Below are positions 1 through 64,000 of a DNA stretch of 64,000 nt, piece after piece (positions within the stretch are counted from its first letter, which is position 1; every line of letters starts with the position of its first letter). This DNA comes from Candidatus Vecturithrix granuli. GTDB lineage: Bacteria > Moduliflexota > Moduliflexia > Moduliflexales > Moduliflexaceae. The notes below the pieces were generated by a model. That model did not search any database and was not told the DNA's origin. It saw only the letters and a list, made by a program, of their open reading frames with translations. A program made the position numbers and the translations under genes. The DNA is taken from contig DF820463.1 in assembly GCA_000739535.1 (NCBI GenBank), positions 763,899-827,898 on the forward strand. Reading direction: 5' to 3'.

Positions 1-53
1 GCCACATCCATCGTGGTCGTTAATTCATCATAAATTTTAAATGTATTTAACAT
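1..53 (-). CDS. 5' end of an unidentified protein, cut by the window edge
   Basis: The minus strand carries an ATG at 53 preceded by a GGAG Shine-Dalgarno about 9 bases upstream. The first 17 codons read MLNTFKIYDELTTTMDV and remain open to the window edge. The peptide is too short for family assignment. It is called a gene because start, ribosome site and open frame agree. Confidence 0.5.
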   Translation of the reverse strand, partial: MLNTFKIYDELTTTMDV

Positions 54-146
54 GTTTATTTTCTCCAGCGTTATCGTTTTCTCTCGCTTATTTTATATGT
101 AATGTGGCTTGTACAATTTGTCAAGCGATTTTACGAAGCTCCGCAT

Positions 147-1460
147 TTATTCCCCCAGCAGGCCGTATTTTTTCATTTTCTGGTACAGGGTTTTGCGATT
201 AATGCCGAGTTTTTCGGCTGTTCTGGCTTTCTGCCATTGATAACGCTGCAACGTATGCAGAATGAACTGCTTTTCAAATTGCTCGACGGCGAGTTCCAGA
301 GGCAGGTCAGGCGGTTCTTCTGTATTGCCAGCATCAGGCGCTAGCTGTCGAATTGATGGTAAGGTGAGATGATGGGTGACGGCAAAGCGCTGCAATTCAT
401 TGAACAGCTCGCGCACATTGCCGGGCCAATCGTATTGGCGCAACATCTCCACAATCTTCATTGGCACATTCGGGCGCGTTGCCCCCTGCCAGTGGCGTTC
501 GAAAAAATGGTCGATCAACAACGGAATATCCTCTTTGCGTTCACGCAGGGGAGGGATGTGAATGGTCAACACGCTCAGGCGGTAAAAAAAATCCTCGCGG
601 ATTTGGCCTTGTTTGACGAGTGCAGGCAATTGACGGTTCGTGGCGGCAATGATGCGAATATTGGCATGTTTGGGGGAGTTGCTGCCGACCGGCGTATATT
701 CGTGGCGTTCAATGGCGCGTAACAAAACCGCTTGCATGGTCTGGCTCAATTCGCCGATTTCATCTAAAAACAGCGTGCCCTTGTGGGCCGCATCGAAAAA
801 TCCGGGCGCATCGCGATCGGCTCCGGTAAACGCGCCTTTACGGTGTCCAAAAAATTCGCGTTCAAACACTGAGGCCGCGATTGAAGCGCAGTTGACAACC
901 ACAAAAGGGGATTGCTGACGCTGGCTCTGGTTGTGAATGGTCTGTGCCGCCAGTTCTTTGCCGCTGCCGGTTTCCCCTGAAATCAAGACATTAGCGTCGC
1001 TGGCGGCCGCATGAGCGATTATTTCGTACAATGCCTGCATGACCGGGCTTTTACCGATCATTGCGCCGAATTTGTACCGATCGTGCAACGTGGCTTTGAG
1101 CGCAAGGTTTTCCTGTTCTAATTCCCTGCGCCAGGTGATATCGTGGATCGCGGTGACGAACAGCGGATGATCTTGCCAGAGAAAGGGTCTGGTCTGGATA
1201 ACCGCCGGAAAACGGGAACGATCTTTGCGCATGAGATCAATTTCAAAGGGCTTGTATGCGGTTTGCTGCTGGTGAAAATCGGAAAGCACATCCGGGGCAA
1301 TGAACATCTCAAACGGATAGCCAATTAGTTCCTCGGGCGCGTAGCCGAAAAGCGTTGTCATTGTCTGATTGATCTCGATGATTCGCGCGCCGTCATGGAT
1401 CACAATGCCTTCGAACGCAGCTTCCGACAGACTGCGGTAGCGGGCGTTTTCACATTCCAA
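147..1460 (-). CDS. Sigma54-dependent activator, PAS plus AAA+ plus Fis-type HTH (3' part of a frameshifted gene)
   Basis: This is the PAS, AAA+ and DNA-binding part of an NtrC-family regulator that would open sigma54 promoters. PAS spans about residues 5-115, Walker A GETGSGKE is 162-169, the sigma54-contacting GAFTGA loop is 209-214, and a Fis-type helix-turn-helix ends the protein (residues about 395-435). The nominal start is a TTG with no ribosome site. In frame, the sequence just upstream encodes RAHLKIRRLQQELE, the usual exit from a receiver domain, so this is not an independent gene. It belongs to the receiver at 1484-1852, with the break at about 1500. The intact homologue at 13969-15888 has receiver, PAS, AAA+ and HTH in one frame. 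It is either a pseudogene or carries a sequencing error. Confidence 0.85.
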   Translation of the reverse strand: MECENARYRSLSEAAFEGIVIHDGARIIEINQTMTTLFGYAPEELIGYPFEMFIAPDVLSDFHQQQTAYKPFEIDLMRKDRSRFPAVIQTRPFLWQDHPLFVTAIHDITWRRELEQENLALKATLHDRYKFGAMIGKSPVMQALYEIIAHAAASDANVLISGETGSGKELAAQTIHNQSQRQQSPFVVVNCASIAASVFEREFFGHRKGAFTGADRDAPGFFDAAHKGTLFLDEIGELSQTMQAVLLRAIERHEYTPVGSNSPKHANIRIIAATNRQLPALVKQGQIREDFFYRLSVLTIHIPPLRERKEDIPLLIDHFFERHWQGATRPNVPMKIVEMLRQYDWPGNVRELFNELQRFAVTHHLTLPSIRQLAPDAGNTEEPPDLPLELAVEQFEKQFILHTLQRYQWQKARTAEKLGINRKTLYQKMKKYGLLGE

Positions 1461-1483
1461 TTCCTGTTGTAGCCGTCGGATTT

Positions 1484-1852
1484 TCAGATGGGCGCGAATA
1501 GCGCCAGCACTTCTTCGTGTTGCAGGGGCTTGGTCAGATAATCCACGCCGCCGATCTCAAAACCTCGCATTTTATCCGGCACATCATCCAACACCGTCAG
1601 AAAAATGACCGGAATCTCACGGGTAGCTGGCTGCGCTTTGAGGCGGCGGCAGGTTTCAAAGCCGTCTATGCCCTCGGGCATCATCACGTCCAATAAGATC
1701 ACATCCGGCGGAAAGACCGTCGCCTGTTCCAGCGCAGCCTCGCCGCTTTGCGCCACCATCACGCTGAAATCAAAAGCTTCCAGTGTGTGAATGAGCACAT
1801 GGAGATTTTGAGGCTGATCGTCAACAATGAGAATCGTAGCTGATTCGGTCAT
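1484..1852 (-). CDS. Response-regulator receiver domain (5' part of a frameshifted sigma54 activator)
   Basis: A CheY-like receiver with the acidic pocket near the N-terminus (ILIVDDQ), phospho-acceptor Asp in VILLDVMMP and the conserved Lys in YLTKPLQ. It ends abnormally in LALFAPI followed by TGA. Restoring one base at about 1500 converts this to LARIRAHLKIRRLQQ and joins it to the PAS/AAA+ frame at 147-1460. The start lies 41 bases after the stop of the hybrid kinase at 1894-3429, so kinase and regulator look like one operon. As written, the product would be an isolated receiver unable to act on DNA. Confidence 0.85.
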   Translation of the reverse strand: MTESATILIVDDQPQNLHVLIHTLEAFDFSVMVAQSGEAALEQATVFPPDVILLDVMMPEGIDGFETCRRLKAQPATREIPVIFLTVLDDVPDKMRGFEIGGVDYLTKPLQHEEVLALFAPI

Positions 1853-1893
1853 ACTTCAGAGTTATTCAAGTTATACTCGCATAGCGCGAACGT

Positions 1894-3429
1894 TCATATT
1901 TCTCGCTCACGTTTACGAAGATAGCTGCTGATGTCTTGAAACCGGAACTGGTCGAGCAACTGCCGGACGTGCTGCACAAAGGGCAGATACATGCTCTCAT
2001 CCTGTTCGATTTTAGCAAGGAGTTTTTTTATTTCCGTGATCTGACCGGCCTGGGCAAACATGATCAGCGCATCCAGCATATCGGCCGGCGGAAACATGAG
2101 CGGCGCGTGTTGTTCAGGCGTCGGCGTTGCGCGAGAATGCTCTGCGTCTGGAACTTCAAGCTGCCATTCAAGCTGCAAATGTTGCTGCAAGGCGCGAAAG
2201 AGTTGATCGGCCTGCACCGGTTTGGGCAGAAAATCATCGCAGCCGGCCGAGAGGCTTTGGGCGCGATCCCATTCTAACACACTGGCGGATACCGCAATAA
2301 TTTTGATCGCGCCAAACTCAGAGCGGCGGCGGATGCAGCGAATCACTTCGAATCCGTCTAAGTTCGGCATGACCAGATCCAACAAGATCAGATGCGGACG
2401 GAACGCTTCAAGCTGCTGCAGCGCGTCATGCCCATCTGTGGCTTCGCAAGTCTGAAATCCGAGGGGGATCAGCAACCCTGTGAGCACATGGCGATTTTCC
2501 GGTTGATCATCCACGATTAAGAGACGCTGCGGCGGACCTTTATACCCGACGATCTTCCGAGGGGAAGGATACCCTGGTTGAACATCAGGCGCGGCTTCCG
2601 GCAAAGGCAGCTCAAGCCGAAAGACTGCGCCCTGTTCGACTGGGCTGCGAACCGTGAGGTCGCCGTGCATCAGACGCGCTAATTGACGGCTGATCGCCAA
2701 TCCAAGTCCTGCGCCCTCGGCAGCCTGACGGTCGCGGCGCAGTTGGTAAAAGGGTTCGAAAATATGCTCCAACTTCTCAGTCGGGATGCCGGGGCCGGTG
2801 TCGGCAACCTCAAAACATATTAATTGACACGTGGCAATTGATAATTGATCATTGTCAATTAATGTAGCCCGCAGCGTCACCTGCCCCTGCGCCGTAAATT
2901 TAATGGCGTTATTTAACAGGTTCAACAGGATTTGGCGCAGGCGTTTTTCATCACCCAATATCACAGAGGGTAAATTCTCGGCAAATTCAGAGTTGAGCCG
3001 CAATCCTTTCTGCTGCGCTCGTATTTGTACCAGAGTCATGAGATTACGCAGAAATGCGGTCAAATGAAAAGGTGATTCTGTCAGCGCGATTGTGCGGGCT
3101 TCGATTTTGGCAAGGTCGAGAATATCATTGATCATGTCCAACAAATGTTCGCCGCTGTGATGAATCACGGCGATCCCCTCTTGCTGATCCGGTTTCAGCC
3201 GGCGATCTCGTTTGAAAATCTGAGTATAGCCCAGAATCGCGTTTAAGGGAGTGCGCAACTCATGGCTCATGTTGGAGAGAAAGTCGCTTTTGGCCTGACT
3301 CGCCAGTTCGGCCTGTTCTTTGGCCTGGGCTAATTCCCGGGTGCGTTCCTGCACTAAGGCTTCCAGGACGCGATTACGGCGTTCGATCGCGCTTATGCGT
3401 CCGCGATAGCCCGTGTATGCGCCGATCAT
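1894..3429 (-). CDS. Hybrid histidine kinase, cytoplasmic half (HisKA, HATPase, receiver)
   Basis: Order: end of a membrane segment, coiled coil (residues 15-45), HisKA with phospho-acceptor His56 in NMSHELRTPLN, HATPase with N-box LLNLLNNAIKF and G-box GAGLGLAIS, receiver with Asp in LILLDLVMP, and a C-terminal helical tail. It has no initiation signal of its own. The ATG at 3429 lies inside a hydrophobic stretch with no Shine-Dalgarno. The same frame runs upstream through 12 sense codons to a TAA at 3466-3468 and then into the propeller sensor at 3466-5829. Together they would form one sensor kinase. Residues 190-204 (LIDNDQLSIATCQLI) are encoded by a palindromic AT-rich repeat inserted in the ATPase domain. 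Confidence 0.85.
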   Translation of the reverse strand: MIGAYTGYRGRISAIERRNRVLEALVQERTRELAQAKEQAELASQAKSDFLSNMSHELRTPLNAILGYTQIFKRDRRLKPDQQEGIAVIHHSGEHLLDMINDILDLAKIEARTIALTESPFHLTAFLRNLMTLVQIRAQQKGLRLNSEFAENLPSVILGDEKRLRQILLNLLNNAIKFTAQGQVTLRATLIDNDQLSIATCQLICFEVADTGPGIPTEKLEHIFEPFYQLRRDRQAAEGAGLGLAISRQLARLMHGDLTVRSPVEQGAVFRLELPLPEAAPDVQPGYPSPRKIVGYKGPPQRLLIVDDQPENRHVLTGLLIPLGFQTCEATDGHDALQQLEAFRPHLILLDLVMPNLDGFEVIRCIRRRSEFGAIKIIAVSASVLEWDRAQSLSAGCDDFLPKPVQADQLFRALQQHLQLEWQLEVPDAEHSRATPTPEQHAPLMFPPADMLDALIMFAQAGQITEIKKLLAKIEQDESMYLPFVQHVRQLLDQFRFQDISSYLRKREREI

Positions 3430-3465
3430 GACGAGCAGCAGGACAAGGCTCTGAAACCAATACGT

Positions 3466-5829
3466 TTACCAGAAGGGAGGAATCACCCGAATTTTCAAGC
3501 TCGCGCCGGTTTCATTCCAGACGCCGTCATAATTCGAGCCTTTGACGCGCAGGGTGTAGGTTCCGCCGGGCAAGCCGGCGTAGCGGCCGAAACGTCGTGT
3601 TCCGGCGTCAAACCAATCCTGGTCAAAACCTTCAAGCAGATATTGATAACGGTTCTTTTCCGGCAAGACATAACTGAGAGCCGCATATTCGAATTCAAAC
3701 GAATTTTCGCGCCAATCGAGCGTCACTTCTCTGCCCCCGGCAAGAAGACGTTTCAGATCCGGCAAGGGGACACCACCTCTGGTCAGTGAAGTGATGACAA
3801 TCGGCGGGCGATAGGCATATTCGGCTATCTGGTCGGGAAAAAACGCATTGACGCCGTTGATGCCGCCGAAAAACATTTCGCCGCTGCGTGGATTTTTGAA
3901 ATACGCGCCGGTGTTAAATTCCGTGCTTTGTACCCCGTAATTGACGTCGTAATTTTTGAACACAGCAGTTGCCGGGGTAAAACGTGATAAGCCGTTGTTC
4001 GTGCTGAGCCAGAGGTTGTCGCGGGCATCTTCCAGAATGCCATACACGGTATTGTTCGGCAATCCGTCGGCTTCGGTGTACCGGGTGAAGCGTTCGGTCT
4101 GTCGGTCGAATTGGTTCAGCCCGCCGCCGGCTGTGCCGATCCACATCTTCCCCAAACGATCTTCCGTGATGCACAAAATGCTGTCGTAGCTAAGACTGTG
4201 CGGATTGTTGGGGTCGTTGTGATAATGACGCAAGACGCCGGTTGCCGGATCAAAACGATCAATCCCGCCGCCGTCACTGCCGCTCCAGAGGATGTCATCC
4301 TGATCAACATAGACCGCCATGACGCGCTTATGGTTGACGCTATACAAAGCATCCGGAGCCTGACCATAAGGCGTCGCCTTGCCGGATACGGGGTCGAAGT
4401 ATAACAACCCTGCGCCGGTTGCCAGCCACAAACTGCCGTGTTGATCCTCGCTGATCGCCCGGATATTATACTGATTATGGTCCGGATTATGGAGATAGCG
4501 CGTAAAGGTCTGCGTCTGCGGATCGAATCGGTTCAGGCCGTTATTCGTGCCGATCCAAAGCGTCCCGCGCCGATCTTCGTGAATGGACATGATCGTATTG
4601 TCGCTGAGACTGTTCGGATCATCAGGAGTGTAGCGGTAAAATCGGAATGTCCCGCTTGTGCGGTCGAATGCGTTCAAGCCGTCGAAGATCGTGCCGATCC
4701 AGAGGACGCCGGCGGTATCTTCGTATAAGGCCCAGATCAGATTGTTGCTCAGGCTGTGGGGCTTAGCGGGGTCATGACAATAATGGGTGAAGGTTTCCAC
4801 GACGCGGTCGTACAGATTGACGCCGCCTGTGCGCGTCCCAATCCACAGATTTCCGGCGCGATCGCGGTAAAGCGCTCGAACGCCGTTATCGCTGAGGCCG
4901 GCCGGCGGCTGCGGGTGTGCGCTGATACGTTGGAATTGCTTGTCATCGGGATCAAAGATGTTCAGGCCCTCATTTTCGGTCCCAATCCAGAGCCTGCCCT
5001 TGTCATCCGCATAAATCGTCGTCACATTGTTGCTGCTCAAACTATGGTGATCCGCAGGGTTGTGAACATAAGGTTCAAAGGCGTCATCCTGCTGGCGATG
5101 ACGGTATAGTCCGCGATTCGAGCCAATCCAAATCGTTCCGGCCGCATCTTCATAGAGCGTGTTGAACACGATGTTTGCCATCTGCTCATAGCTCTGCACG
5201 ATCCGGGTGTCAGGATCAAACCGAAAAACGCCTTCCGAGCTGGCGATCCAGATCTGGTGAGCTCGATCTTGCCGGAGATCCCAGATATCCGACGCCTGAT
5301 CCTGTAGATATGGGATAAAATGCGTATTGGCGGGGTCAAAACGAGCAACTCCCTGTCCTAAGGTGCCAATCCAAAGATTGTCGGTTTGATCAACCTGCAA
5401 CGCATAAACCGCGTCGCCGGGAAGGCTATGCGGATCCCCCGGATCATGCCGGTAGGCGGTAAACGTCTCCGTGACCGGATCAAAGCGATTCAGTCCGCCC
5501 TCTTGTGTGCCAATCCAGAGATAGCCATCCTGATCTTCGGCCAGGGCGCGGATGGTATTATGGCTTAAACTGGTAGGATCGCCGGGAATGTGTTTATAAA
5601 CCTTAAACATATAACCGTCATAACGGTTCAGGCCGTCTTGCGTGCCGAACCACAAAAATCCCTGTCGGTCTTGTAAGATGCAGAATACCGTGACTTGCGA
5701 TAAACCCTGCTCCACGGAAAGGCGTTTGAACGCCGGCTCCGGCGATTGGGCGAACGTCGAAATCGCTGACGATCCCAAAAACAACAGGCTGAGCCAGCAT
5801 GCCAAACGCTTCCGAATGAGTTGCTTCAT
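3466..5829 (-). CDS. Two-component-regulator propeller sensor (Reg_prop repeats plus Y_Y_Y domain), 5' part of a split hybrid kinase
   Basis: The start is ATG 5829, preceded by AAGGAG at good spacing. A Sec signal peptide (MKQLIRKRLACWLSLLFLG onward, ending near STFA) is followed by 13-14 repeats of the LWIGTxxGGLNRFD type, enough for two seven-bladed propellers, then a Y_Y_Y domain ending in IRVIPPFW. In this family PPFW is normally followed by a Gln, aromatic residues and a transmembrane helix. Here the next codon is TAA, then TYWFQSLVLLLV and the kinase at 1894-3429 in the same frame. A single CAA-to-TAA change would explain the split. Such sensors usually detect periplasmic glycans. As written the product would be secreted and unlinked to a kinase. 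Confidence 0.85.
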   Translation of the reverse strand: MKQLIRKRLACWLSLLFLGSSAISTFAQSPEPAFKRLSVEQGLSQVTVFCILQDRQGFLWFGTQDGLNRYDGYMFKVYKHIPGDPTSLSHNTIRALAEDQDGYLWIGTQEGGLNRFDPVTETFTAYRHDPGDPHSLPGDAVYALQVDQTDNLWIGTLGQGVARFDPANTHFIPYLQDQASDIWDLRQDRAHQIWIASSEGVFRFDPDTRIVQSYEQMANIVFNTLYEDAAGTIWIGSNRGLYRHRQQDDAFEPYVHNPADHHSLSSNNVTTIYADDKGRLWIGTENEGLNIFDPDDKQFQRISAHPQPPAGLSDNGVRALYRDRAGNLWIGTRTGGVNLYDRVVETFTHYCHDPAKPHSLSNNLIWALYEDTAGVLWIGTIFDGLNAFDRTSGTFRFYRYTPDDPNSLSDNTIMSIHEDRRGTLWIGTNNGLNRFDPQTQTFTRYLHNPDHNQYNIRAISEDQHGSLWLATGAGLLYFDPVSGKATPYGQAPDALYSVNHKRVMAVYVDQDDILWSGSDGGGIDRFDPATGVLRHYHNDPNNPHSLSYDSILCITEDRLGKMWIGTAGGGLNQFDRQTERFTRYTEADGLPNNTVYGILEDARDNLWLSTNNGLSRFTPATAVFKNYDVNYGVQSTEFNTGAYFKNPRSGEMFFGGINGVNAFFPDQIAEYAYRPPIVITSLTRGGVPLPDLKRLLAGGREVTLDWRENSFEFEYAALSYVLPEKNRYQYLLEGFDQDWFDAGTRRFGRYAGLPGGTYTLRVKGSNYDGVWNETGASLKIRVIPPFW

Positions 5830-5896
5830 ACTCACTCCTTGACACACGCTTTTAGAAATCTCGTGCTTATGACAAATCCATGCTGTTCGTCCAGTA

Positions 5897-5983
5897 TTTC
5901 GGAAATAACTCTACACGAGAAACCAGGTTTTTTCCTAAAAACCTGGTTTCTTTGTCGCGCCCCATGTACGCTTATTTCCGAAA
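5897..5983. repeat. Nested palindrome in a 307-bp intergenic gap
   Basis: The outer arms TTTCGGAAATAA (5897-5908) and TTATTTCCGAAA (5972-5983) are perfect complements. They enclose an inner hairpin at about 5918-5952 whose arms contain AGAAACCAGG and CCTGGTTTCT. The rest of 5830-6136 shows no further gene. The inner word GAAACCAGG recurs inside the kinase gene at 11025-11050. Confidence 0.8.
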
Positions 5984-6136
5984 CTCTGTACCAGTCATAA
6001 TCCAGGCGCGGAAAATGTCAAGAGTGTGCTTCGCAGATTTTTTGAGAAATCTGTCAGGTCTGTCGTGTTTGCAGCTTATCGTTGAGGGTTTCCCTGCCAG
6101 AGGTTCTTTTCCTGACAGGGAATCCTGATGCTGCCC

Positions 6137-6874
6137 TTACTTCGTCCACAGCAAGTAGGAATTGCCGAACGGCGGCGTCGCCTCGAAAAGAGCCGTGACT
6201 GAGATGGCCGCTGTCACATTCGTGTCGGTGCGCGGATTGGCGGTGGAGTTATCCGACCATTTCACAAAACGATAACCGGTGTTGGGCACGGCGGTCACGG
6301 CCGTGCCGCTGGCCCCGTGATTGACCGTCTGCGGCGTCGTTCCGCTGATTGAGCCGTTGGCTCCGGCCGTGTAGGTCAGCGTGTAGGTCGCTGGGGCCAT
6401 CTTTACGCGATACGTGGTCGCATCCTGGGCCGCGCCGCTGACTTTGATCCAGCCGATGTTTTCGCTCCAGGCATACCCGGAAAATTCGCCGGTGGCCAGC
6501 GCAATGGTGACGCCGCCGTGCGTGGGTTGGAAATTGATCCAGCCGACGTTTTCGCCCCAGGCATAGCCGGAGAGCACGCCGTTGGCGTTGTTCACGCCAT
6601 AATCCGTCGCGCTGGTGTTGGCGTAGGCGTGCGTCCCGCCGCTGGTGTATGCGCCGAGCCGCACCCATCCGATGTTTTCCGCCCAGGCGTAGCCTTCGAG
6701 ATGGTCGGGATAGACCGTTACGCCGCCGTGCGTCGGACGGAAGTTGAGCCAGCCCGCGTTTTCCGACCAGGCATATTTGTCGGTGGCGCTGATGTTGCCC
6801 TCATCGGCTAAAGCAGGCAGACCGAACAGACACAACGCAATCACACTGCACAGACATATTCTTCTTTGTTTCAT
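6137..6874 (-). CDS. Secreted protein with AWSENxGW repeats and an InlB-like B-repeat domain
   Basis: Start ATG 6874 is chosen because AGAGGAGAT lies just upstream and a clear signal peptide follows (MKQRRICLCSVIALCLFG, cleavage near ALA-DE). An upstream in-frame TTG at 7009 would run through a palindrome and is rejected. The mature protein has four copies of a roughly 40-residue motif, (Y)AWSEN(A/I)GW(L/I)NF followed in two copies by PTHGGVT. After these comes a domain with GANGSISGT and NTGYRFVKWSDNSTANP, typical of InlB-type or 'bacterial repeat' domains. It is likely extracellular or surface-associated; its function is unknown. It ends in LLWTK, with no sorting signal that I recognise. 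Confidence 0.8.
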   Translation of the reverse strand: MKQRRICLCSVIALCLFGLPALADEGNISATDKYAWSENAGWLNFRPTHGGVTVYPDHLEGYAWAENIGWVRLGAYTSGGTHAYANTSATDYGVNNANGVLSGYAWGENVGWINFQPTHGGVTIALATGEFSGYAWSENIGWIKVSGAAQDATTYRVKMAPATYTLTYTAGANGSISGTTPQTVNHGASGTAVTAVPNTGYRFVKWSDNSTANPRTDTNVTAAISVTALFEATPPFGNSYLLWTK

Positions 6875-6890
6875 ATCAAAATCTCCTCTG

Positions 6891-6964
6891 GAACGACAGG
6901 ATATTGATATAGAAGCGAATCTTCGCCCGAAGATTCTTGCTTCTATATCAATATCCTGTCGTTC
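6891..6964. repeat. Long near-perfect palindrome upstream of the secreted repeat gene
   Basis: Arms of about 35 bp (6891-6925 and about 6928-6964) pair completely except for a 2-base bulge, leaving a loop of about 2 bases. The element ends 16 bases before the start codon of the gene at 6874, immediately outside its Shine-Dalgarno. The right arm resembles that of the palindrome at 34583-34657: ATTCTTGCTT, an AT-rich middle, then TCCTGT. Confidence 0.9.
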
Positions 6965-7048
6965 AATCATGCGCGACAGGGGGAAGTATCCCCCTGCAAC
7001 CCCTCTCAACGGTTCGAAGCATCCAAAGCGTCAAATGAGCAAGCGTCC

Positions 7049-7447
7049 TCACCTCACCGCCCAGGCATACTCCGCGTACAGCTTGCCGTTGAAGCCCGCG
7101 TGGCTGTTGTTCAGGCCCACGACCCACGCGCCGCCCAGAGCCGGCGCATACGACGTACTCGACCAGTAGTAGCTGAACTGGATGTCGGTGAAGGGATGTC
7201 CGGCCGGCAGGTGCGGGGCGGACAGCCCGGGATCAAAGAGACTGCGTAATTCATTGATATTCAGCAGCCGCCAGTCTCCGGTAGCAGACCCATCCGACAG
7301 GCCGCAGGTTCCGTCTTTTAACCCGTTGGCCTTCGTCAACGCGGTTGCCCAATCTACGAATCCCAAACAACCGGCGTCCTTGAGCCAGATTAATCCTGTC
7401 AGATTGTCCGTCACGGTTCCATCGCCATTATCCGTGAATCCGGTCAT
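7049..7447 (-). CDS. Orphan DUF1566 (Lcl C-terminal-type) domain protein, probably truncated
   Basis: The sequence FTDNGDGTVTDNLTGLIWLK, the WRLLNINEL motif and YYWSSTSY match DUF1566 and are close to the C-terminal domain of the neighbouring protein at 7627-10137. It lacks the signal peptide and N-terminal domains such proteins normally have. The frame is open upstream to an ATG near 7489, but that stretch lies inside a palindrome (7464-7518). This looks like a C-terminal domain cut off from its N-terminal part, or a recombination remnant of the neighbour. No good ribosome site precedes 7447. Confidence 0.6.
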   Translation of the reverse strand: MTGFTDNGDGTVTDNLTGLIWLKDAGCLGFVDWATALTKANGLKDGTCGLSDGSATGDWRLLNINELRSLFDPGLSAPHLPAGHPFTDIQFSYYWSSTSYAPALGGAWVVGLNNSHAGFNGKLYAEYAWAVR

Positions 7448-7463
7448 ACAGATTTTTGAAAAT

Positions 7464-7518
7464 CAGGAGTGCAAAAATTTATTTTTGCCATTGGCAACGA
7501 TGAATCGCTGCACTCCTG
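7464..7518. repeat. Palindromic element with CAGGAGTGC ends
   Basis: CAGGAGTGCA (7464-7473) pairs with TGCACTCCTG (7509-7518). Between them lie smaller hairpins, including TTGCCATTGGCAA. The ends match those of the elements at 15925-16004 and 50796-50884. The rest of the gap to 7626 shows nothing recognisable. Confidence 0.75.
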
Positions 7519-7626
7519 GGTTGATCCTCCCGGCGGCATGCGGGGGCGACAGATTGCGCCGCGCCGCCATGCGCCGGGGATGCTTCCTAAAATTCAGTTC
7601 GTCGCAGCGGTTGCCGCCCGTCCCAG

Positions 7627-10137
7627 CTATTGCCCGCCGCGCACCGGCCACAGAAGCTGCGTGCCCGCCCACTTAATCGTAACTTCTATGTTGCCGTTGT
7701 GTATCCCGACCAGATAGGTAGATGATGTATTAAAGTAGGCGGGATCGGCGGTGGTACTCGTCCAGTAGTAGTCCGTAAGAGTGGATACATTGGTGAAAGG
7801 GTGACCGGCAGGCAACGCCGGATTGCTCTGCGTCGCATCAATCAAGCTGTGCTGTTCATTCACATTCGGCAGCCGCCACTCCCCGGTGTGGGAACCGTCG
7901 ATCAGACCGCATGTTCCGGATGCCAGCGTATTCGCCGCACTCAATGCCGCCGCCCATGACTGATAACTGAAGCAATTGGCATTTTTCAGCCAGATCAGCC
8001 CTGTCACGGTGTCTATGACTGTACCATCCCCATTGTCCGTGAATCGCGCCCCTGTCCACGTTGGCGTGTTATAGGCTCCCTCCGTCGGCATCAACGCAGG
8101 CTCGATCCCCATTTGATACTCCCCATCCTGGCCGGTACCATCGCATGAAACCAGGTTCCTTTCAGCATCCCAACATTGGGTTTGACCGGTCTTGTTGATA
8201 ATCGGGGGTTGCCTGAGAGTGCCTTGGATGCCGAAAATGGTTACCCCGAGCCTGATGTTGCTGGCCACCAGATTCGGATCCCCCGCCACTGTCCCCGATC
8301 CGTTATGATACCCTACAGGAATGGTCTGTGCGGTTGTGCCGGGCGTGATCGTGACTGCGCCGCGATTCGGCATGGCGCCGCTCGAACTTCCGCTGCTATT
8401 CGAATACGTCTTGCCGGTCAGGACATCACCGTCAGTCGCGTTGCCGCTCGCTTGAATAGATGTCCCGATCACGCCGAAGATGGTCACGCCCTGTTTGATG
8501 TTCGCCGCCGTCAGGTTCGCATCCGCCGCGGTCGCCGTGTTCGCCCCGCTATACAAGCCATTGGGAATTGTGAACGACAACGCGCCGTTTGCGCCAGTCA
8601 CATTACTGCCCGCCGGCACGCTGCCTGTGATTTGGACGCCATTCACGAACGCGGTCTTACCTGTCAACAGGTCGGCCGCGGTTGTGGGCGTCGCGGTCGT
8701 GGTATCCACCACTTCGGTTTTCCCGGCGACGCCAAAAATCGTCACGCCGCTTCTGATATTCCCTGTCGTCAAATCCGCATCATTGGCGGTTGCAGTTTTG
8801 GAACCTGCATACAGCCCGTCGGGAATGATAAACGTTTTTACCCCCTCTGCGCCGGAGACATTACTGCCCGCCGGCACGTTCCCGATGATTTGGGTGCCAT
8901 TCACGAACGCGGTCTTGCCCGTCAGCAGGTCGGCCGCGGTCGCCGTTGCGCCACTGGTAAACGTGCCCGCGACGCCGAACAGCGTCACGCCGCTTTTGAT
9001 ATTCTCCACTGTCAGGTTCGTATCCGCCGCGGTCGCGGTTTTCCCGGCATAGTAGCCATCGGGCAGGCTGACGGTCAACAGCCCGTTCCCGCCGGTCACG
9101 TTCGGGCGTTCCGGCATCGCGCCGGTTCGAATGCCCCACGGCGATGTGCTGAAAAACCGCTTGCCGCTGCGCACGTTCGCCGCCGTCACCGTGATCAGAT
9201 CGAACCGTGCTTTGAGCGCCGCATAGATGTGTTGAATTGTTTTCATGGCGCCGGCCGCCGGCCCGGTCGCGGGTTCCTGAAACGCTTGCGCCGCGCCCGG
9301 GGTCGCGCCCGTCGTCAGATAGTCATACAGTTCTTGCAGCGTGAGCATGTGACCGGCCTCCGTGGTCGGCGCGCCCGGCGCATCGAAACTGGACGGCGGC
9401 AGCGGAGGGAACAGGATCGCAAGATCATCAATTTCCGCCGCCGACAAGACTCGGCGATACACGCGGACCGCGTCAATCACCCCGGAAAAAGGATAGGTCC
9501 CGTCGGAACGCCGCCCAATCTGGAATGGCGTCGTATCGGACGTTAAATCCGCTCCGCCCGTGATATTCGTTTTGCTGCCGACCAGCGCGCCATTGACATA
9601 CACAAACGCCGCGCTGCCATCGTAGGTGGCCGCCACGTGATTCCACCCCACGCTGAGCGCGTTGGCGGCATCCACTATGGTCGCGGACCCGGCCGGGATA
9701 AAGCGCAAGCCATTCACGCCGGCCCCGCCGCCGGTGTGCAGTTCCAGATGCTCCACCCCCTTGGCCGTGAGAAAGTGCACGCTCGCGGTGTTTACCCCAT
9801 TCCATTGCACCCACAAACTGATGGTAAAACTATTCGTTCTGAGCGACGTCGCATCAGCGACTGTGATGACATCATCGATCCCATCGAACTGCGCGGCTGT
9901 GCCATCTTTCCCCGCCACGCCCAACGTCGGACACCCCGGGCTGGTACACGCGCCGGGATTGTTATTGCCCGACGCATCGCTGAACGTGGTTGCGCCGGCC
10001 GCTTCATTTAGCGGCAAATAGAGCACCAAATCGGGGTCTTCCGCGGCCGCCAACCCCGCCGCCAGCGTCACCGCCAGCACCCAGCCGACAAACATGCACT
10101 TCCCAAACATTTTGATCATGACATTCCATTGCTGCAT
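7627..10137 (-). CDS. Large secreted protein: LamG-like domain, four approximately 75-residue repeats, DUF1566 domain
   Basis: Start ATG 10137 has AGGAGA upstream. A signal peptide (cleavage near AAA-EDPDL, about residue 33) precedes a LamG/concanavalin-like domain (about 35-240) with FDGIDDVITV and the typical WNHVAATYDG. After a linker (about 250-330) come about four repeats (330-650) containing LLTGKTAFVNG, PAGSNVxGANG, IPDGLYAG and NIxxGVTIFGVAG. A DUF1566 domain (about 700-836) with DNGDGTVIDTVTGLIWLK and EWRLPNVNE ends the protein. It is probably exported and binds carbohydrate or another surface ligand. The repeats are very GC-rich and produce a long spurious frame on the other strand at 8176-9546. 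Confidence 0.85.
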   Translation of the reverse strand: MQQWNVMIKMFGKCMFVGWVLAVTLAAGLAAAEDPDLVLYLPLNEAAGATTFSDASGNNNPGACTSPGCPTLGVAGKDGTAAQFDGIDDVITVADATSLRTNSFTISLWVQWNGVNTASVHFLTAKGVEHLELHTGGGAGVNGLRFIPAGSATIVDAANALSVGWNHVAATYDGSAAFVYVNGALVGSKTNITGGADLTSDTTPFQIGRRSDGTYPFSGVIDAVRVYRRVLSAAEIDDLAILFPPLPPSSFDAPGAPTTEAGHMLTLQELYDYLTTGATPGAAQAFQEPATGPAAGAMKTIQHIYAALKARFDLITVTAANVRSGKRFFSTSPWGIRTGAMPERPNVTGGNGLLTVSLPDGYYAGKTATAADTNLTVENIKSGVTLFGVAGTFTSGATATAADLLTGKTAFVNGTQIIGNVPAGSNVSGAEGVKTFIIPDGLYAGSKTATANDADLTTGNIRSGVTIFGVAGKTEVVDTTTATPTTAADLLTGKTAFVNGVQITGSVPAGSNVTGANGALSFTIPNGLYSGANTATAADANLTAANIKQGVTIFGVIGTSIQASGNATDGDVLTGKTYSNSSGSSSGAMPNRGAVTITPGTTAQTIPVGYHNGSGTVAGDPNLVASNIRLGVTIFGIQGTLRQPPIINKTGQTQCWDAERNLVSCDGTGQDGEYQMGIEPALMPTEGAYNTPTWTGARFTDNGDGTVIDTVTGLIWLKNANCFSYQSWAAALSAANTLASGTCGLIDGSHTGEWRLPNVNEQHSLIDATQSNPALPAGHPFTNVSTLTDYYWTSTTADPAYFNTSSTYLVGIHNGNIEVTIKWAGTQLLWPVRGGQ

Positions 10138-10240
10138 AATTTTTTCTCCTTGTGTTTGCGTCCTCCGGCATCATGCGCGGACGGCGTCATGCGTCGGAAG
10201 AATACCCAGGCCTTCGTGAGCGTGATGGTAAGTACCTGGG

Positions 10241-10346
10241 CAAAATTATCTGCGCATTTTACCACGAAGACACAAAGACACGAAGTTGTTCTTCAGGCTG
10301 TTCTTCGTGTCTTCGTGTCTTCGTGGTAAAATAAAAATAATTTTGT
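10241..10346. repeat. Octad-repeat palindrome between divergent genes
   Basis: Arms 10256-10285 and 10303-10332 (30 bp, one mismatch) are built from the 8-bp word CACGAAGA or CACAAAGA in three copies. The pairing extends outward to CAAAATTAT (from about 10240) and ATAATTTTG. A smaller hairpin with CCCAGG and CCTGGG lies at about 10205-10240. The remaining intergenic DNA up to 10610 is AT-rich and presumably carries the promoter of the kinase gene, but no confident -35/-10 pair was found. Confidence 0.85.
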
Positions 10347-10610
10347 CTGATTACTTATGACAATGCAACTCGGCATTTGGAAAAATTAACACGGCATCCT
10401 GCTATTGATCTGTATGTTCCCACCTCCCCGGCAATGAATCTCTGCCCAAATTGTCAAGAGCATTTTTTATGAGGATTTCGTATTTTTTTTCAGATTTTTA
10501 TGTGATTGCGCAGATTTTTTTGAGAAATCTTATTGACTCCTTTTCCATGATAGAATCAGATGGAAAGGCTATTTTCTGAAAAATGAAAAAAAGGGGGAGG
10601 GAACACAGGT

Positions 10611-13600
10611 ATGCGCGTTTCGATTCGCACAAAATTGCTGGTGATCTGTATCGCCTTAGTGCTGTTGACAACCACAGGCATCTCGATTACCTATTACGTG
10701 CTGACCCGGCAGGATAAGCAGCGCGCCTCGCGCCAGCAGATTCAAATTGCCTTCAATATTATCCTCAATGATATTACGAAACGGATCAACACCTACACCG
10801 TGAGCGTGCGCCAGTTTTTACAAGAAAACGTGACCCTGCTCTGGGCCACTTACACCTATAGCCTGGATGACAGCGAAGAAGGCACGATTAAATTTTTGTT
10901 TGATCATTTTGCCGACGTGTCTGCGGAACTCAAACAGTTCGGACGGGTCGCCCTGGCAGATCGGGTGATGCTGTATGGCGCGAATAAGCGGCTGTTGGTG
11001 GTATATCAGCGCCTCAATGGTTATGAAACCAGGGGAGGTTACCTGGTTTCAGCCGCGGAAGGCAATAGATATCTTCCAATGGATAATCTTTCCGTGCAGG
11101 CCGAAATTACCTTTAGACGCAATAATTTAGCCATTCATGCCCAAAATACTGAATTACCGGATACGCCGTTTCCGCAGGGCGTCAGCGCTGTGTATGCCGG
11201 CGATGTTCCGGATGTGATTTCTGTCGGCCTGTTCCGGCTGCACCAGCAACTGGGCATCCGCGTAGTTGCCCCGATCTATCGCCGCGATCAGGTGCTGGGA
11301 ATTCTGGTTGGCGAAACTTTTTTTACCCAGGACATGATCGAAGAATATGCGTCGCTGAGCAAAACAGCCATCAACTTCTTTTCCGGCAATACGTTAAGTA
11401 TCGGTACCCTGGCGGTCCAATCCGAATTGACTCTGCTTGCCTCGGAACAGGAAATTCGCTGTCAGGATATGCTCAAAACCCGTCAAAGCATCGGCCTCAC
11501 GGCTATTCCTATCACCTTAGAAGATCAGAAATATTATCAGGGGCAGTGTACGCTCAACAATGGACGCGAAACTCTTGGCGCAATTACCGTGAACCTTTCT
11601 CAAGAAATCGAGCAGCAGGAAATTGCCAAAATTGTCAAAGCGGTGTCCACAATTTCAGGGGTTGGCATTCTCATCTGCGTGGTGCTTGTTTCCGGCGTTC
11701 TGGTGCCAAGATTTACCGGGCCGATCATCACTTTAACGAACGCAGCTCTGCGCATGGCGCAAGGAGATTTGAACCAGAAGATTGACACCAGCGGTCAGGA
11801 TGAATTAGGCACGCTCGCCAGGAGCTTTGCCCACATGCGCGACGAAATTCAGCAGAAAATTGAGGAACTGCAGCTTATGAACACCGAGCTTGATCAACGG
11901 GTCGAAGAACGGACAGCCGAAGTGGTGCGCCAGAAGTATATTTTAGACACTTTTATGGAAACCGTGCCGGATCGCATTTACTTTAAAGACTGCCAGGGGC
12001 GCATTACCAGGGCAAACAAAGCTCATGCCAGCCGCATGGGAGTCCAGGATCCCTTACAAGAAATCGGGAAAACCGATTTTGATTTTTTCCCCCATGAGGA
12101 TGCGCAGCGGCGCTATGAACAAGAACAGGAGATTCTGCGCACGGGGATGCCGTTGATCGGCATGGAAGAACAACGCAAATGGCCTGACGGACATGAAGAA
12201 TGGTCACTTGTCACCAAGATGCCGCTGCGCAATGAGCATGGAGAGATTATTGGAACGTTTGGCGTCTCGCGTGACATTACGGAGTTGAAGCACACAGAAG
12301 ACGCGCTGCGCCATGCCAAGAACGCAGCTGAAGCGGCGAACCGCGCCAAAAGTGAATTTCTCGCGAATATGAGTCACGAACTGCGTACTCCGCTCAATGT
12401 GATCCTGGGGCTGACGCAGATTATGACGCGCAATCCGCAAATTTTACAAGAAGAACGGGAAAATCTCGATATCATTCATCACAGCGGCGAACATTTGCTC
12501 ATGCTCATTAATAACGTGCTGGATCTGTCGAAGATTGAAGCGGGGCGTATCCCGATCAATGAGCAAGGGATTGATTTGTTTCGCCTGCTCGATGAATTGA
12601 AAGAGATGTTTGCGGTTAAGGCCGCTCCGAAACAGTTAGACCTGCTGTTTGACTATGCTGAGGATGTGCCGCAATATGTGCGCCTTGACGCCGGAAAATT
12701 GCGGCAGGTCTTGATTAATCTGCTCAATAATGCCGTAAAATTTACGGAAGCGGGCGGAGTGACGGTGAGAGTGAAGAAAGTATTCAGTAATCAGTATTCA
12801 GGAACCAGTAATCAGCATTCAATATCCAGTGAACAAGGTACGACTGATCACTGTTTACTGAATACTGAACACTGTTTACTGTCCTTTGAAATCGAAGATT
12901 CTGGGCCGGGCATTGCGCCTGAAGAGATGGCGATATTATTTGAAGCGTTCGCCCAGACCCAAACCGGTCGCAATGCGCAGGAGGGGACCGGGCTGGGACT
13001 GGCGATCAGTCAAAAATTCGTGCAATTGCTGGGTGGAACAATTGCGGTCGAGAGCGAATTACAGCATGGAACGACCTTTACCTTTACCATTCCGGTCACG
13101 CTTGCCAATGCGAGCGATGTCGTTTCATCGGCGGTCACGCAGCGTGTCATTGCTCTGCAACCCGATCAGCCGCGCTATCGGATTCTGGTGGTGGATGACA
13201 ATCCCCATAATCGCCGTTTGCTCGTCAAACTCCTTGTGCCCCTGGGTTTTGATGTGCGCGAAGCCGAAAACGGTCAGGATGGCATCCGACTGTGGACGGA
13301 ATTTGAGCCGCATCTCATCTGGATGGACCTCCGTATGCCAGGGATCGATGGTTATGAAGCTATCAGGAGAATTCGGAGTGAGGAATCAGGAATGAGGAAT
13401 GAAGAGAACGTTTCACTTCCAGATTCCAGAATCCAGAATCCTCATTGCATTATCATTGCCCTGACAGCAAGCAGTTTTGAGGATGAACGCGAACATGTAC
13501 TGGCCGCAGGCTGCGATGATTTTTTACGTAAACCCTTCCGGGAAACCGAAATTTTTGACTTGCTGCATACCTATCTCGGAATTTGCTATGTGTATGAAGA

Positions 13601-13847
13601 ACCGTTGCAATCAGTGGACAAAAAAACAGACCGAGCGATTGGAGACCTGCTGACGCCTGCGATCCTGGCGACCTTGCCTCCGGCTCTGTATGCTGACTTA
13701 CAGCAGGCGGTGAATGTTACAGATCCGGGCATGGTGCACCAGCTTCTCTCAAAAGTGCGTGAGCATGATTCTGATCTGGCCGATGCTCTGCACCAATTAG
13801 TGCAGGAGTTTCGTTTTGATATTTTACAAACATTGTTTGAAGTTTAA
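10611..13847 (+). CDS. Hybrid histidine kinase with periplasmic sensor, HAMP, PAS, HisKA, HATPase and receiver
   Basis: Order: N-terminal membrane helix (about 7-29), periplasmic sensor (about 30-340), second helix (about 345-366), HAMP (about 367-420), coiled coil, PAS/PAC (about 440-565), HisKA with His589 in NMSHELRTPLN, HATPase (N-box LINLLNNAVKF, G-box GTGLGLAIS), receiver with Asp906 in LIWMDLRMP, and a helical tail. The start has GGGGGAGGG upstream. The sigma54 activator at 13969 follows and is the likely partner. Two palindromic repeats are embedded in frame: 12780-12881 (34 codons, ATPase domain) and 13374-13448 (25 codons, receiver). A short hairpin lies at 11025-11050. All phospho-transfer residues are kept, so the kinase may be functional. 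Confidence 0.9.
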   Translation: MRVSIRTKLLVICIALVLLTTTGISITYYVLTRQDKQRASRQQIQIAFNIILNDITKRINTYTVSVRQFLQENVTLLWATYTYSLDDSEEGTIKFLFDHFADVSAELKQFGRVALADRVMLYGANKRLLVVYQRLNGYETRGGYLVSAAEGNRYLPMDNLSVQAEITFRRNNLAIHAQNTELPDTPFPQGVSAVYAGDVPDVISVGLFRLHQQLGIRVVAPIYRRDQVLGILVGETFFTQDMIEEYASLSKTAINFFSGNTLSIGTLAVQSELTLLASEQEIRCQDMLKTRQSIGLTAIPITLEDQKYYQGQCTLNNGRETLGAITVNLSQEIEQQEIAKIVKAVSTISGVGILICVVLVSGVLVPRFTGPIITLTNAALRMAQGDLNQKIDTSGQDELGTLARSFAHMRDEIQQKIEELQLMNTELDQRVEERTAEVVRQKYILDTFMETVPDRIYFKDCQGRITRANKAHASRMGVQDPLQEIGKTDFDFFPHEDAQRRYEQEQEILRTGMPLIGMEEQRKWPDGHEEWSLVTKMPLRNEHGEIIGTFGVSRDITELKHTEDALRHAKNAAEAANRAKSEFLANMSHELRTPLNVILGLTQIMTRNPQILQEERENLDIIHHSGEHLLMLINNVLDLSKIEAGRIPINEQGIDLFRLLDELKEMFAVKAAPKQLDLLFDYAEDVPQYVRLDAGKLRQVLINLLNNAVKFTEAGGVTVRVKKVFSNQYSGTSNQHSISSEQGTTDHCLLNTEHCLLSFEIEDSGPGIAPEEMAILFEAFAQTQTGRNAQEGTGLGLAISQKFVQLLGGTIAVESELQHGTTFTFTIPVTLANASDVVSSAVTQRVIALQPDQPRYRILVVDDNPHNRRLLVKLLVPLGFDVREAENGQDGIRLWTEFEPHLIWMDLRMPGIDGYEAIRRIRSEESGMRNEENVSLPDSRIQNPHCIIIALTASSFEDEREHVLAAGCDDFLRKPFRETEIFDLLHTYLGICYVYEEPLQSVDKKTDRAIGDLLTPAILATLPPALYADLQQAVNVTDPGMVHQLLSKVREHDSDLADALHQLVQEFRFDILQTLFEV
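11025..11050. repeat. Short hairpin inside the kinase sensor domain
   Basis: GAAACCAGG (11025-11033) and CCTGGTTTC (11042-11050) pair perfectly around an 8-base loop and encode residues within YETRGGYLVS. The same word forms the inner hairpin at 5918-5952, outside genes. Confidence 0.6.
12780..12881. repeat. In-frame heptad-repeat palindrome inside the ATPase domain
   Basis: The left half is a run of heptads of the form CAGTAAT / CAGTATT / CAGCATT. The right half is the complementary run CTGTTTA / CTGAATA / CTGAACA. Length is 102 bp, exactly 34 codons (residues 724-757), with no stop. It separates VTVRVKK from LSFEIEDSGPGI, which are close together in ordinary kinases. Confidence 0.85.
13374..13448. 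repeat. In-frame heptad-repeat palindrome inside the receiver domain
   Basis: Left heptads are GGAATCA / GGAATGA; right heptads are TTCCAGA / ATCCAGA. The 75 bp equal 25 codons and sit between YEAIRRI and IIIALTA, which are normally joined by a short loop with PIIALTA. The arms are about 70% complementary. Confidence 0.8.
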
Positions 13848-13852
13848 CAAGA

Positions 13853-13963
13853 GAACCTCACGCAAAGCCGCAAAGATCGCAAAGAAATGAGAAAACTAAG
13901 GGGTTGATAGAATGAGGTTGTCGCTATGATTTCCTGGCGTACTTTGCGGCTTTGCGTGAGAAC
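13853..13963. repeat. CGCAAAG-type palindrome between kinase and regulator genes
   Basis: The left arm, from 13853, contains CTCACGCAAAGCCGCAAAG. The right arm, about 13942-13963, contains CTTTGCGGCTTTGCGTGAG. The element fills the gap between the kinase stop (13847) and the regulator start (13969). The same word builds the palindrome at 59973-60049. Confidence 0.85.
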
Positions 13964-13968
13964 ACCAC

Positions 13969-15888
13969 ATGTCAAATATTCTTTTGGTTGATGATAATCC
14001 GCAAAATCTGGCGACGTTGACGCGTATTTTAACAGAGCATGGGTATCGCGTGCGCACGGCGATTAATGGGCAGGTTGCGCTGAAATCCGTGCAAAACATG
14101 GCGCCTGATCTCATTTTACTCGATATCAGGATGCCAGGTATGGATGGGTATGAGGTCTGCCGGGAAGTGAAAAAGGATACGGCGACGCAGGATATTCCGG
14201 TGCTCTTTTTAAGCGCGCTTGACGACCCGGTTGATAAGGTCAAAGCCTTTGACGCGGGCGGCGTGGATTACATTACCAAACCCTTTCAAACAGACGAGGT
14301 GGTGGCGCGGGTTGAAACCCATCTGACCCTGCGGATGATGCAGCAGCAGCTCCAAAGTCAAAATCAGGAGCTTGCCACCTATCGCGACCACTTACAAGAA
14401 CTGGTGAATGAACGCACGCAAGAACTCTCACAGACCAATACCCGCCTGCAAGATGAAATTACGGAACGTACCCGGATTGAACAAGTCTTACGAGTCAGCG
14501 AAAAACAATACCGCCTGTTAGCCGAGCATGTCAAAGATGGCATTGTGATCATCCAGCAGGGACGCATCGTCTTTGTCAATGCCGGGTTTGCCTTAATGGT
14601 TGGCCGACCAAAAGAACAATTATTACAACTGGAACCGAGCGCCCTGTTCCCGGAGGAAATGGAACAACGGGTGCAAAACTGGTTACATTCGGAAGAATCG
14701 GCAGCTTCCACCGCAGAATGGGAGGTCGAACTGCTCACTTCTGAGGAACAGTCGCTCTGGGTTGAAATGGAACAGAGCCATATCCTCTGGAATAGCCAAT
14801 CCGCGCTTTTGCTAACGGTCAGAGACATTCATCAAAGCAAATTGCGCGAAATTCGTCTGGAACAGGAACGCGCGCGACTCCATCAGGAAAATCTGACCTT
14901 TAAAACGACTCTGATGGAACGGTACCGTTTTGGCTCCCTGATCGGAAAAAGCCCGGCCATGCAACGGGTGTATGAACTGATCGTGAGCGCGGCAGCATCT
15001 GACGTGAATGTCCTGATCGTTGGGGAATCCGGCACCGGCAAAGAATTGATTGCCCGCACTCTCTACCAGGTCAGCTCTCGTAAATCGCGGTCGTTTGTGC
15101 CGGTCAATTGCGCTTCGATTCCCGATACCTTGTTTGAACGCGAATTTTTTGGACATCGGAAAGGCGCCTTTACCGGCGCGGATCGCGATAAACCCGGCTT
15201 CTTTGACCAGGCGCACCAGGGAGTGTTGTTTTTGGATGAAGTCACCGAATTAAGCCCCGGAATGCAGGCCAAACTACTGCGTGTACTTCAGGATGGTGAA
15301 TATCTTCCGCTCGGCAGCACGGTGGTGAAACAGGCCGATACTTTACTTGTCACCGCGACGAACAAAGACTGGCAGGAATTAATCGAACACGGCGGATTAC
15401 GCAAGGATTTCTTTTACCGGGTCTGCGTGCTTGAGATTCGCGTACCCCCGCTGCGCGAACGCAAAGAAGATATTCCCTTACTGGTCGATCATTTTTTGGA
15501 ACAATATCGCCGCAAACAGCAGCAGCGTCAGGAAGAATATGTTGAGATTCCCAATATTCTGCCCGGACATATTATGGAAGCCTTCTATGCCTATAACTGG
15601 CCGGGCAATGTCCGCGAACTCCAGAACGTGTTACAGCGCTATTTAGTCACTCAGCACCTTGATGGAAATCTGCCTCTGCTTGCAGAGATTCCTCCAAAGA
15701 GCCGCACTGTGATAGAGATTCCGATGAATCCGGCAGGACTTCCCTTGCCTGACGCGGTAAAAACCTATGAAAAGCAGGTGATTGTTGAGACCTTAGAAAA
15801 AAACCACTACCACAAAATTAATACGGCCAAAATGTTAGGAATTCCCCGAAGCACCCTGCATCGCAAAATCAAGGAATACCAGATCTGA
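13969..15888 (+). CDS. Sigma54-dependent response regulator (receiver, PAS, AAA+, Fis HTH)
   Basis: NtrC-type activator of 639 residues. The receiver has Asp52 in LILLDIRMP and Lys in YITKPF. A coiled coil (about 120-175) and a PAS domain (about 175-300) follow. The AAA+ domain has Walker A GESGTGKE at 352-359 and the sigma54-contact loop GAFTGA at 399-404. A Fis-like HTH (about 600-637, INTAKMLGIPRSTLHRKIK) ends the protein. It is likely phosphorylated by the kinase at 10611-13847 and then remodels sigma54 polymerase at target promoters. It is the intact counterpart of the broken gene at 147-1852. The start lies 6 bases after a palindrome, with no strong Shine-Dalgarno. Confidence 0.93.
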   Translation: MSNILLVDDNPQNLATLTRILTEHGYRVRTAINGQVALKSVQNMAPDLILLDIRMPGMDGYEVCREVKKDTATQDIPVLFLSALDDPVDKVKAFDAGGVDYITKPFQTDEVVARVETHLTLRMMQQQLQSQNQELATYRDHLQELVNERTQELSQTNTRLQDEITERTRIEQVLRVSEKQYRLLAEHVKDGIVIIQQGRIVFVNAGFALMVGRPKEQLLQLEPSALFPEEMEQRVQNWLHSEESAASTAEWEVELLTSEEQSLWVEMEQSHILWNSQSALLLTVRDIHQSKLREIRLEQERARLHQENLTFKTTLMERYRFGSLIGKSPAMQRVYELIVSAAASDVNVLIVGESGTGKELIARTLYQVSSRKSRSFVPVNCASIPDTLFEREFFGHRKGAFTGADRDKPGFFDQAHQGVLFLDEVTELSPGMQAKLLRVLQDGEYLPLGSTVVKQADTLLVTATNKDWQELIEHGGLRKDFFYRVCVLEIRVPPLRERKEDIPLLVDHFLEQYRRKQQQRQEEYVEIPNILPGHIMEAFYAYNWPGNVRELQNVLQRYLVTQHLDGNLPLLAEIPPKSRTVIEIPMNPAGLPLPDAVKTYEKQVIVETLEKNHYHKINTAKMLGIPRSTLHRKIKEYQI

Positions 15889-15924
15889 TACACATGATTG
15901 GCATTGATTTTGCACGAACAATTT

Positions 15925-16004
15925 CCGGAGTGCGAAAGTTCTACTTTCGCGCGTGTTCATGGGCGAAAGTAAATACGCGCGAAAGTAGAACTTTTGCACT
16001 CCGG
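15925..16004. repeat. Palindrome with CCGGAGTGC ends
   Basis: 30-bp arms (15925-15954, 15975-16004) with one mismatch and a 20-base loop. Each arm contains GAAAGTTCTACTTTC, itself self-complementary. The outer GGAGTGC end is shared with the elements at 7464 and 50796. Confidence 0.9.
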
Positions 16005-16203
16005 CGCAGAATTATTTACAGCAACAAAAAACTTGACATGACTTCATTTTCTTGAGTCAAGAAGTATGCGTAGGTATAGCATAAGGTTATTTTCTGTTTA
16101 CTCAATCAACCATGAAAATTCCCATTCCGTTGCGAATCGTGAGGAAGAAGGTGAGATCGCATCGCCAGCACGGAAGGGAAGATTCTTTTCAGGAGGTGTC
16201 AGT

Positions 16204-17133
16204 ATGACTCGATATCGTGTTTTGATGTGGATAAGTATGTGTGTGCTCCTGCTTAACCTGATCCCTATCGTGACTGCGGCCGCAGATTGGACAGCCATGC
16301 AAAGCGATACGCAGAATACGCTTTATGCTGTGTGGGGAAGTTCCGTGACGGATGTGTTTGCCGTGGGAACGAATGGCACGATTTTGCACTACGATGGAAG
16401 TCAGTGGACAGCGATGGAGAGCGGCACGCAGAGTATTCTGCTTGGCGTGTGGGGACTTTCCGGCACAGATGTGTTTGTCATGGGCGAGGATGGCGTGCTT
16501 CTTCATTATGACGGCAATGCCTGGACGACCATGGACAGTGGTACGGAGTTTTCGCTCACGACTATGTGGGGGAACTCCGGTAATGAAATATTTGCTGTGG
16601 GTGACTGGGGCGCAATTGTGCGCTATGATGGGAGCACGTGGACAGAAATGCAAGGCGCCTGGGGTCATCCTCTTTATGGGGTGTGGGGCAGTTCTGGCAG
16701 CGATGTGTTTGCGGTAGGCAAGAATGGTGCAATTGAGCATTATGATGGGAATGCGTGGACTTCGATGGTCGGAGGATTAAATCAATTTGGCGGGACAGGA
16801 AACCAAATGAATGGCGTGTGGGGAACTGCCGCCGATGATGTCTATGCCTCGGATGTGTATGGCACAGTGCTGCGCTATGATGGCAGCAATTGGAGAGTGA
16901 TTACCGGCGCAGTGATTAAAGGCGGCACGATCAATCAACTCAACGGAGTTTGGTGGCTCTCTGCAAATGACATGTTCGCTGTAGGCCAAAAAGGTGCGAT
17001 TTTTCACCATGATGGGAGTGCATGGACAGCGATGGACAGCGGCACGGAAACTCACCTTTTTGGGGTGTGGGGAGATTCCAATGAGGTATTTGCCGTGGGT
17101 GAAAAGGGCACGATTCTCCATTATGCGAAGTAA
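16204..17133 (+). CDS. Secreted seven-bladed beta-propeller repeat protein
   Basis: Start ATG 16204 follows AGGAGGT at ideal spacing. The in-frame start 16066 is rejected because it precedes the ribosome site and delays the signal peptide. Signal peptide: MTRYRVLMWISMCVLLLNLI, cleavage near TAAA-DWTAM. The mature part is seven repeats of about 40 residues (VWGSSGSDVFAVG, NGTILHYDGS, WTAMESGT). The N-terminal WTAM strand and the last partial repeat would close the propeller. The paralogue at 17592-18509 is nearly colinear. The family is common in secretomes of environmental bacteria and its ligand is unknown. Confidence 0.85.
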   Translation: MTRYRVLMWISMCVLLLNLIPIVTAAADWTAMQSDTQNTLYAVWGSSVTDVFAVGTNGTILHYDGSQWTAMESGTQSILLGVWGLSGTDVFVMGEDGVLLHYDGNAWTTMDSGTEFSLTTMWGNSGNEIFAVGDWGAIVRYDGSTWTEMQGAWGHPLYGVWGSSGSDVFAVGKNGAIEHYDGNAWTSMVGGLNQFGGTGNQMNGVWGTAADDVYASDVYGTVLRYDGSNWRVITGAVIKGGTINQLNGVWWLSANDMFAVGQKGAIFHHDGSAWTAMDSGTETHLFGVWGDSNEVFAVGEKGTILHYAK

Positions 17134-17150
17134 ATATCCTTTGGTTTCAA

Positions 17151-17252
17151 TATAAGCAATCCTAAATCATTTGTAACATGTCACTTCGACTCCGCTCAGT
17201 GACCGGGCGGCTGTCGAGCGGAGTCGAGACACAACTAATTTAGGATCGCTAT
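17151..17252. repeat. Palindrome with CTTCGACTCCGCTC core
   Basis: Outer arms around AGCAATCCTAAAT and ATTTAGGATCGCT (17154-17249) enclose CTTCGACTCCGCTC paired with GAGCGGAGTCGAG. The core is related to the two elements at 18528-18700. Confidence 0.8.
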
Positions 17253-17585
17253 ATTCAGTATTCAGTTTTCAGTGGTAAGTAGCTGGCTGATTACTGACTC
17301 ATGTTACGCTCTCCTGTTCTTTACCGCGTAGCGGTTACACTATTGTAGCATAGGGGTTGCCCCCTGATCGCTCTTACCGCATAGCGGTTGCAGTCTTGGA
17401 GAGTTCACGGCCGACGGAGTCGCCGTGCCCTGTAAGGATTGAACATCACTGTTTCTGTAACCGCTACGCGGTAGGAGATTCTGGGGATGCCGCATACTCC
17501 TACAATACTGCAACCGCTACGCGGTAAAGAATCTCTGTGTAACGTGAGTTACTGAATACTGAGTGCTAAATACTCAATAGAGGTA
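17253..17585. repeat. Composite palindrome with four copies of TACCGCGTAGCGGTTA
   Basis: Two copies of TACCGC(G/A)TAGCGGTT (about 17321, 17371) face two inverted copies, AACCGCTACGCGGTA (about 17458, 17511). Each copy is itself a hairpin. The outer flanks carry CAGTATT-type heptads on the left and ACTGAATACTGAG on the right. The element ends at the ribosome site of the gene at 17592. Nothing protein-like was seen in 17134-17591. Confidence 0.8.
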
Positions 17586-17591
17586 GAATAT

Positions 17592-18509
17592 ATGCTTCGA
17601 TATCGTGATCTGCTATGGATAAGTATGATCAGTATGCTGCTCATGATTCTGGTCTCCCCTGGCATTGAGGCTGCCCAGTGGACAGCGATGGATAGCGGGA
17701 CGGAGAATACTCTCAAAGCCGTGTGGGGAACTTCTTCCAGTGATGTGTTTGCTGTAGGGAGAGCAGGTACAATTTTACACTATGATGGGAATGGATGGAC
17801 CGGAATAGAGAGCAACACCAAGAATGCGCTCAATGGAGTGTGGGGCGCTTCAAGCCAGGATGTCTTTGTTGTTGGTGACGATGGCCTGATTTTGCACTAT
17901 GATGGGAGTACATGGACGCCGATGGAGAGCGGTACGGAAAATACGCTCATGGCAGTCTGGGGGAGTTCCGGCAGCGACGTGTTCGCCGTGGGCGACTGGG
18001 GCACGATTTTACATTATGATGGGAGTACGTGGACAACAATGAACAGCGGTTCGACCCAACCTCTCTATCGGATCTGGGGAAATTCCGGCAGCGATGTATT
18101 CACCGTGGGCAGGTTTGGTACGGTGAGACATTACAATGGAAGTGCGTGGATAGAGGAGGACAGCGGCATAAGCAATCAACTCAATGGTATCTGGGGTGCT
18201 TCCAGCGATAATGTATTCGCAACAGACATTTACGGTACAGTTTTGCACTATAATGGAAAACTATGGAAAGTAAAGACCCCTGCAACCATAAAAGGTGGTA
18301 CGATCAATCAACTCAATGGGGTGTGGTGGCGTTCTGTCAACAATGTTATCGCTGTAGGACAGCAAGGCATGATTTTATTCTATGATGGAACCACCTGGAC
18401 CACAATGGCTGCTGAGGAGACAAAGACTCATCTTTTCGGAGTCTGGGCGAGTCATGACGGCGATGCCTTCGCTGTGGGTGAAAAGGGGATGATCTTTCTT
18501 TATAAGTAA
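17592..18509 (+). CDS. Secreted seven-bladed beta-propeller repeat protein, paralogue of the preceding gene
   Basis: Signal peptide MLRYRDLLWISMISMLLMIL, cleavage near IEAA-QWTAM. Seven repeats with VWGSSGSDVFAVG, GTILHYDGS and WTxMxSGT. Start ATG 17592 has AGAGGT upstream. Most repeats align one-to-one with the protein at 16204-17133, including the unusual fifth repeat (LNGIWGASSDNVFATDIYGTV), so the pair arose by whole-gene duplication. Location is predicted to be the periplasm or outside the cell. Confidence 0.85.
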   Translation: MLRYRDLLWISMISMLLMILVSPGIEAAQWTAMDSGTENTLKAVWGTSSSDVFAVGRAGTILHYDGNGWTGIESNTKNALNGVWGASSQDVFVVGDDGLILHYDGSTWTPMESGTENTLMAVWGSSGSDVFAVGDWGTILHYDGSTWTTMNSGSTQPLYRIWGNSGSDVFTVGRFGTVRHYNGSAWIEEDSGISNQLNGIWGASSDNVFATDIYGTVLHYNGKLWKVKTPATIKGGTINQLNGVWWRSVNNVIAVGQQGMILFYDGTTWTTMAAEETKTHLFGVWASHDGDAFAVGEKGMIFLYK

Positions 18510-18527
18510 ATAATTTTACTTTGTCGA

Positions 18528-18700
18528 GTAAGTGATGCGTTCCCTGAGCGAAGTCGAAGGGAACAGTGAGTGGCTCGTTTCGACTTCGCTCAACGAGGGG
18601 CATCACTTACTACTTAACCACGATCTGTGGATGTTTGTCATCTCGACTTCGCTCGATGACCGGGGCCCCGTACGTCGAGCGAAGTCGAGACGGGATGTTG
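18528..18700. repeat. Two adjacent palindromes with TCGACTTCGCTC cores
   Basis: First element: GTAAGTGATGC (18528-18538) pairs with GCATCACTTAC (18600-18610), with CGAAGTCGAA and TCGACTTCGCTC inside. Second element, about 18639-18698: CATCTCGACTTCGCTCGA pairs with TCGAGCGAAGTCGAGAC around GGGGCCCC. They lie downstream of the propeller gene and may act as terminators. Confidence 0.8.
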
Positions 18701-18833
18701 TATGAGAACTTAACAGCGCTTCTTTTATAAAGGAGGGATTTTCCTCTGTTTCCGGTTTTTCTCTCTTTTCTTTCACGCCTTTTTCTTGCACAACCCAAAC
18801 AGTAAGGCTCAAATTTTTTCAAACGTAAAAAAA

Positions 18834-18942
18834 TGTCTTATAAATGAGACATTTGACCATTTTTAAGACACTTCTTTGTTTTCGCTTGTTTTTCCGTCAT
18901 TCCTCTGTTCTTCATAGCATACATTGTCTTATTTTTAAGACA
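18834..18942. promoter_or_regulatory. Candidate operator sites, TGTCTTA-N4-TRAGACA
   Basis: TGTCTTATAAATGAGACA (18834-18851) and TGTCTTATTTTTAAGACA (18925-18942) are two 18-bp dyads of the same design. A half site TAAGACA lies between them at 18864-18870. They lie in the 698-bp non-coding stretch upstream of the sugar transporter at 19208. They differ from the long palindromes in size and lack tandem words, which suggests protein binding sites. The cognate factor is unknown. Confidence 0.5.
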
Positions 18943-19207
18943 GAGCTGTTGTCAACCAGGATTGCTGTCTTTTGTTTCAGTAAGATACAATCCCCGAAAA
19001 ACGAGGATTCGCAGCCGCATAGACCGCATAGATAGTGTTGGCATTTCACTTGCAGATAAACTTATATGTCGCTGAATAACTTTCATGAATTCTTCGTATT
19101 ACAAACTTTTTCTAAACTTGCTTTAAGGAGAACGGAACCTCAATAGGTGACTGTCCCGGTTGTTTGTAAATGAGGGGGGCATTTATTGGGAGAGCCGGAG
19201 GTGTTGT

Positions 19208-20215
19208 ATGAAACAATTCCTTAAAATTTTGTCGTTAGTTGTCGTTGTGATGATGGCATGCTCTTTGTTGATCCAGAGTGCGGAAGCCCAGTGTAAGTAT
19301 CAACATGAGAAGAAAATTATCATGGGCTTTTCGCAAATCGGGGCTGAAAGTGCCTGGCGCGCCGCGAATACAGACTCAATCAAGGCTGAAGCTGAAAAAC
19401 GGAAAGATTGTTTTGAGTTGAAGTTCTCTGACGCTCAGCAAAAACAGGAAAACCAGATTAAAGCGATCCGATCATTTATTGCTCAGGGAGTTGATGTGAT
19501 CGCCTTCTCGCCGGTTGTTGAAAGCGGTTGGGAACCTGTCCTGCAAGAAGCCAAGAAGGCTGGGATTCCGGTTATTTTGAGCGACCGGGCGGTTGATGTG
19601 CAAGATGAGAGTCTCTGGGTAACCTTTATGGGGTCCGACTTTGTGGAAGAAGGCCGCCGCTCTGCGAAATGGCTTGTTGAGAATTATGAGAAAGTCAAAC
19701 GCGAAGACAAGTCTATGGATGAAGTCAATATTGTTGAGTTGGTCGGCACGGTCGGTTCTGCTCCGGCGAATGACCGTTATGAAGGTTTCAGAGAAGTGCT
19801 CAAAGATTATCCTAATTTTAAGATTCTTGCCACCCAGAGCGCTGACTTTACTCGCGCAGGTGGGAAACAGGTTATGGAAGCCTTCTTAAAAGCCCATGGC
19901 GACAAAATTGATGTGGTGTATGGACATAATGATGACAGTGCGCTGGGAGCAATCCAGGCCATCGAAGAAGCCGGGTTTAAACCTGGGAAGGACATTATTA
20001 TTGTCTCGATTGATGCCGTGCGTGGCGCATTTGAAGCCATGGTCGAAGGGAAGTTGAATTGTACGGTTGAATGCAGTCCACTCCTTGGACCACAGATGTT
20101 TGATGCGGCTGAAGATCTGATGCAGGGGAAAAAGATTCCGAGACGAATCGTGACTCAAGAAGGTGTTTTCCCAATGGAAGTAGCAGAGGAAGTGCTGCCG
20201 ACAAGGAAATACTAA
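19208..20215 (+). CDS. ytfQ: YtfQ-like sugar-binding protein of an ABC transporter
   Basis: Start ATG 19208 follows GGAGGTG and opens a signal peptide (MKQFLKILSLVVVVMMACSL, cleavage near AEA-QCKY). The mature protein is a type-I periplasmic binding fold. It matches the galactofuranose-binding YtfQ family closely in KIIMGFSQIGAESAWR, FSDAQQKQENQIKAIRSF, VDVIAFSPVVESGW and MGSDFVEEGR. The next genes encode the ATPase and two permeases in the YtfQ-R-T-YjfF order. The likely substrate is galactofuranose or a related pentose/hexose, inferred from family. A strong hairpin after the stop may raise its expression over the downstream subunits. Confidence 0.9.
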   Translation: MKQFLKILSLVVVVMMACSLLIQSAEAQCKYQHEKKIIMGFSQIGAESAWRAANTDSIKAEAEKRKDCFELKFSDAQQKQENQIKAIRSFIAQGVDVIAFSPVVESGWEPVLQEAKKAGIPVILSDRAVDVQDESLWVTFMGSDFVEEGRRSAKWLVENYEKVKREDKSMDEVNIVELVGTVGSAPANDRYEGFREVLKDYPNFKILATQSADFTRAGGKQVMEAFLKAHGDKIDVVYGHNDDSALGAIQAIEEAGFKPGKDIIIVSIDAVRGAFEAMVEGKLNCTVECSPLLGPQMFDAAEDLMQGKKIPRRIVTQEGVFPMEVAEEVLPTRKY

Positions 20216-20227
20216 GGATTCATCAAA

Positions 20228-20266
20228 CCTTTGCGAAGGTGAAAACCACCTTCGCAAAGGGCTTTT
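20228..20266 (+). terminator. Strong hairpin with T-run after ytfQ (attenuator within the operon)
   Basis: CCTTTGCGAAGGTG (20228-20241) and CACCTTCGCAAAGG (20247-20260) form a perfect 14-bp stem, followed by GCTTTTTG. It lies between the binding-protein gene and the ATPase gene, so it probably acts as a partial terminator or 3'-end stabiliser. Confidence 0.85.
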
Positions 20267-20314
20267 TGATAAGCGATCTTGAAATAAAGAGCATTTATTA
20301 CTTGGGGAATTATT

Positions 20315-21844
20315 ATGGCGGAATCCAATAATAACCGGATCGTGGAGATTCGGGGGTTAAGTAAGACGTTTCCGGGAGTCAAGGCCTTGTCAAACGTGGA
20401 TTTTGTGCTGCGACGCGGTGAGGTGCATGGCTTGATGGGGGAAAATGGCGCAGGGAAATCCACCCTGATTAAGGTGTTAACCGGATTGTATAAGCGCGAT
20501 GCCGGCGAGATTCTGTATGAGGGGAGGCCGTTTGAATTATCATCCCCGGTAGAAGCGCCCAAACATGGGATTAGCACGGTCTATCAGGAGATCAATCTGA
20601 TACCGGCGTTGTCAGTGACCGAAAATATCTATTTAGGGCGCCAGCCGACCCGATTCGGAAGGATTGACTGGAAAACAATGCACGCCGGGGCACGTGCAGC
20701 ATTGAAAAAGCTGGATGTCGAAGTGGATGTCACTCAACCGGTGTCGTCGTATTCAGTGGCAATCCAACAATTAGTGGCAATCGCTCGGGCATTGGACATT
20801 TCCGCGAAAGTCCTCATTTTCGATGAACCCACCTCCAGCCTTGATACGCCGGAAGTCGAGCAATTGTTTTCAGTCATACGCAAATTGAAAGATGACGGCA
20901 TGGCAATTCTGTTTGTGACGCACTTTATTGATCAGGTCTATCAGATTTCGGATCGGATCACAGTATTGCGCAATGGGGAACTGGTGGGCGAATATCAAAC
21001 AGCTGAATTACCGCGAGTGGAATTAGTCGCACGGATGTTGGGCAGACAATTGGCGGAATTTGAGATCGGAAAGAAGAAATCCGCGACCAATGGAGACCAG
21101 ACAGGTCGGAAGGTTTTCTTTCAGGTGCATGATATGGAACGCAAAGGGGCAATTTCCGCCTTTGACCTGGAGATCCGTGAAGGGGAAGTCTTAGGTCTGG
21201 CAGGGTTGTTAGGGTCAGGACGGACAGAGATAGCCCGCTTGCTGTTTGGCATTGACAAGGCCCATTCAGGCAAGGCGGAGTTAGAGGGACGTGAGGTCGT
21301 GCTGTCATCGCCTCGCAAAGCGATTGCCTATGGGTTCGGGTTTTGTCCGGAGGATCGGAAGGCCGAAGGGATTATCCCGGATTTGACGGTACGAGAGAAT
21401 ATTATTCTGGCGCTCCAGGCTCATCGGGGAACATTCAAAACCCTCACAAAGAGGCAGCAGGATGAAATTGTCGATAAATATATCGGAGCGTTGGAGATCA
21501 AAACCCCCACAGCCGAACAACTCGTCAAAAATCTCAGCGGAGGCAACCAGCAGAAAGTGATCGTCGCACGCTGGCTGGCGTCGAATCCGCGGTTTTTGAT
21601 CTTAGATGAACCGACGCGAGGGATTGACGTGGGGACAAAAGCCGAAATTCAACGGTTGGTCATCGATCTCAGCCGAGAAGGGATGGCGATCTTATTTATC
21701 TCCTCAGAATTGGAAGAAGTGATCCGGTGCAGCGACCGGGTGGCCGTGCTGCGGGATCGACAGAAGATAGCAGAACTGGTCGGCGAGCAGATTGAGGAAA
21801 GCCAGATTATGCACACGATCGCCAGTAAGGAGGGAGCAGCATGA
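20315..21844 (+). CDS. ytfR: YtfR-like sugar ABC transporter ATPase, two fused nucleotide-binding domains
   Basis: 509 residues with two NBDs, as usual for the CUT2 family. The first has Walker A GENGAGKST (about residues 43-51) and Walker B VLIFDEPTSSLD. The second has the degenerate P-loop GLLGSGRTE, signature LSGGNQQKV and Walker B FLILDEPTRGID. It energises uptake through the permeases at 21841 and 23183. The stop overlaps the next start by 4 bases (ATGA), indicating translational coupling. The Shine-Dalgarno is weak (GGGGA). Confidence 0.93.
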   Translation: MAESNNNRIVEIRGLSKTFPGVKALSNVDFVLRRGEVHGLMGENGAGKSTLIKVLTGLYKRDAGEILYEGRPFELSSPVEAPKHGISTVYQEINLIPALSVTENIYLGRQPTRFGRIDWKTMHAGARAALKKLDVEVDVTQPVSSYSVAIQQLVAIARALDISAKVLIFDEPTSSLDTPEVEQLFSVIRKLKDDGMAILFVTHFIDQVYQISDRITVLRNGELVGEYQTAELPRVELVARMLGRQLAEFEIGKKKSATNGDQTGRKVFFQVHDMERKGAISAFDLEIREGEVLGLAGLLGSGRTEIARLLFGIDKAHSGKAELEGREVVLSSPRKAIAYGFGFCPEDRKAEGIIPDLTVRENIILALQAHRGTFKTLTKRQQDEIVDKYIGALEIKTPTAEQLVKNLSGGNQQKVIVARWLASNPRFLILDEPTRGIDVGTKAEIQRLVIDLSREGMAILFISSELEEVIRCSDRVAVLRDRQKIAELVGEQIEESQIMHTIASKEGAA

Positions 21845-23133
21845 GCACGTGGGAGATGCGTTTGAAAAGTGAAAGTTTTCAAAAAGTGTTATGGCCGATT
21901 GTTGCCTTAGTGGTTATTCTGTTGTTTAACCTGTTCTTCACGAAGGGGTTTTTTCGGATCGAGGTCAAAACCAACTTCGAACTCACTGAGAAATCGTTAC
22001 GTAACCTTGAGAAAACGATGCCGGCCGAAGTGATCGCCAAACTCGAGAGGCTCAAAAATCAGGATTATACCGACGAGAAAAACTTTTTAAGTGTGGTGCA
22101 GGAGACGATCGGGGAAGAGCAGACTGCACAGTACAAGTCCTCAATTATGCAGCATGTTTCCAAGGAGAAGCGGTTATTTGGGAGTTTGATTGATATCTTG
22201 AATCGTGGGGCTCCAACGATGCTGTTGACCATTGGGATGACGTTAGTTTATGCGACCGGAGGCATTGATCTTTCAGTCGGGTCTGTTCTGGCAATTTCAG
22301 GAGCAATGGCCGCCTATCTGATCCGGCCTGGCTATCCGTGGGTGTTGGAGTACCCGGATCCCCCAACCTCAATCCTGCTGGCGGTGTGTGTGCCGCTATT
22401 GATTGCAATGCTGGCCGGGCTATGGAATGGATTTTTAGTCGCTTATGTGGGCGTGCAGCCAATTATTGCGACCTTGATTCTCATGGTGGCCGGACGGGGG
22501 ATTGCCCAGTTGATCACCCAGGGGCAGATTATCATCTTTGTGCATGAAGCGTTTGAATTTGTCGGCGGAGGGTTTTTGTTGAGGCTTCCGTTTCCAGTGA
22601 TCCTCGTGATTGTCATGTTGGCTATTACGTATTTTCTGACGCGCAAGACAGCCCTGGGAATGTTTATCGAGGCTGTGGGGGCCAACCCGACCGCAAGTCG
22701 TTTTATGGGGTTGCAGGCGCGGCAGATCAAACTCGTATTGTACATGCTGTCCGGTTTGTGTGCGGGAATTGCAGGGTTGATCATCTGTTCGGATATCCGT
22801 GGGGCTGATGCCAATAACGCCGGATTGTTTTTAGAGTTGGATGCGATTGCCTCGGTTATTATCGGCGGGACGATGGCGGGCGGACGCTTTAGACTGGCGG
22901 GATCGATGTTCGGGGCCTTGATCATCCAAAGTTTGACGACGACGATCCTGACGCGCGGCGTACCCCCGGAAGTGACACTGGTCTATAAAGCGATTGTTAT
23001 CATCCTGGTCGTATTGATTCAATCTGAAAATTTTAGACGACTCTTCACCCAATATTTTGCTCGTATGAAGATGGCTTCTCCTGCTCCTTCTTTGAGCCAG
23101 GAGGGGGCGGAGGAATCTTCCCATGTCAAATAG
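21841..23133 (+). CDS. ytfT: YtfT-like sugar ABC permease with an extra N-terminal periplasmic segment
   Basis: CUT2-family permease (BPD_transp_2). The conserved core starts at about residue 120 (RGAPTMLLTIGMTLVYATGGIDLSVGS) and has about 8-9 membrane segments. The N-terminus is unusual. After a first helix (about 15-35) comes a hydrophilic, helix-rich segment (about 38-118, with FELTEKSLRNLEKTMPAEV) that the typical roughly 340-residue YtfT lacks. The C-terminus also has a short Ser/Pro/Glu-rich tail. It starts inside the stop of the ATPase gene. Confidence 0.9.
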   Translation: MSTWEMRLKSESFQKVLWPIVALVVILLFNLFFTKGFFRIEVKTNFELTEKSLRNLEKTMPAEVIAKLERLKNQDYTDEKNFLSVVQETIGEEQTAQYKSSIMQHVSKEKRLFGSLIDILNRGAPTMLLTIGMTLVYATGGIDLSVGSVLAISGAMAAYLIRPGYPWVLEYPDPPTSILLAVCVPLLIAMLAGLWNGFLVAYVGVQPIIATLILMVAGRGIAQLITQGQIIIFVHEAFEFVGGGFLLRLPFPVILVIVMLAITYFLTRKTALGMFIEAVGANPTASRFMGLQARQIKLVLYMLSGLCAGIAGLIICSDIRGADANNAGLFLELDAIASVIIGGTMAGGRFRLAGSMFGALIIQSLTTTILTRGVPPEVTLVYKAIVIILVVLIQSENFRRLFTQYFARMKMASPAPSLSQEGAEESSHVK

Positions 23134-23182
23134 TAGGACTAAGGATAAAGAAGTATATTTACAAAACAGGGAGTAGTAGGAC

Positions 23183-24157
23183 ATGAAGATACGTTTAAAT
23201 CAACGGAATATTCCGATTTTGGCAACCTTTGGGGTCTTTTTGCTGATTTATCTGATCGGCTCTGTGCTGTACCAGAATTTTTTTTCAATCAGGGTTTTTA
23301 GCAATCTCTTTTATGATAATGCGTTTGTGGGAGTGATCGCGGTGGGGATGACGTTTGTGATCATCTCCGGCGGGATCGATCTCTCGGTTGGTTCGGTAAT
23401 CGCTTTTACCGGGGTGTTGACGGCGAAATTGGTGATGGGGTACCAGGTACATCCGCTCTTTGCCATCCTCTTAGCGCTTATGATTGGAGCGATCTTAGGG
23501 TTTACGATGGGATGCTTAATCCATTACTTCAACTTACCAGCCTTTTTAGTCACGCTGGTAGGGATGTTCTTGATGCGTGGTTTAGCCTTCCAGGTGACCC
23601 TGGATTCGATCCCGATCAGACATGGATTTTTGGATAAGATCGTGTATTTTGGCATTCCGCTCGGAAAGCGGGTCAGTTTTTCAGGCCTGGCGGTCGTGTT
23701 TCTGCTGATCGTGGTGGGAGGCATCTACCTGTCGCATTTTACCAAATTCGGACGCAATGTATATGCCATCGGCGGCAGTGAACAATCGGCAATTCTGATG
23801 GGGCTGCCGGTCGGGAAAACCAAAATCCTGATCTATACCATGAACAGTACGCTTTGCGCGTTGGCTGGGGTGGTGTATACCCTTTATACCCTATCCGGCT
23901 ATCCTTTGGCGTGTGTGGGATTGGAACTGGATGTGATTGCGGCGGTCGTGATTGGCGGTACGCTGTTGACCGGCGGCGCTGGCTATGTGGAAGGCACGCT
24001 CGTCGGCATATTGATTTTGGGGTTGATTCAAACCTTTATCACCTTCCAGGGCACGCTCAGTTCCTGGTGGACCAAAATCGTGGTCGGAATTCTGCTCTTT
24101 GTGTTTATCCTGCTGCAAACCTACCTTTCCAAAACTGGTGCTTTGAAAAAGGCGTAA
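23183..24157 (+). CDS. yjfF: YjfF-like sugar ABC permease
   Basis: CUT2-family permease of 324 residues with about 8-9 membrane helices, the signature GMTFVIISGGIDLSVGSVIAF and the conserved GRNVYAIGG. It pairs with the YtfT-like permease. A GGGAG/TAGGA ribosome site precedes the start, 49 bases after the upstream gene. It is the last gene of the transporter operon and is followed by a hairpin terminator at 24213-24246. Confidence 0.92.
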   Translation: MKIRLNQRNIPILATFGVFLLIYLIGSVLYQNFFSIRVFSNLFYDNAFVGVIAVGMTFVIISGGIDLSVGSVIAFTGVLTAKLVMGYQVHPLFAILLALMIGAILGFTMGCLIHYFNLPAFLVTLVGMFLMRGLAFQVTLDSIPIRHGFLDKIVYFGIPLGKRVSFSGLAVVFLLIVVGGIYLSHFTKFGRNVYAIGGSEQSAILMGLPVGKTKILIYTMNSTLCALAGVVYTLYTLSGYPLACVGLELDVIAAVVIGGTLLTGGAGYVEGTLVGILILGLIQTFITFQGTLSSWWTKIVVGILLFVFILLQTYLSKTGALKKA

Positions 24158-24212
24158 GGAGACACGACCCGGAAGGCCACTTTGAAAATTTCTGTCAACA
24201 CGACATTTCAAC

Positions 24213-24246
24213 AACCCCGTTTCGCTGCAGCGAAATGGGGTTTTGC
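24213..24246 (+). terminator. Terminator of the ytfQRT-yjfF operon
   Basis: AACCCC, GTTTCGCTG, CAGCGAAAT and GGGGTTTT form a long GC-rich stem-loop ending in T residues, 55 bases after the yjfF stop. Confidence 0.8.
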
Positions 24247-24528
24247 GTTACATCGCTTCCATTTACTCCAATGATCCAGGGGCTGACGCAAGCTTTCGTT
24301 GGGCATAGCCGCAGAAATCGACAAAAAGGGTTTCAATTTCTGCACAGCTTTTGCTGATAGTCACCCTACTGGCGTGCCTTTGTGGACAATGCGACAACAC
24401 TGCTGAATGCGTTGCAAGGTCAGCATTTCTGGGCGAGGGTGTTTTGACAGCCAAAAGAGAGGCTAGGCTGTCAACTTCATCAAGACAGACCTCTCCCGCT
24501 GTGAAGATGACCTGCTGTTTTCAACGTC

Positions 24529-24930
24529 TTATACAAGCCGTCCCGCTGGAGGGCATTCGGCTTCTTTCATCCGTCGCAACAGGGTCAACCAATGGTCAGG
24601 AGACGCCTGTTCTCCATGAAAGAGGTGATCCGGACTGTGTCCCTGACGTCGTTCCCGTTCAAAGGGCTTGTTATTCAGGTAAAACCGGAGCAGATTCAGC
24701 CGTGCTGGCGTGATTTGTCCTCTGGCTGAATCAAAAAACCGCCGGAAGCCGTTCATTCGTGTTTTCAACCACCGACGAAGAGTGAATGATCGCGTCTAGG
24801 GTCTGCGTGACCAGTTGTGCCCAGTGTTCATACTTGGCCTCACGAATCCGATTTGTAGAGTTCCCATTCGTCGTCAGTAGGGGGGTAAAATTTTGCGTGA
24901 GCGGCAAACGTCTGGTATATTTAATATAAG
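24529..24930 (-). pseudogene. C-terminal remnant of an insertion-sequence transposase, frameshifted
   Basis: Reading the minus strand from about 24865, one frame gives IREAKYEHWAQLVTQTLD and SSVVENTNERL. It then stops at 24731 because of one extra base near 24747. The next frame continues RRFFDSARGQIT, LNLLRFYLNNKPFERERRQG and WLTLLRRMKE to a stop at 24529. The motif order (VENxNxRLRRFFDxARGxIT, RFYLNxKPF) is that of a DDE-type transposase C-terminus known to me from environmental genomes. The N-terminal half and inverted repeats were not found. The upstream limit is uncertain. The rest of 24247-24998 shows no other gene. Confidence 0.55.
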
Positions 24931-24998
24931 GAGTTTTGCAAGGACGTGGCAGTGAGCAGCATTTTAAGGTCTGTCAAGCATTTCTCGGTCAGCAGCAA

Positions 24999-26087
24999 TT
25001 ATTCGATAACTTCTTCCACAATGTCTGATTTTAAGGTAATTTGCATCACGGGCAAATCCGGATTATTGAGGGTTTCGACTAGCAAGCGGGCAGCTTCCCA
25101 GCCCATACGGTAACTGGGTTGTTTGACCACGATCACACGGTTGGTGAGCCGAATCACTTCGGGCAGTCCATAATCATAGGAAGCGATGGCAATCGGCTGT
25201 TTCGTGCTGGGCTCTTTCGGAAAAATAATCTGGAGGGCCACTTTAAGCAGCAGAGAATTCAGGGTATAACACGCGCTAAAATCCCCGGCTTGCTGCACCA
25301 AAGCCCGCAAGCGTTCCAATTCTTGCTGTCGCCGCGCATTACGCTCTTCAAGAAGCAGTTCTTGAGCCTGGATGATCAAACAAGGATCAGGGGAAATGCC
25401 GGCGTTGCGTAATGCCTGGAGATATCCTTGCAGACGGTCAGCAATGCTGCTGCAATCCTCGCCTGTCACGAGCAAAATACGCTTGTGGCCTCGTTCGAGC
25501 AAATGGGTGGTAAGATCTTGCGAGCCTTGATGATTATTCGAGACGACGGCGTTTGAACACAATCCCTGAATATAGCGGTCAACCAGCACATAGGGAATCT
25601 GATGCTCAGTCAGCATGTTCAGAATCCTGCGGTTATTTTCAATATAATCGGGCCCTCTGGAGGGGGTAAAAATGACGCCAGCGACCTGTTGCTGAACCAG
25701 CGAACGAAAATAGGCTTCCACTTTTTCAACGTCATGAGAAGCATTGCACAGAATCGTATGCAGTTTATTTTCCCATAACTTATCCTCAATGCCTTTTAAA
25801 ATCGGAGCAAAATGCGGATCATTGACATCATCAATTGCCACTCCGACCAGCCCTTTTGAAGGCGTCCGGCAGGCCCGTTTAACAAAGACTCCTTTTCGTC
25901 CGGGAAGGTTTTCCAGCAGTCCTTCGATCAGCAGATCGTCTTTAGCTTTTTTCACAGTGATCTTGCTGATCCCAAACTGTTCACACAACGATCGTTCCGA
26001 AGGAACTTTCTCCCCTGATTTCCAGATTCCGTCACGGATATTGTTTTTGATGACAAGCTTCAGCCTTTTATATTTTAACGTATCCAT
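24999..26087 (-). CDS. GntR-type repressor with LacI-like sugar-binding domain (AraR architecture)
   Basis: N-terminal winged helix of the GntR family (about residues 1-75, with GEKVPSERSLCEQFGISKITV) followed by a periplasmic-binding-protein-like effector domain (about 80-360, with GLVGVAIDDVNDPHFAPIL and AIASYDYG). Start ATG 26087 (third codon of the longest frame) is preferred because GAGGG lies 7 bases upstream of it but abuts the ATG at 26093. It is divergent from the mannoside importer at 26525. Related ACATGT-centred dyads lie in front of both genes, so it probably represses that operon and itself, with release by an imported sugar (inference). Confidence 0.88.
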   Translation of the reverse strand: MDTLKYKRLKLVIKNNIRDGIWKSGEKVPSERSLCEQFGISKITVKKAKDDLLIEGLLENLPGRKGVFVKRACRTPSKGLVGVAIDDVNDPHFAPILKGIEDKLWENKLHTILCNASHDVEKVEAYFRSLVQQQVAGVIFTPSRGPDYIENNRRILNMLTEHQIPYVLVDRYIQGLCSNAVVSNNHQGSQDLTTHLLERGHKRILLVTGEDCSSIADRLQGYLQALRNAGISPDPCLIIQAQELLLEERNARRQQELERLRALVQQAGDFSACYTLNSLLLKVALQIIFPKEPSTKQPIAIASYDYGLPEVIRLTNRVIVVKQPSYRMGWEAARLLVETLNNPDLPVMQITLKSDIVEEVIE

Positions 26088-26127
26088 TCGCATTCCCTCA
26101 CAAAAAATATATTCTCATTCAAAGAAA

Positions 26128-26139
26128 TGGACATGTCAA
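26128..26139. promoter_or_regulatory. Candidate autoregulatory operator, TGGACATGTCAA
   Basis: The GACATGTC dyad is located 41-52 bases upstream of the repressor start, overlapping a TTGACA hexamer on the minus strand. Its core ACATGT matches the dyad at 26288-26301 in front of the importer. Confidence 0.4.
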
Positions 26140-26177
26140 TAATTTGTCAATAGATATTTAATCAGAACTTACGTAAC

Positions 26178-26225
26178 CCTTACCTCCAAACCCTCTCCCA
26201 AAGGGCGAGGGGTTGGGGGTGAGGG
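26178..26225. repeat. Imperfect palindrome, CCCTTACCTCC / GGGGGTGAGGG type
   Basis: 19-bp arms with about three mismatches flank CCCAAAGGGC. It lies between the divergent repressor and importer genes. Confidence 0.7.
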
Positions 26226-26258
26226 TTGCATATCCTATACATAATTTTCAAAAATTTG

Positions 26259-26301
26259 TTGACAAAAATCATGAACATTTGCAGATATTGAACATGTTCA
26301 A
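26259..26301 (+). promoter_or_regulatory. Candidate promoter -35 element and operator TTGAACATGTTCAA of the mannoside operon
   Basis: TTGACA at 26259-26264 is followed about 17-19 bases later by an AT-rich, weak -10 (CAGATAT). A perfect 14-bp dyad, TTGAACATGTTCAA, sits at 26288-26301 where a repressor would block the polymerase. The transcript would have a leader of about 220 bases. Confidence 0.45.
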
Positions 26302-26373
26302 AATTTCATATTGAGCATATCTATAGCATTGCTTTTTTGGTCGTGGGTCAAATCCGTTGATGGCGGTTGGACA

Positions 26374-26406
26374 ACGTGCCCGGCACTTCAAAAGTGCCGG
26401 GCACGT
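26374..26406. repeat. Perfect GC-rich palindrome in the leader of the mannoside operon
   Basis: ACGTGCCCGGCACTT (26374-26388) and AAGTGCCGGGCACGT (26392-26406) form a 15-bp stem with a 3-base loop and no T-run. It lies 118 bases before the binding-protein start. Confidence 0.85.
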
Positions 26407-26524
26407 CAACGGACAAAGGGGGTGATGCTCTTCACGCACCAGAGGTCTTCCATGCTATGTGTCGAAGGTTTTGGCGTATTTATCAAAAAATATCAGATTC
26501 GTGCAACAAGGAGGGTACTGAATT

Positions 26525-27838
26525 ATGAAAAAGTTTGGAGTCGTCATGTTGTCAGGATTATTGCTGCTGAGCCTGTCGGTTGCGGCGCTGGCCGTAGATA
26601 TTAAATTCGCGCACTTTTACGATCCGATGGGCGGCGGGGCCTTAAAAGAAAATAATGATTGGATTCAGGAAACCATGAAGGGTTTTATGGAAGCCAATCC
26701 CGATATTAAGGTGACGGAAGAAATCTATCAATGGGATCAGATCGATACCAAGTCAATTATGGACTTCAAAGCCAACATTCCTCATGATGTGATGCTGAGT
26801 TCGCCGCAGCTCATGCCTCGTCATGGGTATGTCGGCGATTATGCGGATCTGGGAACGTATGTCATTCAATGGTCGGATGAACAGCGGCAGGATTTTGCGT
26901 GGAGTCCGGTCTGGATGAGCGGCATTCAACAGGGCAAGCAGATCGGGATTCCGACAGGCACCCATACCCGCTTAACTGCGTATCGCCGGGATTTCTTTGA
27001 AGAAGCCGGCCTGGATCCGAACAAACCGCCGACGTCGCTGGATGAAGTAGTGGAATACGCCAAAAAACTGACCAAAGATACCAATAGCGACGGCGAGCCG
27101 GATCAATGGGGCTTAGGGATGTTCTTTGGGCCAAGCCGGGCGACCATCGAATTGTATTTTGCGCCGGTGATCTGGTATTTTGGCGGCGATCTGTGGGATG
27201 CCAATACCCAAAAAGCTATATTTGCCTCTGAAGCAGGTGTGAAAGCCGCGCAATGGTTGTATGATTTGGTTTATACTCATAAAGTGACGCCGAAATACTC
27301 GGTGACAGGCACGTATGACAATGTCATTCTGAACGACTTTCTGGAAGGCAAAACCGCGATGGCCTGGGGCTTTGGCAGTTATTGGATTACAAAGCTTGAA
27401 CAACAAGGCTTTGTCCAGGGGATTTATCCGGCGACTCCTGAGGGCAAAGCGATCAAGGCCGATGTCTTTGTCATCCCCGACATCCATCAATTTACCAATG
27501 CCTGGTTAATTTCGGTTCATGCCCTGAGTCAAAACGTTGACGCTTCGATGAAATTTATCGAATATTTTCTGCAACCGGAACGCCTCTATACGTTCCCGGA
27601 TGCCGGTTTACCTATCCGCCTGTCATTGTGGGATAAACCGGAATTCCAGACCCCCTTCTACAAAACATGGTTAGAAGCTGCTAAAACCGGACGTTCCATG
27701 CCGGGCACAGGTTATTACGGCGAATTAGCGGATACCGTATCGGCCGCCTTGCAAGAAATCCTGGCAAATCAGGCTCCTATTGCTGAAACGCTGAAGAAAT
27801 TCGAAGACGAGTATAACAATCAATATGCCGGTGAATAA
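26525..27838 (+). CDS. ABC sugar-binding protein, solute-binding family 1
   Basis: 437 residues with a Sec signal peptide (MKKFGVVMLSGLLLLSLSV, cleavage near ALA-VDIKF). The type-II binding fold is supported by FAHFYDPMGG, KANIPHDVMLSS and the characteristic YRRDFFEEAGLDPNKPPTSL and DEWGLGMFF-like regions. AAGGAGGGT precedes the start. It lies upstream of two CUT1-type permeases and two GH38 mannosidases, so an alpha-mannoside oligosaccharide is the likely ligand (inference from context). The stop is followed by two hairpins before the first permease. Confidence 0.9.
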   Translation: MKKFGVVMLSGLLLLSLSVAALAVDIKFAHFYDPMGGGALKENNDWIQETMKGFMEANPDIKVTEEIYQWDQIDTKSIMDFKANIPHDVMLSSPQLMPRHGYVGDYADLGTYVIQWSDEQRQDFAWSPVWMSGIQQGKQIGIPTGTHTRLTAYRRDFFEEAGLDPNKPPTSLDEVVEYAKKLTKDTNSDGEPDQWGLGMFFGPSRATIELYFAPVIWYFGGDLWDANTQKAIFASEAGVKAAQWLYDLVYTHKVTPKYSVTGTYDNVILNDFLEGKTAMAWGFGSYWITKLEQQGFVQGIYPATPEGKAIKADVFVIPDIHQFTNAWLISVHALSQNVDASMKFIEYFLQPERLYTFPDAGLPIRLSLWDKPEFQTPFYKTWLEAAKTGRSMPGTGYYGELADTVSAALQEILANQAPIAETLKKFEDEYNNQYAGE

Positions 27839-27873
27839 GCTGGCGATCAATCGCCAAACTCAAAGCTGAAGCA

Positions 27874-27932
27874 GGCTGAAGCCCGCTTCAGCCCATCTAA
27901 AAACCGAGTTTTTTCGAAAAACTCGGTTTTTT
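27874..27932 (+). terminator. Double hairpin after the binding-protein gene (intra-operon attenuator)
   Basis: GGCTGAAGC / GCTTCAGCC (27874-27893) is followed by AAACCGAGTTTTTTCG / AAAAACTCGGTTTTTT (27901-27932) with a T-run. The position matches the hairpin after ytfQ, so both importers appear to use partial termination behind the binding protein. Confidence 0.85.
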
Positions 27933-27969
27933 CCTATCAATAATTCCGTGCTGATGAAAGGGAAGTGAT

Positions 27970-28860
27970 ATGCTCCTGAAATGCCTTACAATCATCAAAA
28001 AACATAAAACTCCCTATCTTTTTTTACTGCCGACCGTTATTCTGGTACTAGGCTTTCTGATTTCTCCGATATTTTCGGGAATTTCCATGAGCCTCTATCG
28101 AGCCAGATTAAGCGGCGAGGTCACATTCGTCGGATTCCAAAATTTTCTCAAACTCTTTCAGGAAGCCCGTTTTCTGGACAATGTCAAACTCAGCCTGCTG
28201 TATGTGTTCGGAAATCTGCTTCTTGCGACCCCTTTAGCCTACATAGCAGCCTTATTGATTACCCAAAAGATGAACGCCACGCGCTTTTTTCGCGGCATCT
28301 TTCTTCTGCCCTGGATTACAGCCCCTGTGGTCAGCTCGCTCATGGTATTGTCCCTGTTGGACCCATCGCGCGGATTGGTCACGACCATCGTAAAAGCAAT
28401 TGCCGGGAAAAGCGTGATTGTATTGGCTGACCCGGTGTGGTCAATGCTGGCTGTGATTCTGCACAGTTTTTGGCGCTCCTTTCCGTTTATGATGTTGTTT
28501 TTGGCGGCGGGGCTGACTTCAATCCCCGATGAACTTTATGAAGCCGCCAGAGTTGATGGGACAAATGGCTGGCAGCGCTTCTGGTACCTGACCTTTCCGT
28601 TGACGCGCGTACACCTTGCGATTGTGATGTTAGTCATCAGTATGTGGACCGTTCAGGATACCGAAACCGTGTATGCCCTGACCGGGGGCGGCCCTGGCTA
28701 TAGTACGGAAGTGCTTGCCGTGCGTATGCTCAAAGATGCCTTTGTCAATTTTAACATGTATAACGGCGCGGTCATTGGCGTATTGCTGATTATGCTCAGC
28801 ATAGTCTTTATGTTTCTGTATTTACGGCTGCTGGCCGGAATAGGAGGGGGAGAGGAATGA
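27970..28860 (+). CDS. ABC sugar permease, MalF/UgpA type
   Basis: 296 residues, six predicted membrane helices, starting TPYLFLLPTVILVLGFLI. The cytoplasmic EAA loop ELYEAARVDGTNGWQRFWYL contacts the ATPase. GGAAGTG precedes ATG 27970. The stop overlaps the next start by 4 bases (ATGA). No ATPase gene is linked to this importer, so it must borrow a shared MsmK/UgpC-like ATPase encoded elsewhere. Confidence 0.92.
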   Translation: MLLKCLTIIKKHKTPYLFLLPTVILVLGFLISPIFSGISMSLYRARLSGEVTFVGFQNFLKLFQEARFLDNVKLSLLYVFGNLLLATPLAYIAALLITQKMNATRFFRGIFLLPWITAPVVSSLMVLSLLDPSRGLVTTIVKAIAGKSVIVLADPVWSMLAVILHSFWRSFPFMMLFLAAGLTSIPDELYEAARVDGTNGWQRFWYLTFPLTRVHLAIVMLVISMWTVQDTETVYALTGGGPGYSTEVLAVRMLKDAFVNFNMYNGAVIGVLLIMLSIVFMFLYLRLLAGIGGGEE

Positions 28861-29663
28861 AAAGAAAATGGATCGATAGAATCTGCTGGGTCGGATTTGT
28901 GCTGATCGCGATCTTTGCACTTGCCCCTCTTTTATGGGGATTACGAACGTCCCTTACGCCGAATACGGAACTGTCGCTGTTTCCGAAACACTTGACGCTG
29001 GAGCATTACCGCAATATTTTTTCACGTCCGCTCTTTTTGTTGTATATCAAAAATACCCTGCTTGTGGCCTTAGCAGCGATTGCAGTCACATTGCCCATCG
29101 GAATGATGGGCGGTTATGCTCTGGCGCGTTATCATTTTCCAGGCAAAAATTTGAGTTTTGCCTTAATGATTCTACCACTGCTGCCGCCTATCGCCATTCT
29201 TGTGCCGCTGGTGTCCTACATCAATCGCATGGGCATCTACGATACCTTGTTTGCGGTCATGATGGTCACGGTCGTGTTTAATCTGCCTTTTGCGGTGTGG
29301 ATGTTGCGCAATTTTATCATGGCGACGCCCGTCGCGATTGAAGAAAGCGCGCTGATCGACGGCTGTTCACCCTTCGGCGTCTTGTGGCGGATTGTGCTGC
29401 CTTCTATTTTTCCGGGAGTCATCGCCGTGTCAGTATTTATCTTCATTAACAGTTGGAACGGCTACTTATTGGCCTTTGCGCTGATTGCAAGTCCGCAAAA
29501 ACGAGTGCTTTCGCAGGCTATTCTTGCGTTTATAGGCGCCTGGGGCACAGATTGGGGCGGTTTGAGCGCGGTTGGCATTCTGGCCCTGATTCCACCAGTC
29601 GCTCTGTTCGTACTCTTTCAACGCTGGTTTATTGCAGGTATTGTCGGGCAACAATTAAAGTGA
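28857..29663 (+). CDS. ABC sugar permease, MalG/UgpE type
   Basis: 268 residues, six membrane helices, EAA loop EESALIDGCSPFGVLWRIV. It is translationally coupled to the preceding permease by the ATGA overlap. It completes the membrane part of the family-1 importer. It is followed by a palindrome (29659-29765) that fills the gap before the mannosidase gene. Confidence 0.92.
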   Translation: MKRKWIDRICWVGFVLIAIFALAPLLWGLRTSLTPNTELSLFPKHLTLEHYRNIFSRPLFLLYIKNTLLVALAAIAVTLPIGMMGGYALARYHFPGKNLSFALMILPLLPPIAILVPLVSYINRMGIYDTLFAVMMVTVVFNLPFAVWMLRNFIMATPVAIEESALIDGCSPFGVLWRIVLPSIFPGVIAVSVFIFINSWNGYLLAFALIASPQKRVLSQAILAFIGAWGTDWGGLSAVGILALIPPVALFVLFQRWFIAGIVGQQLK

Positions 29664-29765
29664 CTAAAGGGACTCAGGGGACTCAAGGGGCTAAAGGGAC
29701 TAAACCTGGAAATGCTTTAAACTTTCGTCACTTTAGTCCCTTCAGTCCTTTTAGTCCGTTGATTC
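29659..29765. repeat. Nonad-repeat palindrome between permease and mannosidase genes
   Basis: The left half repeats a 9-bp word of the form GGGACTAAA about five times. The right half repeats its complement, TTTAGTCCC, about four times. It begins at the permease stop and ends one base before the ATG at 29767, which therefore has no ordinary Shine-Dalgarno. Confidence 0.85.
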
Positions 29766-29766
29766 T

Positions 29767-32502
29767 ATGAAAAAACCTTATGAAATTCACGTGATCTCGC
29801 ATACCCATTGGGATCGGGAGTGGTATTTGACCTTTCAACAGTTTCGCCTGAAACTTGTTGAATTGGTGGATGGGTTACTTGAAATTCTTGAAACCAACCC
29901 GGAGTTTATCCATTTTAATTTTGACGGGCAGACCATTGTCTTGGAAGATTATCTGGAGATCAAACCCCAAAACAAAGAGCGTTTGAAACAGTATATTCAA
30001 GCAGGCAAGCTTGCGGTCGGCCCCTGGTATATTTTGCCTGATGAATTTCTGGTCAGCGCTGAGGCGACTATTCGTAACCTGATTTTAGGGCATCGCCTTG
30101 CCGCCGAGTTCGGCAAGGTCATGAAAGTTGGCTATATTCCTGATCCCTTCGGCCATATTTCGCAGATGCCGCAGATTTTAAGAGGCTTTGGCATTGATAA
30201 TATCATCCTCTGGCGCGGCTTTGGCGGGGAAGCGGATCAGACCAGTTCGGAATATTATTGGGACGCTCCTGACGGCTCTCGTGTATTGTTTGTGCATCTG
30301 CCGAATGTCGGTTATAGCGAAACCTTACATTTTCCGAACGCGACAAAACAGGCGGCGGTCTTAATCACGCGCCTGAAAGAAGCTTACCAACAACGCGCTA
30401 CCACGCCGTATCTGAGCATCTTTACCGGCTCTGACCACATCAAACCGCAAGCCGAACTGCCGCAGATTCTGAAACAGGTCAACGCCCAACTCGACGACGC
30501 GGTCGTGATGCAGAGCAGTTTGACAGAGTATATCGCTAAGCTGCGCGCAAGCGTTCCTGACGATTTGCAGGTCATGCGCGGTGAATTCCGAGGCGGATTG
30601 AAACATACCTATTTGCTCACTGGCGTGCTTTCGACCCGCATGTACCTGAAACAGGAGAATGAGAAGGCTCAAACCCTCCTGGAAAAATGGGCAGAGCCCT
30701 TTGCAGCCATGGTCTGGATGCTTGGCGTGAAAAAACCGGATTTTTGTCAAAAACCCGGTTTTTCGACCTACCCCCAGGAATTTCTGTGGCAGTCCTGGAA
30801 ATATCTGCTGCAAAATCATCCGCATGATAGTATCTGCGGGTGCAGCCTGGACGCGGTACATGAGCAGATGATGACCCGTTTTGCCTGGTCAGAGGAAATC
30901 GCTGAAGAACTGACCCAAAACAGCCTCAATGCGATTGCTGCGCAGATTGATACCTCAGATACCCCGTCAACCGTACAACATCTAGTTGTGTATAATCCAT
31001 TGGGTTGGACCCGCGACGAAGTCGCTCATGCGACCATTGATTTTCTGACTCCGGAACAAACGTCATCCGTCGAATTTCTGCCCTATATACCGAAGTCGCC
31101 TTATACAGAGGAAGTCAAGGGGTTTATCATCCGAGACGAACAGGGGCGCGAGATTCCTTACCAACTCATCAAAAAACAAATCTGTCAGAAAGTGTTGCCC
31201 AGTCCGGATTTAACGACCTTTCCAATTTTATTGCAGGTCGTTCAATTTGAAATCCTGCTGCATGCTCAAAACATCCCGCCTTGCGGCTATGCGGCCTATC
31301 AGGTCATTCCGCAAAAAACGTTGAAAACCTATTCTGCTGGAGTGCAGCAACTGCCTTATGGCATGGAAAATGAATATCTTCGTGTCAACATTCAGCCGAA
31401 TGGTTCACTGCTCATAACCGACAAAAGCACCGACAAGGTCTATCCTGATTGCCATGTCTTCGAAGATAGCGGCGATGTGGGTGATGAATATAACTATTCC
31501 TATCCGCTGCGCGACCGCATTGTATCGAGCATCGGATGTCCGGCAAACATTGAACTGGTGGAGCAAGGCCCGCTGCGCATCACTTACAAAGTAAGTCAGC
31601 GTCTAACTGTGCCGAAATGCGCCGAGCCTGACCGTCAGGGCCGCAGCCAGGAAACGGTTGAGATTCCAATTTCATTGTGTATTTCCCTGTCCGTCGGCGC
31701 AAAGCGCGTTGACATCACGACAGAATTGGAGAACACAGCCAGGGATCATCGCTTGCGCGTGCTTTTTCCCTCAGGAATTCACAGCGACTATTCCCACGCC
31801 GAAGGCCAGTTTGATGTGGTGCAGCGACCAATTCAACTGCCCGATCCCAACGATTACCAGATTGAAAAACCTTCTCCAACCTATCCGCAGCAATCCTTTG
31901 TAGATGTGAATGACGGCGAGGTTGGTCTGGCGGTGATCAACAAAGGACTGCCGGAATATGAGGTCAAGGACGACGCACGCCGCACCATTGCGCTGACCCT
32001 GCTGCGTGGCGTGGATCAAATCAGCCGCGGCGATTTATTGACAAGGCCAGGCGGAAATGCCGGTTGGCCTTGTCAAACCCCGGGCGGCCAATGTTTAAGA
32101 AAACATACATTCTACTACGCTCTGGCCCCTCATCGCGGAACCTGGCAAACAGGACTGGTGCACCGCGAAGCGCATCAGCATAATGTGCCCTGCCGCGTCG
32201 TACAGACCGATTCGCATCAGGGGAACTTGTCTCGAAAGATGAGCTTTATCGAGATTTCGCCGGCGTCATTGATCATCAGCGCGATCAAAAAGGCCGAAAC
32301 CCACGACGCCCTCATTATTCGATGCTACAATGCCTCGAATGAAGCGACAACAGGCGAAATACGGCTATATCAGCCAATCAAAAGTGCGGCATTGACGAAT
32401 CTCAATGAAGACATATTGGAGGCAGTTACGCCGAATTCAGAGCACACCGTCGCTTTTCAGGTTCGGCCCTGGGAAGTAAAAACCCTGAGTCTTGAGATGT
32501 AG
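29767..32502 (+). CDS. Alpha-mannosidase, glycoside hydrolase family 38
   Basis: 911 residues, retaining GH38 enzyme. The zinc-site motif is SHTHWDREWY (about 11-20) and the nucleophile Asp126 is in YIPDPFGH. The NHPHDSICGCS segment (about 350) and the C-terminal beta domains complete the family layout. No signal peptide, so it acts in the cytosol on imported alpha-mannosides. Between AAMVWMLG and YPQEFLW it carries an extra segment, VKKPDFCQKPGFST, coincident with a hairpin at 30731-30763; related enzymes join these motifs directly. The gene belongs to the importer operon. Confidence 0.92.
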   Translation: MKKPYEIHVISHTHWDREWYLTFQQFRLKLVELVDGLLEILETNPEFIHFNFDGQTIVLEDYLEIKPQNKERLKQYIQAGKLAVGPWYILPDEFLVSAEATIRNLILGHRLAAEFGKVMKVGYIPDPFGHISQMPQILRGFGIDNIILWRGFGGEADQTSSEYYWDAPDGSRVLFVHLPNVGYSETLHFPNATKQAAVLITRLKEAYQQRATTPYLSIFTGSDHIKPQAELPQILKQVNAQLDDAVVMQSSLTEYIAKLRASVPDDLQVMRGEFRGGLKHTYLLTGVLSTRMYLKQENEKAQTLLEKWAEPFAAMVWMLGVKKPDFCQKPGFSTYPQEFLWQSWKYLLQNHPHDSICGCSLDAVHEQMMTRFAWSEEIAEELTQNSLNAIAAQIDTSDTPSTVQHLVVYNPLGWTRDEVAHATIDFLTPEQTSSVEFLPYIPKSPYTEEVKGFIIRDEQGREIPYQLIKKQICQKVLPSPDLTTFPILLQVVQFEILLHAQNIPPCGYAAYQVIPQKTLKTYSAGVQQLPYGMENEYLRVNIQPNGSLLITDKSTDKVYPDCHVFEDSGDVGDEYNYSYPLRDRIVSSIGCPANIELVEQGPLRITYKVSQRLTVPKCAEPDRQGRSQETVEIPISLCISLSVGAKRVDITTELENTARDHRLRVLFPSGIHSDYSHAEGQFDVVQRPIQLPDPNDYQIEKPSPTYPQQSFVDVNDGEVGLAVINKGLPEYEVKDDARRTIALTLLRGVDQISRGDLLTRPGGNAGWPCQTPGGQCLRKHTFYYALAPHRGTWQTGLVHREAHQHNVPCRVVQTDSHQGNLSRKMSFIEISPASLIISAIKKAETHDALIIRCYNASNEATTGEIRLYQPIKSAALTNLNEDILEAVTPNSEHTVAFQVRPWEVKTLSLEM
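30731..30763. repeat. In-frame hairpin inside the GH38 gene
   Basis: AAAAACCGGATTTTTG and CAAAAACCCGGTTTTT pair with a bulge. They encode the extra residues VKKPDFCQKPGF. The word AAACCGGGTTT is the same as in the terminators at 49872 and 61283. Confidence 0.7.
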
Positions 32503-32562
32503 CGCGCAATTATTTTTTGCGCCCGAGCAACCGGAGTTTCGCGGTACATATTTAGACGACTT

Positions 32563-33117
32563 TCAGAACCGCACCAGCCGGTAGAGCGCGTCGAGAGACA
32601 CTTCCAGGTTGACCGAATCCAGATGAAATGTCCCTTCTTGATATACTTCCGGCTGCCAATGGGCAGAACGGCGAAACAGGGTCGCTTCTTGCTTCTCCTG
32701 CGCTATCAGCAGATATTCTTGCAGTGTGGAAATCTGCTGATAGGCTCGAAACTTTTCGAGAAAATCCTGCCGTTTGGAAGAAGTTGAGAGGACTTCAACA
32801 ATCAGGCACGGCTTCTCGCGGTAATAGATGGCGCGATCCTCCTCCTCACACGCTACGATCACATCAGGATAGTAGAACATGAGGTCTTGTTTCGTCTCAA
32901 TGCGTACCTTCATGTCGGCCATGAAAACTTCGCAGCGGTCAGGCAATTCGGTTCTGAGCAACGTCACCAGGTTCACACTGATCAGATTATGGTTGGCGCT
33001 CGTACCCGCCATAGCATATACCTGACCGTTCACATATTCGTGTTTCGTGTCGCTTTCTTCTTCACCGATCACATAGTCTTCTTCGTTGATAAAAGCCATT
33101 GGCTGCGGCATTGCCAT
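32563..33117 (-). CDS. Uma2-type (DUF820) putative restriction-endonuclease-fold protein
   Basis: 184 residues. The PD-(D/E)xK nuclease core is visible: YYPDVIVACEE, then CLIVEVLSTSSKRQDFLEKF and LQEYLLI. The ATG at 33117 follows GGAGGT at 7 bases. Uma2 proteins are widespread, often in many copies per genome, and their biological role is unsettled. It is opposite in strand to the mannoside genes, interrupts them, and is probably unrelated to sugar use. Confidence 0.88.
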   Translation of the reverse strand: MAMPQPMAFINEEDYVIGEEESDTKHEYVNGQVYAMAGTSANHNLISVNLVTLLRTELPDRCEVFMADMKVRIETKQDLMFYYPDVIVACEEEDRAIYYREKPCLIVEVLSTSSKRQDFLEKFRAYQQISTLQEYLLIAQEKQEATLFRRSAHWQPEVYQEGTFHLDSVNLEVSLDALYRLVRF

Positions 33118-33358
33118 GTGATAGACCTCCCATTATACAAGTCGTTATGATTCATATCAGTGTTCATCATCAAACAATCTTGACCGAAAGCTTTTGGTTT
33201 GTCAAGTATTTTGCGGGTGTACAGGTTCTGAAGCAGAGGTCGGCGTATCTACGTCACGTGCAGACCGAAATCACGAGGAAGGGATAGATTTATTTCCGAA
33301 AATGACTATTGACAATGTTCCGGCAGTTCGTATCATCGTTCATAAGAGGGAGAACATC

Positions 33359-33454
33359 ATGAAAGCACCCTGTAGCGAAGCGAATTTTGAGATTCTGCCG
33401 GGCATGGTTGAGAAAAACTCCATGAATACGGAAGAACTCCAAATAATAACTTAA
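33359..33454 (+). CDS. Small upstream ORF (31 aa), possible leader peptide or coupling ORF
   Basis: The ATG at 33359 has GGGAG 6 bases upstream, a better ribosome site than the following gene, which has none visible. The peptide MKAPCSEANFEILPGMVEKN continues for 11 more residues and stops 6 bases before the URO-D-like start at 33461, an arrangement that would permit re-initiation. No homology recognised. The rest of 33118-33460 shows nothing else. Confidence 0.4.
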   Translation: MKAPCSEANFEILPGMVEKNSMNTEELQIIT

Positions 33455-33460
33455 AGACTC

Positions 33461-34564
33461 ATGACAAGCCGAGAACGAATTTGTGCAATCCTCAATCATG
33501 AACCGGCCGATAGAGTCGGTTTCTGGCCAGGGAATCCGGCGGATGACACCAAAACGCTCTATTACAAACATTTTGGGATTCAGGATACGTCCAATACGTC
33601 CAAAATGTCCGACACCGGACGCCATGCCCAGACTTTAACCATCAAAACCGGCCATCCTGACCTGGAATTGGCGTTAGCGCTCAAAAGCGATCTGATGTGG
33701 ATTTCGCCGGAACTCGACGCGGCGACCTGGCAGCATCCTGAGAATAAACCGATGTGGGATGTGTTGGGTGGTAAACCGCGCACCAGTTTGAGTCAGCCGG
33801 GCGTGTTTGCCGAATGTGAAAGCGTCAAAGAGGTTGAAGCCTTTGACTGGCCCAACTTGGATTATCTGGATTTCAGCGCGAGCCTTGCCAACATCGAAGA
33901 AACCAGAGCTGCAGGATTAGCGGTCTTTGGCGGTATGTGGTGTCCGTTTTTTCATATTGCCTGCGACCTGTTTGGCATGGAGAATTATTTTATCAAGATG
34001 CACACGCACCCGGCCGTGGTTGAGGCCGTGACCGAGCAGATTGTCGCGTTTTATCTTCAGGCCAACCAACGCTGCCTCGATCTGATGGCTTCCAAATTAG
34101 ATGCGGCCTTTTTTGGCAATGATTTCGGCAGTCAGCGCGATTTACTCATCGGTCCGCGCATGTTTCAAAAATTTGTGCTGCCGTACTTCAAACAACTGAT
34201 TGAGCAGATGAAATCTTACGGCCTGAAAGTGGTCTTACATTCCTGCGGTTCGATTGTCAAAGTGATTCCTCTGCTGATTGAAGCGGGGATGGATGCTTTG
34301 CATCCGCTGCAAACCCGGGCTGCCGGCATGGATGCTGAGAATTTAGCGCGTCAATTTCGGGGCGACCTGGTCTTTATCGGTGGGGTAGATACACAAGACC
34401 TGCTGCCCTTTCAGTCGCCGGCAGCGGTGCGTCAGGAAGTCCGCAGGTTGAAACAGGTGTTTGGCGAACGCTTCATTGTGTCGCCCAGCCATGAAGCCTT
34501 ATTGCCAAATGTCAGCATCGAAAACACTCTCGCAATGAGCGCAGAAGCCACCATAATCAATTGA
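33461..34564 (+). CDS. Uroporphyrinogen-decarboxylase-fold (URO-D/MtaA-like) protein of a sugar locus
   Basis: 367 residues, starting MTSRERICAILNHEPADRVG as in the URO-D superfamily. It keeps GMWCPFFHIACDLFGMENY, the metal-site HSCGS motif and the C-terminal SPSHEALLPN. The second Cys of the HxC...C zinc motif of MtaA-type methyltransferases appears absent near the end. Haem synthesis is unlikely because the gene sits between two mannosidases. Such proteins often accompany carbohydrate operons, with unproven function. Near the N-terminus three 9-bp repeats encode TSNTSKMSD. The stop codon lies in an AATTGAC-type repeat that leads into the palindrome at 34583. Confidence 0.82.
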   Translation: MTSRERICAILNHEPADRVGFWPGNPADDTKTLYYKHFGIQDTSNTSKMSDTGRHAQTLTIKTGHPDLELALALKSDLMWISPELDAATWQHPENKPMWDVLGGKPRTSLSQPGVFAECESVKEVEAFDWPNLDYLDFSASLANIEETRAAGLAVFGGMWCPFFHIACDLFGMENYFIKMHTHPAVVEAVTEQIVAFYLQANQRCLDLMASKLDAAFFGNDFGSQRDLLIGPRMFQKFVLPYFKQLIEQMKSYGLKVVLHSCGSIVKVIPLLIEAGMDALHPLQTRAAGMDAENLARQFRGDLVFIGGVDTQDLLPFQSPAAVRQEVRRLKQVFGERFIVSPSHEALLPNVSIENTLAMSAEATIIN

Positions 34565-34582
34565 CAATTATCACCAACGATC

Positions 34583-34657
34583 AAACTACAGGAATGGTAT
34601 ATAAGCAAGAATGTATTTTGACATTGAATTCTTGCTTATATACCATTCCTGTAGTTT
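34583..34657. repeat. Perfect 30-bp-arm palindrome before the second GH38 gene
   Basis: The arms 34583-34612 and 34628-34657 are exact complements around a 15-base loop. It ends 13 bases before the GH38 start. It is related in sequence to the element at 6891-6964. Confidence 0.95.
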
Positions 34658-34670
34658 CAAAAAAGAATCT

Positions 34671-37600
34671 ATGTTAATTGCAAAATGTCAACAACGGATT
34701 AAACAATATCTTGGTTTTCTGGAAAAACAGTGTTATACAACCGTTACAGCATTACCAGTCGAAGCCGCAGAGACTCAACAAATCTACCGTAGCGTCCCCC
34801 AGGATCTAGAATGGAAGCCGGTGGAGATGCCGTTTCTTTACGGAAAGGAATGGACGACGTATTGGCTGCGAACCCGCTATGCTGTTGCGGAGCAGGAGGA
34901 AGGCAAAGAATTATATCTGCACGCGACTCCGCAATCGGAATGCCTCGTGTTTTTGAACAACACCCCGGTTTCGGCGATTAATTTGTGGCATGAAAAAGTT
35001 AAATTAACCGATGCAGCGCGTTCGGGGGAGCAATTTGAGATCGCGCTCGAAATGTACAGCGGACATCCGTATCCAGGCGCAAGCCCTTTTGACAAGCCTT
35101 CCATTATGGTAAGCATAGCCGCAGCCTTTATGATCCCGGGCTTTAAAGCGCAGTATCCCTTTACGCTGTCAACCGCCGAAATCCTTGCGAAAAATCGGGA
35201 TGTATATGATTTATATTATGACGCCTGGGTTCTGTTCGAACTCACCAAACAACTTCCGGAAAATTCTCTGCGAAAACACCGCATTCTGCACGATCTGTTT
35301 TATGGCCTGTCTCAAATTCATTTTACTGCCGATAAGGCCGAATTGCAGGAACAGATCAGGCAGACAGGCAGGACAATTAAGCCTCTGTTGCAAATCCAAA
35401 ACAGCTCCACCACGCCAAAAGTCTATATCATGGGACATGCACACATTGATCACGCCTGGCTCTGGCCGATTTGGGAAACCCACCGCAAAGCCGCGCGAAC
35501 CTTTGCCTGCATGAGCTATTATGCCCGCGAGTTTCCCGAATTTCGCTTTATCCAATCGCAGCCAGCGCAACTGGAAACCCTCAAAATGCAATATCCAGCG
35601 ATTTTTGAAGAGGTCAAACAAGCCTATCAACGCGGACAGTGGGAACCGAACGGCGGCATGTATGTCGAAGCCGATTGCAATATTCCCAATGGAGAATCGC
35701 TGATCCGGCAGTTTCTGGTTGGCCGTCTGACCACTGAAGCCTTATTGAACTATCGTAGCGATACCTTGTGGCTGCCCGATGTATTCGGCTATGCCGCCAA
35801 CCTGCCGCAAATTCTCAAGGGATGTAATATTACTTATTTTGTGACCAACAAAATGAATTGGAACGATACCACCCGTTTTCCGTACGACACCTTTCTCTGG
35901 AAAGGTATTGACGGAACAGGGGTCAACACCCATTTTATTACAGCCCGGAAAGAGGGCTACAATGGGAAAGTGACGCCTGAAAACCTTGCTGACGCCTGGC
36001 AGCACGTGCAGCACAAAGAGGTGCAATGTGGGGTAATCCTGCCGATTGGCGAAGGCGATGGCGGCGGCGGGACCATTCGGGCCGATCTGGAATTGGCAAA
36101 ACGCGTCCGCGATCTGGAAGGCTGCCCGAAAACACGCTGGACAACAGCGTCTGAGGCTCTCGCTGAAATCTTTCAGGAGGCACGTCATCTGCCTGAATGG
36201 CGCGGCGAATTGTACCTTGAATTGCATCGCGGTACTTACACTACCCAGGCGCAGACCAAACACTGGAACAGAAAATTAGAACACGCGCTCCGCGAAACCG
36301 AATTCCTTGCTACTCTGGCTATGCCATCCGTCTATCATCAACTGTTCAAACAAACAGGCGGAGTTCCCTATCCCACAGAGCAACTTCTGACGCAGTGGAA
36401 AGTCTTGCTGATCCACCAATTTCACGATATTATTCCGGGTTCTTCGATTAAAGAGGTGTATGCGGATGCTATGAAAAGTTACAATGCTATCAATCAAGAA
36501 CTCAACATCCTTCAACACGCCAGCCACACAGCCTTATGCGAGGTTTTTGACACAGCACAGGGGGAAAATCCGCTTATATGTTTGAACAGCCTCTCCTGGG
36601 ACCGAAATTCAAAAGTCGCTATTTCTGGTCAGAATCTTTCCGAAACATCCTGCCTCACATCGCAAGGCCGTAAACATCCATTGCAGAAAACGAAAAATTT
36701 GGAAAGTGAGATGGAATATGTCGCCTTTGTGGATGTCCCTGCTATGGGCGGTAGGGTTTATTATCTTGACCGGCAGGGTTCCTCACTGGACACGCCGCTT
36801 TTTCAGTATGAAAACCCGCGCTTAGAAACTCCGTGGTATCAGGTTCAATTTGACGCGGCTATGCGCATCAGCAGCCTTGTGGACAAAGAAACTAGCAAGG
36901 AATACGTCAAATCCGACATGGCACTCAACACTTTGCAGACAGCCGAAGATCTGCCGATCTTGTGGGATGCCTGGGATATTGACGTGGATTATCAACTCAA
37001 ATTGCACAACGAAGAACGGTTAATCGCCAGCGAAGCCATTTCCTGCGGACCGCTTTTCTGGCAGGTACGCAACCGTTACCAGATTGGCAAAGCCTCAACG
37101 CTAGTGCAGGATATCTTCTTTTACACGAGCCACAAGCGCATTGATTTTGTCACCAGTGTTGATTGGCGCGAAGATCATCAATTACTCAAAGCACTGTTTC
37201 CGCTGCAGATTTCTGCGGAAAAAGTGAAGTGCGACATTCAATACGGCCATGTGGAACGCAATACCCATACGAATACGCTGGCCGACCGCGCTCAATTCGA
37301 AATCTGCGCACACAAATGGATCGCCCTGGACGATGGTAGTTTTGGCGCAGCCTTGCTTAATGACTGCAAATACGGACATGATGTCTCTGGTTCTGAACTC
37401 AGGTTGACCCTGCTCAAATCATCCAAAGCCCCGGATTCGGAGGCGGATATGGGAACCCATGCCTTCACGTATGCCTTTCTCCCGTATCAGGGAGCATTTA
37501 CGGTTGAGAACGTCGTTCGCAGTGCGTATGATTTGAATATTCCCCTGACAGTCGTAAACGCTGAGCCAAAGAAGAGGGAAAAGAGCATGTTCTCATTGTT

Positions 37601-37853
37601 CCGGATTGATAATCCGAATGTGATTCTGGCAACCGTTAAAAAAGCTGAAGGCGAGGAAGCCCTGATTCTCAGACTGTATGAAGCCAGCGGCGGCGAACAG
37701 CATGCCACCCTCAGCACCGCTCTGGAAGTGAAAACAGCGTGGTTTACAAATATGTTGGAAGATACGGGACAGACAATCGCACTTGAACACGGAAAAATCC
37801 CGTTAACGTTCAGAGGCTTTGAGATTAAGACGCTAAAATTCGCGTGGGAATGA
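34671..37853 (+). CDS. Alpha-mannosidase, GH38, large form
   Basis: 1060 residues from ATG 34671. An upstream in-frame start at 34611 would lie inside the palindrome and is rejected. An N-terminal beta-sandwich-like region (about 1-240) precedes the catalytic domain with MGHAHIDHAWLW (zinc site) and WLPDVFGYAANLPQIL, nucleophile Asp370. LIHQFHDIIPGSSI matches the family's C-terminal zinc and binding residues. The size and motif variants (HIDHAW, PDVFGY) are those of the roughly 1000-residue class-II mannosidases, distinct from the 911-residue enzyme at 29767. Cytosolic; probably acts on a different alpha-mannosidic linkage. The Shine-Dalgarno is poor. Confidence 0.92.
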   Translation: MLIAKCQQRIKQYLGFLEKQCYTTVTALPVEAAETQQIYRSVPQDLEWKPVEMPFLYGKEWTTYWLRTRYAVAEQEEGKELYLHATPQSECLVFLNNTPVSAINLWHEKVKLTDAARSGEQFEIALEMYSGHPYPGASPFDKPSIMVSIAAAFMIPGFKAQYPFTLSTAEILAKNRDVYDLYYDAWVLFELTKQLPENSLRKHRILHDLFYGLSQIHFTADKAELQEQIRQTGRTIKPLLQIQNSSTTPKVYIMGHAHIDHAWLWPIWETHRKAARTFACMSYYAREFPEFRFIQSQPAQLETLKMQYPAIFEEVKQAYQRGQWEPNGGMYVEADCNIPNGESLIRQFLVGRLTTEALLNYRSDTLWLPDVFGYAANLPQILKGCNITYFVTNKMNWNDTTRFPYDTFLWKGIDGTGVNTHFITARKEGYNGKVTPENLADAWQHVQHKEVQCGVILPIGEGDGGGGTIRADLELAKRVRDLEGCPKTRWTTASEALAEIFQEARHLPEWRGELYLELHRGTYTTQAQTKHWNRKLEHALRETEFLATLAMPSVYHQLFKQTGGVPYPTEQLLTQWKVLLIHQFHDIIPGSSIKEVYADAMKSYNAINQELNILQHASHTALCEVFDTAQGENPLICLNSLSWDRNSKVAISGQNLSETSCLTSQGRKHPLQKTKNLESEMEYVAFVDVPAMGGRVYYLDRQGSSLDTPLFQYENPRLETPWYQVQFDAAMRISSLVDKETSKEYVKSDMALNTLQTAEDLPILWDAWDIDVDYQLKLHNEERLIASEAISCGPLFWQVRNRYQIGKASTLVQDIFFYTSHKRIDFVTSVDWREDHQLLKALFPLQISAEKVKCDIQYGHVERNTHTNTLADRAQFEICAHKWIALDDGSFGAALLNDCKYGHDVSGSELRLTLLKSSKAPDSEADMGTHAFTYAFLPYQGAFTVENVVRSAYDLNIPLTVVNAEPKKREKSMFSLFRIDNPNVILATVKKAEGEEALILRLYEASGGEQHATLSTALEVKTAWFTNMLEDTGQTIALEHGKIPLTFRGFEIKTLKFAWE

Positions 37854-38023
37854 TACACCGCCTGAATTTTATTGAAAATACGCCATGCAACCAGTGCAGA
37901 GAAGAAATCTGTTTTATTTCCTTGACGAGGAGCACAAATTGTCTCATCTAAAGAAACAGGGTTAATAAAGTTGTGTAAGTAATGAAGTCGTGCAACAAGA
38001 ATGAGGAACAAAGGGGGAGAGGT

Positions 38024-39577
38024 ATGTTAGAACAGGTGGATCTGTCTAAAAAATTGTCAAAAGAAGAATACAAGGCGATTGCATCTGATTTGGAACTTCG
38101 CTTAGGAGCCTTACAGCGTGAAGCATTGAAATTGAACATTCCGGTGGTGATCGCCTTTGAGGGATGGGATGCGGCTGGCAAGGGCACGTTGATCAACCGC
38201 CTGATTCAAGCCCTTGATCCCCGTGGATGCGTGGTTCATGCGATCAACGCGCCTAATCAAGAAGAACAGTTACGCCCGTTTCTCTGGCGTTTCTGGATTA
38301 AAACCCCGCCAAAGGGGCGTATCGCTGTGTTTGATCGTAGTTGGTACGGGCGCGTGCTGGTGGAACGGGTGGATAAGCTGGTCAAAAAATCGGCATGGAA
38401 ACGCGCTTATGAGGAAATAACGGCTTTTGAACGACAACTTGTGGACGACGGCGTGCTGATCATCAAATTTTTTCTGCATATTAGTAAAAAAGTGCAGAAA
38501 AAACGCTTCGAACAGTTGGAACAATCTTCATCAACCGCCTGGAAGGTCACACGGGAAGATTGGAAACACCACAAACAATATGATCAATATCTGGAAGCCA
38601 CCGAGGATATGCTTGCCAAAACCGAGACGAATTTTGCGCCCTGGACCGTGATTGAATCCCATGATAAGCGCTTTGCGACCGTAAAAGTCTTTAAAACGGT
38701 GATAGATCGGATTGAAACGAGAATTGACGAGGCGACTCGCGTTCATCAAACTGCCGAACCTACAATTCTCACTCCCCATGCATTGTCTGCTGCTTCTGAA
38801 TCAGGGGCAGAAGTCCAGACAAAACTTCAGGGACCGGAAATTTTTGACCAACTCGGCTCCTCAATTCTGGATCGTGTTGATCTGACGGTGGAGTTGTCGC
38901 AGGAAGAATATAGAAACAAGCTCGAAGCTTGCCAGCAGCGCATATTTGAGCTTGAACATGAAGTGTATGTCAAACGGATTCCGGTCGTTATTGTTTATCA
39001 GGGTTGGGATGCGGCCGGGAAAGGCGGCAATATCCGACGTTTAACCCAGAGCATGGACCCCCGCGGCTATGAAGTGATTCCGATTGCGGCCCCGAACGAT
39101 GTTGAAAAATCGCATCATTATTTGTGGCGTTTCTGGCAGAAATTCCCGAAAGCCGGGCATATTGCCATTTTTGATCGCAGTTGGTACGGCCGCATCCTTG
39201 ATGAGCGGGTTGAAGGGTTTTGCAGCGAACAGGAATGGAAACGCGCCTATCGTGAGATTAATGAGATGGAGGCACATATCGTCAGCTTTGGCGCCGTGCT
39301 TATTAAATTCTGGCTGCACATCGATCCGGAAGAACAACTCCGACGCTTTGAAGCCAGGCAGCAAGACCCGCACAAACTCTGGAAAATTACCGATGAAGAC
39401 TGGCGTAATCGCGGAAAATGGGAGCAATATAAGCAAGCAGTAGATGAAATGCTCTTCCGCACCAGCACAACCTATGCGCCCTGGACCATTGTTGAAGCCA
39501 ACTCCAAGTATTATGCCAGAATCAAATCGTTGAATACGGTGATTCAGGCTGTTGAGTCAAAATTAGAGGAGGCGTAG
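38024..39577 (+). CDS. pap: Two-domain polyphosphate kinase 2 / polyphosphate:AMP phosphotransferase
   Basis: 517 residues made of two PPK2 domains. Each has a Walker A loop GWDAAGKG (from residues 47 and 327) and the lid motif FDRSWYGR. Two-domain PPK2 enzymes phosphorylate AMP to ADP with polyphosphate. In characterised members only the C-terminal domain is thought active, but here both P-loops look intact. Start ATG 38024 follows GGGGGAG; the in-frame start at 37982 lacks a ribosome site. First gene of a polyphosphate cluster with a SixA-like phosphatase and PPK1 following on the same strand. Confidence 0.9.
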   Translation: MLEQVDLSKKLSKEEYKAIASDLELRLGALQREALKLNIPVVIAFEGWDAAGKGTLINRLIQALDPRGCVVHAINAPNQEEQLRPFLWRFWIKTPPKGRIAVFDRSWYGRVLVERVDKLVKKSAWKRAYEEITAFERQLVDDGVLIIKFFLHISKKVQKKRFEQLEQSSSTAWKVTREDWKHHKQYDQYLEATEDMLAKTETNFAPWTVIESHDKRFATVKVFKTVIDRIETRIDEATRVHQTAEPTILTPHALSAASESGAEVQTKLQGPEIFDQLGSSILDRVDLTVELSQEEYRNKLEACQQRIFELEHEVYVKRIPVVIVYQGWDAAGKGGNIRRLTQSMDPRGYEVIPIAAPNDVEKSHHYLWRFWQKFPKAGHIAIFDRSWYGRILDERVEGFCSEQEWKRAYREINEMEAHIVSFGAVLIKFWLHIDPEEQLRRFEARQQDPHKLWKITDEDWRNRGKWEQYKQAVDEMLFRTSTTYAPWTIVEANSKYYARIKSLNTVIQAVESKLEEA

Positions 39578-39602
39578 TTCCTGCTTGTTCAGTAGATATA
39601 CC

Positions 39603-40355
39603 ATGAAAACGCTCTATCTTGTCAGACACGCGCAAGCGATTCCCCGTGAATCAGGAGTTAATGATTTTAAGCGCCTGTTAGCGCCTGAGGGTCGGGAAGA
39701 GGCTCGGACTATGGGAAAGCGTTTAGTCCGAAAGGGCATCGCGCCGGATTTACTGATTGCAAGTCCGGCCGACCGCGCCCTTGAAACCGCCCATATTTTC
39801 GCAGAAAAATTGGGCTATTCGATCCAGCGTATTCTTTTACGAGAAGAACTCTACCCAGGAGAAGACGCGACCTGTTTCCCACGGGTACTCAACGAATTGC
39901 CCGATAGGTATCAGACGGTCATGTTCGTTGGTCATGAGCCGGCCCTTTCGCGTTGGGCAAACCTCCTTATCCCGGATTGTTGCGGAGAATTTCGAACGAC
40001 CGGCGTCATCGGCATTGCTTTGCCTATTTCAAGTTGGCAGGCAGTCTCCGATGGCATCGGCGTCCTGATGTTTTTCGATTTTCCGGTTCAGGTAACCCCC
40101 AAAATCTATAAGGATGCCCGCAAGATCATGCAAGCGCAACTGACCACGACGATAGAGAATCTGCTGAAACAGCTTGATGTGGATATTTCGAAACAAGTGC
40201 AGAAAATTACCAAAAAAACCAGTAAAACTTATGCAAAAAAACTGGTGAATGTGCTTCAGATATCAAAAGTGGAAGAACTTGTCCAGGGGCAGCGCCAGCC
40301 CTGGCTCGATCTTCTTGTTAAAGACGATCCTGAAACGGCAGCAGAGGAGTTGTGA
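39603..40355 (+). CDS. SixA-like histidine phosphatase with helical C-terminal extension
   Basis: Histidine phosphatase fold: catalytic YLVRHAQA (RHG-type motif with Ala) at the N-terminus, ASPADRALETAHIF, and VMFVGHEPALSRWA with the second catalytic His. SixA proteins are about 160 residues. This one has 250, with a Lys-rich helical tail (about 170-250: ITKKTSKTYAKKLVN). Between PPK2 and PPK1 it may act on phosphohistidine or polyphosphate-linked substrates (inference). The start is the ATG at 39603, which begins the conserved strand; the ribosome site is weak. Confidence 0.85.
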   Translation: MKTLYLVRHAQAIPRESGVNDFKRLLAPEGREEARTMGKRLVRKGIAPDLLIASPADRALETAHIFAEKLGYSIQRILLREELYPGEDATCFPRVLNELPDRYQTVMFVGHEPALSRWANLLIPDCCGEFRTTGVIGIALPISSWQAVSDGIGVLMFFDFPVQVTPKIYKDARKIMQAQLTTTIENLLKQLDVDISKQVQKITKKTSKTYAKKLVNVLQISKVEELVQGQRQPWLDLLVKDDPETAAEEL

Positions 40356-40412
40356 TGTGTGTAGTTCTGCTTTCAGGCAAACTGCTAAAACGGGAACTAT
40401 GAGCACTCGTCT

Positions 40413-40449
40413 GCGTCTGCCTGTCTGCGTGTAACGCCCAGGCAGACGC
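40413..40449. repeat. Small palindrome between phosphatase and ppk1
   Basis: GCGTCTGCCTG (40413-40423) and CAGGCAGACGC (40439-40449) form a perfect 11-bp stem in the 131-base gap. Confidence 0.75.
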
Positions 40450-40486
40450 GTATTTAGTTCAGGTGAGAGAAGACAGGTGATAGTGT

Positions 40487-42559
40487 ATGGCTGGAAACAT
40501 CTCCAAATTTATTAATAGAGAAATTAGCTGGCTTTCGTTTAACTCCCGAGTCTTGCAAGAAGCCAATGATCCGACTGTGCCATTGATGGAGCGGATCAAA
40601 TTTTTAGCTATATTCTCGTCGAATTTGGATGAATTTTTTCGGATACGGGTTGCCACGCTAAAACGCCTGATGCGATTGGGGAGAAAATCACGGCTGTTCA
40701 TCGAAGACGATCCCGTCCGAATACTCAACCAGGTTCAGACTATAGTTGCAAAACAGCAGCTTGAATTTGAGAAAATTTATCAACAGATTCTTCAGGAATT
40801 ACAGGCGCGGAATATTTTTATCATTAACGAGACGCAATTAACTCCTGAACAAAAGAGTTTTTTGACGCTCTATTTTCGCAGGCATGTTCGCCCCTCAATC
40901 GTGCCTTTTATGGCCAGCCAGTTCCGCAAATTCCCCCCATTGAATGAAGGCTCGCTGTATTTAGCTGTGCGCCTGCAAAAACAGGGCGATTCAAAGAAGC
41001 CGGAACATGCCATTGTTGAAGTTCCGACAAAGGAATTGTCGCGTTTTATCGTGTTACCGGCTAATAACGACAAGCAGTATATCATGTTGTTAGAAGACGT
41101 GATTCGTTTAGGACTGCCGGAAATTTTTTCCATGTTTCATCTCGAGGTTGTCGAAGCGCTTCCGATCAAGATCACCAAAGATGCGGAATTAGAGCTTGAA
41201 GATAATGTCACTAAAAGCTTTGTGGAAACCATTTCCAAGAGCGTTAAGGGCAGAGTACGCGGCGAACCGGTGCGCCTGACCTATGATCATCATATTTCGC
41301 AAGAATTCCTGCACTTTCTGACAAAACGTTTAGGTTTAAGTCCGCATGATACGCTGCTGCCGGAACGCCGGGATCTGAATTTTAAAGATTTTATGAAATT
41401 TCCGACCTTAGACATGACCCACCTGCAATATCAGCCATTAGCGCCGCTTCAGCACAAAATAGTTGTCGAAGGCAAGAGTCTGTTAAAAGTCATCCGGCAG
41501 AAAGATTTACTGCTACACTATCCTTACCAATCCTTCCATTACATGATCTCTCTGTTACGAGAAGCGGCCATTGATCCGAATGTGACTTCGATTCGCATGA
41601 CCTTATATCGCGTCGCGGAAAAGTCAAAAATCGTCAATGCACTGCGAGCGGCAGTCTATAATGGCAAAAAGGTGACGGTGCTCTTTGAATTTCGGGCCAG
41701 ATTTGATGAAGAGGCAAATATTTACTGGGCCAATCAACTCATCGAAGACGGCGCGCGCGTGATTTACGGGATGCCTGAACTCAAGGTTCATGCCAAACTG
41801 TGCCTGATTTCGAGAAGAGAACATGGCAAAACAATACGCTATGCTGCCATTGGCACCGGAAACTTTAATGAAGATACCGCGAAACTCTACGCAGATCACA
41901 CGCTGTTGACCTCTGATAAACGGATTACGAATGAAGTGCGCGACTTGTTCGATTTTCTCAAAACCAATTACAAGCTCAAAACCTATCAGCACTTAATTGT
42001 ATCGCCATTTTTTATGCGTAATCGTTGGAAATCGTTGATCCAGCGAGAGATACAACATGCCCAATCAGGCAAAGAAGCGTATATTCTGGTGAAATTAAAC
42101 AGCCTCATGGATCGTGATATGGTCGAATATCTCTATAAGGCCAGTCAGTCCGGGGTAAAAATTCGGCTAATTGTCCGAGGCATTTGTTCTCTAAGGGCGG
42201 GAATACCGGGCTTGAGTGAGAACATTGAAGCCATCAGCGTCATTGATAAATTCCTTGAACATTCACGGATTTTCATTTTCTGCAATGGGGGTAAGGAAAA
42301 ATATTTTATCGGGTCGGCTGACTGGATGACGCGCAACCTCGACAATCGCGTCGAAGTCGCCTGCCCCATTTACGATCTGGATGTGCAGCGGGAATTACGC
42401 ACATATTTTGAACTGCAATGGCAAGATACGGTCAAAGCCAGAATCCTTAACGGATCATTAAACAATCAGTATCGCCAGATCACAGATCAACCTCCGGTAC
42501 GATCTCAGCAAGCCATTTACGAATTTTTGCAACAAGAACATGCTCTGGAAATCAAATGA
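40487..42559 (+). CDS. ppk1: Polyphosphate kinase 1
   Basis: 690 residues, the normal PPK1 length. The four-domain layout is intact: N domain (FINREISWLSFNSRVL), head domain, and two phospholipase-D-like C domains. The catalytic His435 lies in LKVHAKLCLISRRE; AAIGTGNFNEDTAKLYADH and SADWMTRNLDNRVE are also typical. It polymerises the gamma-phosphate of ATP into polyphosphate reversibly at the membrane. With the PPK2 at 38024, the cell can make polyphosphate with one enzyme and spend it on nucleotide phosphorylation with the other. Confidence 0.96.
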   Translation: MAGNISKFINREISWLSFNSRVLQEANDPTVPLMERIKFLAIFSSNLDEFFRIRVATLKRLMRLGRKSRLFIEDDPVRILNQVQTIVAKQQLEFEKIYQQILQELQARNIFIINETQLTPEQKSFLTLYFRRHVRPSIVPFMASQFRKFPPLNEGSLYLAVRLQKQGDSKKPEHAIVEVPTKELSRFIVLPANNDKQYIMLLEDVIRLGLPEIFSMFHLEVVEALPIKITKDAELELEDNVTKSFVETISKSVKGRVRGEPVRLTYDHHISQEFLHFLTKRLGLSPHDTLLPERRDLNFKDFMKFPTLDMTHLQYQPLAPLQHKIVVEGKSLLKVIRQKDLLLHYPYQSFHYMISLLREAAIDPNVTSIRMTLYRVAEKSKIVNALRAAVYNGKKVTVLFEFRARFDEEANIYWANQLIEDGARVIYGMPELKVHAKLCLISRREHGKTIRYAAIGTGNFNEDTAKLYADHTLLTSDKRITNEVRDLFDFLKTNYKLKTYQHLIVSPFFMRNRWKSLIQREIQHAQSGKEAYILVKLNSLMDRDMVEYLYKASQSGVKIRLIVRGICSLRAGIPGLSENIEAISVIDKFLEHSRIFIFCNGGKEKYFIGSADWMTRNLDNRVEVACPIYDLDVQRELRTYFELQWQDTVKARILNGSLNNQYRQITDQPPVRSQQAIYEFLQQEHALEIK

Positions 42560-42791
42560 CGCCATATAAGTAATTATCGGGATTTCTCATTAGCAAAGAT
42601 TAGAGATGGGCTAAATAGTAACCTCGGAACAACATTTAATCAAATTTTAACCCTGCCCTTATTCTACAATAACGTCCTCTCAACCAAATTGTTATAAATA
42701 TCAATAGGCGTGCTGTTAATGACGTTTAGAGAGCAGCATTACTACGTTCAGCGAGAATCCACCCAAAGGCGGACTACTTCGACTTTAAGAC

Positions 42792-45482
42792 ATGAAAAAT
42801 TTTTTCTCTATCACATTGTATATCCTGTTATTCCTCTTGTTAAGTATGATCAGCGGAATTGGCATCTATCAACATACGCAGCAAAAACAAGCTCGTTATT
42901 TTTTTAAGGAAGCTGAAGTGTTACAGGTTGCCTATCATGCCATTTTGAATACCTATGCCCAAACCGCACGCACGGTATCTGACGAAATCAGCCAACAAGC
43001 GGACATCATGGAGATGCTTCAAGAAGCTATGACAGCGGATGAGGCTCGACAAAATACACTGAGAAATACGCTATTTGTTAAATTATACCCAACATACAAC
43101 CGTTTACAAAAACAGAATATCCCTTTATTTCATTTTCAATTTCCCAATGGAATCAGTTTCCTGAAGATGCATAATCCGGAAAAATATGGGGAACCGCTTT
43201 TTAAAGAGAGGCCGTCAATCAAATTGACAAATTCTCTGCAAATTGCGACGCGAGGGTTTGAAATTGGAAGCGATGATGTGGGGTTTCGCTATGTTTTTCC
43301 CTTGTTTTTCAACCTCATCCATGTGGGAAGCCTCGAAATCGGCGTCTCCCTGAATGGCATCCGCGAACATCTTGAAGCCCTGTTTTTACGTGAAAATGTC
43401 TTCCTCTTGAAAAAAGAGATGTTAGGAGCGCAAAGTGTATCGTCAGACTATACGCCGAGCTTGATCAGTGCGGACTATGTGCGTGATGATCTCAATATTT
43501 GTGTTCATGAAGGGGAAGATACTTTAAGGAGCTTAGATCAACAGATCAGTGAACGGGCTGCCCAACATCTGGCCGTAGGAAAATCCTTTGTTATTCCTGC
43601 CCATATTCAGAAAAATGATTTTCTGGTGATCTTTATTCCGATTGAAGATGTCGAACGCAATCATGTTGGGTATGTCGTGAAATATGCCAGAGATTCCGTG
43701 GTTCGTCAATATACCCGGACCTTCTACTTGCAGTTAGGAGGGAGTACTGTCATCGTATTGTTACTGGTTTCTGCCGTATATGCGATCAACCGTAGTCGCG
43801 ATCTTATCGCTCATAGTCGGGATCAGCTTCAGCGGATCACCGATAGCATGATGGAAGGACTTTTTGTCTTAGATCGAAAGCAACAGATTACCTTTGTGAA
43901 TCCTGCGGCGGAAAAGATTATGAAATGTTCGCAAACAGAGCTGATAGGAAAGAATGTTCACGATTTTATTCATGATCAACTCTCCCAAAGCGAGCTGAAA
44001 GATTCACCGGAGAGAAGAGTGTATCAAGCGATTCATGCCGGACTCACGTATGCTTCTGACGAACATCATTTTCTGATAGGCGATCACACTCTCGTTTCCA
44101 TGGAAGTCAGTTGCGCCCCGATTTATGAACATGGACGCTTTCTGGGCACGGTGCTTGTCTTCCGTGATATTACCAGCCGGAAACAGGCGGAAGAACAATT
44201 GCAATTGATGAATCAGCAATTGCAAGAAGCCAGCCAGCATAAAAGCAGCTTTCTGGCGAGTATGAGTCATGAATTGCGCACCCCGCTGAATGCGATGATC
44301 GGGTACACGTCATTAACGTTACGCGCGCTCAAAGATACCTTGCCGCCGCGCCATTTGAAGAATCTGATCAAAGCAGAACATTCGTCACGTCTCTTGCTGC
44401 AATTGATTAATGATATTCTTGATTTTTCAAAAATCGAAGCCGGCAAAATGGAAACCTGTATTGAGTCGACGGTTTTAACCGAGGTATTTGAGGATGTTAT
44501 TGTGACGGCTGAAGGGCTGCTCCTGGATAAGCCGGTCGCATTGCAAAAATCTTTTCCAGAAACGCTTCCGGTCATCTACAGTGATTATACGAAACTCAAA
44601 CAAATCCTGAACAATCTGCTGAGTAATGCGATTAAATTTACTTCAGAAGGGCAGGTGATTCTGCGAGCAGAATATCGTCAGAATGAGCAGATTATTCGAA
44701 TCGAAGTTGAAGATACTGGCTGTGGAATTCCGCAGGACAAACTGGGCAGTATTTTTGAATCCTTCAAACAAGTGGATGGATCAATCAAGAAAAAATTCGG
44801 CGGAACCGGCTTAGGGTTAGCGATTAGTAAAAAACTGTGCCTGATGCTCGGGATTGAGATTGGCGTGGAAAGTGAACTCGACAAAGGCGCGCTGTTCTGG
44901 CTCAATGTTCCGATACATATTAAAGAAAAATCTTGTGAATCCCCCCAGAGCCTTGCGTTGCCGGAGGTTCTCATGGAATCTGAACAAACCTTGCCAATGG
45001 GTACAGATCACGCAAATTTGCCTGGATTTGAGCAGGTTGTTGAAGCGCAGATTCAACTGGCGCACGGCTCTGGCTTGCGCTCTCTGCTCATTATTGATGA
45101 TAATACGATCAATTTGCAAATGTTTGAAGAAATCTTTGAAAATGAAGGAATCTCAGTCTATACGGCTCAATCCGGCCAGGCGGGGATTGAACTCGCCCAA
45201 AAATACGTTCCCGATTCTATTTTGATGGATCTGGCAATGCCTGATCTCGATGGATTCGAAACCACAATGATCCTCAAACAACTGGAACATACCAGACATA
45301 TTCCTATTATCGCCTGTAGCGCTCTTGCAACGAAAGAAACCCGGGAAAGAGCTTTTCAGGTTGGTTGTAAGGGATACATTACGAAACCTGTCGAACCTGA
45401 CCGTTTAGTCGCTCAGGTGACTAAACTGATCGCTCTTGCTAAAACAGAAGGAGAAAAAAATGGCAAAAATCTTGGTTATTGA
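42792..45482 (+). CDS. Hybrid histidine kinase of the polyphosphate cluster
   Basis: 896 residues. Membrane helix 1 (about 5-26), a large periplasmic double-Cache-like sensor (about 27-310), helix 2 (about 317-337), PAS (about 355-465), coiled coil, HisKA with His493 in SMSHELRTPLN, HATPase with GGTGLGLAIS, and receiver with Asp813 in SILMDLAMP. The HATPase loop that carries repeats in the two other kinases is ordinary here (VILRAEYRQNEQIIRIEVEDTG). The 3' end overlaps the single-domain receiver at 45460 by 23 bases. The signal is unknown; location next to ppk1 and pstS suggests a link to phosphate or energy status (inference). Confidence 0.92.
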   Translation: MKNFFSITLYILLFLLLSMISGIGIYQHTQQKQARYFFKEAEVLQVAYHAILNTYAQTARTVSDEISQQADIMEMLQEAMTADEARQNTLRNTLFVKLYPTYNRLQKQNIPLFHFQFPNGISFLKMHNPEKYGEPLFKERPSIKLTNSLQIATRGFEIGSDDVGFRYVFPLFFNLIHVGSLEIGVSLNGIREHLEALFLRENVFLLKKEMLGAQSVSSDYTPSLISADYVRDDLNICVHEGEDTLRSLDQQISERAAQHLAVGKSFVIPAHIQKNDFLVIFIPIEDVERNHVGYVVKYARDSVVRQYTRTFYLQLGGSTVIVLLLVSAVYAINRSRDLIAHSRDQLQRITDSMMEGLFVLDRKQQITFVNPAAEKIMKCSQTELIGKNVHDFIHDQLSQSELKDSPERRVYQAIHAGLTYASDEHHFLIGDHTLVSMEVSCAPIYEHGRFLGTVLVFRDITSRKQAEEQLQLMNQQLQEASQHKSSFLASMSHELRTPLNAMIGYTSLTLRALKDTLPPRHLKNLIKAEHSSRLLLQLINDILDFSKIEAGKMETCIESTVLTEVFEDVIVTAEGLLLDKPVALQKSFPETLPVIYSDYTKLKQILNNLLSNAIKFTSEGQVILRAEYRQNEQIIRIEVEDTGCGIPQDKLGSIFESFKQVDGSIKKKFGGTGLGLAISKKLCLMLGIEIGVESELDKGALFWLNVPIHIKEKSCESPQSLALPEVLMESEQTLPMGTDHANLPGFEQVVEAQIQLAHGSGLRSLLIIDDNTINLQMFEEIFENEGISVYTAQSGQAGIELAQKYVPDSILMDLAMPDLDGFETTMILKQLEHTRHIPIIACSALATKETRERAFQVGCKGYITKPVEPDRLVAQVTKLIALAKTEGEKNGKNLGY

Positions 45483-45819
45483 CGATGCAGAAGATACACG
45501 TGATTTGGTCGAGCAAGTGTTAGGAGATGAGCATGAGGTCATTACATTGTCAAGCTGGGTGAATGTATCGCACTATATCTACCATCATGATCTTGATCTA
45601 ATTCTGGTTGATGTGAACATGCCCTGCTTATCAGGCGATACGCTGACAGAAATTTTGCTGAAAAAAGTCCAGAGCCGCCCATTAAATATTGTCCTGTTTT
45701 CCGGGATGGATGAAAGCGAACTGAAACGGAAAGCTCAGGCGGTGAACGCCAGAGGGTATCTGCCAAAAACCTTTGACGCTGATCTCTTGCGTTTACGTGT
45801 GCAGCATTTTCTCAAATAA
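45460..45819 (+). CDS. Single-domain response regulator (CheY-like)
   Basis: 119 residues, receiver only: KILVIDDAEDT acidic pocket, Asp in LILVDVNMP, Thr/Ser in NIVLFSGMD and Lys in YLPKTF. Start ATG 45460, with AGAAGGAG upstream, is preferred over the longer frame. It overlaps the kinase end and is clearly co-translated. With no output domain it probably acts by protein contact or as a phosphate sink. Confidence 0.9.
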   Translation: MAKILVIDDAEDTRDLVEQVLGDEHEVITLSSWVNVSHYIYHHDLDLILVDVNMPCLSGDTLTEILLKKVQSRPLNIVLFSGMDESELKRKAQAVNARGYLPKTFDADLLRLRVQHFLK

Positions 45820-45935
45820 GCACAGGTTGAATTGCAAGTCTCATGGATAATATTGCATTAACAGAATTTTCCGAATGCAGCTATAGAGCAGATCGAATCA
45901 TGACTCTGTTGCTGCAAGGAAGTTCCTAAAAAATT

Positions 45936-45967
45936 GTTCCCAGGAAAAGAATTCTTTTCCTGAGAAC
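45936..45967. repeat. Palindrome just upstream of pstS
   Basis: The palindrome GTTC-CC-AGGAAAAGAATTCTTTTCCT-GA-GAAC is centred on GAATTC, with 12-bp inner and 4-bp outer pairing. It ends 6 bases before the AAGGAG of pstS. Confidence 0.8.
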
Positions 45968-45987
45968 GATAAAAAGGAGAAAAAATC

Positions 45988-47040
45988 ATGAAATGTTTTC
46001 AACAGAAATTATTCACAGGAATCGTGTTACTTTTTATCATAGGAATAGGATGCCAGACTTTTGCTGAGCCAATCACCATTACTGGAGTGGGAGCCTCGTT
46101 TCCGTTTCCTGTCTATTCGCAATGGGCGCATACCTATTATGCTCTGACCGAAATGAAACTGGACTATCAGTCAATAGGGTCAGGCGGCGGCATTGCCCAG
46201 ATTAAAGCTAAAACCGTTGATTTCGGGGCCTCCGATGTCCCTTTGCAACCCGCAGAACTGGATGAATTCGGATTGATTCAATTTCCGATGGTCATGGGCG
46301 GCGTCGTGGCAGTCGTCAATATCCAAGGAATTAAACCAGGCGATTTGAGGCTCAATCACAATGTCCTGGCTGATATTTTTTTGGGCAAGATTACGACCTG
46401 GAAGGATCCGAATATTGTTGCCTTGAATCCAGGTCTGACGCTTCCGGAGCAAGAAATTACCGTGCTTCATAGGGCAGACGGTTCTGGAACCACCTGGATT
46501 TTTACCAATTATCTGGATAAAGTCTCAGCAGAATGGCATGAAAAGGTGGGAACAGCCAATACGGTGAAGTGGCCGGTTGGGGTGGCCGGGAAGGGCAATG
46601 AAGGGATTTCTCAATATGTAAAAAAAATCAATGGAGCCATCGGCTATGTTGAGTTTGCCTATGCGCTTCAAAATAACATGGCGTATGTCTTGTTGGAAAA
46701 TCAAGCCGGCAAATTTGTCGCTCCCACAATTGAAACCTTTCAAGCCGCTGCGTCAAATGCAGACTGGGGTCATGCGCCCGGATTTTACATGGTGTTAACC
46801 GACCAGCCTGGCGATGAGAGTTGGCCTATCACGGGCGCATCTTTCATTCTCCTGTATAAAGAACAAAAGGATTTAACAAAAGCCCGGACCCTGCTGAAGT
46901 TTTTCGATTGGTGCTATCATGATGGCACCGAACTCGCAAAAAAGCTTCATTACGTTCCGATGCCTGAAAATGTTGTGACTCAGGTGCAAACGTTGTGGAA
47001 AAACACCGTTCATGTGAATGGTAAACCTGTATGGAAGTAA
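45988..47040 (+). CDS. pstS: Phosphate-binding protein PstS
   Basis: 350 residues with a signal peptide (MKCFQQKLFTGIVLLFII, cleavage near TFA-EPITI) and phosphate-site motifs: GVGASFPFPVYSQW, SIGSGGGIAQI, FGASDVPL and HRADGSGTTWIFTNYL. It captures periplasmic phosphate for the PstCAB importer. No pstC, pstA, pstB or phoU follows, so either the transporter is elsewhere or this copy acts as a sensor partner of the preceding kinase (inference). AAGGAG precedes the start. Confidence 0.93.
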   Translation: MKCFQQKLFTGIVLLFIIGIGCQTFAEPITITGVGASFPFPVYSQWAHTYYALTEMKLDYQSIGSGGGIAQIKAKTVDFGASDVPLQPAELDEFGLIQFPMVMGGVVAVVNIQGIKPGDLRLNHNVLADIFLGKITTWKDPNIVALNPGLTLPEQEITVLHRADGSGTTWIFTNYLDKVSAEWHEKVGTANTVKWPVGVAGKGNEGISQYVKKINGAIGYVEFAYALQNNMAYVLLENQAGKFVAPTIETFQAAASNADWGHAPGFYMVLTDQPGDESWPITGASFILLYKEQKDLTKARTLLKFFDWCYHDGTELAKKLHYVPMPENVVTQVQTLWKNTVHVNGKPVWK

Positions 47041-47396
47041 TCCTCTGCAATTTCCTGCGCCAATTCTGATTGTTGTCGCGGTCAGGAAAAAGTGCAATGT
47101 TCCGAAGAGAGGCTTGCGAGAGATTTGACGCTTGAAAATATCGGATAGTATTGATGGCGCGTTTCCTTGCTCACCAATATGCTTGACAGATTTTCTATGA
47201 TGAGAGAAATTGATTTTTTAGCAAGACCTGTATTGTGCCCCAAGCCTCATTTGAGGTGGTCAAGTTAGATCAGAATTATCCAGACAAGAGAGCCATTGCG
47301 CAAGAACTGGATCGGTAATCGTCTGTACTGAGCAGAGTCAAAGAGTACAGTTCAATTTATGAAAAACGATCGCTACTGAATACGGGAGATACGTTG
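47041..47396. other. 356-bp intergenic region between pstS and the CHAD gene
   Basis: No coding frame is supported here. Small hairpins are present at about 47254 (CCTCATTTGAGG) and 47333-47350 (CTGTACT / AGTACAG). A TTGACA hexamer at about 47183 could belong to a promoter, but no good -10 was found. Confidence 0.4.
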
Positions 47397-48284
47397 ATGT
47401 TCCAGAAATGTTTAGGCGTGTATTACGCCGCTCGCTGTAAAAATATTCAGAAACATTTTGAAATGGCAGTAACCTATTTCGATGTCAACGCAATTCATGA
47501 TCTGCGGGTGGAAATTAAACGGTTGCGCTCCTTTTTCCAATTGATTGAGTGGATCACGCCAGCCTTTCCCGCAAAACCCTATATGCGCCAGATGAGAAAA
47601 CTCTTCAAATCAGCCGCAGAGTTACGGGATATTCATGTGCAGCAACAATTAACCAGAGCATGGAGCCAATCACTCGGCGTGTTTCTGAGTGAATATTATA
47701 ACATCTTGAAACAGAAAGAACTCTCGGCGCGCAAACGATTTGCAGCCTTTGCCAGCCAATGTGATCTGCACAAAGAGTTTGTCAAAAATGAAAAACGGGT
47801 AAGCCAGGCATTCGACCCGTTAAGTAAAGAGACGGCATCAACAAAAATTCAAGAACGTATAGAACATCTTTTGCGCCAAATTCTCGAATATGGCGAAAAT
47901 GGGCATCAAGAGAACAACTTGCATAAGGTCAGAATTTTGACCAAAGAAACCCGTTATATTGCGGAAATTGCGAACAAATGTTTTCCTGAACTGGGGTATG
48001 GGAATCTCTTGATCCAGCAACTGAAGGGTATCCACCAAACCCTTGGGCACTGGCATGATATTCAGGTAGCGTTTGAGCACTTAGAAAATTTTGAGGCTGA
48101 GTACGGTCAACCTGACGCCGCGCCTCCGTTTACCACGCAAGAAGTTTATGCACGTCTCAGCGCTCTGCTTGAGGAACAGCAAAAATCATTTCGCCAGGAC
48201 TTTGACAGACGTTGGGAAGAATTTATGACGTATATCAACGCCCACTCTATGATTTGTGTGAAGATTCTGAATACAAAAGCTTGA
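47397..48284 (+). CDS. CHAD domain protein (polyphosphate-binding helical domain)
   Basis: 295 residues, all-helical CHAD fold with its conserved basic residues: IHDLRVEIKRLRSFFQLI near the N-terminus, RDIHVQQ in the first half, then HKVRILTKETRYI and LGHWHDIQVA in the second. CHAD domains bind polyphosphate through these His, Arg and Lys residues. No CYTH domain is fused. ATG 47397 is preferred over the adjacent TTG 47394 because GGGAG lies 8 bases upstream. Position in the ppk2-ppk1-pstS neighbourhood supports a role in polyphosphate granules. Confidence 0.9.
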   Translation: MFQKCLGVYYAARCKNIQKHFEMAVTYFDVNAIHDLRVEIKRLRSFFQLIEWITPAFPAKPYMRQMRKLFKSAAELRDIHVQQQLTRAWSQSLGVFLSEYYNILKQKELSARKRFAAFASQCDLHKEFVKNEKRVSQAFDPLSKETASTKIQERIEHLLRQILEYGENGHQENNLHKVRILTKETRYIAEIANKCFPELGYGNLLIQQLKGIHQTLGHWHDIQVAFEHLENFEAEYGQPDAAPPFTTQEVYARLSALLEEQQKSFRQDFDRRWEEFMTYINAHSMICVKILNTKA

Positions 48285-48337
48285 CATGAATCTTTCCTCT
48301 TCGATACAGCGTCTTCTATAATCTAAGTTATCCAGAG

Positions 48338-48360
48338 CGCGCGAAAAACAATTTCGCGCG
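48338..48360. repeat. CGCGCGAAA hairpin before the radical SAM gene
   Basis: CGCGCGAAA and TTTCGCGCG pair perfectly around a 5-base loop. The hairpin ends shortly before GAGGAGGAG, the ribosome site of the gene at 48387. Confidence 0.75.
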
Positions 48361-48386
48361 GCATGAACAGAGGAGGAGATGTATTC

Positions 48387-49853
48387 ATGAAAGCCATGTT
48401 ATGTGTACCGCCAGGCGGATATTTTGCTGAACGTTGGAGCCAGGGGAATATGATGCCTTCGCTCGGGGTCCTGTATCTGGCCGCTGTGCTGGAACAGCAC
48501 GCAATTGATGTGGAAATTGTGCCCAGTCATGTATTAGGGTTGACCTGGCAGGATCTGGCGCGAAAATTTGAAACTGAGAAACCCGATGTAATCGGTATTA
48601 CCACAACAACGGAAAACCGCTTTTTGAGTTTTCAACTGGCCGATGTTGCGAAAAAAGCGTACCCTGAAGCCTTTGTGCTGTTGGGCGGGCCGCACTTCAC
48701 CGGCACAGCTTACGATACCTTAAGTCATCTTCCCTCAGTTGATGGGGTCGTAAGCGGCGAAGGCGAGTTGACGCTGTTAGAATTGGCACAGGCATTAAAA
48801 GCCAGGGACTCCTTGCGAAACGTTGATGGGTTAACGTTTCGAGAAAAAGGAGAGATTATTGCAAGCGCGCCCCGACAGCGTATTGTTGATCTCAACACCC
48901 TGCCCATGCCGGCGCGTCATCTGATTCCCTGGGAAAAGTACAACTTTCAGCTTGAAATTCCCGAAAAGGGGCTGGTTCCAGCCGCCAACCTCATGACCAG
49001 CCGCGGCTGTCCGTTTCATTGCACCTTTTGCGCCACACCTCAGAATTGGGGTCGTAAAGTACGCGGATTGTCTCCTGAAAACGTCCTCCGCGAAGTGGAA
49101 CACGTGATTGATCGTTACAATGCTAAAGCGATCTGGTTCTATGACGATACCTTTAATTACAATCCGGCGCGCACCGAACGGATTTGTGACATGATCATCG
49201 AACGCAAACTTGATATTAAGTGGTACTGTGAAGTCCGGGTGGATCTCATGACCAAAGAACTGACGGCGAAAATGGCGGAAGCCGGGATGTTTTATGCCGG
49301 GTTTGGCATTGAATCCGGAAATCATCGGGTAGCGCAGGAGATTGTCAAAAAAGTCGCTACTCTGGAACATGCGTATCGTTTTATCGATTGGGCCAATGAA
49401 TTCGGCGTGACGCCGAATCCGTTTTTTATTTTCAGTCACCCGACCGAAACCTGGGAAGAAGCCCAGGAGACAATAGATGTGATCGAGAAGATCAAAGATC
49501 GCTGCGATATCAGCGTAGCAATTACCCATATTTATCCGGGCACCGAGTTAGAAGAACGAGCCTATAAAGAAGGGAAACTGCCCCCAGATTTCAGTTGGAC
49601 AAACAAACACCCCCCCCGCGTAATCGTTTTGCCTGCTGCTCAGGGACATGCGCCATTATATGTAGATAAACTTTCCTGGAAGCAACTCTGTGAATTGATG
49701 TTTCGTTTTGCCGGAGTGAAGAAAAAGTATTCCTTGCTGCGCAAAATTCCGAGTGTGCTCAAGAACATCTCTTCCTTTGCAGATTTCCAACGTTACGCCA
49801 TCCTGTTTCTGGTGTTTATGAAATTCAAAATGAAGAACATGTTGAAGAGCTAA
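48387..49853 (+). CDS. B12-binding-domain radical SAM protein
   Basis: 488 residues. The N-terminal cobalamin-binding-like Rossmann domain (about 1-150: PSLGVLYLAAVLEQ, VLLGGPHFT, VVSGEGE) is followed by a radical SAM domain with the cluster motif CPFHCTFC (Cys208, Cys212, Cys215), then a C-terminal helical extension. The class includes methyltransferases and ring-forming enzymes; the substrate cannot be read from the sequence. Start ATG 48387 has a strong GGAGGAG 8 bases upstream; the in-frame start at 48363 precedes it. No carrier peptide or pathway partner is adjacent. Confidence 0.88.
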   Translation: MKAMLCVPPGGYFAERWSQGNMMPSLGVLYLAAVLEQHAIDVEIVPSHVLGLTWQDLARKFETEKPDVIGITTTTENRFLSFQLADVAKKAYPEAFVLLGGPHFTGTAYDTLSHLPSVDGVVSGEGELTLLELAQALKARDSLRNVDGLTFREKGEIIASAPRQRIVDLNTLPMPARHLIPWEKYNFQLEIPEKGLVPAANLMTSRGCPFHCTFCATPQNWGRKVRGLSPENVLREVEHVIDRYNAKAIWFYDDTFNYNPARTERICDMIIERKLDIKWYCEVRVDLMTKELTAKMAEAGMFYAGFGIESGNHRVAQEIVKKVATLEHAYRFIDWANEFGVTPNPFFIFSHPTETWEEAQETIDVIEKIKDRCDISVAITHIYPGTELEERAYKEGKLPPDFSWTNKHPPRVIVLPAAQGHAPLYVDKLSWKQLCELMFRFAGVKKKYSLLRKIPSVLKNISSFADFQRYAILFLVFMKFKMKNMLKS

Positions 49854-49871
49854 GTATTTTGGACATTTCAC

Positions 49872-49903
49872 AACCGGGTTTCTTAAAGAAACTCGGTTTT
49901 TTC
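49872..49903 (+). terminator. Terminator after the radical SAM gene
   Basis: AACCGGGTTTCTT and AAGAAACTCGGTT form a stem followed by a T-run. It is nearly the same sequence as the terminator at 61283-61316. Confidence 0.85.
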
Positions 49904-50014
49904 TGTTTAATTTCTCCATTAGAATCGGTGTGACAAGAAAAACCCTGACAGCTCAACTGTGGTCATATTGCGTGTATCAACCAAAACCTCTTCGATTGAT
50001 CCACCAATCAATGA

Positions 50015-50674
50015 TCACATTTCACAGGCGGCTTTGAGTTGCTGCACCATGGCTGCCGGATCAGCCGCCTGGAACACGGTAGAGCCTGCGACCAGGATTG
50101 TGGCGCCGGCCTGGACAATTTCGCGAATATTTTCCAGAGAAATGCCGCCATCCACCTCAATTTCAACATGGGGCAGGTGCAACTGGTCGAGCGTCTGGCG
50201 TAATTGTCGGATTTTTGGGAGAGAGAATGGGATAAATTGCTGTCCTCCAAAACCTGGATTGACAGACATAATCAGAATGAGATCCACATCGCCGAGAATG
50301 GAGTCTATCAAGCTCAAAGAAGTCGCGGGATTCAACGAAACTCCGGCTTTCATCCCATGTTTCTTAATCTCTTGGATCGTGCGATGCAGGTGATGACAGA
50401 CTTCAACGTGTACGGTCAGATAATTTGCGCCGCTCTGGGCAAATTGCTCAATAAACGCGTCAGGGTTGGTCATCATCAGGTGCACATCCAGAGGAAGTTT
50501 GGTGTATTTTTTGATGGCTTTGACAACTGGCGGACCAAGCGTCAAATTGGGGACAAAATGTCCATCCATCACATCAACGTGTAAGATGTCAGCGCCTCCA
50601 CACTCGACAACCTCGATGTCGTGTTTTAAGCAGGCAAAATCAGCAGAAAGAATTGAAGGGGCAATTTTTATCAT
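50015..50674 (-). CDS. rpe: Ribulose-phosphate 3-epimerase
   Basis: 219 residues from ATG 50674, TIM barrel. Family motifs: IAPSILSADFACL, HVDVMDGHFVPNLTLGP, DVHLMMTNP, MSVNPGFGGQQF and EVDGGISLENI, which hold the metal ligands His and Asp. It interconverts ribulose-5-P and xylulose-5-P in the pentose phosphate pathway. The longer frame to 50698 is rejected because it runs into a repeat. No good Shine-Dalgarno, because the repeat directly abuts the start. Confidence 0.95.
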   Translation of the reverse strand: MIKIAPSILSADFACLKHDIEVVECGGADILHVDVMDGHFVPNLTLGPPVVKAIKKYTKLPLDVHLMMTNPDAFIEQFAQSGANYLTVHVEVCHHLHRTIQEIKKHGMKAGVSLNPATSLSLIDSILGDVDLILIMSVNPGFGGQQFIPFSLPKIRQLRQTLDQLHLPHVEIEVDGGISLENIREIVQAGATILVAGSTVFQAADPAAMVQQLKAACEM

Positions 50675-50682
50675 AACATATA

Positions 50683-50745
50683 AGTCATCTTCAGTCATCA
50701 GTCGTCAGTATTCTGACTGATGACTGGTCACTGATGACTGAATTT
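50683..50745. repeat. Heptad-repeat palindrome upstream of rpe
   Basis: CAGTCAT / CAGTCGT / CAGTATT words face CTGACTG and ATGACTG words. It lies directly upstream of the rpe start and is of the same type as the in-gene repeat at 12780-12881. Confidence 0.75.
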
Positions 50746-50783
50746 TGGTAGTGGTGAAATGGTAAGTAATGAATGTCGGAACA

Positions 50784-50884
50784 GTGTCCGGGACACAGGA
50801 GTGCGATGAGGTCATCGCATCAGGGCAATGCCCTGACAGGCGCGGCATCAGAAATGCCGTTGCGACGACCGCGTCGCACTCCTG
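50784..50884. repeat. Cloverleaf-like palindromic element with CAGGAGTGC ends
   Basis: CAGGAGTGCGA (50796-50806) pairs with TCGCACTCCTG (50874-50884). Enclosed are GCGATGAGGTCATCGC (50803-50818), CAGGGCAATGCCCTG (50821-50835), GGCATCAGAAATGCC (50844-50858) and TGCGACG / CGTCGCA (50861-50878). GTGTCCGGGACAC (50784-50796) adjoins. It lies between rpe and the PASTA gene. Confidence 0.85.
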
Positions 50885-50958
50885 ATCACCCCCTGGCCAT
50901 GAGTTATCACTTCCCATTTCACCACTACCTGAATTTTATCATACGCACGCAGCATGAT

Positions 50959-51939
50959 TTATTGAGCACTCATGCGTTCCAGCATGTCAAGGGTTCCATC
51001 AACATACACCTCAACAACGGTTTCACCTACCACAGGAATCCGGACAACCAATTGCTGACCAGGAGGAATAATTTGACGATAGATCTCGCGTGTTCCTTGC
51101 GCATTTTTGACGACTACAGAAACTTGCCGATCAAATTGACCCGGAGGAACAGAATATTCCAATGTTTGATATTGAAGCGACGGACTCTGAACTCTTGCTG
51201 AGCGTCCACTTTGCCCCCCCTGGCTCACAACAAAGGTGACCATATTGTGTTCTTCAATCAGCGCTCCTGGTTTGGGAACCTGACTTAACACGGTATTCTG
51301 AGGCACTTGCGGGTATTGTTCGTGTTCGACTTTGCTCAGCACCAACCCCATGTTTTTAATCATTTCAACGGCATAACTGAGTTGCTGCTCGACCAAATCG
51401 GGCATGACCATAATTTTAGGATAGGTTCCGCGGCTGACCAGCAGATCAATTGAGTCGCCGACATTTGCTATAGAATTGGGAAGCGGCATCTGGGCAATAA
51501 CGGCATCGATCGGAATATCAGCAGAATGCGCGTACGCCACATTGCCAGTACGAAATTTTTGTTGCTGCAACAGTTGCCTGGCCTGTTGCCAGGGCTTTCC
51601 AACAACATTCGGAATCAAGGTTGATTCCGAACCTTTGCTCGTCACAATACGAACGGTCTGATTCTTTTTTACCAGGCTCCCGGGGGAAGGATCCTGGGAC
51701 AAAATATGATCAGCCGGGGTTTTTTCATCAAGCTGCTGCTCGATAAGCCTGAGTTTTAAATGTTGCTCGGTCAGCAAATCAGTAGCGTAATCTACAGATT
51801 TTCCGATCAGATCGGGCACTTCAACACGACTAGTTGCAAAAATATAATGGATCGTCGCGATTGCGCTAAATCCCGCCAATGCAATCAGAAAACAGAGAAA
51901 CAACAAGATTTTGACTACACCCAGGACAAAGGCTTTCAT
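50959..51939 (-). CDS. Membrane-anchored PASTA-domain protein
   Basis: 326 residues: an N-terminal membrane anchor (about 5-32, LGVVKILLFLCFLIALAG) then three PASTA domains outside the membrane: VEVPDLIGKSVDYATDLL, TLIPNVVGKPWQQARQLL and IMVMPDLVEQQLSYAVEMI. A C-terminal beta-rich region follows. PASTA domains bind peptidoglycan fragments or beta-lactams in PrkC/PknB kinases and PBPs. Here no kinase or transpeptidase domain is attached, so it is a stand-alone wall-binding protein. The same-strand neighbours are a DUF502 protein and rpoA. Confidence 0.88.
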   Translation of the reverse strand: MKAFVLGVVKILLFLCFLIALAGFSAIATIHYIFATSRVEVPDLIGKSVDYATDLLTEQHLKLRLIEQQLDEKTPADHILSQDPSPGSLVKKNQTVRIVTSKGSESTLIPNVVGKPWQQARQLLQQQKFRTGNVAYAHSADIPIDAVIAQMPLPNSIANVGDSIDLLVSRGTYPKIMVMPDLVEQQLSYAVEMIKNMGLVLSKVEHEQYPQVPQNTVLSQVPKPGALIEEHNMVTFVVSQGGQSGRSARVQSPSLQYQTLEYSVPPGQFDRQVSVVVKNAQGTREIYRQIIPPGQQLVVRIPVVGETVVEVYVDGTLDMLERMSAQ

Positions 51940-52028
51940 TCGATATTTATCCTTTTCAGTTTCTACTCACGCATACTTTTGAGGCTTCCTGATATCATAT
52001 CCTAATCATACGCGACAAGTTCACCTTA

Positions 52029-52631
52029 TCATGACTCTGGCGGGTGAATAATGCCTCCTGACACAATCATTTTGATGCCATCTTCCACGCTAATGGGAAG
52101 AATTCGGACATCTTTCTGAGGAACTAACAAAAGAAAACCTGTTGTCGGATTTGGCGTTGTGGCCACAAAGATATTGAACAGCGGTTCAGCAACGTGCTTC
52201 TGAATTTCTTCGATTGGCTCAGCCGTTACAAATCCAAGGGTATAACTCCCTTTTTTGGGATATTCAATGAGGACAACCTGAGTAAATGCCCGTCGTTGTT
52301 CTGCTGTCAACGTTTCCAGGAATTGTTTTGCGCCATAATAGACGCTTCGAATCAAGGGAATTCGCGATACAAAATATTCTCCGCTAGAAACAAAGGCGCG
52401 GCCTACTATATTCGTCGCTAGCAGGCCAACCCCAAACATGATGATCATGGTACTGATAATCCCTAACCCCGGAATCCGACGTTCTGTCAAACGAAATGCT
52501 AGCGGCGCGAAAAATCCATCTAACCAGATAAACATCATCTGCAACAGCACGCCAGTAATCCCTATCGGGAGTACAATCACCATGCCTGCGATGAACTTGT
52601 TCCGAAGGGTATGTCGAAAAGATGACCACAT
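52029..52631 (-). CDS. DUF502 family membrane protein
   Basis: 200 residues with two N-terminal membrane helices (about 13-35 and 52-75; FIAGMVIVLPIGITGVLLQM, GIISTMIIMFGVGLLATN) and a soluble C-terminal domain with PLIRSVYYGAKQFLETL, VLIEYPKKGSYTLGFVT and ATTPNPTTGFLLLVP. These are the conserved DUF502 motifs. Function is unknown in bacteria. It starts 13 bases after the rpoA stop, so the two are probably co-transcribed. Confidence 0.88.
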   Translation of the reverse strand: MWSSFRHTLRNKFIAGMVIVLPIGITGVLLQMMFIWLDGFFAPLAFRLTERRIPGLGIISTMIIMFGVGLLATNIVGRAFVSSGEYFVSRIPLIRSVYYGAKQFLETLTAEQRRAFTQVVLIEYPKKGSYTLGFVTAEPIEEIQKHVAEPLFNIFVATTPNPTTGFLLLVPQKDVRILPISVEDGIKMIVSGGIIHPPES

Positions 52632-52644
52632 AACTAACTGGTTG

Positions 52645-53667
52645 TTAAGCCGCTGCTTTAACTTTTCGGGTTCGTGTTTTCGTCTTCTCAGCAGAAGAAA
52701 GATCGAATTTCATCCCTAAAGACAGATTCATATCTCCCAGAATTGTGCGAATCTCGTTTAACGATTTTTTCCCGAAATTGCGGGTTTTCAATAACTCTGT
52801 TTCCGTTTTCTGGACAAGTTCTGCCACCGTGCGGATATTGGCATTTTTCAGACAATTGCTCGAACGGACTGAAAGCTCTAATTCATCCACGCTCATAGAA
52901 AGGTATTGATTTCTTTTTTCTTCCTCTTCATCAACTTTTGGTTCAATCTCTTCAAATTCCTCACGAAAATTGGTAAACACGGTAAATTGGTCTTTAAAAA
53001 TTTTGGCTGCATTGCCAAGAGCGTCAGAGGGGGTAATACTCCCATTCGTCGAAATTTCCAGGATTAGTTTCCACAAAGTATCCGATTGATGCGGTTCGAT
53101 TGGAAGAATTTCAAGCGACACATTGCGAATGGGATTAAAATTCGAATCAATCGGCAGAACTCCGATCGCCTGCTCTTCACTTTTGTGCATTTCTGCGATA
53201 ACATAGCCCCTGCCAACTTCGACCTCCATTTCCATATCTAAACGCCCATGTCGATCAAGATATGCAAGGTGCGCGTCTGGCTCTAAAATCTCGACATCCG
53301 GATCTGTCTGAATATCTCCTGCTGTTATTTCCCGCATTTCATACAGAGGGTTCACCACATGGAGCGTCATTTTTCTTGGGCTTTCCGTCTCCATCTTAAT
53401 CGCCAATTTTTTGATATTTAAGATAATTTCAGCGACATCTTCCCACACTCCCGGAATCGTAGAAAATTCGTGCAGAACGCCTTCTATTCTCACTGTGGTG
53501 ACCGCCGCGCCTTTTAATGACGAAAGTAACACTCGTCGCAAGCCATTGCCAATTAAACGTGCGAGTCCTCGTTCAAATGGGGCATACGTACACTTGCCGT
53601 ATGTTGAAGTTAAGGTCTCCTCGTCCCATTTCACCTGTTCAGGTATGTTGAGCCCTTGCCAGTGCAT
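52645..53667 (-). CDS. rpoA: DNA-directed RNA polymerase alpha subunit
   Basis: 340 residues from ATG 53667, aligned with the universal MxWxxLxxPexV start. GGAGG lies 10 bases upstream, and a longer frame to 53751 has no such support. The N-terminal domain has NGLRRVLLSSLKGAAVT and VLHEFSTIPGVWEDV. The C-terminal domain has ELSVRSSNCLKNANI and LLKTRNFGKKSLNEI, the UP-element and activator contact. The segment PFERGLARLIGNGLRR departs from the near-universal PLERGFGxTLGNALRR. The gene is not flanked by rpsK, rpsD or rplQ as usual. It could be the only alpha or a second, divergent copy. Confidence 0.93.
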   Translation of the reverse strand: MHWQGLNIPEQVKWDEETLTSTYGKCTYAPFERGLARLIGNGLRRVLLSSLKGAAVTTVRIEGVLHEFSTIPGVWEDVAEIILNIKKLAIKMETESPRKMTLHVVNPLYEMREITAGDIQTDPDVEILEPDAHLAYLDRHGRLDMEMEVEVGRGYVIAEMHKSEEQAIGVLPIDSNFNPIRNVSLEILPIEPHQSDTLWKLILEISTNGSITPSDALGNAAKIFKDQFTVFTNFREEFEEIEPKVDEEEEKRNQYLSMSVDELELSVRSSNCLKNANIRTVAELVQKTETELLKTRNFGKKSLNEIRTILGDMNLSLGMKFDLSSAEKTKTRTRKVKAAA

Positions 53668-54217
53668 AACCGTGTATCCTCCATGGTTAAAAGAATCAAT
53701 TCTCTCATCGACTGCTAACATCCCATACATTATCCTGGGATATGTGCTCATGCTTTTTGCAAAATTTCAATAAAAAAACCGATCACCCATCCTCAGTAAT
53801 CGGTATCTAATCGTAAAAATTTTTCTATGTATTTTCTCATGTTACGATCACATCATTTCTCTTCATGACATAAGTAGCGTCAGAATAGTCTATTTAACCC
53901 CATGTTTCCAGAGTGCAAAAAAATGTCAAGAGCTTTCGATAGATTCTTAATGAATTCTCACTGAGATAACTCTTTTTCATTATTTGCTTGACAAAGCCTC
54001 CCTGATTCTTACATTTTCTTTTGATTTTAAAACCCCTATGCAGAAAACAGGGTCGCAACGTCCTTTGAAACATTTTTCTAAAAAGAGGTATATCTCGTTT
54101 TGGTAGCACGATGGCGCAGATAAGCAGGCGATTTTTCCTTCCATAAGACGAACAACATCCCTGAAAGAAAAATGGATCAAAGTGAATATAACGCATTATC
54201 CGTCAATATGAAAAATT

Positions 54218-54260
54218 TTCTTTCTCCCAAAGAGCATTGAGGGTTTTTTGGGAGAAAGAA
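54218..54260. repeat. Palindrome that includes the likely ribosome site of the activase gene
   Basis: TTCTTTCTCCCAAA (54218-54231) and TTTGGGAGAAAGAA (54247-54260) are perfect 14-bp arms. The right arm holds GGGAG, the only Shine-Dalgarno-like sequence before the activase start. The rest of 53668-54217 is AT-rich, presumably carries divergent promoters, and has no gene that I can support. Confidence 0.8.
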
Positions 54261-54271
54261 CAAAGTTGAAC

Positions 54272-57200
54272 ATGGAAAAATATCAACATAATATGCTAAA
54301 TATCGGGATCGACATTGGATCTGTCAGCGTCGATGCTCTGATTATTGACAATGAGTATCGTATCGTGAAAGATGTCTATGTTCGGCATAAAGGCCGACCA
54401 GTGGAAACAACCTATGATATACTCAAAACAATTATAGCCGAGTTTGGGGACACCGCTCTCCACCGGATCGCGTTCACCGGTACCGGAGGGAAAGAGGTTG
54501 CCAAAACCCTGAATGCGGTCTGTATTAATGAAATCGTGGCTCAAACCAAAGCCACCGCATTTCTGCACCCGGAAGTACGGACGGTGATCGAAATCGGTGG
54601 TGGCGATTCAAAATTGATTCTTCTGACTGAAGATTCCCATACCAAAGAGATCGTCCTGGAAGATTTCGCCATGAACTCGGTCTGTGCGGCAGGTACCGGA
54701 TCGTTTTTAGATCAACAAGCCAGTCGTTTGGGGATTGCCATTGAAGAAGAATTTGGTGAATTAGCGTTACGCTCCGTCCACCCGCCTCGGGTTGCCGGAC
54801 GGTGTTCGGTGTTTGCCAAATCGGACATGATTCACTTGCAGCAGATTGCTACGCCCGATTATGATATTGTGGCTGGTCTCTGTTACGCTATGGCGCGCAA
54901 TTACAAAAGCAACATCGGCAAGGGCAAAGAATTTGTGAAACCGATTGCCTTCCACGGCGGCGTGGCCTGGAACAAAGGCGTAGTCAAAGCCTTTGAAGAG
55001 ATTCTCGAATTGCAGGAAGGGGAACTGATTATTCCCGCCTACTCCGCCAGTATGGGCGCTCTCGGCGCGATTGTTGAGGCCATGGAAAAACAGCTTGCCA
55101 GTCAATTTCTCGGCTTAGACGCTTTGGAGGATTATATCCAAAATCGTTCTGTAAAAGCCAATCGGTTGGCTCCATTAGCGTTTGAGGGCGATCCAAGCTC
55201 TCGGCATTTTATCAGCGTGGGAACGTATGCACCGCTCAAAGAAACCAATACCCGGATTCCGGCGTATATGGGAGTTGATGTCGGGTCAATCAGCACCAAT
55301 GTGGTAGTGATCGATCAAGCGGGGAATGTGTTGTCCAAACGCTATCTAATGACAGCCGGACGACCGATTGAAGCTGTACGCCAGGGGATTGAGGAAGTCG
55401 GCCAGGAGGTTGCCGATTTTGTCGAGATCCTGGGAGTTAGCACGACAGGGTCTGGCCGTTATCTAACTGGCGACTTTGTTGGGGCAGATATTGTCCGCAA
55501 CGAAATTACCGCGCAAGCGCGCGCGGCCGTGTTCATTGATCCAGAAGTGGATACCATTTTCGAAATTGGTGGGCAGGATTCAAAATACATCAGCATTGAC
55601 AACGGAGTCGTCGTAGATTTTGAAATGAATCATGCCTGTGCGGCTGGCACCGGATCCTTCCTGGAAGAACAGGCCGAAAAACTGGGCATCAACATCAAAG
55701 AAGAGTTCGGCAGTCTGGCGCTCAGCGCCGAATCGCCGATTAGTCTGGGTGAACGCTGTACCGTGTTTATGGAATCTGATCTCGTCTATCACCAGCAGCA
55801 AGGCGCGAAAACCGATGAATTAGTCGCTGGCCTGAGTTATTCGATTGTCAGGAACTATCTGAATCGCGTGGTCGGAGACCGGCGGGTTGGCAAGAAAATC
55901 TTCTTCCAGGGCGGAGTAGCAGCGAATAAAGGAGTGATCGCCGCTTTTGAAAATGTGGTCGGCAAACCGATCATCGTGCCGAATCATCATGAGGTAACCG
56001 GGGCCATCGGGGTCGCCCTGTTGGCGCGCGATTATCAGCAGCAGCAAGGCAACCCGGCCAGCCGCTTTCGCGGCTTTGATTTGAGCAAGCGCAAATATGA
56101 ACTGAAGACTTTTGAATGCCAACACTGCTCCAATTTGTGTGAAATCCATGAGGTGCTGATTGAAGGGGCCGAGCCATTATACTACGGCGGCCGTTGTCCG
56201 CGTTGGGATATGAACAAGGAGGAAAAAACCAAATATCGTGAGACTATTCCAGATTTATTCCAGGAACGCGAGAAACTGATGGTCAGCTTCTACAAACCGG
56301 AAAAATTGGCGGAACGCGGCCCCACAATGGGGATTCCCCGTACCCTGTATTACCATGAATTTTTCCCCTTCTGGCATGCCTTCATGTCGGAATTGGGCTT
56401 TCAGGTGATTCTGTCTCCACGCACCAACAAAACAATCATTCAAAAAGGCGTCGAGGGAACAGTCGCCGAAGCCTGTTTTCCTGTGAAAGTCGCGCATGGG
56501 CAGGTGTTAAGCCTGCTCGAACGCGACGATATTGATTATATTTTCCTGCCCAGCATTATCGGCATGGAACAGGATGATCCGGATTATCGTGATCAAAAAC
56601 TCTGTCCTTATGTGCAGACCATTCCCTACGTGATCAACGCGGCGATCGAGATCGAACAAAAAAAATTTTTGCGACCGATCGTCAATTTCTCCAAAGGACG
56701 GAAAGTATTGTTCGATTCGTTAAAAACCTTTGGCGCGCAATTCGGTAAAACCTCCGAGCAGGTTGATGCCGCCCTGGAAATTGCCGAACGCACGCAGAAA
56801 GCCTTTCGCAGCACATTAGTGAAGCGCGGACAGGAAATTCTGGAAAACTTGAGCGAGCAGCAACGCGCTCTGGTGATTGTCAGCCGCGTTTATAATGGCT
56901 GCGACCCGGGTATTAACCTGGGATTGCCTCAAATTCTCAGGGATCTTGGTGTATTAGCGATTCCAATGGATTTTCTGCCGACCGCCGACATCAAGATTGC
57001 GGACGATTGGACCAATATGTTTTGGAAATACGGGCAGCGTATCCTGAAGGCCGGAAAATTTATCCGCAACCATCCTCAGCTTCATGCCCTGTATATCACC
57101 AATTTCAGTTGCGGACCCGATTCGTTCCTGACAACCTATTTCAAAAAATTGATGGGCGCAAAACCCTCGCTGATTATTGAAATTGACGAACACAGCGCTC

Positions 57201-58497
57201 CGGCAGGCGCGATTACCCGCTGTGAAGCGTTCCTTGATAGTTTGGAAAATGTGCGGGATCGTCAATATCCGCGCTATGACCGCACATTCAAACAAGGCCG
57301 GACAGATTTGGCCGGACGAACCATGTATATTCCTTACATGGGCGATCATGCCTACGTCCTGGCTGCCGCGATTCGCGGGTTAGGAATTCCCGCTGAGGTC
57401 TTCGGGGTTTCTGATGAAGAAAGCGTTGAATACGGACGAAAATATACGACCGGCAAAGAATGTTATCCGTTGATCGTCACGACCGGGGATATGATTAAGA
57501 AAGTCAACGAACCGGGTTTTGATCCGAGTAAGGCGATTTTCTTTATGCCATCCGGAACAGGCCCCTGCCGTTTTGGACAGTACAACATGTTTCAGCGCCT
57601 GGTCATGCAGGAACTTGGGCATGATATTCCGATCATGGCCCCCAATCAGGATTCCAGTTTTTATAAGGAACTTGGGGCTGTCGGGAAAAATATTTCAAAA
57701 ATCGGCTGGATGGCAATGGTCGGCGGCGATATTCTGTACAAAGCCCTGTTCGATACGCGGCCTTATGAGGTCAATAAGGGAGAAACGCTTGCCGTTTATC
57801 AACGTTCCTTGCAACGGCTGAGCGATGCGCTCGAATTCGGAGGAAATGCGTATCAGTCCATGGAACAAAGCGCGGCAGATTTCAGAACGATCAAGGTTGA
57901 TAAATCGCAGAAAAAACCGACCATAGGAATTGTCGGTGAAATTTATGTCCGTACTCACGGCTTCTGTAACGACTCGATTATTGATAAAGTTGAAGCTTTG
58001 GGTGGAACGGTCTGGCTGGCGCCCTTGATGGAATGGATTTACTACACGAATTATACCCGGATGCTCCATGCAAAGCAAAACAGAGAGTATTTTAAATATT
58101 TCCAGAACATGGTGGTCGAAAAAGCGCAAGTCATGATTGAACATAAGCTTGCTAAGCCGTTTCACGGCATTATTGACTATCTGGAAGAAACCAATACGCA
58201 TGGCATTCTGAAATATGCGGATCAGTATGTTGACCGCAGTTTTGAAGGGGAAACCGTGTTAAGTGTCGGCAAAACGATTGATTATTATCATCAGGGCTTG
58301 AGCGGCGTGATTAATGTGATGCCCTTCGGCTGCATGCCCGGCACGATTGTCACCGCGCTTTTAAAGAAAATTCGGGAAGACTACGAGAATCTCCCGGCGA
58401 TTTCACTTGCTTACGACGGAACACAGCATGCCGGAACGGACACCCGCCTGGAAGCCTTTATGCACCAGGTAAAACAGTATATGAATATTCGAAATAA

Positions 58498-58501
<4 letters not shown>
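54272..58501 (+). CDS. Giant acyl-CoA dehydratase activase, two BadF/HgdC ATPase domains plus DUF2229/HgdB-like region
   Basis: 1409 residues. Two HgdC-type ASKHA ATPase domains (about 8-285 and 320-590) each start with GIDIGSVSVDAL or GVDVGSISTNVV. Each has both Cys that bridge the 4Fe-4S cluster of a dimeric activator (Cys138/Cys178 and Cys456/Cys496). A Cys-rich knot (FECQHCSNLCEIHE) leads into DUF2229 and an HgdB-like C-terminal half. Such proteins use ATP to inject low-potential electrons into 2-hydroxyacyl-CoA dehydratases or benzoyl-CoA-type reductases. No dehydratase subunits adjoin. The ATG at 54272 is chosen; upstream TTG codons are possible starts. Confidence 0.88.
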
Positions 58502-59931
<1,430 letters not shown>

Positions 59932-59972
59932 TATACTCTGGGTAAGTAATAATCATTGATAATTTCTTTCAG

Positions 59973-60049
59973 TTTCTCGCAAAGCCCGCAAAGCTCGCAA
60001 AGAATGGATATTCAAAAGCTTTGTGTCTTTGCGGGCTTTGCGAGAGAAA
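59973..60049. repeat. CGCAAAG-type palindrome between purA and the NagA-like gene
   Basis: The left arm starts with TTTCTCGCAAAGCCCGCAAAG and the right arm ends with CTTTGCGGGCTTTGCGAGA. The words repeat every 8-9 bp. It is the same family as 13853-13963. Confidence 0.88.
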
Positions 60050-60124
60050 TCAAACAAAATTCTTCATAATCACTTGAAGGTACATTTATCTTTGAAAAAT
60101 GTTAGATAGTGAGGAAGGGTGAGA

Positions 60125-61276
60125 ATGATTTACTATCAAGGCATTTCCGTGTTTACAAACCAGGCGGTTGACGTTTGCGTTCAGGCAGAAAAGATTGTTG
60201 AGATTACGTCGTTGCAAATATCTTACGAACTTCCCTATATCGCTCCTGGTTTTTTTGATATGCAGGTGAATGGTTATAAGGGCAGCGATTACAGTCTGGA
60301 AGAGTTTTCTGAGGAACATCTGCAAAAGATTATCGCCCATTTAGCGGCATCTGGAACCACGCAACATCTCCCGACTCTTGTGACTGGCCCTCGAGAGAGA
60401 ATGCTGCAAACATTACGAATAATCAGCACCGCCCGCCGTCATTCTGCTGACATTGCCGCGGCGATTCCAGGGATCCATATCGAAGGCCCCTATATTTCTT
60501 CAGAAGATGGACCGCGCGGCGCGCATGACCCTGCGTATATCCGCGATCCTGATGCGGCGGAATTCGAGCAATGGCAAGAAGCCGCTGACGGAAAGATTGC
60601 GCTTGTCACCATTGCCCCGGAAAAACCTGGGGCGCTCGATTTTATCAAATATATCACTGCTTGCGGAGTCGTGGCGGCCATCGGGCACACTGCGGCAGAT
60701 CCTGTGACCATTCGGCAAGCCATAGCGGCGGGAGCCAAACTTTCTACACACCTCGGCAATGGAAGTCACGGGCTTCTGCCACGCCTTAAAAATTATCTCT
60801 GGGAGCAGTTAGCCGCAGACGAGCTTATGGCAAGCATCATTGCCGACGGATTTCATCTTCCTTCTTCAATGCTCAAAGTGATCAGCCGTGCGAAAAGGCT
60901 GGATAAACTGATTTTAGTGAGCGATGCCGCCCTCGTGGGCGGCTTTGAGCCGGGAATCTATCAATGGGGCAGCCTTGATGTCCAGGTGTTTGAAGATGGG
61001 CATTTGGGATTACCGGGGACGGAATTCCTGGCCGGGGCAGCTCATCTGCTTGATTGGGACATTCCCCATTTTATGAACGCTACCGGATATGATCTGGCCT
61101 CGACGCTCCCTTTGTGTACCACGAATCCGGCCAAAATTCTCCAGGGTACAGAAAATTTGGGCGCGTTTGCAATCGGCGCGCCGGCCAATCTTGTCCTGTT
61201 TACCTTTCAGCCCGGAGACGAACGACTCACAATTGAGAAAACTATCAGGGCCGGCAAAGAAATCTTTGTAAAATAG
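60125..61276 (+). CDS. nagA: N-acetylglucosamine-6-phosphate deacetylase-like amidohydrolase
   Basis: 383 residues, amidohydrolase barrel. It has PGFFDMQVNG, IPGIHIEGPYIS (metal Glu), AAIGHTAADP and LILVSDAALVGG (catalytic Asp). The usual NagA THLFNAM motif is replaced by THLGNGSHGLLPRLKN, so it belongs to a side branch whose exact sugar is unproven. ATG 60125 is preferred (AGGGTGAG upstream) over GTG 60119. It converges with the nagB gene; together they would turn GlcNAc-6-P into fructose-6-P. Confidence 0.85.
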   Translation: MIYYQGISVFTNQAVDVCVQAEKIVEITSLQISYELPYIAPGFFDMQVNGYKGSDYSLEEFSEEHLQKIIAHLAASGTTQHLPTLVTGPRERMLQTLRIISTARRHSADIAAAIPGIHIEGPYISSEDGPRGAHDPAYIRDPDAAEFEQWQEAADGKIALVTIAPEKPGALDFIKYITACGVVAAIGHTAADPVTIRQAIAAGAKLSTHLGNGSHGLLPRLKNYLWEQLAADELMASIIADGFHLPSSMLKVISRAKRLDKLILVSDAALVGGFEPGIYQWGSLDVQVFEDGHLGLPGTEFLAGAAHLLDWDIPHFMNATGYDLASTLPLCTTNPAKILQGTENLGAFAIGAPANLVLFTFQPGDERLTIEKTIRAGKEIFVK

Positions 61277-61282
61277 TAATTA

Positions 61283-61316
61283 AAAACCGGGTTTCTTGAA
61301 GAAACCCGGTTTTTTT
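61283..61316. terminator. Bidirectional terminator between nagA and nagB
   Basis: AAAAACCGGGTTTCTT and AAGAAACCCGGTTTTT form a perfect stem with A-run and T-run flanks. It serves both convergent genes. Confidence 0.9.
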
Positions 61317-61318
61317 AT

Positions 61319-62059
61319 CTATTGAGGCAATAATGACGCCGATTCAGGATCCAGGAAGAGTTTACACTCTGGATGCGTTCGGAGAATTGAAGCCGGGCAC
61401 ATATTGCTAACTTCGCCTTCAACCGCGCATTTCACAGCCTGCGCTTTGCGTTCGTGCGGTACAGAAACGCACACACGCTGACTTTTCAAGATCTGCGGAA
61501 TGCTCATGGAAATTGCCTGCCTGGGCACGTCGTCAAGTGTGGCAAACCAGCCTTCTCCTAATTGTTGTTTGCGACAGGCTTCGTCTAATGTCACGACGAG
61601 AAAGGGGCGCTCGGTCTTAAAATCTGCGGGCGGATCGTTAAACGCTAGATGTCCGTTTTCTCCAATCCCGATAAAAGCAACGTCAATCGGATGTTTCTGA
61701 ATGAGTTGTCCTAAGCGTTCACACTCTTCCTGCGGATCTTGGGCTTCGCCATTGACAAAATGAAACGTTTTGAGAGTCGGGACATACGCGACAAATCGCT
61801 CCTTCAAGTATTTTCGGAAACTGGCCGGATGAGTTTCTGCAAGCCCGAGGTATTCATCAAGGTGAAACGCCGTGACTTTTGACCAGTCGATGCCGGGTAT
61901 GCTCACCAGGTGCTTGATTGTTTCAAACTGACTGGTTCCGGTAGCCAGAATAATATTCGCTGTCCCTTTTGCTTCAATAGCGTGTTTGATGGCTTCTGCT
62001 CCGTATTGCGCTGCAATCGCGCCAAGTTCTTGCGGAGATGTTAATGTGAGAACTTCCAT
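61319..62059 (-). CDS. nagB: Glucosamine-6-phosphate deaminase
   Basis: 246 residues. It has the deaminase/isomerase fold, with FHLDEYLGL (catalytic Asp), [16 protein letters not shown] (active-site Glu, Asn, Gly, His) and [15 protein letters not shown] near the start. It converts glucosamine-6-P to fructose-6-P and ammonia. AGGAGG precedes the start. Length and motifs suit the short NagB form without the allosteric C-terminus. A 25-bp-arm palindrome lies just upstream of the ribosome site. Confidence 0.93.
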
Positions 62060-62077
62060 AATTTCCTCCTGTGAAAA

Positions 62078-62140
62078 TGTAGCGCGAAACTCCAGTTTCG
62101 CGTATCATTGATAGCCGCGAAACTGGAGTTTCGCGCTACA
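62078..62140. repeat. TGTAGCG palindrome, copy 1
   Basis: Perfect 25-bp arms (62078-62102, 62116-62140). Each arm contains CGCGAAACTCCAGTTTCGCG, itself a 9-bp hairpin. It lies upstream of nagB. Confidence 0.95.
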
Positions 62141-62216
62141 TCCATCTTCCCCTGACCATAAAATTTTTATTCGCCGTGGTGTGTTTGCCAAAACGAATGA
62201 ATAACTCCTGTGAAAC

Positions 62217-62281
62217 TGTAGCGCGAAACTCCAGTTTCGCGCACCAGTAATACGGCCGCGAAACTGGAGTTTCGCGCTACA
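62217..62281. repeat. TGTAGCG palindrome, copy 2
   Basis: The same arms as copy 1 (62217-62241, 62257-62281) with a different loop. The left flank CTCCTGTGAAA is shared with copy 1, where it overlaps the nagB ribosome site. This points to duplication of a segment rather than two independent insertions. The rest of 62060-62327 has no gene. Confidence 0.95.
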
Positions 62282-62327
62282 TCTTGTTTTCATTGCGCCG
62301 GGTGAGCCTACGCTCATGGCAACTTCT

Positions 62328-63446
62328 TTAAACCTGTTTTTTCAATGAGGTTGCCAGGGCTTTTTCTTGTTGATGCCGTTCCAACGCCAATTGGATCAAG
62401 CGATCAATCAATTGTGGATAAGCAATGCCGCTGGCTTCCCAGAGTTTAGGATACATACTGATTTTCGTAAATCCGGGAATGGTATTCAGTTCATTAATCA
62501 CCACGCGCTCATCTTCCGTTAAAAAACAATCCACTCGCGCCATGCCTTCACAACAGAGCACCTTAAACGCGCTAATGGCAAGAGTTTGAACCTGCCTGAT
62601 CAGATGTGGCGGAAGATCGGCGGGAACTTGCAGAGCGGCCCCGTGTTCATCAATATATTTAGCCTCATAAGAGTAAAATTGATGCTTGCTATGGTCAGGA
62701 AGAATTTCTCCTGGAATCGAGGCAATGGGATCATCATTCCCTAGCACCGAACACTCAATCTCTCGTCCTTGAATATATTCTTCAATCAAGATTTTACGAT
62801 CATACTGAAACGCATGATCAAGAGCGAGGAGAAACTCGCTTTCATCATGAACTTTACTTATCCCGACAGAAGACCCAAGATTAGCGGGTTTCACAAAGCA
62901 GGGCAGTCCCAGGGTCGCTACGACATGGTGAAACTCCAGAGTGTTTCGAGATATTGAGGTGACAACCAGAAATTTGGCCGTCGGAATTCCAGCATCGCGC
63001 AACAAGCGTTTCATCACATCTTTATCCATGCCAACCGCGGATCCCAACACTCCTGCTCCCACAAAGGGAAGGTCTGCGAGCTTGAGTAACCCTTGAATAG
63101 TTCCGTCTTCGCCGTAAGGTCCGTGCAATACCGGAAAGATCACATCAATGGGGCCAATGGGCTGGCGCTGACTCAGGCTCAAAAACTTTTGTTCCTGTTT
63201 TTCCGGAACAATTGCCAGATCTTCGCTGCTGACATTTAAACGGATTAACTCCGGGTTCGCCGCGTGCAACAGGAAATGGTCTGCGCTTTGTAAATGCCAG
63301 CCGCCGCTTTTATCAATCCCGATCAACACGACTTCATATTTTTGGGGATCAATTGCATCAATGATATTTTTAGCTGATAACAGCGAAATCTCATGTTCGG
63401 CGGATTGCCCGCCAAACAAAATCCCAACTCGAATTTTCTCATTCAT
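62328..63446 (-). CDS. ddl: D-alanine--D-alanine ligase
   Basis: 372 residues, ATP-grasp fold. N-terminal GILFGGQSAEHEISLLSAKN, GAGVLGSAVGMDKDVMKRLL, PCFVKPANLGSSVGISK and the C-terminal metal-site region ARVDCFL...VINELNTIPGFT are all present. It makes the D-Ala-D-Ala dipeptide for peptidoglycan. A Tyr or Phe in the substrate loop (YSYEAKYIDEHG) is consistent with D-Ala rather than D-lactate specificity. AGGA lies about 9 bases before the ATG. Confidence 0.95.
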   Translation of the reverse strand: MNEKIRVGILFGGQSAEHEISLLSAKNIIDAIDPQKYEVVLIGIDKSGGWHLQSADHFLLHAANPELIRLNVSSEDLAIVPEKQEQKFLSLSQRQPIGPIDVIFPVLHGPYGEDGTIQGLLKLADLPFVGAGVLGSAVGMDKDVMKRLLRDAGIPTAKFLVVTSISRNTLEFHHVVATLGLPCFVKPANLGSSVGISKVHDESEFLLALDHAFQYDRKILIEEYIQGREIECSVLGNDDPIASIPGEILPDHSKHQFYSYEAKYIDEHGAALQVPADLPPHLIRQVQTLAISAFKVLCCEGMARVDCFLTEDERVVINELNTIPGFTKISMYPKLWEASGIAYPQLIDRLIQLALERHQQEKALATSLKKQV

Positions 63447-63636
63447 AAATGGGTATCCTATTATGCCCTCATCGTTTATGGTAAAGAAATTTATGGCGAG
63501 AATTCATACTTCATTCTCGAAATACATTTATGCCTGAACAGTAATCATGTTGTTCAAAGAATCTCAATTATTCAGGAATGCAAAGAAAGATTGTCAACCA
63601 TTAAGTGGAAGTATTTTCAAAAACCATCAATTTTGA

Positions 63637-63664
63637 TTGACATTCCCGATAAAGAGTGTATAAT
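63637..63664 (+). promoter_or_regulatory. Sigma70-type promoter
   Basis: TTGACA (63637-63642) and TATAAT (63659-63664), both perfect consensus with a 16-base spacer. They lie 73 bases upstream of the start at 63737. Confidence 0.8.
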
Positions 63665-63736
63665 CTTATGAAGTTGGAAAATTTTTATGTCCGGTGTTCT
63701 TGTGATTTTGGTGAGTGTTGGAGATGGAGAAATAGA

Positions 63737-64000
63737 ATGCGAACAATGAAAATTCATACAATATTGATGATTTGCCTTCTACTTTTGATGGGGAACAATG
63801 CGGTACTGTGCGCCGCATCCTATAATGCCGCTGTTGCCCAGGTGCAGCAGCAACTAAAAATTCTCGGATATAACCCTGGCCCCGTTGATGGTCTCTGGGG
63901 ACAAAACACGGTCATGGCCCTGCAACAGTTTCAAATGATGCAAGGGCTACCGGCAACCGGAAAACTTGATGATAGGACAAAACAAGCATTAGGCGTTCAG
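63737..64000 (+). CDS. Secreted peptidoglycan-binding-domain protein, 5' part (cut by window edge)
   Basis: The frame is open to the window end (88 codons). A signal peptide (MRTMKIHTILMICLLLLMGN, cleavage near LCA-ASYN) is followed by a PG_binding_1 domain with VQQQLKILGYNPGPVDGLWG and ALQQFQMMQGLPATGKLDD. GGAG lies 7 bases before ATG 63737 and a consensus promoter precedes it. Further domains, such as an amidase or lytic enzyme, would be outside the window. Confidence 0.88.
   Translation, partial: MRTMKIHTILMICLLLLMGNNAVLCAASYNAAVAQVQQQLKILGYNPGPVDGLWGQNTVMALQQFQMMQGLPATGKLDDRTKQALGVQ

Follow-up and report, generated by a model that had tools for sequence, protein, structure and literature searches.

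A hybrid histidine kinase gene of Candidatus Vecturithrix granuli contains, in frame, a 102-bp palindrome built from 7-bp words (heptads), and this feature very probably stems from a heptad-hairpin repeat that is dispersed and as a rule non-coding, one copy of which lies in a length-tolerant loop of the kinase. The gene is located in a stretch of 64,000 nucleotides of contig DF820463.1, referred to here as the window, and coordinates given without a further label are positions of this window. In-frame palindromic repeats had been described in proteins of Rickettsia and some other groups, and a cyanobacterial intron was known to contain heptad hairpins; here, paralogous sensor kinases have several heptad families in one and the same loop, and a CarA of another phylum has a CAGT-type palindrome.

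An in-frame palindrome of degenerate heptads

The kinase gene (10611..13847, plus strand) encodes a protein of 1078 aa that includes HAMP, PAS, HisKA, HATPase_c (aa 693-830) and receiver domains. The palindrome, which belongs to the CAGTNNT/ACTGNNN word family, occupies positions 12780..12881 of the plus strand (aa 724-757), at the tip of a beta-hairpin that precedes the DSGPGI motif. On the same strand, its left arm (12776..12815) consists of CAGTNNT words and its right arm (12844..12883) of ACTGNNN words, and the two are 80% complementary over 40 nt. The fold energy of the element is −34.2 kcal/mol (z −4.5), a value equalled by none of 200 dinucleotide shuffles, and 62 of 95 positions are identical at a lag of seven (at most 42 in 20,000 shuffles). 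A preliminary description of this DNA had reported an in-frame palindrome of 7-bp words at this place in the histidine kinase, and the frame, the pairing of the arms, the fold and the lag-7 identity show that it is real; the period, which had been called strict, is instead clear but degenerate (65% identity). The reported length of 34 codons free of stops also holds: the 102 bp begin at a codon start (12780) and contain no stop in the frame of the gene, and the other five frames contain from one to five. No empty orthologous allele was found by which to place the exact borders of the insert.

The reading frame has left a footprint on the heptads. A 7-bp repeat cycles through the three frames in 21 bp, so that one third of the heptads would yield TAA or TGA; the heptads of the insert that are in the phase to do so read TAT, CAT, TGT and TGT instead, whereas the out-of-phase heptads keep TAA/TGA. 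In the right arm, the heptads with TGN in frame read ACTGTTT. Of 744 frames of comparable elements, only 93 are open. This pattern is consistent with selection for a readable gene and a functional kinase, in which only copies whose length is a multiple of three and which are free of in-frame stops would have been retained.

The insert lies in a predicted disordered loop

The 34 residues are located between the segments GGVTVRVKK and SFEIEDSGPGI. It had been proposed that the motifs VTVRVKK and FEIEDSGPGI, which the insert separates, lie close together in ordinary kinases; this agrees with the solved structures 7z8n and 6qrj, in which the loop has 8-9 residues as compared with 33-36 in the window kinase. 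Among 31 kinases sampled from this genome, the stretch from the KFT motif to the next strand ranges from 18 to 46 residues; the window kinase is at the longest end of this range, and the shortest loops are 28 residues shorter than its own. An AlphaFold model was obtained from the window protein and 13 relatives, which are 44-59% identical to it across the kinase core (mean pLDDT 83). In this model the strands at fragment residues 150-158 and 188-197 flank residues 163-185, which have a pLDDT below 50 and fall wholly within the insert; the insert is thus predicted to lengthen a beta-hairpin as a disordered loop.

In the alignment with homologues that the preliminary description had suggested, here made with paralogues, the window kinase differs from all of them at this position: the paralogous kinases either do not have the 34 residues or have unrelated residues in their place. 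Distant homologues with the same 34 residues, which had been named as the sign of an ordinary protein segment, were not seen among the kinases examined. The nearest relatives are paralogues, and no true orthologue with an empty site was found among the 59 genomes searched; for this reason the term insertion is based on comparison with paralogues and on the repeat character of the DNA.

An ordinary functional segment of the protein, encoded by DNA that happens to be repetitive, would also be in frame and leave the kinase motifs intact, and plant hybrid kinases have long natural insertions near this place (gap in 7p8e). This reading is highly improbable: the residues are common to no paralogue and are predicted to be disordered, the loops of sister kinases bear unrelated word families, and the insert must be considered repeat DNA because, as described below, it belongs to a dispersed extragenic family. 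The product would probably be a kinase with an extra flexible loop of 34 residues and a near-neutral effect on catalysis.

Different word families occupy the same loop

Two other heptad palindromes of the window, which the preliminary description did not list, are also located in kinase genes and belong to other word families. The second in-frame palindrome of the same gene (13372..13446, plus strand) is made of GGAATGA-type words and lies in a loop of the receiver domain (RSEESGMRNEENVSLPDSRIQNPH); its fold has a z of −2.3, and its lag-7 identity of 42/67 was reached in none of 2000 shuffles. The other one (2819..2863, minus strand), of the AATTGAC type, is found in the HATPase loop of a second hybrid kinase (gene 1894-3429, minus strand). 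In the host genome the kinase at C21:170503 has a GGAATGA-type palindrome in the HATPase loop and another one in the receiver domain, and, besides 2819-2863, other word families are present in frame in the HATPase loops of the kinases C21:422753 and L024. Some of these same-loop palindromes are individually weak as inverted repeats (3 to 11 of 200 shuffles equal them), and their 7-bp period is still significant. Taken together, 5 of 18 HATPase loops have a fold z of −2.5 or less, whereas among 134 control windows from other parts of these genes only 4 do (Fisher p 0.0013).

The occurrence of different families at one position argues for independent arrivals, or replacement of words, at a tolerant site. 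The recurrence at this loop would reflect how well the site tolerates insertions, and not a function that the peptides have in common.

We also considered an error of assembly or binning, given that the genome is a scaffolded draft with runs of N and a listed contamination of 10.75%. There is next to no chance that this explains the insert, since independent in-frame cases occur in several paralogues and in other species, and both the frame and the kinase motifs are intact on both sides.

The insert belongs to a family dispersed in the host genome

The search of the genome for further copies that the preliminary description had suggested, with the insert as DNA query, yielded about 25-30 dispersed loci, and the best full-length partner is 74% identical. 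A strict CAGT palindrome pattern matched 10 distinct loci in the 8.4-Mb genome, its reversed-word control matched none, and the pattern was absent from the 19 other genomes searched, three of the same order included. CAGT copies often occupy the whole gap that follows a stop codon, up to the ribosome-binding site of the next gene.

One of these copies is in the window (50684..50747, plus strand), on the 5' side of a ribulose-phosphate 3-epimerase gene, and has a core (CAGTCAGAATACTG) common to other copies. The preliminary description had placed a repeat of the same word type at 50683-50745, outside genes; the word type is indeed the same and the fold is strong (z −5.3), and its position is more precisely directly upstream of the start of the epimerase gene or just overlapping it. 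The core CAGTCAGNATACTG was found at nine sites with at most one mismatch, the window element 50684-50747 among them. The centre of the 12780-12881 copy is common to no other copy. A degenerate intergenic relative of the CAGT family is located at 17249..17300 (plus strand), with a weak fold (z −1.5).

Hairpins and periods were also counted in a sample of 1.59 Mb (C21 and part of C19, 19% of the genome), with gene calls made by a simple codon-usage script. Period-7 arrays numbered 28, against none in the shuffled sequence, and were above every other period tested from 4 to 21. Of 441 hairpins (5 in the shuffle), 347 were intergenic, 75 at a gene edge and 19 within predicted genes. The word families present in the genome include CAGTNNT, AATGTTG, AATTGTC, AGGAGTA and ATTGAAG.

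The suggestion that the feature is a mobile or expanding element tolerated as a protein loop is therefore supported by the differences among paralogues, by the dispersed DNA and by the predicted lack of structure of the loop. The element would have arrived as a hairpin-forming unit copied from elsewhere, and its arms may gain, lose and exchange heptads by 7-nt slippage or by fold-back copying; within genes, copies would persist only if a loop at that place is tolerated by the protein and the reading frame is kept open. Neither a target-site duplication nor a mobilising enzyme was found in the host genome.

Related elements in other genomes and phages

In a collection of bacterial genomes the strict CAGT pattern was found in at least 116 stretches. 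Among the matches listed, the record titles name Cyanobacteria, Chloroflexi, Planctomycetota, Bacteroidota, Acidobacteriota, Verrucomicrobiota/Kiritimatiellae, Alpha-, Beta- and Gammaproteobacteria, Deltaproteobacteria, Chlorobi, Nitrospirae, Actinobacteria and Ruminococcaceae; many of the records that carry the word are MAGs, and single taxon assignments may be wrong. In IMG/VR viral contigs, the CAGT word was found in 119 stretches and the reversed control in 3. The CAGT word family thus spans more than ten phyla as well as phages. Only the word is common to these elements, some of which contain runs of TAACTGATAACTGA: the lengths of the arms vary in steps of 7 nt across genomes, and the centres are diverse, with none shared across phyla.

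Within Microcystis, dozens of copies have a common core and heptad arms that vary. With up to 3 mismatches allowed, each genome had 70-104 matches to the core GTGAACTGAAAACTNNCATCTGATAAC and none to the control. One orthologous site was compared in 12 Microcystis genomes, four of which have a CAGT element, four a different heptad-type sequence and four neither; these last four bear another sequence of 41 bp, so that the site is not cleanly empty in them. MITEs are defined by terminal inverted repeats together with a target-site duplication; the element has inverted repeats, and this Microcystis site offers no clean empty allele by which a duplication could be defined. The dispersal of the family, the cores common to its copies and the presence or absence of related elements in Microcystis together suggest that the repeat is mobile.

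The main rival explanation is growth in place, in which a short inverted repeat that arose by chance in the loop would have lengthened seven nucleotides at a time through replication slippage and fold-back template switching, with no element coming from elsewhere. It would fit the private centre of the window copy, the mostly unique centres and variable arms of elements that across genomes have only the word in common, and a proposal of 7-nt slippage in literature to which PMC4679880 refers. We consider it rather unlikely, since it gives no account of the recurrence of the CAGT word at about 25-30 loci and in more than ten phyla, of the cores common to copies, or of the scarcity of the reversed word (0 in the host genome; 3 against 119 in viral contigs). 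A dispersed repeat copied into the kinase gene is the preferred reading.

In the loci L107-L222 and L325-L443, CAGT palindromes fit closely between genes. Of 128 palindromes in bacterial loci, as many as 82 lie within −20 to 40 bp of the 3' end of a gene, as compared with 6 if randomly placed; the first heptad often supplies the stop codon itself (TAGTGATC), which partly confounds the exact distance and leaves the gross enrichment standing. Only 5 of the 128 are inside ORFs, against 82 for random placement. These figures bear on the idea that the hairpin is kept for a role in the DNA of the kinase gene or in its mRNA (pausing, processing or stability). The stable fold would suit such a role, and hairpins of this kind sit elsewhere right after stop codons, the place of terminators or 3' stabilisers; however, their rarity inside ORFs suggests sites that are avoided rather than used, and for the kinase insert we regard this idea as quite improbable, the copied repeat being favoured here as well.

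Eight stop-to-stop ORFs that run across CAGT palindromes elsewhere were candidates for further in-frame cases; only one of them (L204) was matched to a known protein, and the others may be chance ORFs. This is CarA, the small subunit of carbamoyl-phosphate synthase, of an alphaproteobacterial MAG, in which the in-frame palindrome encodes about 20 residues that E. coli CarA does not have. The same gene (L204 5576-6898, minus strand) seems to contain, beside the main palindrome, two or three heptad-derived segments (ISCQLRVASCQ, RNSQLATGD).

Comparison with known repeats

Rickettsia palindromic elements (RPEs), of about 100-150 bp, occur both between genes and in frame within conserved protein genes, where they are translated into additional residues that the protein tolerates; the Gmk protein that carries one was shown to be active (PMC10969869, PMC2229807). 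The kinase insert resembles them as an in-frame palindrome in a conserved protein gene whose relatives are also found outside genes. In contrast with RPEs, which have a conserved sequence and encoded peptide, here only the 7-bp word is kept, and the peptide and the centre vary from copy to copy; in addition, no 7-bp repeat structure is described for RPEs in these two papers. The RPE kind therefore fits in the tolerance of the host protein and fails on conserved sequence and peptide, because similarity exists only at the level of the heptads.

The arms of the P6b hairpin of the Nostoc tRNA-Leu intron are degenerate 7-nt repeats of the TDNGATT and NNTGAGT classes (PMC4476775). As in the kinase gene, complementary arms of such repeats lie at a tolerant loop position, and the length shifts in 7-nt steps as in elements of the window type. 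Replacement of one class by another also has its counterpart in the HATPase loop of the paralogous kinases and at the one intergenic site of Microcystis. The P6b hairpin differs in that it is part of a structured cyanobacterial RNA and uses other words, whereas the insert is in a protein gene. The best reading is that the insert is a non-autonomous, dispersing repeat that works like RPEs but is built like the Nostoc heptad hairpins.

Direct repeats of the heptamer TAACTGA have been described in Beggiatoaceae, Cyanobacteria and Bacteroidetes, for which horizontal transfer was suggested (MacGregor 2015, PMC4679880). They share the word family, given that TAACTGA is ACTGATA in another phase, and the insert has the ACTGNNN/CAGTNNN word in tandem as they do; they lie near gene starts and sometimes give LSVISYQ-type peptides in ORFs. 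They were described as direct repeats in a few groups; in contrast, the elements reported here are palindromes, span more than ten phyla and phages, and in some cases lie inside conserved domains. REP/REPIN sequences are small dispersed extragenic palindromes with no genes of their own, with a conserved sequence and an associated RAYT (PMC3116915). The CAGT elements are likewise small, dispersed, extragenic and devoid of genes; no CAGT element lies less than about 1.5 kb from any of the 12 Y1-type transposase (Y1_Tnp) loci of the host genome, and action in trans from afar is possible.

As a tentative proposal, to which we give somewhat less than even weight, the CAGT heptad hairpins of more than ten phyla and of their phages may all belong to a single, widespread class of repeat that is mobile but non-autonomous, or is generated by an enzyme; it would settle in the space that separates a stop codon from the next gene and at times, in frame, in protein loops; the same loop would be struck by different word families, and an enzyme or a replication process working in 7-nt steps would underlie them all. 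The in-frame copies serve as natural replicates for learning which protein loops can accept an insertion, and they raise a testable question about the origin and the spread of one 7-bp word among distant phyla and phages.

Additional observations

In the phage contigs L343, L348, L360 and L387, CAGT palindromes mark many of the gene junctions, in some cases nearly all, with as many as 13 in 11.5 kb; these contigs encode a tape measure protein, a head protease and a tail protein, and one has a match to a Mu-type transposase. In the host genome, in-frame intragenic palindromes without heptads were noticed at C21:408387-411788, C21:1092236-1095007 and C19:251982-258755 (peptides PSQEGN..PSWEGQ, PLLNQEG and KPGFSEKPGF). 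Further inverted repeats of the window that look dispersed (10256-10332, 13857-13960, 58497-58616, 29671-29765, 62077-62281, 34583-34657 and 6891-6964) show periods of about 7-9 bp or perfect arms of 25-30 nt; with word types such as ACGAAGACACAAAG, CGCAAAG and GGGACAAAA, they apparently represent several more repeat families.

Follow-up and report, generated by a model that had tools for sequence, protein, structure and literature searches.

The window analysed here, a stretch of 64,000 nt from Candidatus Vecturithrix granuli, lies on a 1.15 Mb contig of a draft genome with an estimated contamination of 10.75%. Its features are listed in Table 1. The host gene encodes a hybrid histidine kinase, identified as such by its HisKA and HATPase_c domains and by a receiver domain with phospho-Asp and Lys. 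The phosphorylation site Asp906 and a later Lys had been expected to be intact, and this applies to both residues, the latter being Lys974.

Table 1 Coordinates of the host gene, its inserts and related features in the window
Feature	Position	Strand	Basis
Host gene, hybrid histidine kinase, 1078 aa	10611..13847	+	ORF; Pfam: HAMP, PAS, HisKA, HATPase_c, receiver
In-frame insert, codons 922-946 RSEESGMRNEENVSLPDSRIQNPHC, receiver α3-β4 loop	13374..13448	+	Sequence, homologue alignment, shuffles, AlphaFold
Insert left arm, four tandem heptads GGAGTGA GGAATCA GGAATGA GGAATGA	13375..13402	+	Sequence, TRF
Insert right arm, TTCCAGA-type heptads TTCCAGA TTCCAGA ATCCAGA ATCC	about 13416..13441	+	Sequence, TRF, hairpin scoring
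Second in-frame heptad palindrome of the host gene, CAGTAWT heptads, HATPase_c β-hairpin loop before the DxGxGI box	12774..12885, arms 12774-12815 / 12844-12885	+	Hairpin, shuffles, RNA fold
HATPase loop of another histidine kinase	2785..2922	-	Hairpin p 0.005
Heptad array (CAATTGATAATTGATCATTG) inside this HATPase loop	2825-2854	-	Lag-7 scan
Intergenic palindrome of the related GGAGTGC family, also in frame in paralogue HATPase loops	15925..16004	.	Pattern matches
Heptad palindrome with units TCAGTMR / TGACTGA, built like the receiver insert	50688..50741	.	Lag-7 score 21

The original prediction of a 75-bp heptad palindrome, in frame in the receiver domain, is borne out by the sequence, by TRF and by the lag-7 and hairpin shuffles. 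The insert runs from GGAATSA-like heptads through a short spacer to TTCCAGA-like heptads. A period of 7 is called by TRF for both arms, and the lag-7 score is 20, whereas each remaining lag in the range 3-12 scores 2-4. In the best hairpin without gaps, 13375-13400 is paired with 13423-13448; its net score of 12 is reached by 3 of 1000 dinucleotide shuffles (mean 6.9, sd 1.17) and by 1 of 1000 codon shuffles (mean 6.4). This hairpin is imperfect, with 19 of 26 positions paired (about 73%). A perfect palindrome was ruled out, as the heptads of the two arms match in their GGAAT/ATTCC core alone. The predicted RNA fold of positions 13371-13451 has a z-score of -3.3 (0/200 shuffles), and the signal is diluted to -1.8 when 10 nt more are included on each side. 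An Rfam match for the insert RNA was not found.

The receiver domain was aligned with its homologues and modelled with AlphaFold; the insert lies between α3 and β4, in agreement with the position first given for it, between the helix ending YEAIRRI and the strand IIIALTA. The distance from the DxxMP to the xIxALTA motif is 48 residues in the host kinase, compared with a modal 32 among homologues. Judged from this alignment, the net gain is about 16 residues and not the 25 originally given, because a native loop of about 9 residues accommodates the insert or is partly replaced by it. In the multiple alignment, the inserted residues are common to none of the homologues; the refuting case named beforehand, palindrome-free orthologues that carry the 25 residues, was thus not observed. 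A search of the 8.4 Mb genome with the 101-nt element returned the self match and no second copy. A close orthologue of the host gene was likewise not found, the same-family genome reaching only 46-48% identity, so no empty site is demonstrable at this locus.

The second insert of the host gene is stronger than the one in the receiver domain, with a hairpin score of 24 (0/1000 shuffles) and an RNA z-score of -4.6. Heptad palindromes occupy the same two loops in a paralogue from the same genome (C21:170470-172845), and their units, GGAATGA in the HATPase loop and GGCAAAA/CCTTTNN in the receiver loop, are unrelated to those of the host gene. HATPase-loop heptads are also present in the paralogues C21:423940, C21:295926 and C21:1116656. 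The view that two inserts in one gene are no coincidence is thus upheld insofar as both loops are recurrent acceptor sites, the paralogue C21:170470-172845 holding unrelated palindromic heptads in both; the presence of two inserts in the same gene can be explained with no special role for it. The HATPase loops at L090 (C21:424943-426841) and L126 (C14:242812-244053) resemble decayed members of the GGAGTGC family and of the PSWEGQGVG palindrome family. A short receiver loop (C21:834751, p 0.005) was judged a chance hit, since it carries no insert.

One rival account of the receiver insert is ordinary loop-length variation combined with a chance repeat. The length of the α3-β4 loop does vary naturally among homologues, but the lag-7 and hairpin signals lie far above the shuffles and the same architecture recurs at both loops. 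This account is refuted and retains next to no probability.

The distribution of such elements was surveyed in detail in 25% of the genome, comprising 2.1 Mb with 1,411 genes of our own calling and 1.64 Mb of called coding sequence; the loop survey covered motif-matched kinases. Five in-gene lag-7 arrays with a score ≥13 are present in the 1.64 Mb of coding sequence, and all five are located in histidine kinases, four in the HATPase loop and one in the receiver loop of the host gene. At a score ≥11, 6/8 lag-7 arrays fall into the two loops, compared with 0/17 arrays at lags 4, 5, 8, 10 and 11 (Fisher p 1.6e-4). The two matched loop classes make up 0.15% of the coding sequence; given score thresholds set after seeing the data and our own gene calls, the tiny binomial values that result mean 'far from chance' and are not exact. 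Insertions of at least 8 residues cluster at model positions 75-90 of the HATPase domain and 71-73 of the receiver domain, which correspond to the same two loops, in this genome as well as in a cyanobacterial set. Among the long HATPase loops (≥32 residues) of this genome, 8/14 are palindromic at p<0.01, compared with 0/14 control windows of equal length from the same genes. Periodicity at lag 7 exceeds codon shuffles in 8/14 of these loops; for each of the other lags between 4 and 12, this is the case in one loop at most. In the cyanobacterial long loops, 7/29 are palindromic compared with 0/29 controls, and lag-7 enrichment over codon shuffles is found in 13/29; short loops are not enriched.

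Heptad arrays are found throughout the genome with many differing units, and they are mostly intergenic. By location, 16 lag-7 arrays are intergenic, 7 lie at gene edges and 6 inside genes, and 13 of the 16 intergenic arrays form a hairpin beyond all 30 shuffles. The in-gene share is 6/29 at lag 7 vs 1/43 at lags 8-10 (p 0.015).

The HisKA-HATPase-receiver part of the host kinase was modelled with AlphaFold from 17 sequences (mean pLDDT 79, pTM 0.54). In the model, residues 157-180, which make up the HATPase insert, form a disordered segment between strands 145-153 and 183-192. For the receiver insert (model 351-375), α3 is extended to residue 361, followed by a low-confidence loop (362-375) and β4 (376-381). 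The cores of both domains are predicted to be kept, and the best PDB matches are histidine kinases. In the alignment with the solved receiver 7p8e, the latter has a similarly long loop at the α3-β4 site.

Both inserts keep the reading frame, being multiples of three and free of stops only in the frame that is used; for the receiver insert, each of the other two forward frames holds at least one TGA. Because 7 leaves a remainder of 1 on division by 3, a long heptad array presents the same seven codons in each frame, so that its frame does not decide whether it is open or closed. In the GGAATGA heptads of the two loops that bear them, TGA is present at 0/3 in-phase and at 5/6 off-phase positions (p 0.048), and this phase bias weakly suggests that the inserts are translated. 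These observations bear on a possible role at the RNA level, in which the mRNA hairpin would pause ribosomes or be skipped by programmed bypassing, leaving the residues absent from the protein. Stable hairpins are indeed predicted for both inserts (z -4.6 and -3.3), but the keeping of the frame, the missing in-phase TGA, which suggests that the insert is read, and the missing Rfam match all argue against such a role, which is considered very improbable.

Hairpins are abundant in the genome. Those with arms of at least 20 nt number 353 in 2.1 Mb, compared with 4 in a 1.15 Mb Markov control, and 10 of the 353 are placed in coding sequence by the criteria used here. The core pattern of the GGAGTGC palindrome family has 199+207 matches genome-wide (reversed-pattern control: 0). 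One copy of this family, a palindrome of 52 nt that is 98% identical to intergenic copies, is found in frame in the HATPase loop of the paralogue C6:59957-61465, and the same family adjoins a Y1_Tnp gene (L178) on both sides. As read from these sequences, palindromic elements evidently do enter the HATPase loop, because the copy in the C6 loop is 98% identical to an intergenic family that flanks Y1_Tnp. In total, the genome holds 12 Y1_Tnp matches, two of which have palindromes on either side. These two genes, L178:4053-4922 and L180:3469-4401, lie between palindromes of a different family each (the GGAGTGCGAAAG family and the TGTACCGCGAA family) and resemble REPtrons. Such REPtron-like units probably feed the high-copy palindromes of the genome. 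Around the 12 Y1_Tnp matches, no heptad array was seen up to a distance of 1.5 kb.

Among cyanobacteria, three orthologues (L028, L031 and L032) share 88-89% protein identity, and the flanks of their HATPase loop are well conserved. The loop itself is occupied by CAATTAC heptads, together with a nested element, or else by a heptad palindrome of unrelated sequence, GAGCTGGG/CCCCTCTG. At this site, one element appears to have been replaced by another, or two independent insertions took place. The nested second element, FPGAAWER or FPGVRRER in the translated loop, is seen in the heptad insert of L031 and L032. In the Symploca locus L199, the receiver loops are coded by apparent heptads, and significance as palindromes was not reached. 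Two relatives from the same order and of one genus (G002/G003; L043, L044) have long HATPase loops that are weakly lag-7 (scores 7 and 9) and were left out of the counts. Gene exchange has been described among filamentous bacteria including cyanobacteria (PMC6390638). Inheritance of the inserts would not, however, account for differing elements at the same site.

A different origin would be expansion in situ, in which loops free of length constraint grow heptads by replication slippage and hairpin-templated strand switching, with no mobile element involved. The heptad units do vary between sites, yet both arms match within each site; the receiver element has no dispersed copies; and the heptad arrays of the genome are of many sequences. 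Two observations look like insertion instead, namely the copy in the same loop of a paralogue, which is 98% identical to members of a dispersed palindrome family, and the wholesale replacement with a nested second element in the cyanobacterial orthologues. Expansion in situ is accordingly rated as the less likely origin, while keeping an appreciable chance of being correct.

The reading that we consider likely is that small palindromic elements arrive at many places in the genome but persist within genes chiefly in tolerant kinase loops, where they form disordered surface loops. A small palindromic repeat element, a hairpin with arms of tandem heptads, would have entered the hybrid histidine kinase gene in frame, and its translation would give a surface loop, for the most part disordered, between α3 and β4 of the receiver domain. 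Elements of this kind would land or arise widely, in keeping with the intergenic position of nearly all of the many such hairpins in the genome, and would survive inside genes mainly if their length is divisible by three, no stop interrupts the frame and the protein is indifferent to a change at that site. The chief surviving sites here would be the HATPase β-hairpin loop before DxGxGI and the receiver α3-β4 loop of histidine kinases. The sequences themselves show the element, its in-frame status, the acceptor sites shared with paralogues and cyanobacterial orthologues, which hold unrelated palindromes there, and a recent in-frame copy of a high-copy family at the HATPase site. The translated loop is presumably tolerated as neutral, survival would be a matter of purifying filtering with no targeting enzyme, and the heptad class may stem from transposition linked to hairpins, or else from template switching and slippage.

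The near-exclusive location of the heptads in kinases exceeds what simple tolerance predicts, because other genes too have flexible linkers, and this counts against the reading just given. Non-heptad palindromes are also found in frame in other genes (L136:4389-4646, L151:18292-18373, L160:9021-9121, L181:3492-3542 and L089:10971-11042), with peptides such as PFDSAPFDSA/GVEGRGVEG repeats, LECQSSALAAKAELWHS and LPTPCPSQEG...PSWEGQGVG. The kinase loops are therefore not the sole tolerant sites, and in-frame capture extends beyond kinases for other families.

The kinase bias is also what would be expected if the loops were selected to vary, with palindromes as raw material, for the avoidance of cross-talk or for partner contacts in paralogous kinases. 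Such functional diversification would agree with heptads occurring almost exclusively in histidine-kinase loops and with both loops being struck in one protein, in two paralogues. The inserts are predicted to be disordered, however, and their sequences are unrelated among paralogues. Moreover, the α3-β4 end of the receiver domain and the turn of the HATPase hairpin point away from the phosphotransfer face. We regard this explanation as unlikely. Slightly less likely still is a preference for these loops as targets, with a hairpin-copying process that repeatedly seeds and replaces heptad palindromes at both loops across phyla, the turnover diversifying sensor kinases.

To our knowledge, palindromic DNA in frame inside genes is mainly known from Rickettsia. 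The Rickettsia palindromic elements (RPEs) are palindromes located in frame inside the genes of apparently working proteins (PMC10969869, PMC3733652). The receiver insert resembles them as a palindromic hairpin, in frame in the open reading frame of an otherwise intact protein. RPEs differ in forming conserved multi-copy families of ~150 bp with a conserved peptide, whereas the receiver element is single-copy, its arms are heptad arrays and the peptides vary from loop to loop. The insert works like an RPE and is not a member of the group, because it was not found to be multi-copy.

REP elements with RAYT/TnpA-REP (Y1) transposases are short palindromes that are mostly intergenic and sometimes inside open reading frames (PMC3733652). 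The present genome is similar in its palindrome-flanked Y1_Tnp matches and in the REP-like family found in frame in a histidine kinase loop. The heptad element differs in that it is not high-copy, in contrast to the separate GGAGTGC family, and has no linked Y1 gene in the 12 regions, the two flanked Y1 genes being associated with other palindrome families. Neither GTAG nor CGTC, the tetramers that tag REPs at the foot of the stem, is present on the given strand of 13371-13451.

Heptamer repeats such as TAACTGA of Beggiatoaceae and the heptanucleotide repeats of cyanobacteria (STRR) and Xanthomonas consist of tandem 7-nt units that are mostly intergenic and occasionally in open reading frames (PMC4679880, PMC4692102). 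The heptads described here are likewise tandem and mostly intergenic. TAACTGA sets have one favoured unit in direct repeat (169 direct, one indirect), and the repeats of Beggiatoaceae and cyanobacteria lie mostly at gene edges (PMC4679880, PMC4692102). In contrast, the units vary here, the arms are inverted pairs that form a hairpin, and the elements lie inside folded domains and not at protein ends.

Events of the same kind are seen here in bacteria with large genomes that belong to distant groups, and they affect the same two structural loops in a single protein family, where different repeat elements replace one another. In sister genes, and in cyanobacteria too, these two kinase loops hold other palindromes, so that they act as recurrent hosts of small repeat elements, which come to form part of the protein. 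This represents a simple route from selfish DNA to new protein sequence, and an acceptor site of selfish DNA in proteins becomes directly testable. Odd low-complexity stretches in annotated histidine kinases may be explained by such inserts.

Small dispersed repeats of cyanobacteria were reportedly described by Elhai and colleagues in 2008 as small mobile repeats that insert into one another. The nested loop element of L031 and L032 looks like them, going by that description. In the window, further hairpins, whose arms consist of 9-mers or 8-mers in tandem, are located at 29656-29765, 58497-58616, 59975-60045 and 10256-10332 (GGGACTAAA, CGAAAGGGA, CGCAAAGCC and ACACGAAG); they are apparently intergenic and share the architecture of the heptads. 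At 62074-62285, four TGTAGCGCGAAACTCCAGTTTCGCG palindromes are clustered in alternating orientation, an arrangement that is BIME-like.

Follow-up and report, generated by a model that had tools for sequence, protein, structure and literature searches.

The mannosidase gene and its insertion

The window, as we call the whole stretch of 64,000 nucleotides that was analysed, contains a GH38 alpha-mannosidase gene of 911 aa (29767..32502, + strand) with an uninterrupted open reading frame. Its product matches all four GH38 Pfam domains (38N, mid, 38C and C2), and the closest solved structures are 3lvt/5kbp from E. faecalis and 2wyh from S. pyogenes, which share its domains and overall fold; the AlphaFold model of the protein also matches GH38 structures. 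Within this gene lies a 33-nt hairpin repeat (30731..30763, no strand assigned), AAAAACCGGATTTTT-GTC-AAAAACCCGGTTTTT, with one A.C mismatch in the stem. The same stretch can be read with a 1-nt centre as AAAAACCGGATTTTTG-T-CAAAAACCCGGTTTTT, the arms of 16+16 nt (30731-30746 and 30748-30763) being 94% complementary. Its predicted RNA fold reaches −13.8 kcal/mol (z −2.37), and this copy is absent from the output of a simple terminator scanner. An in-frame hairpin inside an alpha-mannosidase, as the preliminary description had it, is indeed present. Immediately 5' of the start codon (window positions 29671-29765), an inverted repeat of 34 nt was also observed, which is imperfect and has a high content of GGGACT/AGTCCC.

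The protein was aligned with 15 GH38 homologues, about 35-54% identical to it, taken from other genomes and GTDB contigs. Residues 321-332, VKKPDFCQKPGF, are missing in 15/15 of these sequences, in which a conserved G is followed by two residues and then by a YP-like motif, uninterrupted. The alignment gives a net insertion of 36 nt, or 12 residues, at 30727..30762 (+ strand), with edges uncertain by 1-2 codons. Moreover, a 12-residue gap stands opposite the insert in 3lvt, and both 3lvt and 5kbp are without it in the alignments. It had been claimed that GH38 relatives run the flanking motifs together, which holds for all the homologues and for both structures; a loop of equal length without the hairpin, the finding that was to count against the claim, occurs in none of them. 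The extra residues are therefore real, but they number 12 net and not the 14 first counted, the other two being native residues beside the insert (the homologues keep two between G and YP). In the AlphaFold model (mean pLDDT 72.8), the insert forms a low-confidence loop between helices 291-318 and 337-348 and, as modelled, adds 12 residues to an inter-helix loop of the GH38 middle domain. A target-site duplication is not apparent at the GH38 site, and the homologues are distant; both points weigh against the explanation by insertion.

A palindromic repeat family of high copy number

The mannosidase hairpin is one member of a large family. Allowing one mismatch at most, the window contains the word AAACCGGGTTT 18 times, mostly paired in hairpins, when 1.35 occurrences are expected. 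The genome comprises 8.38 Mb in 21 contigs, and the 2.83 Mb sampled for hairpins contained 195 with AAACCGGGTTT-like arms, that is 70 per Mb, when a reversed-sequence control gave 0. A fixed-spacing pattern tolerating up to three mismatches matched 446 places in the whole genome, and the family total can be put at roughly 450-600 copies of a unit of about 31-35 nt. This family pattern gave 0 matches in the three nearest genomes compared (one of the same family and two of the same order), and 35 and 7 matches in two distant genomes. In the distant genome G050 (C1:529268-534584), the 35 related hairpins are for many of them clustered, with spacings near 138 nt.

The stem variants occur as matched pairs, namely CCGGG/CCCGG (94), CCAGG/CCTGG (30) and CCGAG/CTCGG (25), with covariation at position 5 (GC 149, AT 36) and position 6 (GC 160, AT 28); pairing is therefore preserved via double, compensatory changes. 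Two end types are found, A..T (120) and G..C (69). Compared with this consensus, the mannosidase gene does hold the family hairpin, as had been noticed, but its first arm is a variant of the word, AAACCGGATTT.

Four other family copies are present in the window, none assigned to a strand. All are intergenic and recur, as the earlier reading of the sequence had anticipated, in positions that appear terminator-like. The first (5918..5951), with a CCAGG/CCTGG stem and G..C ends, lies between tandem genes. The second (27899..27931), with a CCGAG/CTCGG stem, follows the stop codon of a sugar-binding-protein gene by 60 nt and precedes two genes for permeases. The third (49869..49901) lies between convergent genes, as does the fourth (61282..61314), which is only 4-5 nt from both stop codons and folds at −20.7 kcal/mol (z −5.75). 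The 27899-27931 copy separates the gene of the solute-binding protein from those of its two permeases, and could make the permeases less strongly expressed than the binding protein.

Terminator-like placement

With gene positions taken from a home-made gene caller, and thus approximate, 124 of the 183 intergenic copies lie at most 45 nt after a stop codon, when 26.7 are expected, and 0 of 2000 simulations gave a value as high. The median distance of intergenic copies from the stop is 23 nt. Convergent gaps contain 37 copies against 17.9 expected, and divergent gaps 26 against 43.2 expected. The convergent excess is due to the A..T-ended subclass; the G..C-ended subclass has the stop-codon bias only. 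The intergenic copies of the window have strong predicted RNA folds (−15 to −21 kcal/mol) with T-tracts, and the family as a whole combines a GC stem and a T-tract with a position after stop codons, the features that define intrinsic terminators. As judged from sequence, the intergenic copies are thus placed and built like bidirectional intrinsic terminators, and they would be expected to terminate transcription. At this same level there is support for the proposal that an element resembling a terminator is also present as coding sequence, since the remaining copies are located and built as terminators are.

Copies inside other genes

Only 4 of the 195 sampled copies lie well inside genes, though coding sequence makes up about 80% of the DNA. 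They are found in the mannosidase, in two TIR-NACHT paralogues (one common insertion) and in an alpha-2-macroglobulin-like (A2M) protein, so that the repeat recurs in at least one gene other than the mannosidase. All four are read as KPGF..KPGF, a frame that three independent events would share with a chance of 1 in 9. The copy at C18:373217 (locus L187, C18:372536-375811) lies in a TIR-NACHT-FGE protein and reads QKPGFLEKPGF. The paralogue nearest to it, L191 (73% identity across the part that matches), has QKPGFSQKPGF at the same place and in the same frame, and three more distant TIR-NACHT paralogues are without the repeat stretch. The arm codons are identical in L187 and L191, when codons for the same residue agree at 64% across the whole alignment, which hints, if weakly, at conservation. 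The A2M copy (C19:614403) reads QKPGFSEKPGF, and the homologues of this protein are too distant to define an insertion. Copies at gene ends lengthen C-termini. Nearly all of the six frames of the consensus repeat are open, and its survival in frame is therefore likely. Other repeats seem to be translated in the L187 protein as well, judging from a tandem stretch of SGVEG and from words of the FDSAQ type.

Origin of the insertion

The explanation that we favour, and consider very probable, is that a high-copy, lineage-specific palindromic repeat of 33 nt, terminator-like elsewhere, was inserted in frame into the GH38 gene and persists as a tolerated loop. According to this scenario, a copy would have entered the mannosidase gene with the frame kept and would be carried as a loop; it would be tolerated because stop codons are almost lacking in all of its frames, because it changes the length by a multiple of three and because it falls in a variable loop. 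The mannosidase hairpin, with its mismatched stem, folds more weakly than the intergenic copies, which is a point against this explanation. During translation, a ribosome trailing the RNA polymerase would suppress termination at the mannosidase hairpin. Indeed, ribosome-linked suppression has been measured in E. coli for terminators late in coding regions (PMC4824070), and by analogy the in-gene hairpin is probably silent as a terminator through translation.

As for the family as a whole, its copies may have spread by a transposition-like process. An empty-site search that spanned all sampled copies gave one spanning filled/empty pair, outside genes (C18:263124 versus C19:315431-315550); the pair, whose flanks are only 75% identical, is consistent with a discrete unit having been gained or lost and shows no recognisable target-site duplication. 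Y1_Tnp has twelve matches genome-wide, of which five are in the sampled stretches, 3-38 kb from the nearest copy, and no transposase gene adjoins the family copies in these stretches. The repeat could accordingly be seen as a mobile palindromic element, MITE/RPE-like, that prefers sites near stop codons and has a terminator effect only incidentally. Such an element is favoured by the abundance of the repeat in this genome alone among those of its order, by the existence of a subclass whose ends and centre are conserved, by coding copies that keep the frame in genes unrelated to each other, and by the one empty site. Against it must be set the strong depletion of coding copies and the fact that neither a target-site duplication nor a partner transposase was identified. 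We regard it as a serious candidate that falls just short of being probable.

Alternatively, the family could consist of purely functional, immobile terminators, whose similarity is due to selection or gene conversion, and the in-gene copies would then result from rare copying of the template-switching type. The strong bias to positions just past stop codons and to convergent gaps agrees with immobile terminators, as do the compensatory stem changes, the lack of target-site duplications and the lack of Y1-family transposase genes beside copies. However, the conserved CCGGG core and GTC centre are not needed by a terminator, and gaps between convergent genes hold no excess of the G..C-ended subclass; the absence of copies from the three nearest relatives compared and the filled/empty pair also count against immobility. 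This alternative is possible but, in our opinion, rather doubtful. An origin from a phage or plasmid was rejected: viral contigs contain no exact match to the repeat, and phages and plasmids gave weak partial matches only.

Terminators are made of uptake sequences in Neisseria and Haemophilus (PMC1852404), and the inverted arms might likewise be paired DNA-uptake sequences, as in the terminators of Neisseria and Pasteurellaceae; in both cases inverted pairs of a short word follow genes. Single words are, however, nearly absent here, exact arms being found 186 times in hairpins and 8 times alone (about 2 are expected by chance), which makes uptake sequences very improbable, unless the entire hairpin were the unit of uptake. 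Finally, inter-helix loops may vary in length among homologues, but an ordinary variable GH38 loop with a hairpin formed by chance is scarcely credible when none of the homologues has residues there and the 33-nt hairpin belongs to a repeat present in hundreds of copies and never matched in the control.

Relation to known repeats

Rickettsia palindromic elements (RPE) were reportedly described by Ogata et al. in 2000 and 2002. In-frame palindromes in protein genes comprise these elements and, in passages of PMC10969869 and PMC2229807, others reported from Wolbachia and Methanocaldococcus. As with RPE, repeated palindromes with open frames are found here both between genes and in frame in unrelated protein genes, including conserved ones (GH38 and the TIR-NACHT paralogues). 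In contrast, RPE measure about 105-150 bp and are in large share intragenic, whereas the present unit has about 31-35 nt (33 nt in the mannosidase) and is nearly always intergenic with terminator-like placement; it also belongs to another lineage, and it is set apart from RPE by description, not by sequence.

Terminator-like repeats are known as SPRITE in passages of PMC10969869, and, compared by description, they too are dispersed repeats that resemble intrinsic terminators; the in-frame coding copies found here are a difference, none being mentioned for SPRITE in those passages. The REP/REPIN sequences are likewise palindromic repeats of 20-40 bp, of high copy number and mostly extragenic, and carry a GTAG or CGTC tag adjoining the palindrome (PMC3733652). 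Here, the flank consensus is without a GTAG/CGTC tag and the Y1 (RAYT) transposase genes of the sampled stretches lie at a distance and are never adjacent, so that identity with REP/RAYT was rejected. No Rfam match was found within the window, and papers retrieved with the exact words of the repeat did not, judging by title and abstract, describe one of this kind.

With the present case, protein-coding palindromic repeats are known outside Rickettsia, Wolbachia and Methanocaldococcus, and as an element of very small size whose copies elsewhere resemble the stock terminator of the genome. If copies are mobile, their insertion could provide bacteria with new terminators and would now and then make a protein longer. 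The in-gene copies would, moreover, be natural probes of transcription-translation coupling.

Double-palindrome architecture and other repeats

Each arm of the repeat is itself nearly palindromic (7+1+7 nt). This architecture is also present in 9 of 53 long hairpins of unrelated sequence, when 0.09 are expected from shuffled arms. One hairpin that shares it, AGACTCCCGGAGTCT-GAC-AGACTCCGGGAGTCT (C21:413204; L067:13204-13236), belongs to another sequence family and lies, apparently in frame, inside an open gene of 848 aa. One could imagine a class of mobile bidirectional terminators, made of a near-palindromic 15-mer (7+1+7), a spacer of 2-5 nt and the reverse complement, that includes several unrelated families and is sometimes read as protein in a single frame; such a class, which would supply transcription stops to genes, is a tentative suggestion that we think unlikely to hold in full.

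In the window, a perfect hairpin with near-palindromic arms (ACGTGCCCGGCACTT) occupies positions 26374-26406, in the gap between the sugar-binding-protein gene and its divergent neighbour; it has the double-palindrome architecture of the repeat family and an unrelated sequence. A second abundant family of palindrome words, AAGCTCTGCTTT (AAGCTC[TG]GCTTT / AAGC[AC]GAGCTTT), gave 65 + 81 intergenic matches and 7 coding ones in the 2.83 Mb. Lastly, two long, near-identical hairpins (TGTAGCGCGAAACTCCAGTTTCGCG) stand in tandem at window positions 62077-62141 and 62217-62281, and a similar one is found at C18:15828.
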